This document shows positions 1 through 64,000 of a DNA stretch of 64,000 nt, in pieces; position 1 is the stretch's first letter; every line of letters starts with the position of its first letter. Location of the stretch: contig VXNM01000009.1 in assembly GCA_009840545.1 (NCBI GenBank), forward strand, positions 436,559 to 500,558. The letters are read 5' to 3'. The notes under the pieces are model-generated. The model was not told the origin of the DNA and made no database searches. It saw nothing but the letters and a program-made list of their open reading frames with translations. This DNA comes from Gammaproteobacteria bacterium. Its GTDB lineage: Bacteria > Pseudomonadota > Gammaproteobacteria > Pseudomonadales > Azotimanducaceae. Position numbers and translations under genes: made by a program.

Positions 1-137
1 AGAGACTGTGCTAGCAACACCAAACCGAGAGTCACAAATCCAGCGAGCCAGCTTCCGATTACAAGCATGCCGATGATCAATGAAATGTAGCTTGCAATAG
101 CTAGGACATGTAGAGCTCCTTTCCAGAGCCGTTTCAT
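1..137 (-). CDS. Membrane protein, N-terminal fragment (gene runs off the left edge)
   Basis: Reading the minus strand from an ATG at 137 gives 45 open codons up to the window edge. The peptide begins MKRLWKGALH and continues as a strongly hydrophobic stretch (residues about 9-45) rich in Leu, Ile, Gly and Ala, with one Trp. This is what the first one or two membrane helices of an inner-membrane protein look like. There is no strong Shine-Dalgarno sequence. It is divergent from the nitroreductase gene, with about 200 bp between them. The family cannot be named from this much sequence. Confidence 0.45.
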   Translation of the reverse strand, partial: MKRLWKGALHVLAIASYISLIIGMLVIGSWLAGFVTLGLVLLAQS

Positions 138-338
138 AAGGGTGAACGAGTCATGGCGAAATGCTTGGATCATTGTGAATTCCTTTTGCTCGAACGTCAT
201 CGATTGTATGGTGCAATCTAGGCTGAATTTCTACAAGATTCTTACCCACTCAAAGGTAGCTACTCCAATGTCCTTAAGATTTCACTTTGTTCATAGAGAA
301 TCACAAACCAAATTCCTACCACGACTTGGAGATCCGTT

Positions 339-989
339 TTGAAGTTAGATTTTCGCGAGTACGCCACCTCTGAAATGATTGAACGATCCAATCAGTTCTA
401 TAGGGACTTGCTCCGGCGCAGAACAGTTCGAGATTTTGAGAGCCGGGCTATACCGGACGAAGTGATTGAGAATGCGCTCAAAGCAGCCGCTTCTGCTCCA
501 AGCGGCGCAAATCGACAACCATGGCGTTTCGTGGTCATATCCGACTCTAAGCTAAAGCAGCAAATACGAGAGGCGGCGGAAGAGGAAGAGAGGGAGTTTT
601 ACGCCGGTCGAGCTCCCGACGAGTGGTTGGAAGCACTTCGGCCACTTGGCACTGACGAACACAAGCCATTTCTTATTGAGGCGCCGGTTCTGATCGCCAT
701 ATTTCTAGAACGCTATGGAATCGATGAACAAGGCAAGCGGATCAAGAACTACTACATGCCTGAGTCCGTTGGTATTGCTACGGGCTTTCTAATCTGTGCG
801 TTGCATAACGCGGGATTGGCTACCTTGACGCACACACCCAGTCCGATGGGCTTCTTGAATCAGGTATTGGAGCGCCCTAAACGAGAACGACCGTACTTGT
901 TACTAGTTGTCGGCTATCCGAAGGAAAATACCACAGTTCCAGACATTGAGAAGTTTCCGCTCGACAAAGTTGTCTCATACAAGCGTTGA
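339..989 (+). CDS. Nitroreductase-family flavoprotein, iodotyrosine deiodinase-like
   Basis: 216-residue FMN-binding nitroreductase fold. The opening RRRTVRDF and the APSGANRQPW segment are the FMN-binding hallmarks. The protein resembles iodotyrosine deiodinase (IYD) more than generic nitroreductases. The active-site lid aligns from memory without gaps around a Tyr, keeping Glu84, Tyr88 and Lys109, which correspond to the Glu/Tyr/Lys triad that holds the amino-acid zwitterion of halotyrosine in IYD. The C-terminal VGYPKE and TVPD stretch also matches. This suggests reductive dehalogenation of halotyrosines, but the substrate is inferred. The start is a TTG preceded by TTGGAGA about 8 nt upstream; the next ATG (375) would lose 12 residues. 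It converges on prc. Confidence 0.85.
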   Translation: MKLDFREYATSEMIERSNQFYRDLLRRRTVRDFESRAIPDEVIENALKAAASAPSGANRQPWRFVVISDSKLKQQIREAAEEEEREFYAGRAPDEWLEALRPLGTDEHKPFLIEAPVLIAIFLERYGIDEQGKRIKNYYMPESVGIATGFLICALHNAGLATLTHTPSPMGFLNQVLERPKRERPYLLLVVGYPKENTTVPDIEKFPLDKVVSYKR

Positions 990-1045
990 GACACAGTGCC
1001 AATCAAGAAGAACCCTCAACGAGTAGCAGCTCGCAAGTCTTGACC

Positions 1046-3124
1046 CTATTCGGTCAGCGCCAACAAGTCCTTTAGGTTGATGAAATCGTTTAGGATGTTG
1101 CCTACTTCCCTAAGTATGGAATCCGGGTCATCCTGTTCGTTTTTGTCGATTTCTTCCTGAATAGCTCGCAAATCTTCGAGAGACTCCGCAGGACCCATTG
1201 ATTTTCCAACTAGACGTGCATTCTCGACTCCGAGAGCCCACAGATCATATTCATCGCGTTCCTGTTGCCGCGTTTTCAGATTCAAAGAAATCTCAGACTT
1301 CTTCTCGTCCTCCAGAATGCGCTGTTCAAAGGCTCTCAAGTACACAAAATCAGAGTCCTCGCGCGTTCTAACTGCATGTAGTTCGTCAAGCTCTTCGATG
1401 TACTGGGTCAAGTCATCGATGGGTTTGTACGTGGGACCCTCAATGACGTCAGACTCTAGTGTGCTATCAAACCGGCTCTCACCTGTCACCGAACTATCCA
1501 CTACACTTGGAAACTCGATGTCAGGAGTCACGCCTAGGTGTTGCGTACTTTGACCCGTGATTCGGTAGTACTTGGCCTGGGTGATCTTTAGTTGACCTCG
1601 GCGAACCGGTACCAACTGCTGTACCGTTCCTTTGCCGAATGTTTGCTGACCAACCACCAATCCGCGACCGTAGTCTTGGATAGCTCCAGCAAAAATCTCC
1701 GAAGCAGAAGCCGACCTGTGATCAACGAGCACGGCAAGAGGCCCATCCCAAGCGACTTCGGGATTAGTGTCACGATAGGTTGAAACTCGAGATCGGGAAG
1801 GTTTTACTAGTACGGTAGGTCCAGTGGGAATAAACAATCCAGTGAGTGTGTGCGCTTCTTCCAGTGAACCGCCACCGTTTCTCCTGAGATCGATTACAAG
1901 TCCATCGATATCTTCGGCTAATAGTTCGTTAACTAGCTTGCGAACGTCGCGGGTCGCACTTCGGTAGTCCGCCTTGCCCTGACGTTTCGCTTCAAAATCC
2001 ACATACATGGACGGAAGATCAATAACCCCTATTCGGCGTTGTTGGTCTCCGTTGTCAACTTCCATTACTCGCTTGCTTGCAGCTTGACTCTCAAGCTTTA
2101 CGGTATCCCGCACGATGGCTACAACACGGTTTGGTTCTTCGGACTTGGGTTGTGCCAGTTCCAGATAGACAGTCGTTCCTTTCGGTCCCTTGATGAGTTG
2201 AACCACCTGATCAAGTCTCCAGCCTACGACTTCGGTTCTTGGTCCATCAGCTTCCTGCCCTACGGCGACAATATGGTCGTTTTCAATGACTTTCCCGTGA
2301 AGAGCCGCTGGACCGCCAGGAATTAAGCGTTGGATCTGCACATACTTGTCATCGTAGCGGAGCTGGGCACCGATGCCTTCGAGTGACAGCGACATCTGAG
2401 TGTTAAAGTGATCTTCTTGGCTTAGAGTGAGGTACTCTGTGTGCGGATCAAACCAACGAGTGAATGCGTTGATGTAGGTCCCAAACGCGTCGTCCGAATT
2501 CGTCTGCAATTCGTATCGAAGACCCCTTTCATAGAAGCCAGTTAAGTCCTCGATGATTGCATCGTCTGTCACATCATCGTCGCGTAGTTTCTGGCGAATG
2601 ATTCTGTCGACTAGCAATTGCTCCCAGAGTCTGTCGGCATCGGCTTCGTCTCTCGGCCACTCAACATCCTTGCGCCTGTCCAGCATCATGTCGTCAGTTT
2701 GAAGATCAAACGATTCAATTCCCTTCTTCAATCGATCGATTAACCATTGATACCTATCCACTTGGCGTTCTTGGACCCGGTTGAACATTTCGAATCCGAT
2801 GTCGAGCTTGCCAAGTCGCAGTGAGTCGTCAAAATGAAAACGATGCTCTTCAAATTCCTCGACGTCGCTGGCCAATAAGAACATTCGTCGCGAGTCGAGT
2901 GAATCTAAGTACTCGTCAAAGATTTCAGACGACATTTCGTCGTTGAGACGGGTGTTTTGCGTGAAATGGTTGTAGCGAACTTGGTCCACAATCATTTTCG
3001 CTGTCCGCGGGTGGTCGTCAACAGGCTTTAGTTCGGAGCTGTAACCTTCTGACCAAACCGCGATGCTAAAGCTACAAATTGCGACCAAAGACAACGTTCG
3101 CAAACAGTAATTCATCTTGTGCAT
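1046..3124 (-). CDS. prc: Carboxy-terminal (tail-specific) protease Prc/Tsp, S41 family
   Basis: 692-residue periplasmic serine protease that trims C-termini of envelope proteins such as lipoproteins and penicillin-binding proteins; E. coli Prc is 682 residues. Order: signal peptide (hydrophobic core about residues 10-25), helical N-terminal domain, PDZ domain about 245-330 (starts near SLEGIGAQL), S41 catalytic core about 360-520, and a charged C-terminal domain. The catalytic Ser lies in the SASASE motif (about 471-475) and the general-base Lys in FGKGTVQQ (Lys498). ATG at 3124 is chosen because AAGGA sits 6 nt upstream; an in-frame ATG at 3142 has its GGAG 14 nt away and would add six residues. 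It lies on the same strand as lepB, about 235 bp downstream of it. Confidence 0.95.
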   Translation of the reverse strand: MHKMNYCLRTLSLVAICSFSIAVWSEGYSSELKPVDDHPRTAKMIVDQVRYNHFTQNTRLNDEMSSEIFDEYLDSLDSRRMFLLASDVEEFEEHRFHFDDSLRLGKLDIGFEMFNRVQERQVDRYQWLIDRLKKGIESFDLQTDDMMLDRRKDVEWPRDEADADRLWEQLLVDRIIRQKLRDDDVTDDAIIEDLTGFYERGLRYELQTNSDDAFGTYINAFTRWFDPHTEYLTLSQEDHFNTQMSLSLEGIGAQLRYDDKYVQIQRLIPGGPAALHGKVIENDHIVAVGQEADGPRTEVVGWRLDQVVQLIKGPKGTTVYLELAQPKSEEPNRVVAIVRDTVKLESQAASKRVMEVDNGDQQRRIGVIDLPSMYVDFEAKRQGKADYRSATRDVRKLVNELLAEDIDGLVIDLRRNGGGSLEEAHTLTGLFIPTGPTVLVKPSRSRVSTYRDTNPEVAWDGPLAVLVDHRSASASEIFAGAIQDYGRGLVVGQQTFGKGTVQQLVPVRRGQLKITQAKYYRITGQSTQHLGVTPDIEFPSVVDSSVTGESRFDSTLESDVIEGPTYKPIDDLTQYIEELDELHAVRTREDSDFVYLRAFEQRILEDEKKSEISLNLKTRQQERDEYDLWALGVENARLVGKSMGPAESLEDLRAIQEEIDKNEQDDPDSILREVGNILNDFINLKDLLALTE

Positions 3125-3359
3125 CGGTTTTCCTTGTTTCATGTGTTTATTTGTAGCTCCTTTCGGCGTTCACCTGCCGAAAACTCAGGTTCGCAGGTTC
3201 AACTCGGTTCATGTTACACAATGCTTGCTAGACGCGAAATGTCAGTGTCTATTAGTTCCTCTGACTCCATGTGTACGAAGCAGTTCCCCCGAGAACGGTC
3301 TAGTCCCACTTACAAGCAGTGCTCAACTAGAAGAGGATGCCGTAGCCCAAAACTAAGTT

Positions 3360-4082
3360 TCAAAGCAATTCCTTGAAGAATCTTCTAGGACGCGGAACGA
3401 AGTTGCCTTCAATGTCAAGCGAGAACGCTACGGTATGGGCACGGCCAATAACCCTTCTTCTCTCGATGACTCCAATTGCACGAGAATCGCTGCTCCTGTC
3501 GCGGTTATCTCCCATCATAAAGTACGTTCCTTCGGGTACCTGAATGGGTCCCCAGCTCCAAGGCGCGTGATCACCCACACGTCGTTTTGCCCACATCACA
3601 ACCCTACGGTCACCAAGCAGTTCTTCATAAACGAAGTGGTAAGCATCACGGTGTCGCAACGGTATCGCAGCCACTTCTTCTTCTGAGAGTGGCGCGTATG
3701 TTGCAGGAACGTCATTGATTATCAGCCGATTCTGTACCAACTGTACTGTGTCCCCAGGAACCGCAACCACTCGCTTTATTAGCAGATCTCTTGACTTAGG
3801 GCTGGGGAATGTAACGATATCACCCCGCTTCGGATGATCCCATCTGCCTATCCGCGTCAGAGTGAATGGCCATCGTATGTCGTAGGCAATTTTGTCCACA
3901 ACAAGTCGGTCGCCCTCAAGGATTCCTGGCTCCATGCTTCCGGACGGAACGTGATTCCAATCTGCAATTGCAGATCTAAATATCAACATGAGAATCACAA
4001 AAACGACGAAAGCACGCCACTCTCTCCAGAATGTGTGCAAGTGTTTGCGCCAGCCTTTTCGTACTTTACGGTTCTTGGCCAT
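3360..4082 (-). CDS. lepB: Signal peptidase I
   Basis: Inner-membrane serine protease that removes signal peptides from exported proteins. It has one membrane helix (about residues 23-40), then the catalytic Ser49 in PSGSMEP, the general-base Lys103 in LLIKRVVAVPGD, and the conserved GDNRDRSSDSR box near the C-terminus. At 240 residues it is shorter than E. coli LepB (324), which has a second N-terminal helix and an extra periplasmic insert. The start is ATG at 4082; an in-frame GTG at 4091 is possible and adds three residues. No lepA or rnc is adjacent, unlike the usual E. coli context. Confidence 0.95.
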   Translation of the reverse strand: MAKNRKVRKGWRKHLHTFWREWRAFVVFVILMLIFRSAIADWNHVPSGSMEPGILEGDRLVVDKIAYDIRWPFTLTRIGRWDHPKRGDIVTFPSPKSRDLLIKRVVAVPGDTVQLVQNRLIINDVPATYAPLSEEEVAAIPLRHRDAYHFVYEELLGDRRVVMWAKRRVGDHAPWSWGPIQVPEGTYFMMGDNRDRSSDSRAIGVIERRRVIGRAHTVAFSLDIEGNFVPRPRRFFKELL

Positions 4083-4132
4083 CGATCCCACGCATTACAA
4101 ATTGGTTGATTGGACTGATTTGAGATTGATTT

Positions 4133-4435
4133 TCAGTCTCTTGACTCCGACTCAAACTTCTCTAACTGCTCCTTCGAAGCTTCTTTCTGATACTGATCTT
4201 TCCATTCTGAATACGGCATTCCATAGACCATTCGACGAGCGTCTTCATACGGAACTTCAACTCCCGCATCGTCTGCGGCGGCAACATACCACTTAGAAAG
4301 ACAGTTGCGACAAAACCCCGCCAAGTTCATGAGCTCAATGTTCTGAACATCGGTTCTCTCCTTCAAGTGCTCGACTAACCGGCGGAATACAGCAGCTTCC
4401 AATGCGTCTTGTGATTGCTGACTTTCGTCTACCAT
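4133..4435 (-). CDS. DUF1244 domain protein
   Basis: 100-residue soluble protein matching the DUF1244 family along its length, with the family signature LMNLAGFCRNCLSKWY (two Cys three residues apart) followed by a YGMPYSEWK segment. The paired Cys could bind metal, but no function is established that I know of. ATG at 4435 is preferred because TTAGG lies about 8 nt upstream; the open frame extends 15 codons further (to 4480) without a better start. The last bases lie 50 bp upstream of lepB on the same strand, so they may be co-transcribed. Confidence 0.8.
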   Translation of the reverse strand: MVDESQQSQDALEAAVFRRLVEHLKERTDVQNIELMNLAGFCRNCLSKWYVAAADDAGVEVPYEDARRMVYGMPYSEWKDQYQKEASKEQLEKFESESRD

Positions 4436-4519
4436 GACTGCGCCTAATTTGGCCGTGTAGGAGGTGCAAGATGGTAGCAAATCCCTACGACGTCCAAACT
4501 GTGTAGAAAGGACACACTT

Positions 4520-5302
4520 ATGGAGCTAATCTTCAGCTACGAAGTAATTTCGGGCTTTCTGACCCTAACCGTTCTCGAAGTCGTACTGGGCATCGACAAC
4601 ATCGTCTTCATCTCAATCTTGACTAACAAGCTTCCGGAGCGCCAACGGAACGTGGGTCGCGTTATCGGATTGAGTGCGGCGATGATTGCAAGGGTTCTCT
4701 TACTGCTTTCATTGAGTTGGATGATGGGGCTTACAGCACCGTGGTTTCAAATAGCAGGACATGCGTTCAGTGGAAGAGACGTCATCTTGCTCATTGGCGG
4801 ATTATTTCTCATCTTCAAAGGTGTTAGAGAAATCAACAATTCTCTCGAAATCGTCGATGAGTCTGCTGGCAAATCCGCAAAAACGGCAACTTTTGCAGGA
4901 GTGATTGTGCAAGTTGCATTGGTAGACATCGTCTTTTCTCTTGACTCAGTGATAACTGCAGTTGGGCTAGTTGAATACGTGGGTGTCGCGATTGCCGCCA
5001 TCGTCATTGCAATCCTGGTGATGATGTTTGCCGCCGCTCCAATCAGTAAGTTCATTGACTCCAATCCACCCATCAAGATGCTTGCCCTGTGTTTTATCGT
5101 GCTCATAGGTGTTGTCCTCGTCATCGAAGGTTGGGGAGCGCATGTACCGAAGGGCTATATCTACATCACGATGGCGTTCTCATTCGGCGTACAGATGTTG
5201 AATATGCTTCTGAGTCCTAGAGCGAAAGTTCCTCTGCGTAAAGCGCAACTGGGAGACTTGTACTACTCAGCCGTCCCGCATGAAACTGCAACAGAATCCT
5301 AG
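4520..5302 (+). CDS. TerC-family integral membrane protein
   Basis: 260-residue polytopic inner-membrane protein of the TerC family, whose better-studied members export Mn(II) or were found through tellurite resistance. Two related acidic membrane motifs are visible: LEVVLGIDNIVFIS near the N-terminus and DIVFSLDSVITAVG in the middle. The two aspartates are the expected metal-binding residues. About seven hydrophobic segments can be counted. It has no CBS or CorC domain, so it is the short form. ATG at 4520 is preceded by AAAGGA about 8 nt upstream. The neighbouring genes do not narrow down the ion. Confidence 0.9.
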   Translation: MELIFSYEVISGFLTLTVLEVVLGIDNIVFISILTNKLPERQRNVGRVIGLSAAMIARVLLLLSLSWMMGLTAPWFQIAGHAFSGRDVILLIGGLFLIFKGVREINNSLEIVDESAGKSAKTATFAGVIVQVALVDIVFSLDSVITAVGLVEYVGVAIAAIVIAILVMMFAAAPISKFIDSNPPIKMLALCFIVLIGVVLVIEGWGAHVPKGYIYITMAFSFGVQMLNMLLSPRAKVPLRKAQLGDLYYSAVPHETATES

Positions 5303-5373
5303 GAAAGTCTTAAGAAGCAATAAGGAGCAGACTTAGATTCCTAGTCGCAACTTCAGTTTACGGTAGGCTAGTC

Positions 5374-6159
5374 TTATGTGGACGCTGGGTTTGGTCGTAC
5401 GTCTCGTAAGAAAACGAGGTTACCCTTAGTCGATCGCTCAGGAGAGAAGTAGTAGCCCTCGGAATTGAACGCCTTGATCTCCTTTCTTGTGCTAGCTCGG
5501 TTCAAGACAAGATGTCGCGCCATTAGTCCTCGTGCCCTCTTCCCAAAGTAGCTCATGAACCTATAGTCGTCACCGTGTTTCTGAAGGAAACGGCAATTAA
5601 CGACTGGATAGTTGATGCGCTTTTGGATTGTTTCAGGAAAATACTCGCTTGATGCGCAATTCACCAACAACGGGTTGCGTTCGCTGTCCAGTTCGGAATT
5701 CAGTTGGTCGGTAACCGTCGAGCTCCAGTACCCATAAAGGTCTCTACCACCGTTAATCCTGAGACCAGTCCCCATTTCCAATCTGTAGGGATGAATAAGA
5801 TCAAGCGGGCGCAACACACCGTATAGTCCTGACAGAATACGTACCCGTCGTTGGGCAGAAGTTAGGTCACGTTCCGAAAAATCTTTCGCCCCGAGCCCGA
5901 GATAGACATCCCCGCGGAACGCAAGTGCGGCTTGCCGACCATTCTTGGTGTTGGGCTGCCAGTTTGCATAGCGTTCTGCGTTCAACTCGCCTAGTTCACC
6001 ACTGATACCCATCAGTTTGGACACCTTACTTGCATCGAGTTGGCGCAGCTCATAAATGAGCTCTTGCGCCTGATTCAGGAACATGGGTTCCGAACGCTTT
6101 CTCGTCGCTATCTTCGTCTTGAAATCCAGATTTTTCGAAGGGGACAGCAATACGAGCAT
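5374..6159 (-). CDS. yaaA: Peroxide stress protein YaaA (UPF0246)
   Basis: 261-residue cytoplasmic protein of the YaaA family, which in E. coli lowers free intracellular iron during H2O2 stress and is OxyR-controlled. The opening MLVLLSPSKNLDF, the central RILSGLYGVLRPLDLI and PYRLEMGT motifs, and the VNCASSEYF segment are all family signatures. Length matches E. coli YaaA (258). The ATG at 6159 has only a weak Shine-Dalgarno. It converges on the TerC gene and diverges from the PP2C gene across about 150 bp. No OxyR site could be made out by eye. Confidence 0.93.
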   Translation of the reverse strand: MLVLLSPSKNLDFKTKIATRKRSEPMFLNQAQELIYELRQLDASKVSKLMGISGELGELNAERYANWQPNTKNGRQAALAFRGDVYLGLGAKDFSERDLTSAQRRVRILSGLYGVLRPLDLIHPYRLEMGTGLRINGGRDLYGYWSSTVTDQLNSELDSERNPLLVNCASSEYFPETIQKRINYPVVNCRFLQKHGDDYRFMSYFGKRARGLMARHLVLNRASTRKEIKAFNSEGYYFSPERSTKGNLVFLRDVRPNPAST

Positions 6160-6309
6160 GATTCTCTACATCCGTTGTACGTTAGCTGAAGACAATAATT
6201 TTAAGATACAAAAATTCTTCCGCTTTGTGGAGAGTAACAGGTTTCCGCTAGCTGAAGATCACCTTACCCAATCGAATAAATACTTGAACAAAATTCAAAG
6301 AATCCCTGC

Positions 6310-7089
6310 GTGTGTCAAACACTATCATTAGTGCAGGTATGTTTGCGTGAATTAACTTCGACACAAGCTGTGCAATCTCGTGGTAGAACTTGGATCGGGC
6401 GCATGCGAAGCCGAAATGAGGACGTATTCACGCTCCGACCCGAGTTCGGGTTCCTCGCGGTTGCAGATGGCATGGGAGGTACATCCGCTGGTCATATTGC
6501 CGCCCGAATCGCAGTAGATGAGGTGTCCGATCACCTACACGCGATCAGCAAGAGTCGAGCTATTTCTTCCAACGACATCGTGGAGGCTATAACAAGTGCC
6601 AATTTGGTAGTTCACGAGCGAGGTCAAATCTACACTGACTTTCAAGGGATGGGCACGACGCTGGTTTCAATCGTCGTAAATGAATATAACGCGACATTGG
6701 GGCATGTTGGAGACTCCCGAGCGTACTTGCTGAGGAAAAAGGAGCTCACTCGCATGACTCGAGATCACTCAGTTGTGCAGGACCTTGTGGACCGAGGAGA
6801 ACTCACGTTGGAACAAGCACGGGTGGCACACAATCGCAATATTGTCACACGATGCATTGGTCCCTTCGAGCATGTTGAACCGGAAATCACTGTGCACGAG
6901 CTTCAACCTGGCGACGTAGTTATGATGTGTACAGACGGGGTATCAGACTTCATTTCAGATGAGGAAATACGCGAAATCATGGATGCACACTCGCACAGTC
7001 TCCCTATCTTGTTAGGTAGCCTGATCGAGACAGCAGACAAACACGGAAGCACCGACAATATCACCGCTGTGGTAGCCAAGTTCAAGTAA
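6310..7089 (+). CDS. PP2C-family protein serine/threonine phosphatase
   Basis: Soluble metal-dependent phosphatase. The PP2C motifs appear in order: GRMRSRNEDVF near the N-terminus, VADGMGG (metal-binding Asp), GMGTTLVSIV, GHVGDSRAYLL, TRMTRDHS, MMCTDGVSDF and a final STDNITAVV. The length of about 255 residues is that of stand-alone bacterial PP2C enzymes. The start is uncertain: GTG at 6310 opens the frame, while TTG at 6343 has an AGG about 6 nt upstream and leaves a more typical N-terminus. No partner kinase is in the window. It overlaps bolA by 1 nt (TAATG), so the two are translationally coupled. Confidence 0.88.
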   Translation: MCQTLSLVQVCLRELTSTQAVQSRGRTWIGRMRSRNEDVFTLRPEFGFLAVADGMGGTSAGHIAARIAVDEVSDHLHAISKSRAISSNDIVEAITSANLVVHERGQIYTDFQGMGTTLVSIVVNEYNATLGHVGDSRAYLLRKKELTRMTRDHSVVQDLVDRGELTLEQARVAHNRNIVTRCIGPFEHVEPEITVHELQPGDVVMMCTDGVSDFISDEEIREIMDAHSHSLPILLGSLIETADKHGSTDNITAVVAKFK

Positions 7090-7403
7090 TGACTGTTCAG
7101 CAAGTAATCGAGTCCAAACTAGCTACACTCGATCCGAGCCACCTGGAGGTTGTCAACGAGAGCGGCAATCACAACGTTCCTCCGGGGTCGGAGTCTCACT
7201 TTAAGGTTGTCTTGGTGTCGTCAAGATTTGAGGGACTTCGAGCGATTCAGAGGCACAGGGTAATCCATGAACTGTTGTCAGAAGAAATCAGCGGCCCAAT
7301 TCATGCGCTGGCCCTTCACTTGTACACCGACGCTGACTGGACAAAAAGGTTTGGAGAAGCACCAAAATCTCCACCGTGTTTAGGTGGATCAAAAGCAGGC
7401 TAG
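7089..7403 (+). CDS. bolA: BolA-family protein
   Basis: 104-residue BolA protein. The core NHNVPPGSESHFKVVLVS is the family signature, followed by RHRVIHELL, HALALHLYT and the C-terminal SPPC box typical of BolA proper rather than IbaG/YrbA. BolA proteins bind monothiol glutaredoxins through a shared [2Fe-2S] cluster, and E. coli BolA also acts in stress morphology and transcription. The ATG overlaps the stop of the PP2C gene by one base. Co-expression with a PP2C phosphatase is unusual; in most gammaproteobacteria bolA sits near tig/clpP or alone. Confidence 0.92.
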   Translation: MTVQQVIESKLATLDPSHLEVVNESGNHNVPPGSESHFKVVLVSSRFEGLRAIQRHRVIHELLSEEISGPIHALALHLYTDADWTKRFGEAPKSPPCLGGSKAG

Positions 7404-7418
7404 CCTTCAGGTGATGCA

Positions 7419-8387
7419 GTGTTCATTGCGTCTTTCTACAAATTTGTTCAACTTCGCGAGCTTGAAGAACTGCGTGCTTCAGTTGAGCAGACATGCCGTG
7501 ATAGAGGTGTCAAAGGGACTATCATTCTGGCAACGGAAGGCATTAACGCTTCCATTGGAGCACCTTCAGAGAAAGACCTCGAATCCTGTCTAGACGAGAT
7601 ACTTGGCTCTCTGAGTCTAGGCAACCTTCTTATCAACCGCTCAAAGTCTGGACCTACAACCGATGTATTTGACCAATTAATCGTGCGAGTGCGTGGAGAA
7701 ATCGTGACGTTTGGAGAGTCGTTCGACTTCAGCAAACCGAGACTACCAAAGGCCGACTCCGACTATTGGAACAAAATGCTCAATGATCCAAATTGCTCTA
7801 TTCTGGATGTACGCAATGAGTATGAAGTGCGGCTCGGACGTTTCGAGCGTTCCATTAGTCCAAAAACACATTCCTTTGGCGAGTTTCGAGATTGGGCAGA
7901 GAACGCCCATCCCAAGTTGAAGAGAAATCCGATTGGCATTTATTGCACAGGAGGCATCCGATGCGAAAAAGCAGCACAACTTCTTGACGAATCCGGTTTT
8001 GAGAGAGTGACGCAATTAGACGGTGGGATATTGAACTATCTCGCATCCAAACCCGATTCGTCGCACTGGACCGGGGAGTGCTTTGTGTTCGACAAACGGG
8101 TTTCGGTAGATGCTGACTTGCAAGAAGGCACTGCCACCCAGTGTCATGCGTGTCGTCGCCCGCTATCTAGAGAGGATAGAGAGACTGATCATTACGAGGA
8201 GGGGATCAGTTGTCCCCACTGCTGGAATGAAATCCCGGACCAACGCCGCGAGGGCCTGCGCGAGCGCGCTAAACAAATGGCGATAGCACAAGAACGGAAC
8301 CAATACCATATAGGCAAGAAAGCTCAACCGGTAGACCCAAACAATCGGTCCTCACCCAGCAAACAATCAAGCCGAGAACGAAGTTAA
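7419..8387 (+). CDS. trhO: tRNA uridine(34) hydroxylase, rhodanese-like (TrhO/YceA)
   Basis: 322-residue enzyme for O2-dependent hydroxylation of tRNA uridine-34, on the route to (m)cmo5U. An N-terminal acylphosphatase-like domain (about 1-105) includes [10 protein letters not shown] rhodanese domain (about 115-215) follows, with the active-site Cys176 in [10 protein letters not shown] and a second Cys182. A Cys/His-rich C-terminal region has CHACRRP and CPHCW pairs that could bind zinc. Translation starts at GTG 7419 with AGGTGA about 6 nt upstream. The bolA stop is 15 bp upstream and ttcA follows after 4 bp, so this is part of a compact operon. Confidence 0.93.
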
Positions 8388-8391
8388 GGAA

Positions 8392-9273
8392 ATGCTCGAA
8401 TCAGGACCAACTGAGAATTCCGCTAGTAGGCGCACAGCATCCAACACAAGAAGTGGTTTGGCGAGTCTCAGCAAAATTTCCAAGAAACTCAGACGTCTTG
8501 TAGGAAGAGCCATCGCCGACTATCAAATGATCAAAGACGGCGATCGGGTCATGGTCTGCGTTTCTGGAGGCAAGGACTCCTACACTCTGCTCGAAACCCT
8601 CATTTCACTACGCCGAAATGCTCCGGTTGATTTCTCTCTTGTCGCGGTAAATCTAGATCAGGGACATCCAGGGTTTCCCAAGTCGGTACTTCCAAAGTAC
8701 CTTCTCGAAAAACAGGTCGAGTACGAAGTCATTGAAGAAGACACATACTCAATTACGCAAGAACTGACTCCTGAAGGAAAGATTCAGTGTCCGATCTGTT
8801 CAAGGTTAAGACGTGGAATTCTGTACACATGTGCACAGAGACTTGGAGTGTCAAAGATTGCGCTCGGGCACCATATGGACGACGTCGTTGAGACTCTATT
8901 TCTCAACATGTTCTTCGGCGGCACCATGAAGTCGATGCCTCCTTATCTCGTTTCGGATGATGGCCTCAATCACGTAATCCGACCCTTGTATTACGTCAGG
9001 GAGCACTTGATCGAACAGTATTCAAGGCTAATTGGACATCCAATCATTCCCTGCAACCTGTGCGGAAGCCAGGAGCAACTTCAAAGGCGCGAACTAAAGA
9101 AAATGATTCAATCCTGGGATCTTTCGCATCCGGGTCGTGTAGAGGGTATTGCTCGAGCAATCCGGAACATCAAGCCTTCACATATGGGAGACCATCGTCT
9201 TTATCCGTTCGGCACGAACACGTCCGCTATCAGCCTCTTGAGTGTCCAAGCTGCTACCAATGCATCGGATTGA
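8392..9273 (+). CDS. ttcA: tRNA 2-thiocytidine(32) synthetase TtcA
   Basis: 293-residue ATP-dependent enzyme that thiolates C32 of tRNA using a [4Fe-4S] cluster. The PP-loop SGGKDS spans residues 58-63. The two CxxC pairs that carry the cluster are present: CPIC at 133-136 and CNLC at 221-224. GHHMDD (about 160-164) is also family-typical. Length and motif order match E. coli TtcA (311). It follows trhO by 4 bp and precedes yheU by 5 bp. Two tRNA anticodon-loop modification genes are therefore side by side. Confidence 0.96.
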
Positions 9274-9278
9274 GCGCG

Positions 9279-9524
9279 ATGATTAAGATTCCTTTCGGGG
9301 ACTTGTCGGACGAAGCCTTGAGAAACTTGATCGATGAGTTCATCACACGTGATAGCACAGTAACGGACGGTACCTTGGAGCAAAAACGTGAACGAATTTT
9401 GAGTTCGCTCAGGAAAGGGACTGTGCAAATTACCTACGATACCGACACGGAATCGGCTCACATTTGGACAACCGAGGAACTCCGGCGCATGCCCAAGGGT
9501 AGCCAAGATTGCCAAACTCCTTAG
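9279..9524 (+). CDS. YheU family protein (UPF0270)
   Basis: 81-residue protein matching the YheU/UPF0270 family: MIKIPFGDLSDEALRNLIDEF near the start and the DGTLEQKRERI segment are the family's conserved stretches. E. coli YheU is 72 residues. Function is unknown; the family is largely confined to gammaproteobacteria, which supports the taxonomic call. The ATG at 9279 lies 5 bp after the ttcA stop. Its last 16 bases overlap the start of ccmA in another frame. Confidence 0.85.
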   Translation: MIKIPFGDLSDEALRNLIDEFITRDSTVTDGTLEQKRERILSSLRKGTVQITYDTDTESAHIWTTEELRRMPKGSQDCQTP

Positions 9525-10102
9525 TTACCGCACACAGACTTTTCTACGAGACTTCAGGACGAGAGCTATTTGCGGGACTGAGCGCGACTGTGCAGCCCTA
9601 TGAACTCGTCGAGGTCTGTGGTCCAAATGGGTCAGGAAAGACAACCCTATTACGTATGTTCGCCGGATTTCTCAAACCCGACTCGGGCCAGGTGGTACGT
9701 CATACAAAGGGTCTTGGATTTGTTGGCCATCGACTAGGTGTCGCACGCTTGCTTTCCGTACGAGAGAACATCCGTTGGTCGATTGCAATGTCGAACACCA
9801 CTATCACAGAAGCCAGCACCCAAGAAGTGCTGGAACGATTTGGTCTTGGAAGCTACGTCGACACACTCGTTAAAGATCTATCTGCGGGTCAAGCCAAGAG
9901 AACTGCATTGGCTGTGCTTGTTCTTTCAAACCACCGACTATGGCTACTTGATGAACCTACAGCATCACTCGACACCGAAGGCGAAGAATTGCTAGGTCAA
10001 GCGGTAAAGACTCATTGCCAGTCTGGAGGAGCCGCTATTGTTGCAACGCATTCGTCGTTTGCATCGAAAGCCGACAAACGTTTCGAGTTAGGCAAGACAT
10101 GA
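9509..10102 (+). CDS. ccmA: Cytochrome c maturation ATP-binding protein CcmA
   Basis: 197-residue ATPase of the CcmAB(C) transporter that releases holo-CcmE in System I cytochrome c maturation. The Walker A motif is GPNGSGKTT, the ABC signature LSAGQAKR and the Walker B LWLLDEP. Size matches CcmA (about 200). The start is a TTG at 9509 lying inside the end of yheU; no better in-frame start precedes the conserved region. The stop overlaps the ccmB ATG (ATGA). First gene of the contiguous ccmA-I set. Confidence 0.95.
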   Translation: MPNSLVTAHRLFYETSGRELFAGLSATVQPYELVEVCGPNGSGKTTLLRMFAGFLKPDSGQVVRHTKGLGFVGHRLGVARLLSVRENIRWSIAMSNTTITEASTQEVLERFGLGSYVDTLVKDLSAGQAKRTALAVLVLSNHRLWLLDEPTASLDTEGEELLGQAVKTHCQSGGAAIVATHSSFASKADKRFELGKT

Positions 10103-10767
10103 AGAGATTCCTTGCAACGCTTCATCGCGACCTGACAGTTGCTCTACGAACGGGAACGGAAATGCTCAATCCACTCATGTTTCTTGTGTTGGTCGGGGTG
10201 ATTTTTGCCCTGGTTCTTGGCAACGATCACGCAACTCGAGAACTCACGGGTATTCCTGTCGTTTGGACCACTGCGCTTTTTGCAAACATGCTTGCATTGG
10301 AGGGGCTATTTCGCCGAGAGCACGAGGAAGGAACACTGGCGACAATTCTTGTATCGAGTGAATCAGCATTACCAGCCACCATAGCCAAGTTGGTGGCACA
10401 TTGGTTGGTAACTGGCTTGCCCATCAGCATTATTGCACCAGTAATCGGACTAAGATTTGGACTTTCGTTCGAGACCCTTTGCATGCTCACATTGACCCTG
10501 CTGGCGGGGACTCCTGTTTTAACTCTCGTGGGTGCTATCGGGGCTGCACTTGTTGTCGGCTCAGGAAGAGGAGGAGTCTTGCTCACACTCTTAGTACTGC
10601 CTTTGTTCATACCCGTATTGCTTCTTGGTATCGGTGTTTGTCAACAGTTTCACTTCAATGCAGAATATGTCCCTCCTTTCTTGGGTCTATTGGCAATCCT
10701 ATCTGGATCGATCACGGCAATTCCAATTTCCATTGCACCAATTCTTCGATTCAGTCAAGACCAGTAA
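10099..10767 (+). CDS. ccmB: Heme exporter subunit CcmB
   Basis: 222-residue membrane partner of CcmA. About six hydrophobic helices are visible. The N-terminal LHRDLTVALRTGTEMLNPLMF and the LFRREHEEGTLATILVS loop are family features. The start is the ATG overlapping the ccmA stop. The open frame extends further upstream but only inside ccmA. A 66-bp gap to ccmC is the largest in the operon. Confidence 0.95.
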   Translation: MKRFLATLHRDLTVALRTGTEMLNPLMFLVLVGVIFALVLGNDHATRELTGIPVVWTTALFANMLALEGLFRREHEEGTLATILVSSESALPATIAKLVAHWLVTGLPISIIAPVIGLRFGLSFETLCMLTLTLLAGTPVLTLVGAIGAALVVGSGRGGVLLTLLVLPLFIPVLLLGIGVCQQFHFNAEYVPPFLGLLAILSGSITAIPISIAPILRFSQDQ

Positions 10768-10833
10768 GTCGTACTTCCCCAAATTCGGTGTTCAGAAACT
10801 TGAAACCTAACAGATCGCGCAACAGCTAGGGAC

Positions 10834-11580
10834 GTGAACTTCTTCTCTGACACAATGCATCGCATGTTGTCTCCCGAGAGTTTTTTCCGCGGAGCACGAA
10901 TTTGGGTGAATTGCCTCTATACGATTGGAATCCTGGGATTAATAGTTGGCAGCGTGTGGGGATTGTTCTTTGTTCCGCCTGAGAAGCTTCAAGGTGATAG
11001 TTTTCGCATCATGTTTCTTCATGTGCCAGCAGCGCATCTATCTCAGATTGTCTACATCGCCTCTGCTGTGGCTGGAGTGGTGTACATCGTTTGGCGGACC
11101 AAAATGGCCGACATCTTCATGGCTTCCGTAGCACCGATTGGGTGTATTACGACTGCGTTGGCATTGATATCGGGAATCGTTTGGGGAAAACCTACTTGGG
11201 GAGTGTGGTGGGTCTGGGATGCTCGAACCATATCGGTTCTAATCCTATTCTTTCTGTTCTTTGGTCAAATTGCATTGCGCCAAGCCATCTCGCGTCCTGA
11301 GCGAGCAGCATATGCAGTGAGTGTGTTGGCCATTGCCGGTGCGATTAACATACCAATAATCAAGTATTCCGTGGAGTGGTTCCAAACGCTCCACCAGCCG
11401 GCAAGCATCACGCTGACCGAAGAGAGTGCTATCTCTATGGTGTTCCTCATTCCATTGCTCATAAACATCGCTAGTCTCTACATATATATTGCAGGAGTTG
11501 TTCTGGCGTGGATGCGTTCGCGGGTTTTGTTCCGACATCAACACACTTCGTGGGCACAAACTTGGTTGGGGAACAAGTGA
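10834..11580 (+). CDS. ccmC: Heme-handling protein CcmC
   Basis: 248-residue polytopic protein that loads heme onto CcmE. It carries the periplasmic tryptophan-rich WWD motif at about 121-131 (WGVWWVWDAR). The two flanking His expected to ligate heme are His63 in HVPAAH and His187 in TLHQPAS. Six hydrophobic segments can be counted. The start is GTG at 10834; an ATG seven codons later is an alternative. Confidence 0.95.
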   Translation: MNFFSDTMHRMLSPESFFRGARIWVNCLYTIGILGLIVGSVWGLFFVPPEKLQGDSFRIMFLHVPAAHLSQIVYIASAVAGVVYIVWRTKMADIFMASVAPIGCITTALALISGIVWGKPTWGVWWVWDARTISVLILFFLFFGQIALRQAISRPERAAYAVSVLAIAGAINIPIIKYSVEWFQTLHQPASITLTEESAISMVFLIPLLINIASLYIYIAGVVLAWMRSRVLFRHQHTSWAQTWLGNK

Positions 11581-11585
11581 TTGTG

Positions 11586-11735
11586 ATGGAAGCCCTCGCA
11601 ATGGGAGACCACGGAGTCTATGTTTGGACTGTTTACTTCTTGGGCATTGTGTTTCTAATTGGGCTCGGGCTGTATCCAATACTTTCACTTAGGAATCTAA
11701 AGCGCAAACTCTCTAAAGATGAGGACGTTAAATGA
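11586..11735 (+). CDS. ccmD: Heme exporter small subunit CcmD
   Basis: 49-residue single-pass protein. The N-terminal MGDHGVYVWTVYFL is followed by a membrane helix (about 12-30) and a basic/acidic cytoplasmic tail (RNLKRKLSKDED), the usual CcmD layout. It stabilises CcmC-CcmE and helps CcmAB act. ATG at 11586 is five codons ahead of another ATG at 11601, which has GGAAG about 8 nt upstream, so either start is possible. The stop overlaps ccmE (ATGA). Confidence 0.85.
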   Translation: MEALAMGDHGVYVWTVYFLGIVFLIGLGLYPILSLRNLKRKLSKDEDVK

Positions 11736-12163
11736 ACACCCTGCGACGCCGAAGAATACTGATACTAACGTTTCTCTTTTGTGGAGGATCCGTTACCGTC
11801 GCGTTGGCGATCTTCGCACTTCAACAAAACATCAACCACTTTTATCTTCCCGCTGAAGTACTTGACGGCACCGCCCCAATTGCACGCGAAATACGAGCCG
11901 GCGGGATGGTTGTTCAGGATAGTGTGAAACACTACGAAGAGGGACTCAAGACGACTTTCGACCTGAGTGATCTCGAAGGCTCCATTTTCAGCGTTGAGTA
12001 CGAGGGACTCTTGCCCACCCTGTTTAGGGAGGGTCAGGGAGCCATTGTGGTCGGCCAGTTGCTACCTAGCGGGACCTTTGTTGCTCATCAGGTGCTTGCA
12101 AAGCACGACGAGAATTACGTCCCGCCGGAATTGAGAGAACTACACGAAGCAAATGATCCCTGA
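11732..12163 (+). CDS. ccmE: Periplasmic heme chaperone CcmE
   Basis: 143-residue heme chaperone with an N-terminal membrane anchor (about 9-30) and a small OB-fold domain. The covalent heme-attachment His125 and the axial Tyr129 are both in KHDENYVPPE, so this is the standard HxxxY type rather than the CxxxY archaeal/Desulfovibrio form. VGGxV-like RAGGMVVQDS and LPTLFREGQG are also family-typical. The last 11 bases overlap ccmF. Confidence 0.96.
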   Translation: MNTLRRRRILILTFLFCGGSVTVALAIFALQQNINHFYLPAEVLDGTAPIAREIRAGGMVVQDSVKHYEEGLKTTFDLSDLEGSIFSVEYEGLLPTLFREGQGAIVVGQLLPSGTFVAHQVLAKHDENYVPPELRELHEANDP

Positions 12164-14078
12164 GCTTGGACACTTTGCTGCAATTCTCGGGTTGGCTTCG
12201 GCGTTCGGAATCGTTGCAACCGGATTCTGGGGTGCTTTTACCAGCCAAGATTCATGGGTGGAAATGTCGATTCGACTTGCAAAACTCCAATTTGGAGCTC
12301 TAGCAATTGCGTTTCTACTATTGATCCTGAGCTTTCTGCAAGATGACTTCTCTGTTCTTTATGTAGCCAACAATTCAAACACCGAGCTTCCTTGGTACTA
12401 CAAGGTAAGTGGAACTTGGGGTGCTCACGAAGGATCTTTTCTATTGTGGACACTTGTGACTGCATGTTGGACACTTGCAGTTGCACTACGATCCAAGAAT
12501 CTTCCATTGGACTTGCACGGATATGTGCTAGGAACATTGGGATTTCTGAACGTCGCTTTTCTCCTCTTTCTACTCGCATCTAGCAATCCATTTGATCGAC
12601 TAGTACCCAATGTGCCTCTTCAAGGTGCTGACCTCAATCCCATACTGCAAGACCCGGGTCAAGTCATTCATCCTCCCATGCTCTACATCGGTTATATAGG
12701 ATTTGCGGTGGCGTTCAGTTTTGGCATAGCAGCACTGTGCACCGGCAAACTTGATTCCGCGTGGGCACGGTGGACCCGACCCTGGGTGAACATGGCTTGG
12801 GGATTTCTCACGATTGGAATTGCCTTAGGTAGCTGGTGGGCGTACTACGAGCTAGGCTGGGGTGGTTGGTGGTTCTGGGATCCTGTAGAAAACGCATCCT
12901 TCATGCCTTGGTTGGCCGGCATAGCTCTCATCCATTCCCTTGCAGCGACGGAAAAGCGTGGAGCATTCAAGAATTGGACGATTTTGCTTGCGTTGCTAAC
13001 GTTTTCAATGTGTCTGGTGGGGGCTTTTCTCGTTAGGAGCGGAGTGTTGACAAGCGTGCACGCGTTCGCTGTGGACCCGCAACGTGGGTTGTTTCTGCTC
13101 GGAATCTTGGTTGTGGTGGTAGGAAGTGCGCTCTATCTCTACTTTGTGCGAGCTTCGACCATTCGAAGCCGAATCCAATACTGGGGGATGTCCAGAGAGC
13201 TCCTACTCCTCATCAACAATGCGTTACTCGTAATTGCCGTCATCACGATCATGCTCGGGACCCTCTATCCCATCGGCTATGAATGGTTCAACGATGGAGA
13301 CAAACTGTCAGTGGGAGGTCCCTATTTCAATCGAATCTTCTTGCCATTAATGCTTGTTTTGGCGTTCTTTCTGGCTCTTGCTCCCATATCACAGTGGAAA
13401 AACACACCGATGTTGCTCGTAAAGAAGAGCTCAATTCTGCTAGCTGGTTCCGCCGTTGTTGCCTTGGTCCTACCTTGGATACTCTGGAGTTCATTGAATT
13501 TTGGCGTGGCTTGCGCTGTAGCGCTCGCATTGTGGATCGTTGCAACGCACTGCAAATCACTCTGGCGACAACGTAACTCTCTGACCTTAGGTTTTGTAGG
13601 GATGGTTGTTGCGCACGTAGGATTTGCAATCGCGATTTCGGGAGTGGCTGTCACTAGTGCATTCTCTGACGAACGAGATGCTCGATTACAACCTGGTCAG
13701 TCATTAGTTCTCAATGACAACACCTATGAGCTTGTTGATGTTGGACAAACACAAGAACAGAACTACATCGCTGACCGAGCCCACTTCAGTGTGAACGGCG
13801 GCATGAGTATGTATCCGGAGAGACGCAACTACCGTCTGCGTCAGACAATCACCACAGAGGCCGCAATATCTCCCGGTCTATTTCGCGATTTGTACATATC
13901 CCTAGGGGAACCGATTGGCAATAGGTCCTGGGGTGTTCGTGTGCAAGAAAAGCCTCTAGTGCGATGGATTTGGTTTGGCGCCTTTGTCATGGCAATCGCT
14001 GCAATGGTTGCCTGTCTGGACAAACGCTACAAGCGCTTAGCTAGACGTGACGCTATTAAGGCAGCAACGTCGGAATGA
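12153..14078 (+). CDS. ccmF: Cytochrome c-heme lyase subunit CcmF
   Basis: 641-residue polytopic membrane protein, the core of the heme-ligation complex with CcmH and CcmI. It carries the WWD motif GWGGWWFWDPVENASFMPW and many hydrophobic helices (at least 12). The YKVSGTWGAHEGS loop and QDPGQVIHPPMLYIG contain conserved His. Length is typical (E. coli 647). It overlaps ccmE upstream by 11 bp and ccmG downstream by the ATGA arrangement. Confidence 0.96.
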   Translation: MIPELGHFAAILGLASAFGIVATGFWGAFTSQDSWVEMSIRLAKLQFGALAIAFLLLILSFLQDDFSVLYVANNSNTELPWYYKVSGTWGAHEGSFLLWTLVTACWTLAVALRSKNLPLDLHGYVLGTLGFLNVAFLLFLLASSNPFDRLVPNVPLQGADLNPILQDPGQVIHPPMLYIGYIGFAVAFSFGIAALCTGKLDSAWARWTRPWVNMAWGFLTIGIALGSWWAYYELGWGGWWFWDPVENASFMPWLAGIALIHSLAATEKRGAFKNWTILLALLTFSMCLVGAFLVRSGVLTSVHAFAVDPQRGLFLLGILVVVVGSALYLYFVRASTIRSRIQYWGMSRELLLLINNALLVIAVITIMLGTLYPIGYEWFNDGDKLSVGGPYFNRIFLPLMLVLAFFLALAPISQWKNTPMLLVKKSSILLAGSAVVALVLPWILWSSLNFGVACAVALALWIVATHCKSLWRQRNSLTLGFVGMVVAHVGFAIAISGVAVTSAFSDERDARLQPGQSLVLNDNTYELVDVGQTQEQNYIADRAHFSVNGGMSMYPERRNYRLRQTITTEAAISPGLFRDLYISLGEPIGNRSWGVRVQEKPLVRWIWFGAFVMAIAAMVACLDKRYKRLARRDAIKAATSE

Positions 14079-14614
14079 CCCGGCGTCAACGAAAAATCCT
14101 GTTGGCTAGCCCTTTATTGGGATTCTTCGCATTGGCATTTATCTTGACCATCGGTTTTGATGTTGGGCGGCATGACATCCATCCGTCTTCATTATTGAAC
14201 AAGTCTTTTCCTGAGTTTGAACTTCCCTCACTCCATTCTCAAGAAACTATTCAACTAAGTGATCTTCTCGGAGAACCTCGACTCTTCAATGTTTGGGCTT
14301 CATGGTGTAGCGCTTGCAGGACCGAACACAATCTCTTGCGTCAAATCGCGGAGCGCAACGACGTTTCCATCGTCGGAATCAACTACAAGGACCGTCGGCA
14401 CGATGCCCTGTCGTGGCTTTTCGAGCTCGGTGACCCCTATTCACTGAGCATTCTTGATTCAAGTGGCGATCTTGGTGTTGAGCTTGGTGTCTACGGGGCA
14501 CCTGAGACTTTCCTGATGGATGCGAAGGGTGTCATTCGATACAAGCATGTCGGTCCTCTAACAGAGGAAGATTGGACAAACCAGATCGTTCCCATCCTAA
14601 CGAGTTGGGACTGA
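14075..14614 (+). CDS. ccmG: Thiol:disulfide oxidoreductase CcmG (DsbE)
   Basis: 179-residue membrane-anchored thioredoxin-fold protein that reduces apocytochrome c or CcmH. The N-terminal anchor (about 8-27) is followed by the active site WASWCSAC (Cys78, Cys81), GINYKD and the cis-Pro region GVYGAPETFLMD. The WCSAC dipeptide differs slightly from the common WCPTC/WCPSC. It overlaps ccmF by 4 bp. Confidence 0.95.
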   Translation: MTRRQRKILLASPLLGFFALAFILTIGFDVGRHDIHPSSLLNKSFPEFELPSLHSQETIQLSDLLGEPRLFNVWASWCSACRTEHNLLRQIAERNDVSIVGINYKDRRHDALSWLFELGDPYSLSILDSSGDLGVELGVYGAPETFLMDAKGVIRYKHVGPLTEEDWTNQIVPILTSWD

Positions 14615-14616
14615 GA

Positions 14617-15042
14617 ATGTTTGCATCTGCGTTTTTCGTTCTCGCACTGAGTGTCGGTGTTGGGGTGGATGACTTTCAGTTCGATTCCCAATCGGACGCT
14701 AATCGATATTCGAGACTGATCGAAGAATTTCGTTGTCCGAAGTGTCTCAATACAAACCTAGCTGGATCCGACGCTCCCATTGCGCAAGATCTGCGACGAG
14801 CTGTGCACAGGCTGATCAGCGAAGGCAAGACAGATAAAGAAATTCGAACATACATGCGAGATCGGTACGGCGACTTCATTCTGTACAACCCCCGATTGAC
14901 ACCTAAGACCCTAATGCTCTGGTTCACACCGGTTCTTCTTGTGTTGGCCGGTATTTGGCTCATTCTTCGGCTCAAGGACAGGCGGTCGTCCGTCGCTCTT
15001 ACAGCCGAAGAAATTGAACGATTGCGCGACCTGACTTCGTGA
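14617..15042 (+). CDS. ccmH: Cytochrome c maturation protein CcmH (N-terminal, CcmL-type)
   Basis: 141-residue protein with a signal peptide, the heme-lyase thiol pair FRCPKC (Cys40, Cys43) and a C-terminal membrane helix (about 104-121). The segment after the Cys pair, ending AQDLR, matches the canonical CcmH helix bundle. The separate CcmI downstream shows this genome has the split arrangement rather than the fused E. coli CcmH. GGGA lies about 7 nt before the ATG at 14617. The stop overlaps the ccmI GTG. Confidence 0.95.
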   Translation: MFASAFFVLALSVGVGVDDFQFDSQSDANRYSRLIEEFRCPKCLNTNLAGSDAPIAQDLRRAVHRLISEGKTDKEIRTYMRDRYGDFILYNPRLTPKTLMLWFTPVLLVLAGIWLILRLKDRRSSVALTAEEIERLRDLTS

Positions 15043-16541
15043 TATTTTTAGTCTTCGTACTTGTTCTTGCAATTGTTGGGTATTGGATCCACCTTGATAC
15101 GAAATACCACCTCAATCGAAAAAGGTGGACGCGACGGGATGCGAATTTGGTCATCCACGAAGAACGAAAATCCGATCTCTCCGACGAGCAAGTCTCTGAT
15201 GAGCCGGACGAAAGAGAACAAGCATCGGACATCGATCTGATCTTGCTGGACGATGTAGGCTCCGAAACTACTTCTGAAACACCTAGCATGTCGAGTGGCT
15301 GGTTCCCCTATGTAACGGCTGCAACTCTTGCGGTTCTTGCCCTTGCTGGCTACTTCATTTGGGGAGACCCCTTTGCTATTCGTCTGGAGAGCATCCGTGA
15401 TCAAGCACAAAGCGCTTCCACCCAGGAAGAGCTAAACGAGGTCATTGAACAGCTTCAAGCAAGAAATTCTTCTAGACACGGCGACATGGCGTCTGCCAAT
15501 TATTTGATCAATGTCTACTTCATCAAAGAGGATTATGAGAGTGTTGTGCGAGAGCACAAGTTGGCCGAGAAGAGAGGTACTAACTCACTGATCTCCGACG
15601 TTGATCGCGTCCAAGCGGCTTTCGAACTTGATGGTTACAGAATTACAGACGAGACACAGATTGTTGTTGATCGCATTCTTGCACAAATACCGGATCATCC
15701 TTTGATTCTGCAATTACTTGCCCTCCAATCATATGCGCTCAATGATTTCTCCAAGGCTCGTGAATTTATCGAGAGACTTTTGCGTCAACCAGTCGGACAA
15801 CGCGTTGTCGAGCTGTTTGATCCCATCCTGTCAAGGGTCAATAGCAATCTTGAAGCAGACCATGTCGGGGTACGAGTAAATCTGCATATCGAAAACTTAA
15901 GGACACCTCACCAATGGCTCACCGTGTTCGCACACACTGACGACGGCTCTGCTCCAATTGCTGTCGTGCGGCGAGCCAATGCCACCCCTGGTACCTACGC
16001 ATTGCTACTAGATGACATTGTGTCGATGGTTCCCGGGAGAAATCTTTCTTCTTTCGATCGCGTTGCAATAGTTGCTCGTCTGTCTCCAAGTTCGAATGTC
16101 GCCGACGTAGCACAAGCAAGTCAAATTCAAAGTGGTTGGGTAAGTCCTTCGTCAAATGCCACTGTTTCAATGCGATTGTCAGAAAGTGTCGCTAGCGACT
16201 CGATTGCTGTCACAGTTGCACTGAACCAAGGTTTGAAGGCCGAAGACGATTGGCCAGTGTTCATCATTGGAAGACGAATCGATACGCCCGGACCTCCATT
16301 GGTCGTCAAGCGAGTTCAGGTGAGCGACCTGCCGATATCGCTTTCTCTTTCCGCAAACGACACCATGCTGCCTGAGACCGAGTTTCCCGAAGGCGACATA
16401 GAGGTGTTCGCACGTGTGTCTAGTAGCGGGAGTGCAAGTCGAAGCGAAAACGACATTGAGAGCGACAAAATTAGGGCTAGGCTCGGTCAAACCATTGGGT
16501 TGATGTTGGACAAGGTGGTAAAGATCAGCAATGAACCGTGA
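15039..16541 (+). CDS. ccmI: Cytochrome c biogenesis protein CcmI
   Basis: 500-residue apocytochrome c chaperone. Two membrane helices (about 1-17 and 87-107) are separated by a charged cytoplasmic loop. A TPR region (about 115-260) follows, and then a C-terminal beta-rich domain with VNLHIENLRTPHQWLTVF, the part found in longer CcmI proteins. It starts at a GTG overlapping the ccmH stop (GTGA). It is the last gene of the ccm operon, with no gene on this strand for about 3.9 kb. No c-type cytochrome gene lies in the window. Confidence 0.9.
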   Translation: MIFLVFVLVLAIVGYWIHLDTKYHLNRKRWTRRDANLVIHEERKSDLSDEQVSDEPDEREQASDIDLILLDDVGSETTSETPSMSSGWFPYVTAATLAVLALAGYFIWGDPFAIRLESIRDQAQSASTQEELNEVIEQLQARNSSRHGDMASANYLINVYFIKEDYESVVREHKLAEKRGTNSLISDVDRVQAAFELDGYRITDETQIVVDRILAQIPDHPLILQLLALQSYALNDFSKAREFIERLLRQPVGQRVVELFDPILSRVNSNLEADHVGVRVNLHIENLRTPHQWLTVFAHTDDGSAPIAVVRRANATPGTYALLLDDIVSMVPGRNLSSFDRVAIVARLSPSSNVADVAQASQIQSGWVSPSSNATVSMRLSESVASDSIAVTVALNQGLKAEDDWPVFIIGRRIDTPGPPLVVKRVQVSDLPISLSLSANDTMLPETEFPEGDIEVFARVSSSGSASRSENDIESDKIRARLGQTIGLMLDKVVKISNEP

Positions 16542-16815
16542 CTTGAAGACTGAGTCGTCCAAGTGGCGTTGAAGTCGGTTCAAGTTCTCTTTTGCAAAAA
16601 ACCCGCGGATACGGTAGAGCTCAATTCTTTGAAGTCAAACTGAGCAGACTAAGAGTGCTGACTCACCGTGCCCAACACCGCCCTCTGAAACGTACCTATT
16701 CCGATTCTTGGGGTTACGTTTTTTGTCTCCATGGATTAATCCGTGGATCATCCGAAAACGTTTGGGCGCACTCGGCCCAACCTGCGGGAAAACGTAGATC
16801 GATGGAAAATTTCAA

Positions 16816-18819
16816 TCAAACAGTCTGAGCTTGAAGAACTTTCTTGGTACTCGTGCGGGATTTCCGCGGTTCAAAGTACACCTTAAAGCCATCATCTGGA
16901 TGAGGTGTTGGTATGGGCCTGATCTTTAGGGTGTATTTGGACGAACCCATCTTTATGTCAAAAAAGTGGATGAGAGTCGCGATATTCGTCATGACAAGCA
17001 GCTGAGCGAAGTCTGCGCCAAGGCATCTATGTGCACCTACACCAAAGGGAACGAATGCTCCAAGCTGGCGATGCTCGTCGCGACCTGGCAGATAGCGATC
17101 AATATCGAACTCAGTGGGATTCGGGAAATACTCCTCCAAGAGATGTGGAACACTTGTCGCAATCATCACTTGTTCACCTGCCGGAATCCTATAGCCTTCA
17201 AAATCGAAGGAATTCGAGACAGTTCGGACAATTGATGGAGTAACCGGCCACATTCGCAACGACTCCATCATGGCTCGACCAATAACGTCCAGTGTGGCCA
17301 GTGCAGACGTTCCGTTAAGGTGTCCTTCAAAGAACTGCTCTGCCTCTTCTCTTGACCGCTCCATCAGTTCAGGTTGTGTAAGCATCGCGTAGAGGAGAAA
17401 TGAAGTAGCGACTGCAGCGGTTTCCAAGCCTGCAAAGTATGGTCCCAGTGTGGTCAAGGTGTAGTCGGTCTCAGGCACCAGAGCGGGATCTTCGCGGTGC
17501 ATCTTGAGGCACATGTCAATCAAGTCTGGACTTCTGTCTTGGCGCAAATGGGGGTCGTGGGCTTCAATCACCTTTTGGGAAAATTGCTTGATTCGTCGAT
17601 GAGCCCTGTTTACGCGCGGACGGGAAAGTTCCAAACTCGGTCGCGCTTTTGTGACTCGAATTAACAGCATCGTTTCGAGAAAGAGAATCAGATCATCAAT
17701 GTAGTCCGCAGGCGATACTCCTGTAGTCAGAATGCCAATTTGCTCGGACACCAGACGCTGCATGGTGTACAGAACACGCCTGGGCTTGTCGTCCTTGGAA
17801 TTGCCGATCTCTCTCTTGACAATGGAAACCACTTTATCGAGTTGATCGGACACGACACGTTGGGAATAGCCGTTGCGCATGCACTTTCTTAGTTTGACGT
17901 GATCGTCGCCGTCTACGCTTACCATCGATCGGGACGCTCCAAACTCTTGGTCAAAGTCTTGCCAAGTTTCTTTTGAACGGAGGTAGTCCCGGCCATGACG
18001 ATGAACGAAATTATTCGCATTTGCGCCCGCCAAGACGGTGTACTCCCGATTCAACACTTTTACTCGGAACACGGGTCCAAGTTTCAGGTATTGCTCCGTG
18101 AGAAACTGCCCGACGTTTCCCGCCATTTCAATTGTGTTTCCAATCACCGGCAATCCGCGTACAGTCGGAGTGGGAGTACGCATACGAATCCCTCGCTGGA
18201 TAGTGTCGGCGAGAGATTGCAGATTGGAGTCCGAGTGAATGGTGCTTTCAATCGAAGCTTCAATCTCTTGATACTCGTCGTTTGACATCAGTTCGCTGAA
18301 TCCGTCACAGGCTTCAACGATCGCTATAAGCGTCGAATCCCTCTGACTCGCCTCGTTTCGGCTAAGGAGAACTTCCATCAAACGCGTCCGGACCTCGATC
18401 TCACTTGAGTCAACGGAACTTGGGTACTTCCGAGTGTCGCGCACCCACCGAGAACGCTTGAAGACTCCGTCTTCATCGACTCGCAAAACACCACAGGAAA
18501 CAAGGCGTCGAAGCCCCAAGTCGCGGAGCACTTCCGCTCGAAGTGCTGTGTGTTTCAACCAAAAGAGCAGGTCTCGATCACGTTTGCTTTCAGCGATGTC
18601 CGAAAGAGTCGGGTCTAGGAGATACTCGCCAGTTGGAGCATCATCAATGACTGACAGTTTGTTGCCCGAAGCATTGATTTTGTGTAGCAACAAGAGATCT
18701 GCAATGACACCAGCAGCCATCGCCCAATCCAATCGATCGGGGTCGATGTGTACGAACGATCCCTCGTTCTCGTCAACAAAAAGAACAATCAGTTCTTCGG
18801 TAATGGTTAGGTTTGCCAT
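16816..18819 (-). CDS. GPP34 (GOLPH3-like) domain fused to cytochrome P450
   Basis: 667-residue two-domain protein. Residues about 4-208 align by eye with human GOLPH3 and bacterial GPP34 proteins: LTITEELIVLF at the start, DAPTGEYLLDPTL in the middle (GOLPH3 has DAPTGDVLLDEAL), then LRDLGLRRLVSCGVL and a late helix with STLIAIVEACDGFSEL. GOLPH3 binds acidic phosphoinositides and membranes. Residues about 215-650 are a complete P450: proline-rich hinge, I-helix AGLETAA (463-467), ExxR (Glu519, Arg522) and the heme loop FGVGAHRCLG with ligand Cys599. Both domains look intact and in one frame, so the fusion is not an obvious assembly artefact. GGAGAG lies about 6 nt before the ATG. No ferredoxin or reductase is adjacent. 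Substrate unknown; membrane targeting of the P450 by the GPP34 part is an inference. Confidence 0.9.
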   Translation of the reverse strand: MANLTITEELIVLFVDENEGSFVHIDPDRLDWAMAAGVIADLLLLHKINASGNKLSVIDDAPTGEYLLDPTLSDIAESKRDRDLLFWLKHTALRAEVLRDLGLRRLVSCGVLRVDEDGVFKRSRWVRDTRKYPSSVDSSEIEVRTRLMEVLLSRNEASQRDSTLIAIVEACDGFSELMSNDEYQEIEASIESTIHSDSNLQSLADTIQRGIRMRTPTPTVRGLPVIGNTIEMAGNVGQFLTEQYLKLGPVFRVKVLNREYTVLAGANANNFVHRHGRDYLRSKETWQDFDQEFGASRSMVSVDGDDHVKLRKCMRNGYSQRVVSDQLDKVVSIVKREIGNSKDDKPRRVLYTMQRLVSEQIGILTTGVSPADYIDDLILFLETMLLIRVTKARPSLELSRPRVNRAHRRIKQFSQKVIEAHDPHLRQDRSPDLIDMCLKMHREDPALVPETDYTLTTLGPYFAGLETAAVATSFLLYAMLTQPELMERSREEAEQFFEGHLNGTSALATLDVIGRAMMESLRMWPVTPSIVRTVSNSFDFEGYRIPAGEQVMIATSVPHLLEEYFPNPTEFDIDRYLPGRDEHRQLGAFVPFGVGAHRCLGADFAQLLVMTNIATLIHFFDIKMGSSKYTLKIRPIPTPHPDDGFKVYFEPRKSRTSTKKVLQAQTV

Positions 18820-19142
18820 ATCTCTCCGGACTCAGTTTGCTTTCCTGAATCTACATTGCTCCGTATACAGAAATCTTCCACCGAAATTAGACCGCAATTC
18901 CCCAGTGTAGTTACACAAATGATCTATATTCTGCTTTATACAGATGGTGACTCGCTTTCAACAATGTCCGCCTTAACCTCTTTGTCTGTCTAGTCGCTGT
19001 ACAAGGCAATTGCAGGAATCGTCACGCGGAGCTCGACATTCCCACCCGAGAATCATAGGAATCGAATTCGGACAGCTTGAGAGCAACAAATTGACGGTTG
19101 CGTCATGATGCGGCGTGAGAGTTGCTCACGCAATACTTGGTA
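18820..19142. other. 323-bp spacer between P450 fusion gene and kinase gene
   Basis: No convincing ORF. Near the kinase end it holds a hairpin with 7-bp arms (GCGTGAG at 19113-19119 and CTCACGC at 19125-19131). The P450 Shine-Dalgarno sequence is at the other end. The spacing suggests that the P450 fusion gene has its own promoter here, but no clear -35/-10 pair was identified. Confidence 0.4.
19113..19131 (-). terminator. Possible hairpin terminator after the kinase gene
   Basis: Perfect 7-bp GC-rich stem with a 5-nt loop, 12 bp past the stop codon of the minus-strand kinase gene. There is no U-tract after it on the minus strand, so an intrinsic terminator is only one possibility. Confidence 0.3.
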
Positions 19143-20162
19143 CTAAGCGCTCACCTCAAGCATTTCACGCGCTGTCTTTGCCTTCGCGACGATTCCCAAT
19201 TGATACTTTTCCAAGTCAAACTCTTGATCTCCCATTGCTCCGACCGAGTAACGCTTGTAAACACCCTGTGCAATGGCAGCTAAACGCCAATGCGAGAATG
19301 CTCGATAGTAGCTAATCTGAGCAAGGCTTCTTCCCGTGAGTTTTTCGTACCGTTCACAAATCTCGGCACGCGATGGGAATCCACCAATACTTGTCGGCGA
19401 ACCATCTTTCGGTATATCGGTGGGTTCTCCCCAATTGTTTAAGAGATAGCCAACATCAGCCAAGGGGTCTCCTAGAGTGCACAGTTCCCAATCCAAGAGA
19501 GCAGCCATGGATCCATCACGGATGATCATGTTCCCGGGACGATAGTCACCATGTACGATTGACGCTCCAATCTGCTCGGGATGTTTTGCATGGAGAAGAC
19601 GTAGTGTCTCGTCCATGTCCGGAATCTCGTGCGTCTTGGTAGCTTCCCACTGTTGCGTCCAACGTTTGAGCTGCCTCTCGATATAGCCTTGCTTACGACC
19701 AAGCTGACCAAGACCAACGTCATCTGGAGTGGTTAGATGAAGGTGAGCAAGCACATCAATCACGTGAGTCCCAAAAGATTGTCGTTCGTCGTCGGAAAGT
19801 TCACCCATAACATCGGCGTTATGCGGAACGCTTCCTTCAATAAAGTCCATGACGTAGAAGGAGGACCCATTGACACTCGCGTCTTCGCAAAGACCATATG
19901 TCTTTGGTACAGGAACTCGGGTATCTTCCAAGGCAGAAATGATTCGATACTCACGTCCCATGTCATGTGCGCTCTGAAGGACGTGTCCCAGCGGTGGGCG
20001 TCGCAATACGTACACATCGTCTTTCGAGTCAACAAAACGAAATGTCAGATTGGAGTGCCCTCCAGCGATTAACGAGAAATCGAGAGGTGGCTCAACAGAC
20101 GGAACGTGTTCAACGATCCATCGACACACGCTCTGATACTCAATTCCTTCAACTTCAGACAT
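19143..20162 (-). CDS. ChoK/APH-like phosphotransferase (ACAD10/11 kinase type)
   Basis: 339-residue protein-kinase-like phosphotransferase. The glycine-rich start IAGGHSNLTF is followed by the catalytic loop IVHGDYRPGNMII (Asp206, Asn211) and the metal-binding LLDWELCTLGDPLADVGYL (Asp224). This last phrase is characteristic of the subfamily related to the N-terminal domain of ACAD10/ACAD11 and to the bacterial LvaA kinase, which phosphorylate 4-hydroxyacyl-CoAs. Classical aminoglycoside phosphotransferases differ here, so antibiotic resistance is unlikely. It lies upstream of, and on the same strand as, the P450 fusion gene. Confidence 0.85.
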   Translation of the reverse strand: MSEVEGIEYQSVCRWIVEHVPSVEPPLDFSLIAGGHSNLTFRFVDSKDDVYVLRRPPLGHVLQSAHDMGREYRIISALEDTRVPVPKTYGLCEDASVNGSSFYVMDFIEGSVPHNADVMGELSDDERQSFGTHVIDVLAHLHLTTPDDVGLGQLGRKQGYIERQLKRWTQQWEATKTHEIPDMDETLRLLHAKHPEQIGASIVHGDYRPGNMIIRDGSMAALLDWELCTLGDPLADVGYLLNNWGEPTDIPKDGSPTSIGGFPSRAEICERYEKLTGRSLAQISYYRAFSHWRLAAIAQGVYKRYSVGAMGDQEFDLEKYQLGIVAKAKTAREMLEVSA

Positions 20163-20415
20163 GTTTATTGTGAAGCTCCTCTGCCTAAACTGTCCAGTTC
20201 AAGCTGGACTCTTGGAGTTCGTTGCTCTAATGCTACTCAATATGCCGAATCGCCGCTGTCCATCGTCAAACTTCAAGCAATTGGTTGGTCCTATCGTGGA
20301 CTATGAATTTCGTTGCATAACAATACGAGAAATTGCACGCTAGAGTTTCTTTGGCAACGGCTCGCGGTGATAGACTTAGCCTTTTCATTCTCCCCATAGT
20401 CCACGAGCATCTCCA

Positions 20416-21720
20416 ATGTCAAATTGGCCTTTCTTACAGAACGGTAAACCAACCCATATTTCCCGAGCGGAAGGTGTCTACATTTACACCAAAGAAGGTC
20501 GCCAGATTCTGGATGGTGCTGCCGGTGCAATCGTTTGCAATATCGGACACGGGCGAACCGAAGTGGCGGATGTTGTTCGGAACGCGACATTGAAAACGGA
20601 CTACGTATTGCCACCGTGGCACTGCGATGAACGTGAGGATCTCGTGGATCTTCTTACGACAAAGTGGTTGCGGCCAGAATTCACTCGGGTCCACTTGACT
20701 TGTGGAGGCTCCGAAGCGATTGAAGCTGCGATGCGCATTGCTGTCATGCACTACTCTGCACAAGGCAAACCGGAAAAAGCCAAGATCATTGGTCGCGACA
20801 TTTCCTATCACGGAACTACGTTTGCGACAATTTCCATCGGCGGGCACGAATCTCGCAAAGTCGGCGTTAAGCACACGCTCCAACGATTTCCGATCGCTCC
20901 TACTCCTTACACTCTACGATGCGAGAGCAACGATCCGACTCAGTTTTATTTGGACGAGTTGGAGAGTACGATCCTCGAGGAAGGTCCCGACACGATAGCA
21001 GCATTCCTTGCGGAACCGATTGCTGGAGCTAGCGGGGGTGCAATGGTTCCACCGGATGGCTATTGGGAAGGCGCAAGAGCGCTTTGCGACAAGTACGACG
21101 TTCTTCTCATCATCGATGAAATCATGACAGGATTTGGTCGTACAGGGCTGCTTTTTGGCTACCAGCATTGGCCTTTTGAACCCGATATCTTCGTGAGCGG
21201 GAAAGGTCTAACTGCTGGATACTCCCCATTGAATGCACTGTTCTCTACCGACAAGGTAGCCGAACCCATTGAACAAGCACCAGGATTCAGCGTGATGTTC
21301 CATACTTACGGATCGTTTGCACCTGCATGTGCAGCGGCATGTAAGGTTTTGGAAATCATGGACGAGGAGCGACTCGTGGAACGTACTAAAGAGATGGGTG
21401 TTGTCTTGGAGTCGAAGTTGCAAGCGGCTTTTTCGAACCACCCTCACGTGGCGGAGTGTCGCGGCAAGGGGCTGCTTCAAGCTATCGAAATTGTCAGGAA
21501 TCGTTCGACACTAGAACGCTATCCCATTGAAGAAAACGTAACTGCGAAAGTCATCAAGACTGCATTCGACAATGGCGTTCATTTTTATGGCGCAGGAACT
21601 TCAATTGTTAGAGACGTGGTCTTGATGGGTCCTCCGATGACGGTGGACGAATCGCACTTAGACACCATGGTCGAAGCCCTATCTGCGGCCGTAGACACCG
21701 TCACGCAAGGTGTGAGCTAG
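20416..21720 (+). CDS. Class III (omega-type) PLP-dependent aminotransferase
   Basis: 434-residue fold-type I aminotransferase. It has the class III pattern: LDGAAGAIVCNIGHG, THE substrate-binding TCGGSEAIEAAMR, SYHGTT, the cofactor Asp234 in LLIIDEIMTGFGRTG and Schiff-base Lys263 in VSGKGLTAGY. The family covers beta-alanine/taurine-pyruvate, GABA and polyamine aminotransferases; the sequence does not let me choose a donor. It is divergent from the kinase gene across about 250 bp. The ATG at 20416 has no strong Shine-Dalgarno. Confidence 0.9.
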   Translation: MSNWPFLQNGKPTHISRAEGVYIYTKEGRQILDGAAGAIVCNIGHGRTEVADVVRNATLKTDYVLPPWHCDEREDLVDLLTTKWLRPEFTRVHLTCGGSEAIEAAMRIAVMHYSAQGKPEKAKIIGRDISYHGTTFATISIGGHESRKVGVKHTLQRFPIAPTPYTLRCESNDPTQFYLDELESTILEEGPDTIAAFLAEPIAGASGGAMVPPDGYWEGARALCDKYDVLLIIDEIMTGFGRTGLLFGYQHWPFEPDIFVSGKGLTAGYSPLNALFSTDKVAEPIEQAPGFSVMFHTYGSFAPACAAACKVLEIMDEERLVERTKEMGVVLESKLQAAFSNHPHVAECRGKGLLQAIEIVRNRSTLERYPIEENVTAKVIKTAFDNGVHFYGAGTSIVRDVVLMGPPMTVDESHLDTMVEALSAAVDTVTQGVS

Positions 21721-22083
21721 TACTTCGAACCACAAAAACGAGACTCGCGAACTCTTGATACCTCTGGTCCTACATACTCGCTTGTCTATAGGATCTCCGG
21801 ATCGCCTTCATCAAGAGAAATCTCCATTTGGAATTGTGGCAATCTTGTTCTAGGTTGCAAATCTACGACAAGAGCTTAGACTCGAATCCACAGCCAAGCG
21901 AACTTTACAGCCAAGAACTTCAAGCGAGTGATAGAACTATGATGGTTTAAACGCTCTCATTACTGTTCGTCCTTGCAATAACAGTACTCTTGCAGGTCTG
22001 TATGCACTTGTTCGATAAACCGACCTTAACGCACGTATTCGGCGACTATGTTGTGATGAAAAGGTCTGGCTTTCTTGGGATTG
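21721..22083. other. 363-bp intergenic region between two converging genes
   Basis: Lies between the stops of the aminotransferase gene and the dUTPase gene. I see no credible ORF, tRNA, strong hairpin with U-tract, or repeat. Confidence 0.4.
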
Positions 22084-22770
22084 TCAAGGTGTTTCAGGAT
22101 TCTCGCCAGATTCAATATATGTCTCGGTAAGAGCTTGATTCAATACGGATTGAAATTCTTCCGAAAATGCATCTAAGTTCCGGACTAACGCGGCGAGATG
22201 GACGTTGTCCTCCCGTCCTTTCCACATTTTTTGGTATGAACCTTCCTTGTAGCCGTTTGCTTGTCTAAACCGATTCAAGACGTGCTTTCCCTTGTAAATC
22301 CCATAGAGCTCATTTAGTGTCATTGGGGTCGCAGTCATAGTGTTCATGAAACACTTGACGTCAAATGACCCATCAAGAGCCGTTCTCGCAAGCGCTTCGA
22401 CAGCATGCCGAAATTCAACGTGATCTCTACAAGCTTGTCCTGCAATCATTTCCTTTGCAACTTGATCGATCGATCTCTCCTCAATCACAATCATCGAGAG
22501 ACCAAAGTGCCAAATGTCCACAATCTCAAGCTTGACCTGATCTATGTCGGTAGATTGATGCTTCCACCACTTCCACCCATAGTGATCCAATAATTCAGAA
22601 CATTCGGTCCATATTGCTCTGTAAAACGGATATCCTTGAGTGTCCCACGAAGGATGGACATCCCGATTGTGCAGCAGTTGCATTCGAACCATGTCTTTAA
22701 GACAGGGTAAAAACGTTTCAAAATCAACTCTTTCGGTAACGGTTGAACGATTGTCTTGCGATGCGACCAT
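22084..22770 (-). CDS. Dimeric (all-alpha) dUTP diphosphatase, dUTPase_2 family
   Basis: 228-residue MazG-like nucleotide pyrophosphatase that converts dUTP to dUMP. The metal-binding Glu pair in IWTECSELLDHYGWKWWK is followed by the ExxD pair in KLEIVDIWHFGLS. The C-terminal KHVLNRFRQANGYKEGSY and KMWKGREDN motifs are specific for dimeric dUTPases of the Campylobacter/Leishmania type. They are unrelated in fold to the trimeric E. coli Dut. No trimeric dut is in this window. The ATG at 22770 has a weak Shine-Dalgarno; the N-terminal ten residues are not conserved, so the start could be further in. Confidence 0.88.
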   Translation of the reverse strand: MVASQDNRSTVTERVDFETFLPCLKDMVRMQLLHNRDVHPSWDTQGYPFYRAIWTECSELLDHYGWKWWKHQSTDIDQVKLEIVDIWHFGLSMIVIEERSIDQVAKEMIAGQACRDHVEFRHAVEALARTALDGSFDVKCFMNTMTATPMTLNELYGIYKGKHVLNRFRQANGYKEGSYQKMWKGREDNVHLAALVRNLDAFSEEFQSVLNQALTETYIESGENPETP

Positions 22771-23150
22771 GAGGTCAAGGATTTTCCAAATGCAAACGAA
22801 CCAGGTGCCAAGTGCTGCCTAAGGCACCTTGCAAGCATAACTATTTCACACCTGAACTCAACTGTTCTTTAGGCGTAGTGAACCCCAATTGCAGCCATTA
22901 CACGGTTTCGTTATGTGAAGAATCTCGTCGGACAGACAGGTCAAGTCTCGGCGAATTTCAGCTTTGAAGTGAACGGGCAAGAATTGAACTAATTGAGGCA
23001 ATTGCTAGTCATACTGGAAAACGGTCGTGATCCGATCCAGCCTTGGCAAATCGATTTCAATTGACACAGAATGTAGCATTTCAAAGTGTCGCGGGTAACA
23101 ATGCCCTAGCACTCATAGGTAAACTAACTCTACCTCAACAAACGCTTGGT
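22771..23150. other. Divergent intergenic region between dUTPase gene and lon promoter
   Basis: About 380 bp without a credible gene. Near the dUTPase end is a hairpin with perfect 7-bp arms (AGGTGCC at 22803-22809, GGCACCT at 22823-22829, 13-nt loop), placed in the probable 5' leader of the dUTPase gene. The rest shows nothing I can name. Confidence 0.4.
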
Positions 23151-23180
23151 CTTGAAATCTCAATCAAGGGACCCTATATA
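23151..23180 (+). promoter_or_regulatory. lon promoter, heat-shock (sigma-32) and sigma-70 consensus superimposed
   Basis: CTTGAAA (23151-23157), 14 nt, then CCCTATAT (23172-23179) fits the sigma-32 consensus CTTGAAA-N13/14-CCCCATnT with one mismatch. The same bases also give TTGAAA-N17-TATATA, a good sigma-70 promoter. Transcription would begin near 23186, leaving a leader of about 20 nt before the lon ATG. lon is a classical sigma-32 target, which makes this placement credible. Confidence 0.75.
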
Positions 23181-23206
23181 GATCCAGAGAGCAACGGTTT
23201 TTCTGA

Positions 23207-25531
23207 ATGTCACATCTTCCAGTACTACCGCTGAAAGACTTGGTCGTCTTCCCCGACCAAGTAGTCCCCATCATCGTCGGGCGCACGAAGTCGATGAATG
23301 CCATCCATGAAGCAATGTCTGATGGTCACAAAATCATTACGGCCCTTCAACTCGAGAAAGACAATGAAGATCCTAATCGTGAAGATCTTCACGATGTTGG
23401 AACTCTCTGCAAAGTAGCACGAATCGAAAAACGAAAAGTTGGGGTACAGTTAATTGCTGAAGCCGTTGCCCGTGTCAGACTCGGGGATCCCGTGGAAGTA
23501 GGCGAGTACCTCGCTGTTGAGTACACAGCGCTACCCGATCTTTCGAGTCAGGCAGATAGTCTTAGTGCGGAAGCAACGGGAATTCACAAGGCAGCACTGG
23601 ATCTCACGAAGCGACTGACAGACATTATCAACCCTGACAAGAGCGAGCAGGTCTTTAACCAGTTCATCGGGCAATTCAAGAATCCCGTCACTCAGATGTA
23701 CCGTCTAGCTGCCTATGCTCAACACCTCACCTTAAATCAAGCGCAGGAAATCCTTGAGATTGATGACACCGACAAACTCATGGAAACGATCATGGCGTCG
23801 CTCAAGCACGAGTATTCTGTCACGCAAATTCAACGAGAAATTCAGAGCCAGGCCCGTGAAGGGCTCGAACAGCAACAGCGCGAGCACATGCTACGGCAGC
23901 AAAAGCGAGCGATCGAACAAGCTCTAGGAGAAGACGAAAGCGACGACGAAATTGCGGAGTTAAAGGACGAACTGCGTCAAGCCAACTTACCCGAGGCTGC
24001 ACAGAAAGAGGTGGATCGGGAAGTTAAGCGGCTCTCCCGTATGTCGCCGAACGCCGCAGATTTTCAGGTCGCACGAAGCTACCTTGAACTTGTCGCGGAA
24101 TTGCCGTGGAACATCATCACGGAAGACAATCTCGACCTCAAACACGCTGAGAACATTCTGAACGAGGACCACTTCGGACTAGAAGAAGTAAAAGACAGAA
24201 TTCTTGAGTCCTTGGCGGTGCTACAACTCAATCCTGATGCAAAGGCATCAATCTTGTGTTTTGTGGGCCCCCCTGGTGTGGGTAAGACTTCTTTGGGACA
24301 GTCCATTGCACGAGCAATGGGGCGAAAGTTTGAGCGGATGAGCCTAGGAGGACTTCACGACGAAGCGGAACTACGCGGACATCGAAGAACCTACATCGGT
24401 GCAATGCCAGGCCGTATCTTGCAAGCAATCCGTCGCTGCGGAGTTCGTAATCCAGTGCTCATGCTTGACGAACTCGACAAACTCGGCGCGGATTTTCGCG
24501 GTGACCCCTCAGCCGCACTGATGGAAATCCTAGATCCAGCACAAAACAAGGAGTTTCGAGACAACTATCTGAATCTTCCCTTTGACCTGTCAAAGGTGCT
24601 ATTCATTACGACGGCAAACACGCTGGAGGGAATATCACGTCCACTGCTCGATCGTATGGAAGTCCTTGAGCTCACAGGCTACAGCGAACTTGAGAAGCTT
24701 GAAATAGCGAAGCGCTACCTCATTCCTAGGCAAACACTCAATGCGGGACTGAAGGACAAACACATGAAGTTTACGGGTGAGGGCCTCAAGCACTTGATTC
24801 GGCGTTACACTCGCGAAGCAGGAGTTCGTTCTCTCGAGAGAATTATTGAGAGCATAGCTCGAAAGAGGGCAAAGAACAGCCTAATGCTCGAAAGCGATCA
24901 GGACTCTTTGGATGTCGACACGATTGTCAATCTTCTCGGACCTGAAAAATACAAGGAAGATCGAAGTCGCAAGTCTCTTACGAATGGTGTGGCAACCGGA
25001 TTGGCGTGGACTGAAACGGGCGGAGATGTCCTCTATGTCGAAGCATCGCTTACCGCGAAGGACGAAAAGGTCACGATCACCGGTCATATCGGCCAAGTGA
25101 TGCAAGAGTCAGCAAAAGCCGCACGAAGTTACATTTGGGCTGCTGCGGAGGACCTGCATATAGACCGCGAAGCTATTGAAGACTCAGGTGTACACATTCA
25201 CGTTCCGGCAGGTGCAGTTCCGAAGGACGGCCCGTCTGCGGGCATCACGATGGCAACTGCGCTTGCCAGTGCCTACAGCGAGAAAGTTGTACGAGACGAC
25301 ATAGCAATGACAGGAGAATTGACTCTTACTGGATTGGTTCTTCCCGTCGGCGGGATACGAGAGAAAATCCTGGCGGCGCACCGTTCAGGAATTCGTCACG
25401 TGATTTTGCCCAAAGATAATGAATCGGAGCTCGAAAAGCTACCTGACAACGTACGTGGTGAAATAGAGGTCAGTCTCGTTGAAAACTTGTCAGATGTAGT
25501 AAAGATAGCTATACCCGAGCTAGGAGACTAA
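23207..25531 (+). CDS. lon: ATP-dependent Lon protease
   Basis: 774-residue cytoplasmic AAA+ protease for damaged and regulatory proteins. The N-terminal substrate domain begins [14 protein letters not shown] coiled-coil-rich region about 190-300 is followed by the AAA+ module with Walker [12 protein letters not shown], the [15 protein letters not shown] segment and Walker B LMLDELDK. The catalytic dyad is Ser677 (PKDGPSAG) and Lys720 (GGIREK). Length matches E. coli Lon (784). It lies behind a heat-shock-type promoter. The usual clpX-lon-hupB neighbourhood is absent. Confidence 0.97.
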
Positions 25532-25538
25532 GCTCTCC

Positions 25539-26003
25539 TCACTCAGCTTCGTTTGGCTCTTTCCTGCAGTCAGTCGTCCGGCTAACTCCGGCTAGATTCT
25601 CGTGGTTCCCTGACATGCTCCAGAAATTCCAGTTGTGGCAAGACAACCTGATCACACTCGAACCCACATCGTAAGTCTCATAGCCCTTGTACTTCTGCCT
25701 TAGCAATCTGGCGACTTCAGGTGACATGGCTCTTATCGAAGCCTGACAATCTAGCCTCAACCACCACAGTTTTTCCCAGTCCTCTGAATAGTGATCGAGT
25801 ACAAGAGCTGCCCGCGGGTTAGCTTCGAGATTACGAACCCGACGGAGTATTGCCTTCGACTTTGGTTTTCCGTCAATCGGGCAAAAGATCAGATCACCGA
25901 GCCGAACGAAGACCACTGGTACGACGTGAGGAACATTGTCAGCAACTGTTGTGAGGAATCCCCGTCCCGTTGAGTCCAAGACTTCCCTAATCCACGCTTT
26001 CAC
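25539..26003 (-). CDS. PPOX-fold flavin/F420-type oxidoreductase (TIGR03668-like)
   Basis: 154-residue pyridoxamine-phosphate-oxidase-fold protein. GRGFLTTVADNVPHVVPVVF, the DGKPKSKAILRRVRNLEANP segment and LDHYSEDWEKLWWLR match the small PPOX family typified by mycobacterial Rv2074. Its cofactor may be F420, FMN or a tetrapyrrole breakdown product, so the reaction is open. GTG at 26003 with GGAG just upstream gives the usual family length. An in-frame ATG at 26105 would add 34 residues that do not look conserved. The gene converges on lon with 7 bp between stops. Confidence 0.75.
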   Translation of the reverse strand: MKAWIREVLDSTGRGFLTTVADNVPHVVPVVFVRLGDLIFCPIDGKPKSKAILRRVRNLEANPRAALVLDHYSEDWEKLWWLRLDCQASIRAMSPEVARLLRQKYKGYETYDVGSSVIRLSCHNWNFWSMSGNHENLAGVSRTTDCRKEPNEAE

Positions 26004-26566
26004 AACTCTCCAGATCTCTTTCCAGAATAAATTGGGAACTTTAGCATTCCCTAGAGCTTCGTAACAAGACGTTGCGAAGATCCAGCATGTCCTTTGACTG
26101 TTCAATGTACCGTAATGGAAACATATTGCGTCGAAGTTGGTGTTGAATCCTTGGGAATAATGGATGCCTTTACAACATGTCTACCTGTTACCAATTGCCA
26201 AAAATACTCTGCACCACTTGAATGAAAACTCTTACTGTCAATATTCCCGACCACAGAGTTTGTATTAGTGACCCCTTTTCGGACCACTCCGCGGGCTTGA
26301 AGCTCTTAGGGGTCTCTGGGATCTAGCGTGCCATTTGGGGAATGACAATCTTCCTTACTCCTATCAGTAGGCAACTCACAACAGCTTGAAGAGCTTGGGC
26401 CATTCGTTCCGTTGGACATTCATGTCATTTCGGCAAATCGCAACGCGTTCATACCACGGAGTAAGCAATTTCCGGGGGTCGGCAACGACCTATAATGTGA
26501 AATGATTGAGTCATTTACAGCGCAGGACGCTTACGTCTTTTGCTGTCCACCAAATAGAGGAAAACT
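26004..26566. other. Intergenic region, about 560 bp, mostly unexplained
   Basis: If the PPOX gene starts at 26003, this stretch has no gene I can support. A 61-codon minus-strand frame at 26102-26287 has no family look. Near the right end is a candidate promoter (26469-26496) for the small protein gene that follows. Confidence 0.35.
26469..26496 (+). promoter_or_regulatory. Candidate sigma-70 promoter for the 99-residue protein
   Basis: A perfect -10 hexamer TATAAT at 26491-26496 lies about 70 nt upstream of the ATG. The best -35 at 16-nt spacing is TTTCCG, a weak match. Expression would rely mainly on the -10. Confidence 0.35.
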
Positions 26567-26866
26567 ATGAGCGACGTAGACGGTACCTGGAACACAGTAG
26601 TTAACACACCAATGGGTGAGCAACGTGGCCAACTTACTGTAAGTTCTGATGGCGACAGCTTCACTGGAGCAATGTCAGGAGATCGCGGAACGCTTGAAAT
26701 CACCGATGGTGCGGTAGATGGCAACAAGCTAACCTGGACCGCGCAAATCTCCGAGCCGATGTCGATGAAACTCTCGTTCTCTGTAGAAGTCAACGGCGAC
26801 GAAATGAGCGGAAATGTCCAGCTTGGAATGTTCGGAAACGCCCCGCTAACGGGTACGAGAGCGTAG
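26567..26866 (+). CDS. Small beta-rich protein of unknown function
   Basis: 99-residue soluble protein with alternating hydrophobic/polar strands and many Gly, Thr and Asp: DGTWNTVVNTPMGEQRGQLTV, then MSGDRGTLEITDGAVDGNKLTWTA and MKLSFSVEVNGDEMSG. It ends in PLTGTRA. The pattern suggests a small lipocalin-like or beta-sandwich fold. I recall similar short proteins annotated only as hypothetical in proteobacteria. There is no signal peptide. GAGG lies about 6 nt before the ATG, and the promoter -10 upstream is strong. The GST gene follows after 83 bp on the same strand. Confidence 0.75.
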   Translation: MSDVDGTWNTVVNTPMGEQRGQLTVSSDGDSFTGAMSGDRGTLEITDGAVDGNKLTWTAQISEPMSMKLSFSVEVNGDEMSGNVQLGMFGNAPLTGTRA

Positions 26867-26949
26867 CTTCGCTTGCTTTGAATCGAGTTTAGCGGAATAG
26901 TCTCGAGTCCTGAACGACTGCTACCACTTGGCAGAAACGTTCTTCGTAC

Positions 26950-27948
26950 GTGACCGAATCCAACTACCTAATTGTCGGTGCGGAGGAATCGCCCTACTCC
27001 GTTAAGGTCCGATCCTACTTCCGCTACAAAAACATCCCCCATACGTGGAAAACGCGAGCCGAGTCCGCCGAGCTGTTCGCACAACATGCCAAGCTTCCTC
27101 TCATTCCACTGGTCGTCACTCCTGACAGCACCGGCATTCAAGACTCCACTCCTATCATTGAGCGCATGGAGGCCACAATTCCAGAGCCTTCAATCCATCC
27201 CGCCGAACCAGTCTGTCGCTTTGTATCGATTTTGCTTGAGGAATTCGGCGATGAGTGGGGAAACAAATGGATGTTTCACCTTCGATGGGCGAGAGAGATT
27301 GACCAAATTGGATGTGCAAGAAGAATTGCCGCAATGGTCAATCCAAATGCCGATGAAGATCAGATTGCGAAGGCATCACAAAGTATTCGAGAACGTATGG
27401 TGGGCCGTGTTTGGTTTGTTGGATCAAATGAAACCACGGCTCCGCTGATTGAGGCTTCGTTTCAAGATTCACTGAAATTGCTAGATCAGCATCTTGAGTC
27501 TCGGCGCTACTTGTTTGGGGATCGTCCTTCATTCGCCGACTTTGGACTGTGGGGACAGATTTACAATGCAAATCGAGACCATACGCCTGCTCAGATCATC
27601 TCGAAGACTCGAAACATCCAAGCATGGCTGGACAGAATGCTCAATCCCATTTCACTGGGCCCCTTTGATGAGTGGTCCTCATTAAGTTCCACTTTGAGTC
27701 CGCTGTTAGCCACGCAAGTCGGCTCAATGTTTCTGCGCTGGAGTGACGCGAATAGTAGAGCGATCGATAGCGGACAGAACGAATTCTCGGTTGAATTGAG
27801 TGTCGGTGAATGGACCCAAAGACCACAGAAATATCATGCAAAGTCCCTCGCAGCATTGCGGGAGAAGTATCGTTCTTTTTCAGAACACGAGAAGCTACGC
27901 GAATTACTCTTGGAAACCGAGTGTTTGCAATACTTGCAAGAGGCATAG
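26950..27948 (+). CDS. Glutathione S-transferase family protein
   Basis: 332-residue protein with an N-terminal thioredoxin-fold domain (about 1-80: ESPYSVKVRSYFRYKNIPHTW, then PLIPLVVTPDS and the glutathione-site-like QDSTPIIERME). A helical GST C-terminal domain (about 85-240: LFGDRPSFADFGLWGQIYN) follows. About 90 further residues lie beyond the normal GST end; these I cannot assign. The substrate is unknown. Translation probably begins at GTG 26950; no good Shine-Dalgarno is seen. It precedes the VOC gene by 37 bp. Confidence 0.8.
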   Translation: MTESNYLIVGAEESPYSVKVRSYFRYKNIPHTWKTRAESAELFAQHAKLPLIPLVVTPDSTGIQDSTPIIERMEATIPEPSIHPAEPVCRFVSILLEEFGDEWGNKWMFHLRWAREIDQIGCARRIAAMVNPNADEDQIAKASQSIRERMVGRVWFVGSNETTAPLIEASFQDSLKLLDQHLESRRYLFGDRPSFADFGLWGQIYNANRDHTPAQIISKTRNIQAWLDRMLNPISLGPFDEWSSLSSTLSPLLATQVGSMFLRWSDANSRAIDSGQNEFSVELSVGEWTQRPQKYHAKSLAALREKYRSFSEHEKLRELLLETECLQYLQEA

Positions 27949-27985
27949 TCCGAACCTCGGTTACACAAATTTGTAGGAGTTCAAA

Positions 27986-28759
27986 ATGACGATTCAACTG
28001 AGACAAATTTGCCTTGTAGCACGAGAGCTGCGTCCGGTTATTGACGATCTGACTTACGTATTGGGCATAAAGTCTTGTTTTGTCGACCCAGGAGTCGGTG
28101 CTTTTGGATTGGAAAACACACTCATGTGCATCGGTCGAAATTTCCTGGAGGTAGTTGCTCCGGTTGAGGAAAACACTGCGGGTGGAAGGTTCCTTGATAG
28201 AAGGGGTGGAGACGGTGGCTACATGGTCATTTGCCAAGCTCAAAGCAAAGAAGAGCAACAAGCGATCAGACAACGAGCTCTCGACAATGAAGTTCGCATC
28301 GCGCACGAGAGCAATCGCCTCGATTGGAGCATTTGTCAAATCCATCCCCGAGACATGGTTTCCTCTTTCTTCGAGATTGATTGGATGAAACCAAACGACT
28401 TCAACGGTTGGTGGATGCCGTCGGGAGGCATGCAGTGGGAAGACAAAGTAGATCAATCTTCAACCGTCGACTATGTAGGAGTTGAGCTTCAAAGCGATGA
28501 CCCCGCTGGAGTTGCGGAACTCTGGAGCAAAGTGTCAGGTGAACCCGCGAGTATCGTAGGTGGCGAGATTCACATCCGATTCAACAATGCAACTTTGAGA
28601 TTTGTCGAGGCAGCAGATGGCCGTGGACCCGGACTAGGCGGTCTCGACATTTCCGTCGCCAATCGCCCCGGAATTCTCGAACGAGCAAAGGAACGTAGCT
28701 GCTACGTGAACGATCAGCAAGTAGATATTTGCGGGACTCGTTTCTACCTCAAAGACTAA
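27986..28759 (+). CDS. VOC-superfamily (glyoxalase-like) protein
   Basis: 257-residue protein with two related halves. The first half opens QLRQICLVARELRPVIDDLTYVLG with FLEVVAPVEENTAGGRFLDRRG. The second has VDYVGVELQSDDPAGVAELWSKVSG with LRFVEAADGRG. Paired beta-alpha-beta-beta-beta modules of this kind are typical of vicinal-oxygen-chelate enzymes. The substrate is unknown. GTAGGAG precedes the ATG. Its position just after a GST could mean a joint role in detoxification, but this is inference. Confidence 0.8.
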   Translation: MTIQLRQICLVARELRPVIDDLTYVLGIKSCFVDPGVGAFGLENTLMCIGRNFLEVVAPVEENTAGGRFLDRRGGDGGYMVICQAQSKEEQQAIRQRALDNEVRIAHESNRLDWSICQIHPRDMVSSFFEIDWMKPNDFNGWWMPSGGMQWEDKVDQSSTVDYVGVELQSDDPAGVAELWSKVSGEPASIVGGEIHIRFNNATLRFVEAADGRGPGLGGLDISVANRPGILERAKERSCYVNDQQVDICGTRFYLKD

Positions 28760-28908
28760 GCCGGTAGAAGAGCTTCACCCAGCCATCACAACTGCGATCA
28801 TGAAGCAAACACAAGATAGTAAGTCGAATATATCGTTCTGTATAGAGTCCGGAAGGCGGATTGGTGCATAGCATACATTGAGCCTTTGTCTTGGGAACCC
28901 AGTAGCCT

Positions 28909-30342
28909 TCACTCAACAACCGAAGGCTTCTTGCTGGTTTCTTTCAATTCCTTGGGTATCAAGATAGTGAAAATCCTAAGGTTGTCTTGATCGATATTGG
29001 AATCAGTCAACCCGGTTCGATACTCTTCAACGATGCTCTGCGCGTCGCCTTTCCTTTCGACTCCCATCAGTGCGCTAACGTAGGTAGCCACAACAAAAGG
29101 ATCATCTTGATCCAATTCGTAGCCTCGTTCCGCATACTCTAAGGCTACCTTGCGGTGAACCGATTCTTCCGATAGAATGATTTTCGATGCTGCTGAGCTG
29201 TAGTGAGTAGCAGTAGTTGCGTCTCCCCACTTCTCGAACCTTCCCTCGTACACCTCAATCAATCCGTCGAAGTCCTTCCTTGCAAGCAGATAGGGAGTTT
29301 CCCATGAGAACCTTAGCTTTTCCGGCAACATACGACTGTTTGGATCACGATTTCGCTCGTAGTCCACAGCTTTGCTTAAAGGATAGGAGTCGAGCGCATC
29401 AATATACTCGGTGAATTTCTCGTCTCCTGCTTGAGCAGTTTTTGCAGCTGAAGTCAACGTAGCTTCCAATATAAGCTGACTCATGGCCGCCTCCGATGAG
29501 ACGGCAAGCACTTCGTCGTAGTTGTCGATCAAAAACTCGACAATCTCCTCCCCTCGAGGATCCCCTGTGCAAAAGTGCATGACTAGCTGAATATCGGTTT
29601 CGTTGATAAGGTCAAGCAATGGTCGGCTTGCAAAGTACTCGCTAGCGATCGTCTTGTACTTCTCTCCCTCCTCGTAGTATGCCCTTACACTGTCGATATC
29701 TTGGTTGTTCAGTTCACGCAAGGAAAGTTCGACGGTTGCGTCCAAGAGGTACTGCCGAATGAACTCCGTCGACCTCTCGCCCGAATCGTATCTCTTCTGC
29801 ATCTCTTCAAACGCCGATTCAGACTCCCCAAGCATTCGACTTACCATGGATATGAACTGATCACTAGGTAAGGCACTCGAAGCGCGATGCAGTTCGTTGC
29901 CGTTGTGATCCAGAATCAAGTACGTCGGATATGCTTCAATGTCGAAACGAGCTTCAAGCTCCGGACCGTCTTGCTCCTCGTTCTCTGCGTCAAGCTTGTA
30001 GTTAACGAATCTGGCATTGAAAAACTCTCCAACTTCCGGCAGGGGAAACACTGTTTCCTGCATCACTACACATGGGCCGCACCAAATTGTGTAGACATCT
30101 ACAAAGACCATCTTCTCCGATTGAGCGGCGAGTACTAGAGCGTCCTCGAAAGAACCGTCAAAGAAGTTTATTCCTTGGCTTGTTGGGGGAGAAGTATTCG
30201 ATTGAGCGGCGACGTGACCCAGTGCTACCGTGTCCTCGTTGGGAGTCGAACATGCGGTTAGTGCTAAAGCGGCGATTGCATACACCAAGATTCCGACCTT
30301 AGCTCGTAGCACCTTCAAGATCCATGTCTCGTTGGTTTGCAT
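28909..30342 (-). CDS. Thioredoxin-fold lipoprotein with C-terminal helical repeats
   Basis: 477-residue predicted lipoprotein. The signal peptide ends in the lipobox LALTAC (Cys31). A thioredoxin domain (about 58-170) has the active site WCGPC (Cys88, Cys91), with cis-Pro region EAYPTYLILDHNG. After this come about 300 residues of mainly helical, TPR-like sequence including ALEYAERGYELDQDDPFVVATYVSALMG. Thioredoxin-like proteins of this kind act on periplasmic or outer-membrane thiols. The ATG at 30342 is favoured; a GTG at 30354 adds four residues. It is last in the minus-strand cluster starting at 34378 and lies 79 bp downstream of the second barrel gene. Confidence 0.82.
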   Translation of the reverse strand: MQTNETWILKVLRAKVGILVYAIAALALTACSTPNEDTVALGHVAAQSNTSPPTSQGINFFDGSFEDALVLAAQSEKMVFVDVYTIWCGPCVVMQETVFPLPEVGEFFNARFVNYKLDAENEEQDGPELEARFDIEAYPTYLILDHNGNELHRASSALPSDQFISMVSRMLGESESAFEEMQKRYDSGERSTEFIRQYLLDATVELSLRELNNQDIDSVRAYYEEGEKYKTIASEYFASRPLLDLINETDIQLVMHFCTGDPRGEEIVEFLIDNYDEVLAVSSEAAMSQLILEATLTSAAKTAQAGDEKFTEYIDALDSYPLSKAVDYERNRDPNSRMLPEKLRFSWETPYLLARKDFDGLIEVYEGRFEKWGDATTATHYSSAASKIILSEESVHRKVALEYAERGYELDQDDPFVVATYVSALMGVERKGDAQSIVEEYRTGLTDSNIDQDNLRIFTILIPKELKETSKKPSVVE

Positions 30343-30421
30343 GGCTGACTTCACTTTGGTCGAGTCCGCTGTTGAATCAGCGTGGCAAAGGTACGCTATT
30401 CAGTGGTCTGGAGCTTCACCG

Positions 30422-31108
30422 TCAAAATCTCCACAGCAGATCCAACTCGAGAGCTCGGTCCAGTCCCTCAAGGGGATCGTAGTATTGAACAAGCGATGCA
30501 ACAACGGCAATCTTGCCGTCCTGAAAATTTATCTTTAATGCGGAAGCCGCAAAAGCCTTCGTTTCATTCATGGATTCAGAGATTTTTTGACTTGGCAGCT
30601 GGATTCCTTCAGATTCAAGCACCCTCGTAGTGGTCGTTGCAGTTCCCTCAGTCTGAATTCTCGCAATGCCTGCTTTCAACTGTACGGAAATTGGATCCCT
30701 TAAAACATATTCGTACACTGGATTGAGTCGGTAAACGGTTGCTTCCAACTCGGTTTCAACGTCCAACGCAAACACACCCTCAAAATCCGGTATTGGGAGA
30801 TCCGTTATAGTCCCGTCTTGTCTTGGGCCCGCAATGTAGGATGCTTCCACTGACCACGTTTCATTAAAAGAGAATCCAACAGTGATCCGGAATCGTGTGT
30901 CTCTGTTAGACACCCGAATGGAATCTGCGGAAATCCCACCTGGCGAGTCTTGGAGAGTCGCCGCAACACTGCTGCTAAACGAGGGCCAGTGGACTAGACC
31001 CCCAGCAACGTAAAAAGGGAAGAGGGCTGCAGCTGAACTGGATACAGCGCAAAAAACGAGCATAGTTCCGATCAATCTGGTCAGAAAATACGTGGTTTTA
31101 CTTTTCAT
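30422..31108 (-). CDS. Outer-membrane beta-barrel protein, paralogue B
   Basis: 228-residue exported protein. The signal peptide has a hydrophobic core about 9-27 and likely cleavage near SSAAA. The mature part shows alternating strands and ends in the aromatic ELDLLWRF, a C-terminal outer-membrane signature. It shares several blocks with the upstream gene: GGLVHWPSFSSS, the strand ETWSVEASYIAG and YRLNPVYEYVL. It resembles small OmpW/OprF-type barrels but belongs to no family I can name. TAGGAG lies about 8 nt before the ATG. Confidence 0.75.
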   Translation of the reverse strand: MKSKTTYFLTRLIGTMLVFCAVSSSAAALFPFYVAGGLVHWPSFSSSVAATLQDSPGGISADSIRVSNRDTRFRITVGFSFNETWSVEASYIAGPRQDGTITDLPIPDFEGVFALDVETELEATVYRLNPVYEYVLRDPISVQLKAGIARIQTEGTATTTTRVLESEGIQLPSQKISESMNETKAFAASALKINFQDGKIAVVASLVQYYDPLEGLDRALELDLLWRF

Positions 31109-31345
31109 TTATGGACTCCTATTGACCCTGTAGGTTAGTTGACTTTGTCGACGCTAAGACGCAGTCTTGAATCCATGAAACTCCTCAGCACACCGTGCCG
31201 ACTCCATATTCCAAGACCGCTCTGATTGTAGTCCAAGCCCGGACATCAATGCTGTCTCTCGCTGAATTACCGAGTTGGGAGAGTCCAAGTCTCACGATGT
31301 TTCACAAGAACCACCAACTCATGCAAGTGATTGATCCCGTGGTGC

Positions 31346-32104
31346 TCAGAATTTCCACTGATAGTCCAATTCCAGTGAATTTGTAACATCGCCCGGTGTG
31401 TCGAAGTAGTTCGAGTACGAAATCGAAATCGCAGATCGCCCACCATTCGGACTCCATTTGAGCCCGGCAGACGCAAAAAGATTTGCGGTGGAATCGGATT
31501 CTGATGAGTTCCATACAGATGGAGGGAAGAGAATATCAATCGGTTGGCTTAATTCATCGTCGAATCTGTACTCCGTTCTGATGGACGTTTTCACGTCGCG
31601 TTCAATGAAAGCAATCCCAGCGGCTCCGAACACAAAAAAGTTTCGTTGGAGGGAAGCCGTATAAACCGGGTTGATTCTCAGAATGGAAGCTTTCAAACTG
31701 TGTGTTACGCTGAGATCGTAATCAATCACGAGATCATCATCAAAAACGTCTCCAACCACTTCAGAAATAATTGGGTAGAAGCCATCAAACAAGCTTGGAA
31801 TGTGGGTCTCATGATTCATGCCGACAATTGCGACTGCTTCAATGGACCATGAGTTGTTAAGGGAGTAGCCCGCGCCAATCTTGAAGCTGGTCTGAGAGCT
31901 CGACTCTGAGAAAGTAGTGCGCGTATACGGAGCGATTGTCGGGAATGCAAAAGAGAATCGAGGATTGGAAGAACCAAATTCCGGCCAATGAACGACTCCT
32001 CCCGTTAGGTAAACGTCTTCCAAGTCAACAGCCTGAACTGAAGTTCCAAACAGGCAGAACAATCCAGCCACTAATGCCATTGAAGAAGCAAGTCTCCTAA
32101 TCAT
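31346..32104 (-). CDS. Outer-membrane beta-barrel protein, paralogue A
   Basis: 252-residue exported protein. ATG at 32104 is chosen because GGAGG lies about 9 nt upstream and a signal peptide starts there (MIRRLASSMALVAGLFCLF, cleavage near VQA). The open frame extends 31 codons further upstream without features. The blocks GGVVHWPEFGSS, NSWSIEAVAIVG and LRINPVYTASL are shared with paralogue B, and the end ELDYQWKF again has the terminal Phe. The genes are separated by 237 bp, so each may have its own promoter. Likely product of tandem duplication. Confidence 0.75.
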   Translation of the reverse strand: MIRRLASSMALVAGLFCLFGTSVQAVDLEDVYLTGGVVHWPEFGSSNPRFSFAFPTIAPYTRTTFSESSSQTSFKIGAGYSLNNSWSIEAVAIVGMNHETHIPSLFDGFYPIISEVVGDVFDDDLVIDYDLSVTHSLKASILRINPVYTASLQRNFFVFGAAGIAFIERDVKTSIRTEYRFDDELSQPIDILFPPSVWNSSESDSTANLFASAGLKWSPNGGRSAISISYSNYFDTPGDVTNSLELDYQWKF

Positions 32105-32409
32105 TTGACGAATCCTCCGGTTGGGATTGGTTGATCTCGCATGGCGAATGAAGTGCGTACTATTCTTGGATACTAGAAAGGGAATGTAAGTTCCCAATAC
32201 CGCCGGCTAACGTTCCGTACGTTAGTTGGTTGGAACGAGACAATTTGCCACGAGACTTAACAATGTCGCTCCGTGGATCAGCGACTCTAAAGGATATGCG
32301 AATGTTCGTTCTGACGTAAACGGAGTTTCTCGGAAGACCACGTTAAGTAACGAAGAATGGCACTTCCATATCCGGAAGATATCCCGTCGGAATTGCAGAT
32401 GCGGAATCA

Positions 32410-32442
32410 TAGATCGCGGCACTGTTTTAGTGCCGCGATCTA
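32410..32442 (-). terminator. Perfect 14-bp hairpin between TlpA-like lipoprotein gene and barrel gene
   Basis: Arms TAGATCGCGGCACT (32410-32423) and AGTGCCGCGATCTA (32429-32442) are perfectly complementary, with a 5-nt loop. It is 26 bp past the stop of the TlpA-like gene. The stem is very stable. No U-tract follows on either strand, so it may be a transcript-stabilising or processing structure, or a protein-binding palindrome, rather than an intrinsic terminator. Confidence 0.5.
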
Positions 32443-32467
32443 GAGTAGACAAGCAATCTACTAAATG

Positions 32468-34378
32468 CTACACCTCGTCGATTTCCGTCTCGGAGTCATC
32501 AGGAGATTCTGCTTCCTCTTCCTCAACCTCCTCCTGTAGCTCGGGCTTGTCGCCATGTTGTGCAACAAGTAGCTCTTGTAGCTTTTCTCCCTGCATGTCC
32601 TTGTCAACAATGCAACCCTTACTGTCAATCAAATAGCCTTTTGGAATCCACCCGACACCGTAGGCGACAGGTGTCGTTCCTTGGAATTCTTTGCCGTCTA
32701 CTTCACCGAGATCGATCCAGGGCAGTTCAAGGCTTAAGGATTTCTGTTCCCACTCTTCGAAAGTCTCATCAATAGATATTGAGATGATTTCAAACCCGTC
32801 GTCGTTAAACGCCGCGTGGAGCTTTTTCAGTTTTGGAAAGCTTGCAATGCACGGTCCGCACCAAGATGCCCAAAAATCAACCAAGACGTGATCATTTTTC
32901 GAAATGGTCTCGTACAAGGAAACCTCGGCGCCGTCCAACGAAGCAAGCGTGAATTCAGGAGCCACTTGGCCTGGTACAAGGCCCTTGTCATTGGTTTCAG
33001 CTTCCATCCTCGCAAAGATCGTATCTCGCTGTGGTACTACTCGTTGCTCTATGAGTTCGGAGTCGAGTGATGAAGTGGCCAACTTGTCCAATGCTGCCAA
33101 TTGGTCTTCATTGGACGTAAAGGCACGCATTTCTACAGCTAAGAGCGCGGCTATAGGATTATCGAGATCCCCGGCAATTCGTTGCAAGGCCGCAGTGCGA
33201 TAGTCCGTTAATTCGACCTGAAGTTTCACATGCTCTGGTGCATCTTCGTTAGCAGCCTGCGCGTAGCTCCAGAGGTCTAACGGCTCAAAGTCGCTTGTGT
33301 CAATGTGCTCACAACCCTCAGCTGCCGGAGCTAAGTCTGTACTCGCGACCTTCGGTTCTTCGGCTTCTTCTATTGCAACTGCTTCAGACTCTGTTGAGTC
33401 CTCTGAACCTTCCATTGCAGTCGCATCACCTTCGGCTGTAGAAGCATCCTCTTCCTGCGCTGCTGCGGCCTCAGCCCGTCGTGCTTCCATCTCTTGTTGG
33501 AAGGCGTCGAATGCCTCTTCGTATGCGCTAACCTTCGCAAGATATTCCTCGTCCATTGCCCAACTATTGACCACTGCATAGTGTTGAGAGCCCTTGGGTG
33601 CCGTTGCGACCAGAGTCGATCCGTCCATAGAGACACCCACCTCTACACCAGCCTCAGCGATCACTTGAACGTTCTTGTAGAGCGCACTTCCTGCTTGAAC
33701 ATATGCGGTGACAACCATTGGATCACTGGCAGTACCTTCAAACACGAACTTCCCATCGATTGGATTTACTGGCCCTAAAGTGAAATTCGTGGTTGTCTGC
33801 TTCTCGTCGTTCCACTTGCTTCCGTAGATTTGCACCTCTGCGAAGGCTAGGTCTTCTTCAAGGTCACTCAAATCACCGGAAATCACGTACTTGTCCTCCG
33901 TTTCCTCGTGGATTCGATACTCTCCCACTAACATGAGCTGATCATAACTAGCTGGAGTCACTTGATCGATGAGTTTGAATGCTAATCCCTGATCCGGGGC
34001 AATAATGGCATTCAACTTCATAGGTTCGTCGGATCCAACATCGATGGAGATGCTGACTTCGGTTGGAGCGGCAATCTTTCCTTCGAGTTCAATTGTTCCG
34101 TCTTCGAACGATCCGGACGCCAGAACCTCGTCCGACGCTTCACCATCATCGTTTGTCACTTCGCGGACGACCGAGACTGTTACAGCAGATATGTCGATTG
34201 GCGGTTCTACTTCAATCCTTCCGGAATCGATCATTTCTTGTATATATGACGGCACTTCTTCCAGTTCAGCAACGATGAATTCGCCCGACACTGTGTACGG
34301 ACGCTGAGGATTTCCACTACATGCAGCAATAAACACTGCCAAAGCGAGTAATCCCGTAATTGCAAGTTGGTTCTTCAT
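32468..34378 (-). CDS. TlpA-like thioredoxin lipoprotein with large N-terminal domain
   Basis: 636-residue predicted lipoprotein: signal peptide with lipobox VFIAAC (Cys20). A beta-rich N-terminal half follows whose layout (repeated GSFEDGTIELEGK-like strands, DGKFVFEG) recalls the DUF4369 domain of Bacteroidetes TlpA proteins. Next comes a low-complexity Ala/Glu/Ser linker (about 310-355), a helical section, and the C-terminal TlpA/AhpC domain with VDFWASWCGPC and EIISISIDETFEEW. It finishes in a very acidic tail of about 25 residues. The ATG at 34378 has AGGAGAAG upstream. It opens the cluster containing the two barrels and the second thioredoxin lipoprotein. Confidence 0.82.
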   Translation of the reverse strand: MKNQLAITGLLALAVFIAACSGNPQRPYTVSGEFIVAELEEVPSYIQEMIDSGRIEVEPPIDISAVTVSVVREVTNDDGEASDEVLASGSFEDGTIELEGKIAAPTEVSISIDVGSDEPMKLNAIIAPDQGLAFKLIDQVTPASYDQLMLVGEYRIHEETEDKYVISGDLSDLEEDLAFAEVQIYGSKWNDEKQTTTNFTLGPVNPIDGKFVFEGTASDPMVVTAYVQAGSALYKNVQVIAEAGVEVGVSMDGSTLVATAPKGSQHYAVVNSWAMDEEYLAKVSAYEEAFDAFQQEMEARRAEAAAAQEEDASTAEGDATAMEGSEDSTESEAVAIEEAEEPKVASTDLAPAAEGCEHIDTSDFEPLDLWSYAQAANEDAPEHVKLQVELTDYRTAALQRIAGDLDNPIAALLAVEMRAFTSNEDQLAALDKLATSSLDSELIEQRVVPQRDTIFARMEAETNDKGLVPGQVAPEFTLASLDGAEVSLYETISKNDHVLVDFWASWCGPCIASFPKLKKLHAAFNDDGFEIISISIDETFEEWEQKSLSLELPWIDLGEVDGKEFQGTTPVAYGVGWIPKGYLIDSKGCIVDKDMQGEKLQELLVAQHGDKPELQEEVEEEEAESPDDSETEIDEV

Positions 34379-34747
34379 TTGAACTACTTCTCCTAAATTT
34401 GAGCTAACAGATCTCACGAACTCCAGCACCACATCAACTCCTCAAACCAATGGTAAGCCTGATCACCAAACGTATATATCAAGTGGATTGCTGCTGTGCA
34501 ACCTTTGCGATTCGCAATTCTGCAGCGATGAGTCTTAAGGATTAGGATTGTACATTCAGTCTTGCTGGAGGTTGCATTCTTGGCAGATGTTCGCTTGCGG
34601 CACGCTCCAATTTCGCAGGGTCGAGAGTTGCACAGTTCCCACCGCTGGGAACCAAAAGGAAGATCACTAATATGATCTGTCCTGCTGATACTCGACCTAC
34701 TTGGAACCGAACTTTAAGCAACAGTTCCTTGTGTTCGAAGAGATACC
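34379..34747. other. 369-bp intergenic region upstream of the TlpA-like gene
   Basis: Holds the probable promoter of the minus-strand TlpA-like gene at its left end and the 3' side of the PhyH gene at its right end. No ORF or strong hairpin was recognised. Confidence 0.35.
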
Positions 34748-35851
34748 TTAAATGCCAATGGCGTAACGCTGATAGTTCGCCAATTCGATACGTTGCGGTT
34801 GATCTTCCAAAATAGAAGCATAGCGGTTCGTTGAGTGCTTGTATTGATAGTTTTGTTCCAGAGGATACTTCTGCTGTCTCGCAGCAATTGCAATATCAAT
34901 CAATCTGCAGCTCGTCTCAACGAACTCTTTAGTAAATGGCTCTTTTGCCCATCCCTGCACACCCAGGACCGAATTTCTCCGGTGGAACCCAAAAACAAGC
35001 GTGTAGCGAGGATCAGCCGATGTGTTTGGAAACGATCCATGTACGATTTGTCGATTGCAAATTGCTACGTCGCCCGATTTACACAACATTGGGAGTGCGC
35101 CTTCCAACCTCTCCGATCCCGAGTCTTTCACCATTTGCTTCAAATTAGCTTTTCCATGCTTGTGAGAACCGGGAATCACCCAAAGCGCGTTGCTCGGTGT
35201 GGTCTCTCTCAAATTGAGCATGTAGTTAAATCCATGCGAACCCTGATCCAAATCGGGGTTACTCCAATGGGTTGTGCCATCTTGATGCCACGAAACTGCT
35301 GCCCCCAGTCGAGGTTGTTTGATCCACATGGTTTCTGTAAAGGGAGTGAAGTCTGGCCCGTTGACAGCCTCCGCTAATGAAAGCAATCGCGGGTGTCCAT
35401 AAATTCTCAATGCTGCATCAAGAAATTGCAATATCCCACCAATTTGCAGCAAGACCTCTTTCGGAGAACACTTTGGAGCAGGGGGTTCCGACATCCGTAC
35501 TTGGTAACGTCCACCTCCAACATCCGTCTCGCCGTAAGGATCGGTCAAGGGACGCGCGAAACGAAACAGCGTTCTCTGAGTCTCGTCAAATTCAAGAGGT
35601 CGACCCTGCGAATCGGTGGTAGCACCGGAGGACGAGGGAGATCGTGCAAGCAAGTCCTGGAATTCAGAGTTCAAGTCATCAATCTCCACAGTGGAAACGA
35701 CGTCTTCTAGCACGTAGAAACCATATTTCCAATAGGCATCAGTGATCGCGTGGTCGACGGACCCGTTTCCATTCAAGACAAGCGGACCACGGTTTGGAAG
35801 CGCAAGAGCTTGTCTTCGAGACTCCTCGAGACTCTCTTCGAACTCAATCAT
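34748..35851 (-). CDS. Phytanoyl-CoA dioxygenase (PhyH) family protein
   Basis: 367-residue Fe(II)/2-oxoglutarate oxygenase. The metal-binding triad is visible: His189 and Asp191 in VSWHQDG and distal His271 in IVHGSFPN. The 2-oxoglutarate-binding Arg283 is in RYTLVFGFH. YGFYVLEDVV near the N-terminus and the IPGSHKHG phrase are typical for PhyH. It lacks the signature of ectoine hydroxylase. The substrate is unknown. ATG at 35851 follows AGGA by 8 nt; a TTG at 35866 overlaps the stop of the upstream gene (TTGA) and is an alternative start. Coupled to the PLP-enzyme gene. Confidence 0.88.
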   Translation of the reverse strand: MIEFEESLEESRRQALALPNRGPLVLNGNGSVDHAITDAYWKYGFYVLEDVVSTVEIDDLNSEFQDLLARSPSSSGATTDSQGRPLEFDETQRTLFRFARPLTDPYGETDVGGGRYQVRMSEPPAPKCSPKEVLLQIGGILQFLDAALRIYGHPRLLSLAEAVNGPDFTPFTETMWIKQPRLGAAVSWHQDGTTHWSNPDLDQGSHGFNYMLNLRETTPSNALWVIPGSHKHGKANLKQMVKDSGSERLEGALPMLCKSGDVAICNRQIVHGSFPNTSADPRYTLVFGFHRRNSVLGVQGWAKEPFTKEFVETSCRLIDIAIAARQQKYPLEQNYQYKHSTNRYASILEDQPQRIELANYQRYAIGI

Positions 35852-35862
35852 CACTTCAGTCC

Positions 35863-36798
35863 TCAAAAAGTATTTGGAAAGGACACATTTCCACCGCTCA
35901 ACACAATGCCAATTCTCTTCTTCACCAAGTGGGGATGTCTAATTATTGCGGCCAAGGGGACCGCGCTCGATGGCTCTACCACGATTTTCATGTGTTCCCA
36001 CACCATTCGCGTGGCTTTGGCGATTTCGGACTCTGATGCCAAGGCTATTGTTGTACGCGCTTGATAAAGAATTTCAAAGGTTTGATCCCCCAATGAAGAA
36101 CGCAATCCATCCGCGATGGTGACCGGCTCACGCGGAGATTCACGTCTACCAGTTTTCATGGATTCAAAGGCGTCGTCCGCCAATTCAGGTTCCGCTCCAA
36201 CGACCTCGGCCTGACCTCTCGCTGCGAGGATTGCACCCGATGCAAGACCTCCTCCTCCAACTGGAACCCAGATTTGCTCAAGATTAGCAATTCGGTCCAT
36301 GAGTTCCAATGTTGCAGTTCCTTGCCCAGCAATGATGTGTGGATCGTCGTATGGAGGAATGAAACGAGCATGGTTCTGCTCTAGAAATTCATCAAGTTTG
36401 GTTTCTCGACTCTCAAGTTTGGAACCACAATCTATTAAACGGGCTCCATAGCGTCTCATGGATGCACGTTTGAACTTCGAAGCATCCTTAGGCACAACGA
36501 CATAACAGTCCATGCCACGAAGACTAGCCGCCCAAGCCAATGCAGCACCATGATTTCCCGAGGAGTGCGTTACAACCGCACTTGTATCGTCTTCAATTGA
36601 AAGCACGGCGTTTAGAGCTCCTCGTGCCTTGAACGCACCTACCTTTTGAAAGTTCTCACATTTGAAGAAGAGCTCTGATCCCACCACGTCGTTAAGCGTA
36701 TGGCATGTGAAAACAGGAGTGCGATGAACATATGAGCGAATCCGAGACGCCGCCTCCACAACTGCGTCTTGAGAAAGATCCGTCACTTCGGTTTCCAA
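35863..36798 (-). CDS. PLP-dependent serine racemase / threonine dehydratase-like enzyme
   Basis: 311-residue fold-type II PLP enzyme. Schiff-base Lys57 is in GAFKARGALNAV, the phosphate-contact loop is SSGNHGAALAWAA and the glycine loop is VPVGGGGLASG. ADGLRSSLGDQTF and VEPSSAVPLAAI match serine racemase and threo-3-hydroxyaspartate ammonia-lyase more closely than biosynthetic IlvA. There is no C-terminal ACT regulatory domain. The reaction is probably beta-elimination or racemisation of a hydroxy-amino acid. Its start overlaps the end of glnS by 16 bp and its stop abuts the PhyH start, so the three are likely co-translated. Confidence 0.88.
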   Translation of the reverse strand: METEVTDLSQDAVVEAASRIRSYVHRTPVFTCHTLNDVVGSELFFKCENFQKVGAFKARGALNAVLSIEDDTSAVVTHSSGNHGAALAWAASLRGMDCYVVVPKDASKFKRASMRRYGARLIDCGSKLESRETKLDEFLEQNHARFIPPYDDPHIIAGQGTATLELMDRIANLEQIWVPVGGGGLASGAILAARGQAEVVGAEPELADDAFESMKTGRRESPREPVTIADGLRSSLGDQTFEILYQARTTIALASESEIAKATRMVWEHMKIVVEPSSAVPLAAIIRHPHLVKKRIGIVLSGGNVSFPNTF

Positions 36799-38429
36799 CC
36801 CTCGGACAGTTTTGCTGTCCTGTGAAATATAGGAAGACTGGTTGTAGAAGCCGGGTCGCGAAGGTAGTATCCGATCCGCTCAAACTGAAAGCTAGGTGCG
36901 GTGTGATCCACAACCGCCTTTTCAACCATTCCGTCATAAACAATTCTTGAATCGGGGTTTAATTCGGATTCAAGCTCGTCTCTTCCCGGGATTCGAGTGT
37001 TGAACAATCGATCGTAGTCTCGGATTTGGACTGTGGCAGCATTTTGAGCTGATACGAATTGGATCACTCCCTTGGGTCGAAGCCCGCTTGTATCCTCGCC
37101 ACTCCTCGACTCAGGAAAGTAGCGAGCTCGCAGAGACTCAATTTCGCCATTGTTGTCCCGAATAACTTCCTCGCACTGAATGATGAATGCGTAGCGCAAT
37201 CTAACAATTCCATCTGGAACTAGCCTCTTGTATTTGGGTGGAGGATCTTCCGCGAAGTCTGACCGATCTATGAAGATCGTAGAACCGAAAGTGAGGATTC
37301 GCGACCCCAATTCCTTGTTCTTGGCGTGCCAATTGGCCGACAGTTCAACTTCCTCCCCCTCAAAATTTGTAATGTCGACTCGAAGTGGGTTGCGCAGGGC
37401 CATGCCCCTGGGCGTAGTCTGTTCCAGTTCATTACGGACACAGTAATCGAGCAGTTCAGTCTCCATGAGGTTGTCTTGTTTTGTGACACCGATTCTTCGG
37501 CAAAACTCACGGACAGCCGCTGCAGGGATACCACGATTCCTCAGACCGGCAAGAGTAGGCATTCTCGGGTCGTCCCATGATTCGACGACGCGACTCTGGA
37601 CTAGCTTGTTCAGCACTCTCTTCGACATTAAGGTGTATTCCAAATTCAATCGCGAAAACTCGATCTGAGGAGGATGGAAATTGATGTTTATATTGTCGAG
37701 CACCCAATCGTAAAGCGGCCGATGGTCTTCGAACTCCAGAGTGCAGAGCGAGTGTGTGATTCCCTCCAGCGCATCGCAAATGCAATGTGTGAAGTCGTAC
37801 ATGGGATAGATGCACCAATCCGAACCCGAGCGATGGTGTTCTGCATGTATGATCCGATATAGCACCGGATCTCGCATATTCACGTTGGGCGAACGCATGT
37901 CAATCTTGGCTCGCAAGACACGTGTGCCGTTTTCAAATTCCCCTTTACGCATTCTGCGGAACAAATCCAAGTTCTCTTGAATGGGACGGTTCCGATAAGG
38001 GCTCTCTACTCCCGGTCGACTGAAAGTGCCTCGAGTCTCTCGAATCTCGTCCTGGCTTAAGTCGCAGACAAATGCCTTTTCACGTTCGATCAGCTCTTCA
38101 GCAAACGCATACAGTTGGGGAAAGTAGTCTGATGCAAACGTCAAGTTTTCTTGCCAGTCGAATCCTAGCCAGCGAATGTCTTCTTGAATCGCGGTTACGT
38201 ACTCGGGACTTTCGGTAAGTGGATTCGTATCATCAAAACGCAGGTAGGTTACGCCGTCGAACTCGTTAGCAATACCAAAGTTGAGGCAAATGGACTTCGC
38301 ATGTCCAATATGCAGGTAGCCGTTGGGTTCGGGTGGGAAACGAGTGGTCACGCTGCCTGGGATCCGCTCTGCAGCGATGTCCTCCCGTATCCGATTGCGG
38401 ATGAAGTCACGCAAGTCTTCGTTTTTCAT
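36783..38429 (-). CDS. glnS: Glutaminyl-tRNA synthetase
   Basis: 548-residue class I aminoacyl-tRNA synthetase. The HIGH-type motif is PPEPNGYLHIGH (residues about 32-43) and the KMSKS equivalent is TLMSKRVL. The anticodon-binding beta-barrels fill the C-terminal third (from about NPLRVDI). E. coli GlnS is 554. The ATG at 38429 fits the family start; the frame stays open for 20 codons upstream without similarity. It is divergent from the transglutaminase gene, the starts being only 47 bp apart, so the promoters of the two genes must overlap or lie inside coding sequence. Confidence 0.96.
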   Translation of the reverse strand: MKNEDLRDFIRNRIREDIAAERIPGSVTTRFPPEPNGYLHIGHAKSICLNFGIANEFDGVTYLRFDDTNPLTESPEYVTAIQEDIRWLGFDWQENLTFASDYFPQLYAFAEELIEREKAFVCDLSQDEIRETRGTFSRPGVESPYRNRPIQENLDLFRRMRKGEFENGTRVLRAKIDMRSPNVNMRDPVLYRIIHAEHHRSGSDWCIYPMYDFTHCICDALEGITHSLCTLEFEDHRPLYDWVLDNININFHPPQIEFSRLNLEYTLMSKRVLNKLVQSRVVESWDDPRMPTLAGLRNRGIPAAAVREFCRRIGVTKQDNLMETELLDYCVRNELEQTTPRGMALRNPLRVDITNFEGEEVELSANWHAKNKELGSRILTFGSTIFIDRSDFAEDPPPKYKRLVPDGIVRLRYAFIIQCEEVIRDNNGEIESLRARYFPESRSGEDTSGLRPKGVIQFVSAQNAATVQIRDYDRLFNTRIPGRDELESELNPDSRIVYDGMVEKAVVDHTAPSFQFERIGYYLRDPASTTSLPIFHRTAKLSEGWKPK

Positions 38430-38476
38430 GGTTTCATTGTAGGAATGGCAGGATTCTCGCGAATTCTGTAAATTGA

Positions 38477-39931
38477 ATGCGAACAACACAATTGTTCAGG
38501 TGTTTCTTGACGTCCAGCCCTCGTTTCGCCGGGCTTCGGTCCGTGACATTTTTTGGCATCTGCACATCGATCGTCGCACTTCTTCTAGGTTGCTCCGAAA
38601 CAGGCCAGATTCCGAGCATTGACACGCTCGCACAAGCAAAGTTCACGGAACAGGCTTACGTCATGGAATACAAAGGGACTCCCGTCGGCACTCACATCAC
38701 AGAGGGGGGAGTCAACGAAGAGAACCAGCTGGTCTACACCCACGAATTCACGCTCACATCCATGCGAAACACGACGTTCACGGCGAGGCAAACACTGAGT
38801 TTTTCCGCATCTGCGCCCCACTTGCTTGATCATGCCAAAATCGAGAAATTTGCTTCCAATAGAAGTAGTGCTTACGAAGCACGAAATATTCAGCGAAATG
38901 AATTGGGCTTATCAGCAGAAGGATGGGACTTTCTGTCCAGCAACCTTCCTCACGAATACACGCTTCACCACTACCTGGGAATCGAAAAGTGGCTTCTTGG
39001 TGAAGAGATCGCACTTGGCGACCAGCTCTCTCTACTTACGATTAAGTTGGATCAGCAAGAGTCAGTCGTAGTTGAATGGACTGCCGTACATCTAACAAGT
39101 TCGAGCGTCTTGATTCGATCCTCGCAGGGAATTGAGTCCGAATATGACACCTCACGCTCTATTCCGCAATTAAAGATTTCTCGCCATCCTTCTGGACTGA
39201 CGCTTCGTTACGTTGACAATCTTTCTCAAGTTGACACACCGGCTATCTCTAAACTCGGGAGGCAAGCGACAACTGTTCCTGTTAGCGGAACACTTCCACG
39301 ACCCACCGAACTGTCGTTGCTTGAACTATCGGTTACCTTCGCACAGGGAGATCCCGGACCTTGGCGCGATCTCCTGACTCCATCTGGCACGCTGCTTGTT
39401 GACCACACAACAACCAATGAGTCACATGACGTAGCCCGCCTCTATGATGACTTGCCTGCCGATGGTCGATCCACATCTGAGGAAATTCGCCGCCTCTCCA
39501 TGTCGATAACCAATGGAATCACAAGTGAAGACGAGAAACTCAATGCTATGGTCAAATTCATCCATGACTATGTGAGCTATAACAAATCGGATACTCCTCA
39601 ATCTGTGACTTCCACGTTGCGCAGCAAGACTGGAGATTGTTCGGACATTGCAGACTTGCTAAGCGCATTGGCTGAGGCTTCAGGACTTCAGTCAAGAACT
39701 GTGTACGGACTTGCGTACGACAAGTCTTCGAAGTCGTTTGGGATTCATGCATGGAATCAAGTTCGTTTGCAGGACAATCGCCTGCGCAGCGTCGACCCCA
39801 CCTGGAATCAAACTTATGTGGACGCTACACATATAGAATTTCCTGACGCCTATGCCCATGAAGTGCTAGGCTCACTTGCGCAAATGAAGTTTTCTGTCGT
39901 TCGGTACGAGCACATCGATCCGCAGATCTAG
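38477..39931 (+). CDS. Transglutaminase-like domain lipoprotein
   Basis: 484-residue predicted lipoprotein. A longish N-terminus ends in the lipobox ALLLGC (about Cys39). A beta-rich middle region follows, and then a transglutaminase/papain-like domain in the last 130 residues. The catalytic triad is complete: Cys in SKTGDCSDIADLLSALAEA, His in FGIHAWNQV and Asp in RSVDPTWNQ. Such domains cleave or cross-link amide bonds in the envelope; the target is unknown. An in-frame start further in would shorten the signal peptide. Divergent from glnS. Confidence 0.85.
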   Translation: MRTTQLFRCFLTSSPRFAGLRSVTFFGICTSIVALLLGCSETGQIPSIDTLAQAKFTEQAYVMEYKGTPVGTHITEGGVNEENQLVYTHEFTLTSMRNTTFTARQTLSFSASAPHLLDHAKIEKFASNRSSAYEARNIQRNELGLSAEGWDFLSSNLPHEYTLHHYLGIEKWLLGEEIALGDQLSLLTIKLDQQESVVVEWTAVHLTSSSVLIRSSQGIESEYDTSRSIPQLKISRHPSGLTLRYVDNLSQVDTPAISKLGRQATTVPVSGTLPRPTELSLLELSVTFAQGDPGPWRDLLTPSGTLLVDHTTTNESHDVARLYDDLPADGRSTSEEIRRLSMSITNGITSEDEKLNAMVKFIHDYVSYNKSDTPQSVTSTLRSKTGDCSDIADLLSALAEASGLQSRTVYGLAYDKSSKSFGIHAWNQVRLQDNRLRSVDPTWNQTYVDATHIEFPDAYAHEVLGSLAQMKFSVVRYEHIDPQI

Positions 39932-40008
39932 TGGATTTGGATCCAAGTCTTCCGTAATCCTGTCGAACACCAGAAAAATTGGCTTGTTAGAAACATGGGA
40001 ATCAACAT

Positions 40009-41007
40009 ATGAATTCACGCGAAATACAGCTTACTCGGAGACCGACAGGACTTCCCACGGCCGACGATTTCAAGATTGTCGAAGTAGATCTGCCAAACCC
40101 AAAGGAAGGGGAGGTGTTGGTACAAAACGTGAGCTTGACAGTCGATCCATACATGCGGGGTCGCATGGTTGATCGGCAATCTTATGTACCGGGATTTCAG
40201 CTCAACGAGACTCTGACTGGCGGAGCCATTGGGAGAGTCGTGGAATCGAACCACTCCGATTATCGGGAAGGAGATTACGTCGAGAGTCATCTTGGGTGGC
40301 GCGAAGGGTTTGTGTCCTCGGCGCGAGGATTACGAAAATTAGGAGAACTGAGAGCTCCTGCTTCCGCTTACTTGGGTGTACTTGGAATGCCTGGCATGAC
40401 TGCATATGTTGGATTGCTCGATGTGGGAGAGTTGAAGGAAGGTGAGACAGTCTTCGTTTCCGGTGCGGCCGGGGCTGTGGGAAGTGCAGTAGGACAGATC
40501 GCAAAAATCAAGAATTGCAAGGCTGTAGGAAGCGCAGGATCTGCCGAAAAGGTTCGGCATCTCACCGAGGATCTGGGATTCGACCACGCTTTCGACTATC
40601 ACGACGGACACTTAGAACGCCAAATCCTGACCGGTGCGCCCCAAGGTATCGACGTGTATTTTGACAACGTGGGAGGCAACCATTTGCAAGCTGCTCTTAA
40701 CTGCATGAGACCTAACGGTCGCTTGCCGCTTTGCGGGGCTATCTCACAGTACAACGCAACCGAACCGGTTCCTGGACCAAACAATCTCGCTAACGCGATC
40801 GGATCGCAACTCACCCTGAAGGGCTTCATTGTCTCGAACTACAACGAACGAAGAGCCGACTTTATGCGAGATATGACTGAATGGGTCATCAGTGGTCGAC
40901 TGAAATATCGAGAAACTGTATATGAGGGAATTGAATCAACGCCTGATGCGTTCATCGGATTGTTCACAGGCGCTAATACCGGCAAAATGATCGTCAATCT
41001 CGGATAA
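40009..41007 (+). CDS. NADP-dependent MDR oxidoreductase (CurA / leukotriene B4 dehydrogenase-like)
   Basis: 332-residue zinc-free medium-chain reductase. VDPYMRGRM is the hallmark of the prostaglandin reductase/CurA branch. The nucleotide-binding loop is VSGAAGAVGSAVGQIAK, followed by GFDHAFDYHD and DVYFDNVGGNHLQAAL. These enzymes reduce the C=C bond of alpha,beta-unsaturated aldehydes and ketones. E. coli CurA is 345. No catalytic zinc Cys is present. ATG at 40009. Confidence 0.93.
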   Translation: MNSREIQLTRRPTGLPTADDFKIVEVDLPNPKEGEVLVQNVSLTVDPYMRGRMVDRQSYVPGFQLNETLTGGAIGRVVESNHSDYREGDYVESHLGWREGFVSSARGLRKLGELRAPASAYLGVLGMPGMTAYVGLLDVGELKEGETVFVSGAAGAVGSAVGQIAKIKNCKAVGSAGSAEKVRHLTEDLGFDHAFDYHDGHLERQILTGAPQGIDVYFDNVGGNHLQAALNCMRPNGRLPLCGAISQYNATEPVPGPNNLANAIGSQLTLKGFIVSNYNERRADFMRDMTEWVISGRLKYRETVYEGIESTPDAFIGLFTGANTGKMIVNLG

Positions 41008-41207
41008 GCTCCTGCTTCACACCTTGATATGTTTCGCAAAGTACCAATCCGCGCGATCTTGGACTTGCCAGACTATCGCAATGCATGTGTCTCTATCGAG
41101 ATGGTTCCCGGGCATCACGAACAAACAAAACCAGCGTTGTCTTTCTCATGTCGCCAGCAAACGCATTGAGGACTCAGAGCTTCGTGCTTTAGCAGAGGAC
41201 AACTTCA

Positions 41208-41618
41208 TTGGACCTTGATCTGCTAAGAGTCAAGCTCGGTCCGGTCCTGGATCAGATGCGCAACAACTCCGCAGTTGCCGAATCATTCGTAGACAAGAAT
41301 CGCTACCAACTCTTCCTCTGCACTCTGTGGTCGAACCTAGTACTAGAACCTGAGCAGCTCGATTTAGAAGTCGAAGATCTCGAGCATGTGCTGGACATAG
41401 TGAATGAAGAGGCCAAAAAGATCTTGGGGTACGACGATTCAGTTACGCAGTCGTTTCGGTTCATCTCGAGTCCCGCTGGTGAACAGGAAATGAATCGAGC
41501 CAAACTGCCTCGAAACCATCGCGACATGCTCACATACTTCTCGTCCATGATTCTCGACCCAGAGGGCCACAAGAAATGGATGGAGCAGGTGAAGGAAGAA
41601 AATCCTCGATTTCGGTAG
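41208..41618 (+). CDS. Conserved-looking protein of unknown function
   Basis: 136-residue acidic, soluble protein: LDLLRVKLGPVLDQMRNN, then LWSNLVLEPEQLDLEVEDLEHVLDIVNEEAKKILG, SFRFISSPAGEQEMNRAKL and DMLTYFSSMILDPEGHKKWM. The pattern is helical with no membrane segment. I do not recognise the family. The start is a TTG at 41208 with GAGG about 9 nt upstream. It follows the MDR gene by 200 bp on the same strand. Codon use resembles its neighbours. Confidence 0.6.
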   Translation: MDLDLLRVKLGPVLDQMRNNSAVAESFVDKNRYQLFLCTLWSNLVLEPEQLDLEVEDLEHVLDIVNEEAKKILGYDDSVTQSFRFISSPAGEQEMNRAKLPRNHRDMLTYFSSMILDPEGHKKWMEQVKEENPRFR

Positions 41619-41708
41619 AGCACTTTGTAAGCTCAATGCTTGAACTGTATCCCAGACAAAGGGGCACGCCGCAACACACCCATCGGTGTCAATCAAAGTG
41701 AGAAAGTA

Positions 41709-42083
41709 CTAGTTGCCGGGTTCTTTCTCTTGGCTAAACATGAAGCCGTTATTCTCGGTGTCTGTGAGCATAGCAAGGTAAATTCCTTCGTCACCGCGAT
41801 CCTCAGGTTGCATTCGAACCGCGCCTCCACCTTCAACGACGGCATCGCAGGCTGCCGAAATGTCACCGACTGTAAACGACAGACCTGTCTCTCTAAACTT
41901 TCCATCCCCTCCACCGTGTAGAGCAACCGTCGCGTTGCCCAGGGAGAGCTCGCTCCAAAACGGGGACTGCGTCTGAATTTGCAGCCCAATTGTGTCGCGA
42001 TAGAATTCAATTGCGCGATCCATCTGCTGCGCCGAAATCAAGTATTTGACTCCACGCAGTTCAATTCTCTGACTCGTGCTCAC
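41709..42083 (-). CDS. VOC-family (glyoxalase-like) single-domain protein
   Basis: 124-residue protein with one vicinal-oxygen-chelate unit: QQMDRAIEFYRDTIGLQIQTQSPFW, then VALHGGG, SFTVGDISAACDAVVEGGGAVRMQPEDR and a closing YLAMLTDTENNGFMFSQ. Such short VOC proteins dimerise to build the metal site. GTG at 42083 is chosen because AGGAGG lies about 10 nt upstream; an upstream GTG at 42107 would have no Shine-Dalgarno. Substrate unknown. It is located after the TRAP operon on the same strand (103 bp). Confidence 0.8.
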   Translation of the reverse strand: MSTSQRIELRGVKYLISAQQMDRAIEFYRDTIGLQIQTQSPFWSELSLGNATVALHGGGDGKFRETGLSFTVGDISAACDAVVEGGGAVRMQPEDRGDEGIYLAMLTDTENNGFMFSQEKEPGN

Positions 42084-42186
42084 CGTCGAATCGCCTCCTA
42101 AGGTCACAATTTCTCAGTGCTCATGGTATTGCTTTTGGCTTTGTTCTTGTTTAGTGAAACGCACCAGAAACGACTGTATCCGAACA

Positions 42187-43464
42187 CTAGAAGTGTTGGT
42201 ACCACAAGGACAGCTGAGGAATGTATGTTATGAGAACGAGAACAATTAGAAGTACTCCCATAAACGGCAACGTCGCTCGGTAGAGATCAACAATGGGCTT
42301 GTCAAATCGGTAGCTGGCGATGAACAGGTTCATGCCAATCGGTGGGGTAAAGTAACCGATTTGCATGTTCGCCATGAAGATGATTCCCAAGTGCACAGGG
42401 TGTATACCATAGCCAGCCGCTACCGGAAGCAACAATGGCACCATGATTACAATAGCTGAGAATATGTCCAGTACCGCGCCTAGCGCTAAAAGTACGAGAT
42501 TTAAGAGTATCAGGAAGACAATTGGATTTGAGATCTGTACATTGATAAATTCGAAGAGCTGTTGTGGAATCTGAGCGTCAATGAAGTAGTTTGTGAGTAC
42601 CAGAGCTGATCCCAGTATCAGAATGATGCTCCCCACCATGATCATCGACTCTCTAATGACAGCAGGCAATCGCTTTATCGCTACCTCTTTGTAGAGAAGA
42701 ACTTCCACGATTAGCGCATAGACGGCCGTAATTGCAGCCGCTTCGGAAATCGCGAAGAACCCCGAGTAAATTCCACCCAAAATGACAATCGGCAACGGCA
42801 GTTCCCATCGAGCCGCGACAATCGCTTTCCCAACTTGACGTGCGTTGAACTTGGTCACTGGGATGCTTCTATGTTTTACTGATGCCCAAATCGATAGTGC
42901 GATGATCATTAGAAGAGCAGGAACCAACCCGGCCAAAAAGAGTTCTCGAATCGTGAAGCTCTCTCCAACATTGACTTGTTGAGCAACAATTCCGTAGAGG
43001 ATGAGCGGCACACTTGGTAGGATCAAGAGTCCCAAGCTTCCAGAACTCGTGACGAGTCCCAAGCTAAACCGCTCGGAATAGCCTGATTGAACTAGCATAG
43101 GTAGCAGCAATGCGCCAATAGCGACTATGGTGACGCCCGAAGCTCCTGTCAACGCGGTGAAAATCGCACAGGTAGCAAACCCCACAATCGCCAGTCCCGC
43201 GGGCATCCATCCAAACAATGCACGCATCAAGTCCATAAGGCGTTTAGAAGTGTTCGCTTCGGCGAGTATGTAACCTGCGAAAGTGAACAGAGGAAGTGCG
43301 ACTAGCAGCGGAGTGTCTGCTATGCGATACAACTCGATCCCGATGACAACCAGACTAACATCGGAAGCCAAAAATCCAAGAATCGCTGTGCCCAAAATCA
43401 CGACATATAGAGGTGCTCCACATAGGACCGCAATGAGCAGTGCTGCAAATCCAAGTAAGATCAC
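42187..43464 (-). CDS. TRAP transporter large permease (DctM type)
   Basis: 425-residue membrane protein, the ion-coupled permease of a tripartite ATP-independent periplasmic transporter. It has around 12 hydrophobic helices, with family motifs PLFTFAGYILAEANTSKRLMDLMRA near the start, GASGVTIVAIGALLLPML in the first half and QIGYFTPPIGMNLFIAS near the end. The real start is a GTG at 43464 that overlaps the dctQ stop (GTGA); the frame stays open upstream but inside dctQ. Terminal gene of the TatT-TatP-Q-M set. Confidence 0.94.
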   Translation of the reverse strand: MILLGFAALLIAVLCGAPLYVVILGTAILGFLASDVSLVVIGIELYRIADTPLLVALPLFTFAGYILAEANTSKRLMDLMRALFGWMPAGLAIVGFATCAIFTALTGASGVTIVAIGALLLPMLVQSGYSERFSLGLVTSSGSLGLLILPSVPLILYGIVAQQVNVGESFTIRELFLAGLVPALLMIIALSIWASVKHRSIPVTKFNARQVGKAIVAARWELPLPIVILGGIYSGFFAISEAAAITAVYALIVEVLLYKEVAIKRLPAVIRESMIMVGSIILILGSALVLTNYFIDAQIPQQLFEFINVQISNPIVFLILLNLVLLALGAVLDIFSAIVIMVPLLLPVAAGYGIHPVHLGIIFMANMQIGYFTPPIGMNLFIASYRFDKPIVDLYRATLPFMGVLLIVLVLITYIPQLSLWYQHF

Positions 43465-43928
43465 TTTTCTCGTGGCTTGAACGACTGTATTGCGTGACGT
43501 ACACCCATTGCAAATGCCACGCAAGGAATTACGGAAACAAGAACCCAGGAGGGAATGATTCCAATTCCGGCATTTCGATCCTCAAACTCCCAAACAAGAA
43601 AGTCCCACGAAAAATATGCGACGACAAAGCAGATTAACGAGGCAAACAGGTTAGCGACGGCGTTCAAAACCGGTGACCAATTATCAGGCAGAAGTCTTTC
43701 GATAACGTCGATTCGAATGTGACCACCTTGACCGATCGCTGCTAGCGCACCAACCATGGTGGTCCAAAGAACGGCTGTTCGGACCAACCCGTCGCCCCAG
43801 AGGAAACCGGTTCCGAAAAAGTTTCGTGCAACAACCTGAGCGCATGCCACAAGTAGCATGACGAGAAACAACGTTACGAGAAGACCTGACTCAAACCAAC
43901 GCAGATACTTCAGAATCCTAGTCAGCAT
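43461..43928 (-). CDS. TRAP transporter small permease (DctQ type)
   Basis: 155-residue protein with four hydrophobic helices, as usual for DctQ. QVVARNFFGTGFLWGDGLVR and the GQGGHIRIDVIERLLP loop are family signatures (the latter is the common GxxxHIRxD motif). AAGGAGCA precedes the ATG. Its first 11 bases overlap the binding-protein gene. Confidence 0.92.
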   Translation of the reverse strand: MLTRILKYLRWFESGLLVTLFLVMLLVACAQVVARNFFGTGFLWGDGLVRTAVLWTTMVGALAAIGQGGHIRIDVIERLLPDNWSPVLNAVANLFASLICFVVAYFSWDFLVWEFEDRNAGIGIIPSWVLVSVIPCVAFAMGVRHAIQSFKPREK

Positions 43929-44943
43929 TGCTCCTTCTGGTTTTCTGGAGCGAGGATTTGAACTGATCGAAAATAGAACGAGTCACAAGCTTCTTGTTCA
44001 CCCACTCCTCAGCAGCACCGTCAGCATTGCGTTGCCATTCAGACAGCGCATCTTCGTTCGGCTGAAGCAGTTCTATACCTTGGTCCAGCATTGCCTCAAA
44101 CGCTGATGCATGATCTTCGATTCCCTTCCGCTCCGCGTTCAGCATTGCGTTGTCCATGTGATTGCGAACAACCACTTGGTCGTCGTCATTAATATTTCGA
44201 AAGGACCGCTGGTCAAGGACGTACACACTAAACACATACAGAAACGGCACGTCAAGCATGTACTTAATATGTGTGTGCCACTGCAGCGTCACTGCTGCTA
44301 CTGGTGGAGAAGCCACCGTGTCGATCAGACCCGTTTGAAGTCCGGTGAGTACATCCACTGTGGAGAGAGGAATCGGATTGACTCCAAATGCACTGAGCAT
44401 GAGTTCCGTACTGGGATCGTTCTTTGGAACCCAGATTTTCAATCGCCTTGTTTCCTGAACAGTGGTTGCCGGCTTCGATCCCATTGCATAAGCGAGACCG
44501 ATCCCAAGAAATCCGAAAGAGACATAGCCTGCTTCCTCAAGTTGGGCACGCAAGACTTTGTCTAAGTCTGTACGGACCGCCGCAACTTCGTCCACATTCT
44601 TGAACTGCATCGGAAGGTTGTAAACGTTAAGGTTTGGGACATCGGACGTAAACACACTAGTTTGAAGAATTCCACCGTTCAACTGGCGGGCACGCATCTT
44701 TCGTTTGACAGCAAAGTCGTCTCCCATGACACCACCAGCGTAGAACTTAAACTGAACCCTGCCTTCGGTCTCCTCTTCGATGGCATTGGCAGCCTCCCGC
44801 AATTCAACCAAGAGCGCAGACCCTTCCGGAGAAAGTGTTGCTACCTTCAGGGTAGTGTCCGATTGAGCGAAGAGCGCAATCGTGCATATGCCGCAACAAA
44901 ACGACAATTTCAAGCACTGAGTCTTAAAAGTATTCGTCTGCAC
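43918..44943 (-). CDS. TRAP transporter substrate-binding protein (DctP/TatP type)
   Basis: 341-residue exported binding protein. A signal peptide (hydrophobic core about 12-26) precedes the mature start TTLKVATLSPEGS. DVPNLNVYNLPMQFKNVDEV, GFLGIGLAYAMG, the ligand-loop region KIWVPKNDPSTELMLSAFG, and LQTGLIDTVASPP follow the DctP pattern. The Arg that pairs with a carboxylate in DctP proteins (usually in a GxKxR block) is replaced here by the RRLKIWVP region, so the ligand may not be a simple C4-dicarboxylate. GTG start at 44943 inside the tatT end; a TTG at 44910 is an alternative. Confidence 0.9.
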   Translation of the reverse strand: MQTNTFKTQCLKLSFCCGICTIALFAQSDTTLKVATLSPEGSALLVELREAANAIEEETEGRVQFKFYAGGVMGDDFAVKRKMRARQLNGGILQTSVFTSDVPNLNVYNLPMQFKNVDEVAAVRTDLDKVLRAQLEEAGYVSFGFLGIGLAYAMGSKPATTVQETRRLKIWVPKNDPSTELMLSAFGVNPIPLSTVDVLTGLQTGLIDTVASPPVAAVTLQWHTHIKYMLDVPFLYVFSVYVLDQRSFRNINDDDQVVVRNHMDNAMLNAERKGIEDHASAFEAMLDQGIELLQPNEDALSEWQRNADGAAEEWVNKKLVTRSIFDQFKSSLQKTRRSNAD

Positions 44944-45787
44944 TTCGTTTCAATTCCTGTGCCATCTTTTGGGCGACTTTGTTTTGGAGGGTATAACCCT
45001 CAACCCTTGGGTCCGCTTCGAGCACTTCATCCAGCAAAGAGTCATGGAGCTCCCTGTCATACATCATCCGAGCATAATTTTGTGCATATAGCACTTTGGC
45101 GTACAGATTTTGAGAATTACTTATTTCGAGAGCTTTCAAAAAGTGCCTACGTGCCAGTTCAGGACGTCCTCCTAGCGAAGGTGGCGTAAGCGACTCAAAC
45201 ACACCCATGTACATATGAGGTGCGCCATTGTCGTATGTCTCGTCCAACTTCAACATCTTTTCAATTAGCAATCTAACTCTTGGCAATTGCACGACGGCTT
45301 TCATGTCATCTGAGCGCGCTTCAAGCCATCCTGCCCAAGCACTTGCGAGACCGTATATCACCGACACATCCTTATGTCCAAGCTGGTCGATTGCCAATTC
45401 AAACCCACTAAACGGAAGTGACTCGATTTCGCATAGTGACTTCTGCTTCAAACACGCTCCTTTGAACGCCAATTCTCGAGATTTTTCGGTTAAGAATTTC
45501 CTCCGTTCAAGGTCAGAGACAAATGCGGCAGCATACGAACCATAAATCTGCGAAGCCACAAGTACTAGATCCGCGTTTGATTCGTTCTGAAGTAGCAACG
45601 CATCAATGAGAATGAGGTAAGCAGGTACCCCGTCCTCTACAACCCGTAGGTCTTCGTTGTTCAGAATGGCCGTGGACAAACTTCGGGCAAAGTCGTTACT
45701 TACCCGAGACACCAGCATCTGGCAACCAGACAACATTAGAGTCCCGATCACCAGCGATACTATTACGGCCGTTCGAATACGCTGCAT
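44924..45787 (-). CDS. TatT-type TPR lipoprotein associated with TRAP transporter
   Basis: 287-residue lipoprotein: signal peptide with lipobox LMLSGC (Cys22), then helical repeats including YGSYAAAFVSDLERRKF, VSVIYGLASAWAGWL and HMYMGVFESLTPPSLGGRPELARRHF. These are hallmarks of TatT (TRAP transporter T-component; Treponema Tp0956), which forms a trimer that docks the binding protein through its central pore. It overlaps the binding-protein gene by 20 bp, confirming a TPAT operon. ATG at 45787; GGGAGG is about 13 nt upstream. Confidence 0.88.
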   Translation of the reverse strand: MQRIRTAVIVSLVIGTLMLSGCQMLVSRVSNDFARSLSTAILNNEDLRVVEDGVPAYLILIDALLLQNESNADLVLVASQIYGSYAAAFVSDLERRKFLTEKSRELAFKGACLKQKSLCEIESLPFSGFELAIDQLGHKDVSVIYGLASAWAGWLEARSDDMKAVVQLPRVRLLIEKMLKLDETYDNGAPHMYMGVFESLTPPSLGGRPELARRHFLKALEISNSQNLYAKVLYAQNYARMMYDRELHDSLLDEVLEADPRVEGYTLQNKVAQKMAQELKRSADEYF

Positions 45788-46295
45788 GGATCGGTTAATA
45801 CCTCCCTACTGATGGAAGCATCAGAATTGGACATGACGATAACAATCTAGTTCAACTCGAAACTCAGAGCGACTGGGAAGAAGGGAACTGACCATCGACT
45901 TCAAGCAGAACCTTCTTAGAGCGATGCTTCATGGTCCTAGTCAAATCTCGACTCGGACTATTGGCAATGCGATTATACGACCTCGGTTCTGGTCTGCACT
46001 CTTGATTCAGTTCTTCAAAACCATGAGACTCTCATTGGAATAACAATTCGTACTGATTAATAAATTAAGTGAAAATTATTGTATAAATGCATGCATACGG
46101 GTATTTTGTATAATAAAATTAATATGTAATTTAACTTTATTAAATCTTAGGGCGTCAAGGAGAGCAATGATCACCATTGAAGGAGAAATTCGGACATTTC
46201 TTTGTATGTTTCAATACAATGCGCCTTTACGCGCTCCTCGACCGTCGTTCAATCGCTCGGTCAACTCGTTTCGATTTGTGCTTCGGAGGCATTCC
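45788..46295. other. Divergent intergenic region with an AT-rich core
   Basis: About 500 bp between tatT and the DUF5916 gene. From about 46040 to 46150 it is markedly AT-rich compared with its surroundings. It includes TATAAT at 46109-46114, a likely -10 for the plus-strand gene, though no good -35 is at the right distance. The frame of the DUF5916 gene is open from 46167, with its own ATG and Shine-Dalgarno there. Confidence 0.45.
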
Positions 46296-48416
46296 ATGTT
46301 CGAACGGATCCTCGCAGTGCTACTCACACTCTCGTGCAGCGTGACACTTGCACAGACCGATCCTACATTTCGGGCCGAAACGACTGCGATAGCGTTGTCG
46401 GCGAAACCCGAACTAGACGGAAAGGTTCGGGGCGATCCAGTATGGGAAGCCGAAACGCCGATTTCGAACTTCAGTCAATTGCGCCCAGAAAACGGAGAAC
46501 CAGCATCCCACCTTACAGAGGTCTACTTTGGCTACACTGAATCGGCACTACACATAGCGTTCCTGTGCTACGAGGACGATCCAAGTCAAATTGTTGTATC
46601 TAGCAACGGCGACTTATCAGATTCTGTTGCAATAGTTCTGGATACCTTCTTGAACGGACGTACCGGCTTTGTGTTTGCAACCAACCCAAATGGGCCGCTT
46701 TGGGACGGAGCTCTCTCTAGCGGCAACACCGACTGGAACTGGTCGACCACCTGGCGGGTCGAGTCACGTCGCACGCCGTTCGGCTGGAGTACAGAAATGG
46801 AAATTCCATTTAGTTCGTTGCGTTATGGACACGACAAAGTACAAACATGGGGAGTAAACATTGCACGCGTAACGATCGCTGACAACGAAATATCCTATTG
46901 GTCTCCCGTACCCGCTCAATTCAACATGTATCGAATCGATTTAGCGGGTCGGATTCATGGCATTGGTGTACCCGCCATGAATCGAAGTCTTCGATTCACT
47001 CCATACGTTAGGACCGGCGAAGTTCAGTCAGATTTCTCCGACCATGACCAGGGAAATGATGCAGGATTTGACGTGAAGTATTCGATTACATCCCGCTTGA
47101 CGTTGGATGCAACCTTCAACACCGACTTTGCTCAGGTGGAATCGGATCAGCTTCAGGTCAATCTTGGTCGTTATGCACTGTTCTTTCCAGAAACTCGTCC
47201 GTTCTTTCTGGAAAACCAAGCACTGTTTACGGTGGGTGTACCTTGGCAAACTCAACTTTTTCACAGTCGACGAATTGGAATCGCACCAAATGGGCAACGC
47301 CTCCGGATCGATGGGGGAGTTCGTGTCACTGGAAAGATCGCAGACCAAACAAACTTGGGGTTTCTTCAGATGAGATCCGACTCACACGCAAGTGACGATA
47401 AGTCGGATTTCACAGTGCTGCGATTAAGCAGAGACTTGAAGAATCGTTCCTCGGTAGGCTTTCTCGGTTCAAGAAGGCGAGATAACCTTTCGACTGGCGA
47501 CACGTGGGGCATAAATGGTTCCTTTGGGATTGGAGAACGCACCGATATCCACACATTTGTGGCTACAACTCGAAGCGATGCTTACAGTTCGGACGAACAC
47601 GCATTCAATGTCTACGTGAACCATAGCTCACCAACTTGGAAATACCAAGCATGGATACATGAAGTAGGCAAAGGATTCAATCCTGAAGTTGGCTTTGTGT
47701 CTCGAAGAAACATGCGAACAACTGGTGGAGTACTGCGCTACACCCATGCAGTCGACGACTTTGTTGGTCTTAAAGAGTGGAACCAGTACTACTCAGTCAG
47801 CATGACTCGAAACTTGGATGGCTACTTGGAGAATGGTGGGCTCCATCTCGAACTTTGGCCCGTGTGGGACAACGGGGCGGACGGATGGGTAGCCGTCGAT
47901 TTTCAATACGAGGAGGTTCGGGATCCTTTTCCAGTGGCAGGTGTACTCATACCGCCTGGAAAGTACAACACCAAACAATTCGTGCTTGCTGGAAATCTTC
48001 CAAATACCCATCGAATTCGAGGCGGGGCTTTTCTCTCTAACGGCGGGTTCTACAACGGAAAGCTCTTAAACACAAATGCGTTCTTTAGCTACCAACAAGA
48101 CGAATCATTGAGTTTCAGTGTCGGATACCAACATCGAAGAATTGGATTCCCTACGTTGGAAAAGGATGTCACAGTGGCGAATGGGAATGTGGGATTTGCG
48201 TATTCATTTACGCCGCAGAGTGGAATCTTCGGACAGCTTCAACGCAATCGCATCGACGATATTTGGTCAGTCAATTTACGATATCGGTGGCAAAGGAACG
48301 CCAATTCCGGGTTGTACATCGTCTATTCTTACTTCGGCTTGGGCACAGACGATGACACCTTGGAGCATCAAGAGTTTGTTGTCAAGTACAGTCACGCCTT
48401 CGATGTACTGAACTAA
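46296..48416 (+). CDS. DUF5916 / CBM9-like domain outer-membrane protein
   Basis: 706-residue exported protein. After a signal peptide (MFERILAVLLTLSCSVTLAQ) comes a carbohydrate-binding family 9-like beta-sandwich (about 30-210: LDGKVRGDPVWEAETPISNF, VYFGYTESALHIAFLCYED, the WSTEMEIPFSSLRY strand). A DUF5916 beta-barrel-like region follows (about 215-706), with NTDFAQVESDQLQVNLGRYALFFPE-type motif and FFLENQALF. Related proteins in marine bacteria are outer-membrane proteins often near TonB systems; function is unknown. ATG at 46296 has CGGAGG 6 nt upstream and begins the signal peptide. An ATG at 46167, also with AAGGAGAG, would add 43 residues in front. Confidence 0.85.
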   Translation: MFERILAVLLTLSCSVTLAQTDPTFRAETTAIALSAKPELDGKVRGDPVWEAETPISNFSQLRPENGEPASHLTEVYFGYTESALHIAFLCYEDDPSQIVVSSNGDLSDSVAIVLDTFLNGRTGFVFATNPNGPLWDGALSSGNTDWNWSTTWRVESRRTPFGWSTEMEIPFSSLRYGHDKVQTWGVNIARVTIADNEISYWSPVPAQFNMYRIDLAGRIHGIGVPAMNRSLRFTPYVRTGEVQSDFSDHDQGNDAGFDVKYSITSRLTLDATFNTDFAQVESDQLQVNLGRYALFFPETRPFFLENQALFTVGVPWQTQLFHSRRIGIAPNGQRLRIDGGVRVTGKIADQTNLGFLQMRSDSHASDDKSDFTVLRLSRDLKNRSSVGFLGSRRRDNLSTGDTWGINGSFGIGERTDIHTFVATTRSDAYSSDEHAFNVYVNHSSPTWKYQAWIHEVGKGFNPEVGFVSRRNMRTTGGVLRYTHAVDDFVGLKEWNQYYSVSMTRNLDGYLENGGLHLELWPVWDNGADGWVAVDFQYEEVRDPFPVAGVLIPPGKYNTKQFVLAGNLPNTHRIRGGAFLSNGGFYNGKLLNTNAFFSYQQDESLSFSVGYQHRRIGFPTLEKDVTVANGNVGFAYSFTPQSGIFGQLQRNRIDDIWSVNLRYRWQRNANSGLYIVYSYFGLGTDDDTLEHQEFVVKYSHAFDVLN

Positions 48417-48609
48417 ATTGGGATTCGGAAATCCTCCTCGAAAACTCAAAACACTGTGACCTCGGTCCATTTGGACTTGACCGTATGGGTAGAACCTGTC
48501 AGAACCACAGGCCACTCATTCGCCGTTAGGAACAAGCTCTCACTGAACGGGTTTCGACCTCTCGACTCGAACGATTTCGAACCATACTCAAGAAATTACT
48601 ACTTTTGAC

Positions 48610-48637
48610 TTGAAATCAGAAAAGTTGCCACTATCAT
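48610..48637 (+). promoter_or_regulatory. groESL promoter
   Basis: TTGAAA at 48610-48615, 16 nt, TATCAT at 48632-48637: a good sigma-70 promoter. The -35 is preceded by C (CTTGAAA), as in sigma-32 promoters, but the -10 area (CACTATCAT) fits CCCCATnT poorly. The predicted start, near 48644, falls within the CIRCE palindrome. Confidence 0.6.
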
Positions 48638-48640
48638 ACG

Positions 48641-48679
48641 CAACGATTAGCACTCTCCCATCGAGAGTGCTAATCGTTG
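48641..48679 (+). promoter_or_regulatory. CIRCE operator (HrcA-binding site) of groESL
   Basis: TTAGCACTC at 48647-48655, 9 nt, GAGTGCTAA at 48665-48673 is a perfect match to the CIRCE consensus. The arms continue as perfect complements for six more bases on each side (CAACGA / TCGTTG), giving 15-bp arms. HrcA repressor binds CIRCE and releases it on heat shock. The site covers the expected transcription start and becomes part of the groES leader. No hrcA gene is in this window. Confidence 0.93.
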
Positions 48680-48707
48680 TTTCAAGAGAATCTTGGGAGA
48701 CAGACAC

Positions 48708-48998
48708 ATGAATATTCGACCACTTCAGGACAGAGTCGTTGTACGCCGTCTCGACGAAGAGACGATGTCGGCAGGCGGTATCGTACTGCCGGATTCTGCT
48801 TCGGAAAAACCAAGCCAAGGTGAAATCCTGGCAGTTGGACCAGGCAAAGTTCTCGACAACGGCGATGTACGTGCCCCCGACGTTTCAGTCGGTGACAAAG
48901 TGATTTTCGGTCAGTACGGCGGCAACACAGTAAAGCTTGATGGAGAGGAATTGCTAATCCTCCAGGAAAGCGAAATTTTTGGCGTCGTTGAAGACTAG
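48708..48998 (+). CDS. groES: Co-chaperonin GroES
   Basis: 96-residue co-chaperonin that caps Gro[16 protein letters not shown] at the start, the mobile loop [15 protein letters not shown] and the end GVVED match GroES (97 in E. coli). ATG at 48708 follows GGGAGA by about 8 nt; an in-frame start 15 bp upstream is less likely. Under CIRCE control, with groEL 22 bp downstream. Confidence 0.97.
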
Positions 48999-49005
48999 GC
49001 ACTAG

Positions 49006-50655
<1,650 letters not shown>

Positions 50656-50702
50656 CAAGTATGCGGGTAGCTCTAGGTTGCCCACTTGCATCCCTTTGAT
50701 GG

Positions 50703-50734
50703 TGCGGCCCACATAAAGTGGGCCGCATTTTTTT
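50703..50734 (+). terminator. Intrinsic terminator of groESL
   Basis: TGCGGCCCAC (50703-50712), loop ATAAA, GTGGGCCGCA (50718-50727), then seven T (50728-50734). A textbook rho-independent terminator, 48 bp after the groEL stop. Confidence 0.95.
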
Positions 50735-50921
50735 GATAGTGAGTTCATCTTGTTTCACTAGACCCACGTAGTGAACATCCAAGGAAAGTACGCTCACATG
50801 TGCGTGTGGCCGTCGAGACAAGAAAACTGGGCGAATTGGACTACAAGCACTCCTCCGTCGCTCCCCAACAGACTTTCGCTCCAACGATGAAGTAGGTCAA
50901 CATTACCCCGGCGACCCGATA

Positions 50922-51394
50922 ATGACTTCGGCGACGCGGCCCCGGGCGCGCCACTTCAGAGAGCTACGTGAGTCTCGAAAAGTTCTCAATCCTCCAATGA
51001 GAATCGGCAGCCACCCCGATTTTCCATTTCCTAAGAAGAGACGTCGCCACACTCGAACAAATTTCATGGTTCCGCCGTAAGTCCTGGGATCGTGACTGCC
51101 ACCGCATGCGTTCTTCCTAGTCCCGATTCGGCTGGAGAAGTGATCTCAGGTGCGGTGTTTGTATGTCCACCAGCATGGACGCAGTTATTGACTCAGGCAT
51201 TAGCATTTGTGACTGACATAGGAGGAATGCTTGCACACGGACCCATCATCGCGCGGGAATTTCGAATTCCTGCGGTACTTGGACTAGGCGACGCGACGAG
51301 AAAGATACAGACAGATGACCTTCTCACCGTAGACGGAAACAGTGGAACGGTTCAAGTGGTTCCAGTCGATACCACAGATCCTTCCAATACGTGA
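50922..51394 (+). pseudogene. Frameshifted remnant of a PEP-utilising enzyme swivelling domain
   Basis: From 51062 the frame reads FHGSAVSPGIVTATACVLPS, then VTDIGGMLAHGPIIAREF, IPAVLGLGDATRKI and LLTVDGNSGTVQVV. This is the phosphohistidine 'mobile' domain of PEP synthase/PPDK-like enzymes with its catalytic His kept, but three to four residues seem lost before PAWT. A stop closes this frame at 51032-51034. In another frame, 50922-51080 reads HFRELRESRKVLNPPMRIG, similar to the linker normally found before such domains. The two join with one frameshift near 51030-51080. No ATP-grasp domain is present upstream, so this is most likely a decayed 3' end. A 100-residue frame from GTG 51092 could in principle still be translated. 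Confidence 0.6.
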
Positions 51395-51673
51395 GTTTTT
51401 CACAGCACAAGAAGAGCCAATGCTCCGACAATGAAGCGCGACTTCTCTATCGAATTTCATCGAATTGCTCTCTAGGTTCAGCTTGTGATTTACGGGAATG
51501 ATTCGATGATGCCCTGCAAATCCTCCCAACAAGGACGTGATTGAGTCTTGTCGAGTTCATACTGAGCAAGGTCCGGAGTCGTGAGACCCACAAGAGCAAG
51601 ACCATACTTACCTAAGCCTTTGCATTGCTCCGTTTTGATATGGTTTGCACTCTTAGGATCGAGATCCTTCCAA
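51395..51673. other. Intergenic region before TonB receptor gene
   Basis: About 280 bp with no recognised feature. The TonB receptor frame is open from 51581, but its signal peptide begins at 51674. Confidence 0.35.
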
Positions 51674-53914
51674 ATGCGACACCTAATTACACTCCTACTT
51701 CTGCTGTTCTCCTTCAGTGCAATTCCCCAAGTCCTTGAGGAAATTGTCGTGACTGCAAAGAAACGAAATCAGTCAATTCAGGACGTGGGAATGTCTGTTG
51801 GAGTGATGCTGGACGAGGACATCGACCAAGCACTGCAAGGTGGAATCGACGTATTGGGTCTCGCAAATCGGTTGCCTAGTCTGCACATCGAGTCATCCAA
51901 CGGAAGACTAGCGCCAAGGTTCTACGTGAGAGGAATGGGAAATGTAGATTTTGACCTCAATGCATCTCAACCGATCTCGTTTATCTACGACGATGTGATT
52001 CTCGAAAATCCTGCCGCCAAGAGCTTTCCTCTGTTCGACATTGAACGCCTGGAGCTTCTTCGGGGTCCTCAAGGCACATTGTTTGGGCGCAACACCACTG
52101 GCGGAATTCTAAAGTTCGACTCAAGGAAACCAGCACCCCACTCCTCATCAGAATTCAGGCTGTCCTTGGGGGCACGAGATCACCTGCGAGCGGACATGGC
52201 TCTCAATCGTCCCCTAAACGATAGCAACATAAACGTTCGCTTTGCTTTCATGGCAAACTCTATAGGAGACTGGATCGACAACACAACACCGCAACGAGAG
52301 GTTTCCGATGCTCTAGGCGGGTTTGAAGATTACGCATTCCGTCTCCTTCTTGACGTTCAACCGACGGAGAAAACCAACGTCCTTCTCAATCTTCATGGTC
52401 GAGCGTTGGACGGAACACCCACAATTTTCTATGCAAACGCCATTCGACCGGGAAGTGAAGGAGAGTTCGTCGATGGATTTAGTCGTGACAAGGTGAGCCT
52501 AGACGCTTTCGACCAACACTTCCAAGAGTCAAAACAGTTGGGGCTGTTTGCCACGGTGAAGCACACGCTTGGTGGTATGTCTTTGGTCTCAATTTCCGGC
52601 ATCCACTCAGTGCTGGACCAGATTTCGAGAGGCGATGTCGATGGTGGATATGGGTCCGTGTTTGGTGGAATACTTCCTTCAGGACCAGGGCCGGGAATTC
52701 CCTTCGACGCCCAGACAGCCGATACACTGGACAATCACTTGCAGATCACGCAGGAGCTCCGACTAGAAGGGAAAGTCGGTTCACGCCATTGGCTAGTAGG
52801 CTTTTACGCCTTTTTGGAAGACCTAGAAATCGAAACTTACAATTTTGACTCTGTCTTCGTCCCTCACACCCTGAACGGCTATGTAAATCAAGTACAAGAC
52901 ACTCGTGCCTTCGCCCTTTTTGGAACCATAGACTTGATCTCCCAAGAAGATTGGGACGTGTCAGCCGGCATAAGATTGTCTTCGGACAGCAAAGACTTCA
53001 CTGCGATACGCACTCAATCTCCTCTTTCCTTTCTTGGAATTGAAGGAATCGGTCCCATCAGTGTGAGTCCAAGCGATACTGTCATGACTTGGGATGTGAG
53101 TGCGAACACAAAGATTTCAGAGGGTGTCAATGGATACGTGCGAGTCGCGAGAGGCCACCGAGCTCCGTCCATCCAAGGTCGCCTTCTCTTTCAGGACACC
53201 GTTTCAGTCGGCGACACAGAGTCAAACCTCTCGGTTGAAGTCGGCGCTAAAGCACTAACCCTTGACAACCGTCTTCGCCTACACGCTGCTTTGTACAACT
53301 ATCGCGTGGATAACTTTCAAATTACAAAGATTGGCGGGGTAGCAAACGTCAGCGAACTCATCAATGTCGCGACGCTTGTAGGTTCTGGCACGGAGATCGA
53401 GTTTGACTGGTTCTTGAACGAGTCTTGGTTAGTAACCGGCGGATTGAGTCTCAATTTCACAGAACTCAGCGACTCCGACCTTTCTGTAAACGGTTGCGGC
53501 TCTGCATCTTTGTTGAGCGGCTGTACAGTTACGGATCCACAGTTACCAAATGGTGAGTACCTAATTGACGGTAACAATCTATACAACTCGCCCGAGCGAA
53601 TTGTTAACTTCTCGGTGCGCTACGAGAAAGCGCTTGAGATTGGAGACTTCGAAGTCGCTACGGATTGGGCGATGAGGAGTGCATTAAGGTTCACCTTGTA
53701 TGAGAGTCTTGAGTATCGGGACGACGGAGCGATTGAAGGTGGGGCACGAGTTGGGATTCAACTCACAGGCTCACGACATCGCGTCTCATTCTTCGTACGG
53801 AACATTCTGAATGACGAATCCATGATTGGATCGATAGACTTCAATAACCTGACAAGCATGTTGAACGCCCCTAGAACTTGGGGCATTGAGTACAAGCACC
53901 TTGCTCGTAACTAG
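51674..53914 (+). CDS. TonB-dependent outer-membrane receptor
   Basis: 746-residue receptor: signal peptide (MRHLITLLLLLFSFSAIPQ), TonB-box-like EEIVVTAKKRNQSIQD, plug domain with PSLHIESSNGRLAPRFYVRGMG and LELLRGPQGTLFGRNTTGG, then a 22-strand barrel with C-terminal WGIEYKHLARN. The TAKKRxQSxQDV start and the GRNTTGG plug are typical of receptors in marine and sphingomonad-like heterotrophs that take up sterols, aromatics or siderophores. The ligand is unknown. ATG at 51674 starts the signal peptide; the frame continues upstream to 51581. Confidence 0.92.
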   Translation: MRHLITLLLLLFSFSAIPQVLEEIVVTAKKRNQSIQDVGMSVGVMLDEDIDQALQGGIDVLGLANRLPSLHIESSNGRLAPRFYVRGMGNVDFDLNASQPISFIYDDVILENPAAKSFPLFDIERLELLRGPQGTLFGRNTTGGILKFDSRKPAPHSSSEFRLSLGARDHLRADMALNRPLNDSNINVRFAFMANSIGDWIDNTTPQREVSDALGGFEDYAFRLLLDVQPTEKTNVLLNLHGRALDGTPTIFYANAIRPGSEGEFVDGFSRDKVSLDAFDQHFQESKQLGLFATVKHTLGGMSLVSISGIHSVLDQISRGDVDGGYGSVFGGILPSGPGPGIPFDAQTADTLDNHLQITQELRLEGKVGSRHWLVGFYAFLEDLEIETYNFDSVFVPHTLNGYVNQVQDTRAFALFGTIDLISQEDWDVSAGIRLSSDSKDFTAIRTQSPLSFLGIEGIGPISVSPSDTVMTWDVSANTKISEGVNGYVRVARGHRAPSIQGRLLFQDTVSVGDTESNLSVEVGAKALTLDNRLRLHAALYNYRVDNFQITKIGGVANVSELINVATLVGSGTEIEFDWFLNESWLVTGGLSLNFTELSDSDLSVNGCGSASLLSGCTVTDPQLPNGEYLIDGNNLYNSPERIVNFSVRYEKALEIGDFEVATDWAMRSALRFTLYESLEYRDDGAIEGGARVGIQLTGSRHRVSFFVRNILNDESMIGSIDFNNLTSMLNAPRTWGIEYKHLARN

Positions 53915-54129
53915 TGTGATTGAGAATTCACTCTCGTATTCGAATGAATCTGAACTCTTAGCTTGATAAGGCGATTAAGACGAGCGTTTGAAACTGTATC
54001 TGGAGCCGAACTCTGATAGGGAAACAGAACGCTAATCGTTGCAATAGCGTTCCAGTGCTGCAATCTAACAAAACCTAAAGTAAAAATTGAGAAAATCAAC
54101 TTGTACCTAGGACCTGACAATCCAAGCTG

Positions 54130-55824
54130 ATGGATCATTTAGCAGCAAGTTGCGATGAAACAGGTAAGTGGAACAGAACCTCGCCACTCTCCATACTGTA
54201 TTACTTTGGATTGCGACCCGGAAGGATATTTGCAACGGTCAGAACGATTTTCCTAAGAGTTGCAATTCCATCTGGTCCACTTCTATACGTTGCGAGAGAT
54301 AGTGGTCTTGGGTGGAAATGGTCTATCTTGATAACACTCTCCATTGTGTTTGTGTTTAATCTCGGTAGGGCACTTTGCAAATACTATTCATTTCTCTGGC
54401 AGTCAACTTCAGAATCTATTTCAGTCAAGTCAGGAATTTTTCACAAAGCTCAGTCTGACGTCAAATGGTCCAGAGTACGAGCAGTCAGCATAAGTCGCGA
54501 CCCATTGCAACGAAGGATTGGCCTTTGCTCCGTCGCGCTGGACACCGCAGGTTCGGCTGATGCTGAAGTCTCAATTCCCAACATACCCATCTCCGTTGCT
54601 CAGGAACTGCAAGCGAAGACAGGTGAGGATCATGGGCGATCTCAGTACATGCCACCGAATATCTCGCCGTCTATTGGAGAGGATTCGGTAGAGGATCACG
54701 TAAGTGAAATTCAAATGGAGCAAAGTCGTGAGGTTCTGTTTCGACTCTCAATACTCGATCTCCTGAAGTCTGTCTTGTGCTCCCGCGGAGTGATTGCGTC
54801 GGTAATTGGAGGCTGGGTCAGTTTGGGATCTTTATACATCCTATTTCGCCACCTTTTTGCCCGGAACTCGGATAGCAACGACGATGGAATTCGAGACAGA
54901 GTTGTTGGTTGGATTACTGAACTGCCTCACGAAGCAATGTCAGATCTCGACACCGTGACGACGTGGCTTGCAAATAGTGTCGGGCTAGAGTTTCTTGAGT
55001 CTGAACCTGGGGAGGCCACATTCTTAGCCGCAATCGCCGTAGCACTTACATTCCTATTCTTCCTAACGACCACTTTTAGACGGACAACCTCCAACTATGG
55101 GTTTGAATTATCGGACGAGGATTCGCACTTGGTAGTCGCTCGCGGCCTCTTTACAAAAAACCAGACTCGAATCGAAAAACGACGCATCCAAGTCATCACG
55201 TATTCCATGACCAATAGAGAACGTTGGTTTGGTCGAGGGACATTGCTGTTCGAGCAGTCTGAGAGCGAAGAAGATCACTCGATTCGCGTACCGTTTGTGG
55301 ATGAAACCACAGCAGACACTATTGTTCAACAAGTCTATGACGGTGATATCAAAATCCCGTCTTTGCATACCAAAGCAAGAGACTACCATCGCATCTCTAT
55401 CGTGAGTTTTTTCGTTGAGCTGATCCACCGAGTCCTGATTTGGGCTCCACTTTGTCTATTGGCGGTTTCAACCGTGGTGCCGTACTTTCGCCAGTTCTTG
55501 TGGCCTTACGCATTGTTGCTTCCATGTTTCTTCGGGCTAGCCTCTTGGCTGAAATGGATAAAGACAGGTTATGTAGTCAATAGGGACTTCCTAGCCAGAA
55601 GAGGCGGTGTATTTCGTCGCAATGTCAAGCTCGTACAAGTAGAAAAGGTACAGACAATCCGCATGAGCCAAAACATGATTCAAAGGATGCGTGCTACATC
55701 GAAATTGTCACTCTTCTATTTAGGTGGAGACATCTCCATCCCGTATCTCAATGTGTGCAAAGCCAATGAATATAGGACGAACGTATTAGAGAGAATCAGA
55801 ACCAGAAACATCTCATGGACATGA
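54130..55824 (+). CDS. Bacterial PH-domain membrane protein, three bPH2 units (YdbT-like)
   Basis: 564-residue inner-membrane protein with three copies of the bPH2 (DUF304) domain: about 95-155 (KSGIFHKAQSDVKWSRVRAV), about 320-400 (VARGLFTKNQTRIEKRRIQV) and about 475-560 (ARRGGVFRRNVKLVQVEKVQTI). Paired hydrophobic helices precede each, for example at about 30-70, 225-240, 300-320 and 430-470. This is the YdbT/YdbS layout seen across bacteria; its role is poorly known. The ATG at 54130 has a weak Shine-Dalgarno. It overlaps the next gene by 10 bp. Confidence 0.82.
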   Translation: MDHLAASCDETGKWNRTSPLSILYYFGLRPGRIFATVRTIFLRVAIPSGPLLYVARDSGLGWKWSILITLSIVFVFNLGRALCKYYSFLWQSTSESISVKSGIFHKAQSDVKWSRVRAVSISRDPLQRRIGLCSVALDTAGSADAEVSIPNIPISVAQELQAKTGEDHGRSQYMPPNISPSIGEDSVEDHVSEIQMEQSREVLFRLSILDLLKSVLCSRGVIASVIGGWVSLGSLYILFRHLFARNSDSNDDGIRDRVVGWITELPHEAMSDLDTVTTWLANSVGLEFLESEPGEATFLAAIAVALTFLFFLTTTFRRTTSNYGFELSDEDSHLVVARGLFTKNQTRIEKRRIQVITYSMTNRERWFGRGTLLFEQSESEEDHSIRVPFVDETTADTIVQQVYDGDIKIPSLHTKARDYHRISIVSFFVELIHRVLIWAPLCLLAVSTVVPYFRQFLWPYALLLPCFFGLASWLKWIKTGYVVNRDFLARRGGVFRRNVKLVQVEKVQTIRMSQNMIQRMRATSKLSLFYLGGDISIPYLNVCKANEYRTNVLERIRTRNISWT

Positions 55825-56924
55825 GCCCGACTACCGGATTGAAGACATCGGCAAATCCAGACCCGTTGGGAAAAGACTCGTCGTGGAACGCTCTGTCGCG
55901 AAAGTATGTTCTTAAGAGCGTTGTAAGGGTCTTGGTTACAACCTTCGTTGGAGTAGCACCGATTCTTTGGATTGTCGGATGGGTGGTCAAGTGGTCATAC
56001 GCACTCGATGAATACCCGATTTTTGCCCTGAGTTGTATTTTGGGAATTCAGTTGATCTTGCGTGCGTGCTATGCGCCTCTGAATGCATTGAAGACTAGGT
56101 ATGCCGTCAACGATGATTGCATCTACCACAAAGGAGGTGTACTGGATAGATGGGAGCATGTGGCTCCAATCTCAAGGGTTCAACAAGTCTCAAGCTGTAG
56201 CGGACCATTGGACCGGGCAATGGGACTAAGATCAGTAGAAGTGAAGACTGCAGATGGAACAGGCACATCGATTGATGGATTGGATATTGGTGTTGCAGAA
56301 AGACTGCGGGACTATGTTGGAGGACAGATAAAGGTACCGATTCAAGATGAGATTAGTCCATCAGACGACGTGCCCCACCACTTGGAAACTCCCGTGGACT
56401 CAACAAGTCAGGCAAGTGGATTTGTCCATATCGAGTCGTTGCCACGGTCTCAAGAAGTAACTTGGCTGAGGTTTAGGTGCCATGTACGCAACATCGTAGG
56501 CGTATTGCCGATGACTCTATTCGCGTGGCCGCTCGCCATACTCTTCACCACATTTATGTTCTTTGAGCTCATCGAAGCTAACCAGCAAACCATAGTAGAC
56601 CTGATTGGAACTCTATTTTTCCTATCTTGGGGAAGTGTTGTATTGGTGGGTTTGGTGTATCCACTGATCGAGGTTCCATTACGTGGAGTGGCCCTACGTT
56701 CTGATGATGTGCTATTCAAGAAAGGCGTGCTAACTCGAAATGTGGAAGTAGTACCGTTCTCCTGTATCCAAAATGTAGAGTCGAATCAAGGATTTCTGGA
56801 TCGGTGCTATGGTTTGAGCAACTTATCGATCTATACGACAGCGTCTAATACCGCTCTTAAAGGATTGGATACTCACACCGCAAACTACCTGCGAGAGGAG
56901 ATCCTAAAGGCCGCCAAGGTGTAA
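55815..56924 (+). CDS. Bacterial PH-domain membrane protein, two bPH2 units
   Basis: 369-residue inner-membrane protein with two bPH2 domains: about 95-165 (YHKGGVLDRWEHVAPISRVQQV, then GLRSVEVKTADG) and about 290-365 (LFKKGVLTRNVEVVPFSCIQNV, then GLSNLSIYTTAS). Two helices precede each domain. The YdbS partner is usually about 160 residues with one domain, so this one appears duplicated. ATG at 55815 or, more usual in layout, at 55821 where it overlaps the upstream stop (ATGA). Together the pair carries five domains. Confidence 0.82.
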   Translation: MDMSPTTGLKTSANPDPLGKDSSWNALSRKYVLKSVVRVLVTTFVGVAPILWIVGWVVKWSYALDEYPIFALSCILGIQLILRACYAPLNALKTRYAVNDDCIYHKGGVLDRWEHVAPISRVQQVSSCSGPLDRAMGLRSVEVKTADGTGTSIDGLDIGVAERLRDYVGGQIKVPIQDEISPSDDVPHHLETPVDSTSQASGFVHIESLPRSQEVTWLRFRCHVRNIVGVLPMTLFAWPLAILFTTFMFFELIEANQQTIVDLIGTLFFLSWGSVVLVGLVYPLIEVPLRGVALRSDDVLFKKGVLTRNVEVVPFSCIQNVESNQGFLDRCYGLSNLSIYTTASNTALKGLDTHTANYLREEILKAAKV

Positions 56925-57131
56925 CACAAACCTTCTCGGGAAACTCTCGAACCCGAGTCTCCAGTGCTCAGTACGATGCGGGACATGCCTCAGCCGTCAC
57001 GTGTGGTGGTGCTGAAACCGACTACCCTTACTTGCAGACGTCTACACAGTCTCGGTTAAACCACTCCTTTCTCTTTTCCAATTCTTAGCGACCATGCTAT
57101 TGAGACTGGTCTTGCATCAAACACTGTTCAA

Positions 57132-59402
57132 TTAGTTTTGTAGATTGAATCCGATTTCTATCGAGCGTCCAGGAAGTGGCACTTGATCTTTGACCGGAGA
57201 CGTGTGTGGTCGTCGCTCTGCGTCCAGAAGATTCTTGCACTGCAAAAACACTCGCGCCCAACTGTCTGCAAATGCGAACTTGTACTCAACGTCAAGCGTT
57301 ATGTCAGTGTAAGCATCCGTGGGGAGAATATTGTCAGCCGTATCGCTCACTTCCGTATGGTATTCAATCGTGCCTGCCAAGATTAGGTCTCCTCGGTGAG
57401 CCTCAACTACTCCTCTGAACCTGTCCGCAGGTTCCCGTGGCGAAGAGTCATTTCCCGGAAGATCGATTTTCGCTTCGACGAAATCGTATCCGAGCAGCGT
57501 CTCAACGAGCCAGCCGTTGCCTTCGTAGAGCAGGTAGTTCAATGAAATGTCGCTACCCATAAAGGAAGCATCCTCCTGCGTGTACTGAAATACGGGCAGT
57601 TCATCTTCAATTTCGCCTGTTGGAGTGCCATAGATGTAACCGTCCGCCCACCGAAGGTATCCAGTTACTTTGGCACGCAAAGAGCCCTCCTCGAATTCAA
57701 GCGATGCGTTGAGAGAGTGAATATTCTCGTTCTCTAGACTCGGGTTCGGCTCTAGGTGGCTTCCAATCGCCAAATGCACTCCTTCGACATAGAGCTCATC
57801 GGCCAAGGGTGCTCGAGAAGAGTAGTCGTAAGATCCGTCGAGAACGAGACCCGGTTGCAGCGAGCGGGAAAATCCACCGGAAACGTTGAACAGATTGAAG
57901 TTCTTGTCGCCTTCAGGCTCGTAGTCGACAGTCACACTTTCAAGCCTTAACCCGACTTGGTAGTGAGTTCCATCCCGTTCCGTATGACCCACCCAAAAAG
58001 CACCAAAGCTGGATGTAGTAATCGGGTCTGAGTTGACTCCTTCCGACGCGAAGACGAACTCACTGCTATTGAAGTTTCCCCCGACCACATGAGTCCAATC
58101 GTTGAGCTTCTCTAGAGTCAGTAGAAGCCGTGTATCCATTGCATCGCGACGCTTGAACGTTGTTTCAACAACCGAGTCCGCAAGTTCATCGTGGACGTAG
58201 TCGCTCAGACCCAATCGCCATGTCAACTCGTCCACATACTGGAATGGTGTGTTCAAGCCCAGCTCCGAGTCGAAACGAATGTAGTCCAAGTCAATGACAA
58301 CACGTTCTGCTTCTTCGTGTCCTTCCTCGTGGTGTTCTTCTTCCTCATGTTCTTCTTCGCCCTCCTCATGATGTTCCTCTTCATCATGATGATGTTCTTC
58401 TTCATGGTGGGCATGTTCCACAGGAATGCCAAAGATTGCGTCAGAGGTCGAAACCGAGACACCCGCATATCCCCAGTCTCTCACCCAAGAGAGACCTGCG
58501 GACAATCCACGATTCTCGATGTCACTATTGGGCAGGGTGCCACACTCGTTCTCGATATGTTCATCTTCGTGCTCACCCTCATGTTCGTCCTCGTGTTCGT
58601 CCTCGTGCATCTCTTCCTCTTCTTCACGGTGATGCACAAGCCGATCCGAGAGCGCACAACCAGGAATCTCGTACGAGTCCGCTTGCCGGTAGAAAGTGTC
58701 GAAGTGCAGAATTAGATCCTCAACACTAATGTCCGCTCTTCCCGCAAGAAAATTTCTTCCACCGTTGTCACGAGTCCGCATCTCGAAGCGATAGTTGGTG
58801 GGATCCTCGGGCACTTCGCTAAGGATCCGGCCAGTCTCGGTATTGATAACACCACCTGAGGAACCTGAACCAAAAAGCAGCGTGTTTGGTCCCTTCAGGA
58901 CTTCAATCTGCTTCGCGAAAAAGGGATCGACAAGAGGCGGATGGTCTCCAGGATAACTAGCCACGTCCATCGGTCGCAAGCGATCATAGAGAACCAAAAT
59001 CCGAGGTCCATCCATACCGTGAATCACGGGATGAGATACGCCAGGCCCGTAAGAAGCGCTACGAGCTCCAGGTACTGAAGCAATGACATCAGCCAAGTTC
59101 TCGACACGAACGCGATCAAGATTGTTGTAATCAATTGAAACCACATCAATGTTGCCAATTGCTCGCACGCCTGCGCCCGACAGCGGATGAGCTACAACCC
59201 TTACTTCTTCAAGAAAAGATGGAGCACTCGCGGCAGGTTGATCATCTTGACTTTCTTTCTCAGCGTCTTGTTGCGCTGATGTTTCTTTCGTATCAGCACT
59301 AGCATTGACTGACAAAAGGCAAACAACCAGTGCTACAAGACAAGAACTCGTCAGAGCACTTACTTGCAAACGGAGTCCTAGAAGATTCTTCCTACCAAAC
59401 AT
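57132..59402 (-). CDS. TonB-dependent receptor with His-rich extracellular loops (ZnuD-like)
   Basis: 756-residue outer-membrane receptor. The signal peptide is followed by a Gln/Asp/Glu-rich linker, the TonB-box region FLEEVRVVAHPLSG, a plug (IHGMDGPRILVLYDRLRPMDV, EVLKGPNTLLFGSGSSGGVINT) and a barrel ending in GFNLQN. Two long loops are made almost only of His, Glu and Asp: residues 257-284, bracketed by Cys249 and Cys287, and 329-366. This arrangement, and the plug sequence, resemble the zinc receptor ZnuD of Neisseria and Acinetobacter, so zinc (or another divalent metal) import is the best inference. No clear Zur box was found upstream. GAGG is about 10 nt before the ATG. Confidence 0.88.
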   Translation of the reverse strand: MFGRKNLLGLRLQVSALTSSCLVALVVCLLSVNASADTKETSAQQDAEKESQDDQPAASAPSFLEEVRVVAHPLSGAGVRAIGNIDVVSIDYNNLDRVRVENLADVIASVPGARSASYGPGVSHPVIHGMDGPRILVLYDRLRPMDVASYPGDHPPLVDPFFAKQIEVLKGPNTLLFGSGSSGGVINTETGRILSEVPEDPTNYRFEMRTRDNGGRNFLAGRADISVEDLILHFDTFYRQADSYEIPGCALSDRLVHHREEEEEMHEDEHEDEHEGEHEDEHIENECGTLPNSDIENRGLSAGLSWVRDWGYAGVSVSTSDAIFGIPVEHAHHEEEHHHDEEEHHEEGEEEHEEEEHHEEGHEEAERVVIDLDYIRFDSELGLNTPFQYVDELTWRLGLSDYVHDELADSVVETTFKRRDAMDTRLLLTLEKLNDWTHVVGGNFNSSEFVFASEGVNSDPITTSSFGAFWVGHTERDGTHYQVGLRLESVTVDYEPEGDKNFNLFNVSGGFSRSLQPGLVLDGSYDYSSRAPLADELYVEGVHLAIGSHLEPNPSLENENIHSLNASLEFEEGSLRAKVTGYLRWADGYIYGTPTGEIEDELPVFQYTQEDASFMGSDISLNYLLYEGNGWLVETLLGYDFVEAKIDLPGNDSSPREPADRFRGVVEAHRGDLILAGTIEYHTEVSDTADNILPTDAYTDITLDVEYKFAFADSWARVFLQCKNLLDAERRPHTSPVKDQVPLPGRSIEIGFNLQN
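58305..58634 (-). repeat. Low-complexity His/Glu-coding tracts in the ZnuD-like receptor gene
   Basis: Two tracts (58551-58634 and 58305-58418) of near-repetitive GAA/GAG/CAC/CAT/GAT codons encoding His/Glu/Asp runs in surface loops. Such tracts can change length by slippage in units of three bases without breaking the frame. They are gene-internal and not a CRISPR array. Confidence 0.7.
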
Positions 59403-59581
59403 ATTTTGTTTCCTCTTTGTTGATGCCTCGTATCACATTTCGCGATCAACGTCTGACTGGGTCCTTGAGCGATTGTGATTACAAATCGCATCTACACCAT
59501 GATGGATCGCGACCGCATAGTGTAAGTAAGCTTGAACTGCTTTACCAGATATAAGGTAGGTTACACCTCATGTCAAGAGAG

Positions 59582-62500
59582 CTAACGCCTAAAACGACCG
59601 AAGAATCTTCCAATGTCGTCGAGAATTAGGTATAGACACGGAAGCACGAGCAACGAACCAATGGTCGATGCGGCAAGCCCGCCAATAATCGTCATGGCCA
59701 TTGGTTGTCGCAGTACTGCGCCCTCGCCTCCGCCGAACAACAATGGCGTTAGAGCCAGTGTCGTTGTAAGCGTTGTCATTGTTATTGGTCTCAAGCGGAT
59801 TCCGGCAGCTTCAGACAGTGCTTGAATTCTCTCCTTCCCGTCAGCCATTAGTTGGCGAGCGGTAGCAACCAAGAGTACTGCATCGTTCACGGCGACTCCA
59901 GCCAAGACGATCAAACCCAACATAACCATCACGCCTATGGGCTCACCAAAAGGTACTAGTGCTCCAGCGACTCCGATTAGTCCCACAGGAATGGCGTACA
60001 GAATCGTTATGGGTTGCAACAGCGATTCAAAAGAACCAGCAAGTACTAACAAGACCAATAGCAGAGCCAGAATGCCCGCCAATTGAAGCTCCCCGAAAGT
60101 CTTGGCACGCTCTTCTTCCTCCCCTCTAAGCGCTATGGTCATGCCTGTCGGCAAAGGTTTGTCTTTCAAGACTTCGTTCACCGAATTGATCGCTTGTGGT
60201 TGCGTGAATCCCTCGTTTACCAACGCAGTCACTTGAGCAACCCGGCGTTGATCCCTTCGAAATATCTCTCGAGCTCCTGTGACTTCTTCGAATTTTGCTA
60301 TTTCTCCAATGGCTACTTTGCGGCCTCCGCTAGCGAGGAATACCACATCATCTAATTCCTCCTTGTGAACTGTTTCCATCCTTAGCATCACTGGATATTC
60401 TTCGTCCCCCACCGAGAGGTAGGTCACGTTTTGGCCATCGAGATTGGATTGAAGAACGCTCGCGACCGTGTTCATGTCTATTCCTAGAGCATCCGCAACA
60501 GCGTGATCTAAACGCACTCTGAGTTCCGGCGGTCCTCCCTCAAACGAAGAGCGCACGTTCCAGAGCTCAGGAAGCGCAACCATGGCTACTCGGATCTCTT
60601 CGGTGATATCCCGGAGATCAGAAAGCGTATTACCTGAAATCTCGACTACCACCGGAGCCATTCCGGTATCCAAAGCCTCGCTCAACGCAGACCTGTTGAG
60701 TTCCCACTCGATCTCCGTATTTGGAATCTCGTCAAGGTCATCGGACATCGCTGCAGCAAACGCCTTGCCCGGTGGAGCCTCGTCCGTCAAACGCACTATC
60801 AACCGAGCCGTGTTTTCCTCCGTCATTTCTTCACGGATGACTCGATCGTCATCTGGCAGCCTCCCAATTTCTGCCAATGTAGCATTTACAAACTCGGGCG
60901 CACCTGCGCGAATTGACGACTCAATACCCTCGACAAGTTTCGCCGTGGATTCCACGCGCTGACCGCTTGGACCAATTATTCGCACTGAAAATTGTTTCGG
61001 ATCGGAGGGCGGCAAGAGTTCCGTGCCTAGACCCAAGAGTCCGTACACAGCTCCTCCCACGGCCACGGCGGAGATCAATACTATGAGCCACGGCACTCGC
61101 AGAAAACCTGACACCATGCTCTCCAATCCTCTACGTATGGGGTGGACTTTTTCTGCCACAACATTACCTAGTTCATCTCGTTTCGCTGGCTCGAGAAACC
61201 ACTGTCCGAGAGCTGGAATGAAAAACACAGCAACAGCCAAGGAGGCGACAAGCGAAATCACAACTGTGAACGCGATTCCATCAATCAATCGAGCAGCAAG
61301 CCCCTGAACGAAGAAGACAGGGATAAATACAACGCAAGTGGTCAATGTGCTGGCTGTGATCGCACCTGCCACCAGCCCCGTTCCTTTACGGGCTGCATCC
61401 ACTGGAGAATCACCAGCTCGAATTCTTCGATACATCGACTCGACCACAACAATCGCGTTGTCTACGAGCATCCCAGCACCAAGCGCCAAACCACCTAGAG
61501 TGACGATATTGAAACTGTAGTTGCCAAAGTGCATGAAGAATATTGCAGTGAGAATCGATACCGGCACCGCAAGACTAACGATAAATGTGGCCCCAATAGA
61601 TCGAAGAAAGAACGCAAGAACAACAATGGCGAGCGCAATACCTACCAACGCGGCAAAACGCAAGTCATCGAGTGCATCCACTACAAGAGTTGCGTTGTCG
61701 GTGATCATATGAACTTCGACGTCCGGTAGGTCCTCACTCAAACCAGTCATGGCTTCGGTGATAGTTTGGGACACGGAAACCGTATTCGCACCAGCTTCCT
61801 TGTAGATCGATAACCCTACGCCTTCCTGTCCGTTCACCATGACAATGTGATCGATTTCGACAACTCCGGGAACCACGTCGGCTACGTCTTTCACTCTCAC
61901 TGCAACACGTGAGCTACCTTCGATGTTCATGTATCTGACAATTACGTCTTCGACGTCGCTGGCGTCCTCGAATCGCATGCGACCTCGAACCGTAAACACG
62001 TTGCCGCGGTCTTCCAAAACTCCAGCGTTTATGTCGCGATTTTCCGAACTGATTCTTCCTGCTATTTCACCCAGTGAGATTCCAAACGCACTCGCACGAT
62101 ACTCATCGAAAATGACGCTTATCTCACGTTGCCGCCCGCCTGTCACCTGAACTTCCGCTACCCCTGTAAGAGCTTCCAACGAAGTTGCAAGCTGTCGCCG
62201 AGCAATTTGGCGAAGTTCGACAAGATCAGGGTCTCCAGAGGGAGCAACCAGTCCCAAAATCAAGATCGGTTCCTGACTTGGATCGAACCTCTTTACGAGT
62301 ACTTCGTCAACTTGTGGATTAGATTCAAATCCACCAACAGCCTTTTGAACATCGATAAGACCGGTATCGATGTTGGTATCCCAATCAAAGTGAACGGTAG
62401 CTATCAAGCGCCCAGTCCGGGCTACCTGTTCAACGTCCACCACACCTCGAACACTGTATAGTTGGGACTCCAGTGACTCCCCGTAGAGGCGTTCCATCTC

Positions 62501-62683
62501 TTGAGGAGGCCTGTCGCCTGAACGAACGGACACAGTTACAGTGGGACTTTGAAGGTCAGGAAGAAGGTTGATTGGGAGTCGATTGAACGCAAGCACGCCT
62601 ACCAACCCAACGGAGACAGCTAATACGCAAATTGCGATGGGTCTCCTAGTTGCGAGACCCGCAAGGCTTTCGAAGAAATTCAC
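59582..62683 (-). CDS. RND-family efflux permease (HAE1/AcrB-like)
   Basis: 1033-residue proton-driven inner-membrane exporter. Twelve helices and two large periplasmic loops are visible by hydropathy. Motifs: N-terminal RRPIAICVLAVSVGLVGVLAF, NLLPDLQSPTVTVSV and the helix-4 stretch GAGMLVDNAIVVVES. Here the second of the AcrB Asp407-Asp408 pair is Asn, as in a widespread branch of RND pumps. GLIVLAGVAVNDAVLLV is in helix 10. There is no CzcA-type metal signature. It starts at a GTG immediately after the adaptor stop (TAAGTG). No outer-membrane channel gene is seen in the window. Confidence 0.93.
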   Translation of the reverse strand: MNFFESLAGLATRRPIAICVLAVSVGLVGVLAFNRLPINLLPDLQSPTVTVSVRSGDRPPQEMERLYGESLESQLYSVRGVVDVEQVARTGRLIATVHFDWDTNIDTGLIDVQKAVGGFESNPQVDEVLVKRFDPSQEPILILGLVAPSGDPDLVELRQIARRQLATSLEALTGVAEVQVTGGRQREISVIFDEYRASAFGISLGEIAGRISSENRDINAGVLEDRGNVFTVRGRMRFEDASDVEDVIVRYMNIEGSSRVAVRVKDVADVVPGVVEIDHIVMVNGQEGVGLSIYKEAGANTVSVSQTITEAMTGLSEDLPDVEVHMITDNATLVVDALDDLRFAALVGIALAIVVLAFFLRSIGATFIVSLAVPVSILTAIFFMHFGNYSFNIVTLGGLALGAGMLVDNAIVVVESMYRRIRAGDSPVDAARKGTGLVAGAITASTLTTCVVFIPVFFVQGLAARLIDGIAFTVVISLVASLAVAVFFIPALGQWFLEPAKRDELGNVVAEKVHPIRRGLESMVSGFLRVPWLIVLISAVAVGGAVYGLLGLGTELLPPSDPKQFSVRIIGPSGQRVESTAKLVEGIESSIRAGAPEFVNATLAEIGRLPDDDRVIREEMTEENTARLIVRLTDEAPPGKAFAAAMSDDLDEIPNTEIEWELNRSALSEALDTGMAPVVVEISGNTLSDLRDITEEIRVAMVALPELWNVRSSFEGGPPELRVRLDHAVADALGIDMNTVASVLQSNLDGQNVTYLSVGDEEYPVMLRMETVHKEELDDVVFLASGGRKVAIGEIAKFEEVTGAREIFRRDQRRVAQVTALVNEGFTQPQAINSVNEVLKDKPLPTGMTIALRGEEEERAKTFGELQLAGILALLLVLLVLAGSFESLLQPITILYAIPVGLIGVAGALVPFGEPIGVMVMLGLIVLAGVAVNDAVLLVATARQLMADGKERIQALSEAAGIRLRPITMTTLTTTLALTPLLFGGGEGAVLRQPMAMTIIGGLAASTIGSLLVLPCLYLILDDIGRFFGRFRR

Positions 62684-63769
62684 TTAGCCGCCGAGCACAC
62701 GAACCAACGCGTTGTCTCTTAGTATTTCCAGGCCCCTAACGACGACTTGGTCTCCCGGTTTAACACCCTCAATGACTTCATGATGGTCGTCATCTGCCAG
62801 TCCGAGTTGGACTGTTGTGCGTTTGACTCTCTGTCCATCCAAAACGAAGACGACCGACTCGCGACCCCTTCGGGAAACAGACTCGTAGCTGACAACAGGA
62901 ACTTCAAGACGCTGCTCTGTAATGATGTCAACTTGAACAAACATTCCAGGACGAAGAACTCGTTCGTTGTTGTCAACTTCTATGACGGCTTTAAATGTGT
63001 GCGTCTGGGGGTTAACCGTTGGTGAGAGTCGGACAACTTTGCCCATTATGTCCACGTCGGAAAAAGCATAGTGGCTAACCCGTGCAGGCTGACCCACCTT
63101 TACCCTGCTTAACTCGGGACCAATCAAATCGATGTCTGCTTCAAGTACATCTAGAGAAGCAATTTGAGCAACCAAGAGTCCGCTGCTCACTAGCTGACCA
63201 TCTGCAATGGGAATGTCGTTCTGATCCCTTGCCAGAATTAGGATTACGCCATCGATTGGAGAAATAATCTGAGTGTTCTCATCGCTAAGTTTGGCTCGGT
63301 CATAGGCATCTTGAGCCTGTTGTAGCGACTGTTCCGTCTGTTTGAGTTCTGATTCAGATATATGGCCTTGCTCGAACAATCGTGTACGTCGATTGTGTTC
63401 ATCTCTAGCATTCTGTAGCGAGAGACGAGCTGACTCCATTGCAATCTGCAGCCTTGCTTCCTCACCGGTGATTTGACCCAAGACGTCGCCCGCGCGCACC
63501 TGTCGACCCTCAGTAAAACGATTTCCGTCCTCATCACGCTCAATGTAGATTCTTCCCTGTACTTGAGCATTAACCCGAGCGCTGTCCTTCGTACGGAGAT
63601 TTCCAGTCGCGACGATAACGCTTTCTACGTTCCCCAATTCCACAGTTTCAACTTCCACTGGAGCCCGAACCTCGAGCATTGGAGGTGGTGGAGCTGGATT
63701 GCAACCAGCGGCGAGTCCTGCCACTAAGACTAAGAAGAATGTCGCTCTCACTGTTCGTTCCATCGGCAT
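62684..63769 (-). CDS. RND efflux periplasmic adaptor lipoprotein (HlyD/AcrA-like)
   Basis: 361-residue membrane fusion protein. The lipobox GLAAGC places lipid on Cys23, as in AcrA. A biotinyl-lipoyl domain is split around a helical hairpin (about 100-160: ESARLSLQNARDEHNRRTRLFEQGHISESELKQTEQSLQQAQ). The second lipoyl half ISPIDGVILI, a beta-barrel domain (VGQPARVSHYAF) and the end GDQVVVRGLEILRDNALVRV follow. ATG at 63769 is likely; a TTG at 63784 immediately after the upstream stop is an alternative. It forms an operon with the permease, zero spacing. Confidence 0.92.
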   Translation of the reverse strand: MPMERTVRATFFLVLVAGLAAGCNPAPPPPMLEVRAPVEVETVELGNVESVIVATGNLRTKDSARVNAQVQGRIYIERDEDGNRFTEGRQVRAGDVLGQITGEEARLQIAMESARLSLQNARDEHNRRTRLFEQGHISESELKQTEQSLQQAQDAYDRAKLSDENTQIISPIDGVILILARDQNDIPIADGQLVSSGLLVAQIASLDVLEADIDLIGPELSRVKVGQPARVSHYAFSDVDIMGKVVRLSPTVNPQTHTFKAVIEVDNNERVLRPGMFVQVDIITEQRLEVPVVSYESVSRRGRESVVFVLDGQRVKRTTVQLGLADDDHHEVIEGVKPGDQVVVRGLEILRDNALVRVLGG

Positions 63770-63784
63770 TGTTGATTTATCCAA

Positions 63785-64000
63785 TTAGTTTGTTGGTTCT
63801 TCGGCACGCGTCCACCGCACGGCATCCGCAATTCCGACGTCATCGCTTTGTGTGATTACGACAGCTACTTCGGGCGATTCGACGTCGAACTGTCCGAGAT
63901 CGTTCCAACCTTCCGTCGCAGACTCCACGTCGAACTCAATGCTCTTGACACCATTTCCGGCTTGAATTTCGATCTGATGATTGCCAAAGTCAATAAATCT
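63785..64000 (-). CDS. C-terminal fragment of a protein with a golvesin-like domain (gene runs off the right edge)
   Basis: Minus-strand frame open from the window edge to a TAA at 63787-63785, giving 71 residues: FIDFGNHQIEIQAGNG, SIEFDVESATEGWNDLGQF, VVITQSDDVGIADAVRWTR, ending EEPTN. The pattern WNxLGxF...VxxxxxxxxxxADAVRW recalls the golvesin/xanthan-lyase C-terminal beta-sandwich domain, usually at the end of secreted or surface enzymes. It lies directly upstream of the adaptor gene with no gap, so it probably belongs to the same operon. Confidence 0.6.
   Translation of the reverse strand, partial: RFIDFGNHQIEIQAGNGVKSIEFDVESATEGWNDLGQFDVESPEVAVVITQSDDVGIADAVRWTRAEEPTN

Follow-up and report, generated by a model that had tools for sequence, protein, structure and literature searches.

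Since two small barrel genes lie between two genes for thioredoxin-fold lipoproteins, the locus at positions 28909-34378 of the window (the whole stretch of DNA analysed, 64,000 nucleotides) raises the question whether its four genes constitute one redox system. This had been suggested in an earlier note, in which the lipoproteins were thought to service the barrels or another partner. From our point of view the probable answer is that they do not, and that the two outer genes encode an envelope thiol-reductase-like pair, made up of a TlpA-type and a thioredoxin (Trx) protein from an expanded family, with the barrels as a separate matter. The four genes reported in that note are indeed all present on the minus strand and in the order given there, with the gene of the TlpA-type lipoprotein followed by barrel B, barrel A and the gene of a Trx/helical-repeat (Trx/TPR) lipoprotein. 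Homologues of all four exist in other genomes, so that none of them represents a chance ORF. Their likely starts, chosen by signal peptides, are internal ATG codons at 34378, 32104, 31108 and 30342. The features of the locus are:

32468..34378, minus strand: TlpA-type lipoprotein, 636 aa (PF00578 54.2 bits, PF08534 49.4 bits, PF14289 27.7 bits)
33311..33313, minus strand: TlpA-type protein, C356, predicted to form a second disulfide with C589 (from their co-occurrence)
32849..32860, minus strand: active site C507-G-P-C510 (WASWCGPC) of the TlpA-type protein, its two Cys conserved in 71 of the 72 rows of the alignment (the query row included)
32612..32614, minus strand: TlpA-type protein, C589, the partner of C356 in the predicted second disulfide (from their co-occurrence)
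32410..32442, minus strand: perfect 14-bp inverted repeat with a 5-nt loop, just 3' of the TlpA stop codon
31346..32104, minus strand: barrel B, about 252 aa, signal peptide, C-terminal WKF, mature part without Cys (PF13505 23.2 bits, E 9e-5)
30422..31108, minus strand: barrel A, 228 aa, signal peptide, C-terminal WRF, mature part without Cys (PF13505 30.5 bits)
28909..30342, minus strand: thioredoxin and helical-repeat lipoprotein, 477 aa, lipobox LTA/C (PF13899 40.4 bits against a cut-off of 27; also PF13098 and PF00085)
30070..30081, minus strand: active site CGPC (YTIWCGPC) of the Trx/helical-repeat protein, kept in the orthologue of genome G003

Judged by their sequences, A and B are small outer-membrane barrels, which share 28.5% identity, both end in Phe as described before, and weakly match the OMP_b-brl and AcfA families. 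For OMP_b-brl (PF13505, cut-off 28.7 bits) barrel A scores above and barrel B below the threshold, whereas both stay far under the cut-off of 100 bits of the AcfA profile NF033908 (37 bits for A, 20.8 bits for B) and are thus not assigned to that family. They rather represent a divergent family whose members stand two or three together in this genus. OmpW was not found among the Pfam matches of the barrels at E values up to 0.1, and a PDB profile search with 24 barrels yielded nothing better than E 0.05. In Vibrio parahaemolyticus, loss of AcfA raises envelope stress responses (PMC11767970). The sole cysteine of each barrel falls within its signal peptide, so that the mature proteins offer no thiol on which a thioredoxin could act. 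Across 34 members of the barrel family the mature part mostly contains either no cysteine or one isolated cysteine; the exceptions include L112:7555-8367 (Cys 199 and 200) and the over-long ORF L095:9607-10557.

The comparison with related genomes separates the barrels from their neighbours in the window. In the sister genome G003 (JAPOXO010000062.1, loci L093/L098), synteny with the window extends on both sides of the locus (genes c23-c28 and c29-c33), and at the syntenic site the Trx/TPR and TlpA genes adjoin at a distance of 174 bp with only a hairpin between them, the barrels being absent. The barrel pair of this genome is instead found on contig C50, on the opposite strand and within a housekeeping block, between dapF and DUF484-xerC. 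In a third species (G014), orthologues of B and A stand as a pair in conserved order on contig C6 (B, 57.5% identity, L094:8893-9648; A, 48%, L094:9801-10580), and no TlpA-type or Trx/TPR gene occurs in the 19 kb around them (nor any gene of the thioredoxin type within about 8 kb), while the TlpA orthologue of the same genome stands alone on contig C28 (L097) in a different neighbourhood. In six further genomes (G002, G005, G007, G008, G011 and G013), barrel groups lie beside ICE conjugation genes (RAQPRD, TIGR03744-03752) and, where flanking sequence was covered, mostly also beside a gene for alpha-2-macroglobulin. The gene-neighbourhood search that the earlier note had proposed hence finds homologous barrels scattered in relatives without thioredoxins, an outcome which the note itself had named as speaking against its proposal.

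The same picture emerges from gene distances, which for the barrels were read by hand from profile-search matches. Of the 22 barrel clusters outside the window, 2 have a Redoxin gene at a distance of up to 5 kb, against 2.6 expected (3 of 23 if a weaker barrel in G007:C1 is counted). For the Trx/TPR loci, here with that of the window included, the number is 12 of 32, where 3.8 would be expected (binomial p about 2e-4); it becomes 10 of 30 (p about 0.002) once the locus of the window and its orthologue in G003 are left out. Since the calculation assumes evenly spread genes and Redoxin genes are clustered, both p-values are too small.

It is, however, still necessary to weigh the reading of the locus as one four-gene system, in which the thioredoxin lipoproteins set the thiol state of the barrels or of a partner borne by them. 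This would agree with the genes adjoining on one strand in this genome and with the gap of only about 80 bp between barrel A and the Trx/TPR gene, which could share one transcript here. Yet the cysteine-free mature barrels, their absence from the syntenic sister locus, their occurrence elsewhere without thioredoxins and their chance-level proximity to Redoxin genes all argue against it. In addition, the inverted repeat behind the TlpA gene likely forms a hairpin that ends the TlpA transcript, and a perfect 18-bp hairpin occupies the equivalent position in G003 (L098:9606-9648); with a hairpin of its own after the TlpA stop codon, a single four-gene operon is unlikely. We therefore regard a system of this kind as very improbable. 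What stands of the proposed redox system is that its outer genes encode envelope thiol-disulfide proteins and that TlpA-type and Trx/TPR genes recur as neighbours; what falls is the inclusion of the barrels. The TlpA-type and Trx/helical-repeat genes are an old neighbour pair, between which the barrels, a separate AcfA-like pair, most likely lie by chance of position.

The TlpA-type protein consists of a signal peptide with the lipobox FIAA/C (C20), a DUF4369 region, a helical linker and a C-terminal thioredoxin domain of the ResA/TlpA kind. It passes the thresholds of PF00578 (54.2 bits, cut-off 26) and of DUF4369 (PF14289; 27.7 bits, cut-off 25, over profile positions 23-80 only) and remains below that of the ResA-like profile NF002854 (63 bits, cut-off 170). 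Orthologues with 66-67% identity are present in G003 and G014. In its architecture it resembles the DUF4369-containing TlpA/ResA oxidoreductases typical of Bacteroidota, which likewise combine DUF4369 with a C-terminal TlpA domain bearing WCGPC and are exported and often lipidated; unlike them, it belongs to a gammaproteobacterial genus, occurs in tens of copies and has a coupled second cysteine pair. The thioredoxin domain of its 477-aa neighbour, for which an orthologue with 66% identity exists in G003, aligns with PDB 2kuc over 114 residues (59-172, E 8e-20); 2kuc, however, lacks the helical-repeat half of about 300 residues that, together with a lipobox, is found here. Structure models of this protein and of barrel A built from two-row alignments were too poor (pLDDT 39 and 31, respectively) and were set aside.

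The thioredoxin half of the locus belongs to a kind of protein that is known as such but notably expanded here, the finding of the four genes side by side being ordinary. Counted with PF08534 at E 1e-6, which includes ordinary peroxiredoxins and short TlpA proteins, Redoxin domains number 22-47 in 10 of the 18 genomes of the genus, 7-11 in the other eight and 5-18 in 40 further genomes of the family and order (the other genomes counted have a median of 9, calculated from hand-copied counts, and a maximum of 18). Among the relatives searched, DUF4369 is confined to this genus and G023, and among 14 control genomes to Bacteroides. No description of a TlpA expansion in sponge symbionts was found in the open-licence literature.

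Each of the ten expanded genomes encodes exactly one DsbD (PF02683), and in 14 genomes of the genus a TlpA/DUF4369 gene is located about 0.5-2.4 kb from the DsbD domain. The TlpA paralogue of the window lies away from this DsbD-adjacent locus. In the genome of the window (G000, L117) DsbD and the adjoining TlpA gene are convergent and 189 bp apart, so that the link is one of position and not of a shared transcript. DsbD is a reductive electron donor. Because of the conserved position and this known biochemistry, DsbD is likely the electron source of the TlpA/DUF4369 family, and would presumably serve the paralogue of the window as well. Electrons would accordingly pass from cytoplasmic thioredoxin to the single DsbD and from there to one or more proteins of the TlpA/DUF4369 type, which could in turn act on exported proteins by reducing their disulfides or sulfenic acids; lipid-anchored members, with Ser at position +2, would do so at the outer membrane.

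Two other roles can be imagined for the TlpA-type proteins. They might be oxidases, isomerases or cytochrome c maturation factors of the CcmG/DsbE type, as the thioredoxin fold with its CXXC motif and a weak match to the DsbE profile TIGR00385 (45.4 bits) would allow. This score is far below the DsbE cut-off of 123, which gives no CcmG/DsbE membership, the DUF4369 architecture does not fit, the family is tied to a reductive donor in DsbD and the maturation of cytochromes does not need tens of copies; we thus hold such a role to be unlikely. Alternatively, they could form a relay of the Etrx type with an exported methionine sulfoxide reductase as its recipient, as in the CcdA-Etrx-MsrAB2 system of pneumococcus. 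Among PDB sequences, the TlpA domain matches best with 2yp6 and 4hqz, thioredoxin lipoproteins of the pneumococcal surface (PMC3914529), and with Etrx1/Etrx2 the proteins share a lipid-anchored thioredoxin fold and a membrane donor of the DsbD/CcdA kind. They differ by the additional DUF4369 and linker regions and by their many paralogues, and a search that covered MsrB found one MsrB per genome in 14 genomes and none within the TlpA loci listed, the MsrB of G000 having an N-terminus without an evident signal peptide. A relay of this type consequently appears quite unlikely, and a more general reduction of envelope thiols by the TlpA-type proteins is the reading we prefer.

As to where these reductases would act, the lipoboxes reported for both thioredoxin-fold proteins are confirmed in the window (FIAAC and LTAC), and in both the cysteine is followed by Ser at +2. 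According to the Lol rule, Ser at this position of a lipoprotein points to the outer membrane, where the lipid-anchored members would therefore be expected to sit. The G003 orthologues of both proteins (66% identity), however, have a signal peptide and lack the lipobox, so that lipidation, and with it anchoring in the outer membrane, is not conserved. A strict lipobox test, which also overlooks some plausible lipoboxes, was passed by 24 of 71 relatives; together with the G003 orthologues, this indicates that the family comprises lipidated members as well as soluble exported ones.

A concrete structural prediction comes from the second pair of cysteines in the family. Across 71 relatives (proteins of at least 500 aa, including the window's own ORF, taken from loci picked around TlpA matches), C356 and C589 are both present in 54 and both absent in 17, and a single one never occurs; the 17 relatives without the pair have an alignment gap at C356. 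On a tree obtained with the quick version of the tree search, the state of the pair changed jointly five times, at least three of these changes being forced by well-supported branches. As the two cysteines are kept or lost as a unit, we predict that they form a second disulfide, which would connect the linker to the thioredoxin domain. An alternative explanation for the coupling would be a common functional role without a bond.

The MAG records COS2_bin_1 and COS3_bin_7 belong to the two close relatives and SB0661_bin_12 to one further away, and a study of sponge MAGs sampled Coscinoderma and Ircinia (PMC8163846). From the record names and this literature, the genus is probably sponge-associated, at least in part. 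One could speculate, although we regard this as a tentative idea, that in one branch of the genus tens of diverged TlpA-type proteins, fed by DsbD, make up a reductive network of the envelope, that in most of them a coupled second disulfide may work as a switch for regulation or relay, and that the network perhaps guards exported proteins against host oxidants. With the false four-gene system removed, the real feature is that envelope thioredoxin-like proteins have multiplied in this lineage around one DsbD. Should they be reductases that differ in their substrates, they would form a natural series in which to study the way such enzymes acquire specificity, as well as a testable redox trait of animal-associated bacteria, and the coupled cysteine pair provides a concrete structural prediction.

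Some further observations were made around these loci. In L117 (G000:C12:692000-711900), DsbD, two long TlpA paralogues and a DUF4369/TlpA gene lie within 16 kb together with two large TonB-receptor-like genes (c38, assigned by eye from the start of the sequence). The ICE-type conjugation block (RAQPRD, TIGR03744, 03745, 03746, 03749, 03750 and 03752) is conserved across several species (L103-L108, L119) and adjoins a TlpA paralogue in G000:C3 and barrel groups elsewhere. A family of proteins of about 500-640 aa with an N-terminal hydrophobic segment and a helical remainder (c2) is found in 10 of 29 thioredoxin-type regions (L099, L101, L114, L116, L118, L121-L125) and in none of 11 barrel-only regions; it was considered as a thiol partner of the thioredoxins and dropped, as Pfam gave no match and PDB no useful one, and its members mostly contain 0-2 cysteines. 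Another family (c21), a coiled-coil-rich exported protein with C-terminal EF hands, adjoins TlpA or Trx/TPR genes (L101, L124, L125, L128). Lastly, Redoxin genes with an in-frame TGA occur at G000:C8:126015-126458 (L141) and in L143 and L144, with the motifs TSNWUGYC, TTNWUPYC and TSNWUPYC, and no tRNA gene was seen near them in the stretches examined. They probably encode selenocysteine proteins, and single-TGA Redoxin matches are present in all ten expanded genomes, with the TGA at a conserved place and often with two genes in tandem.
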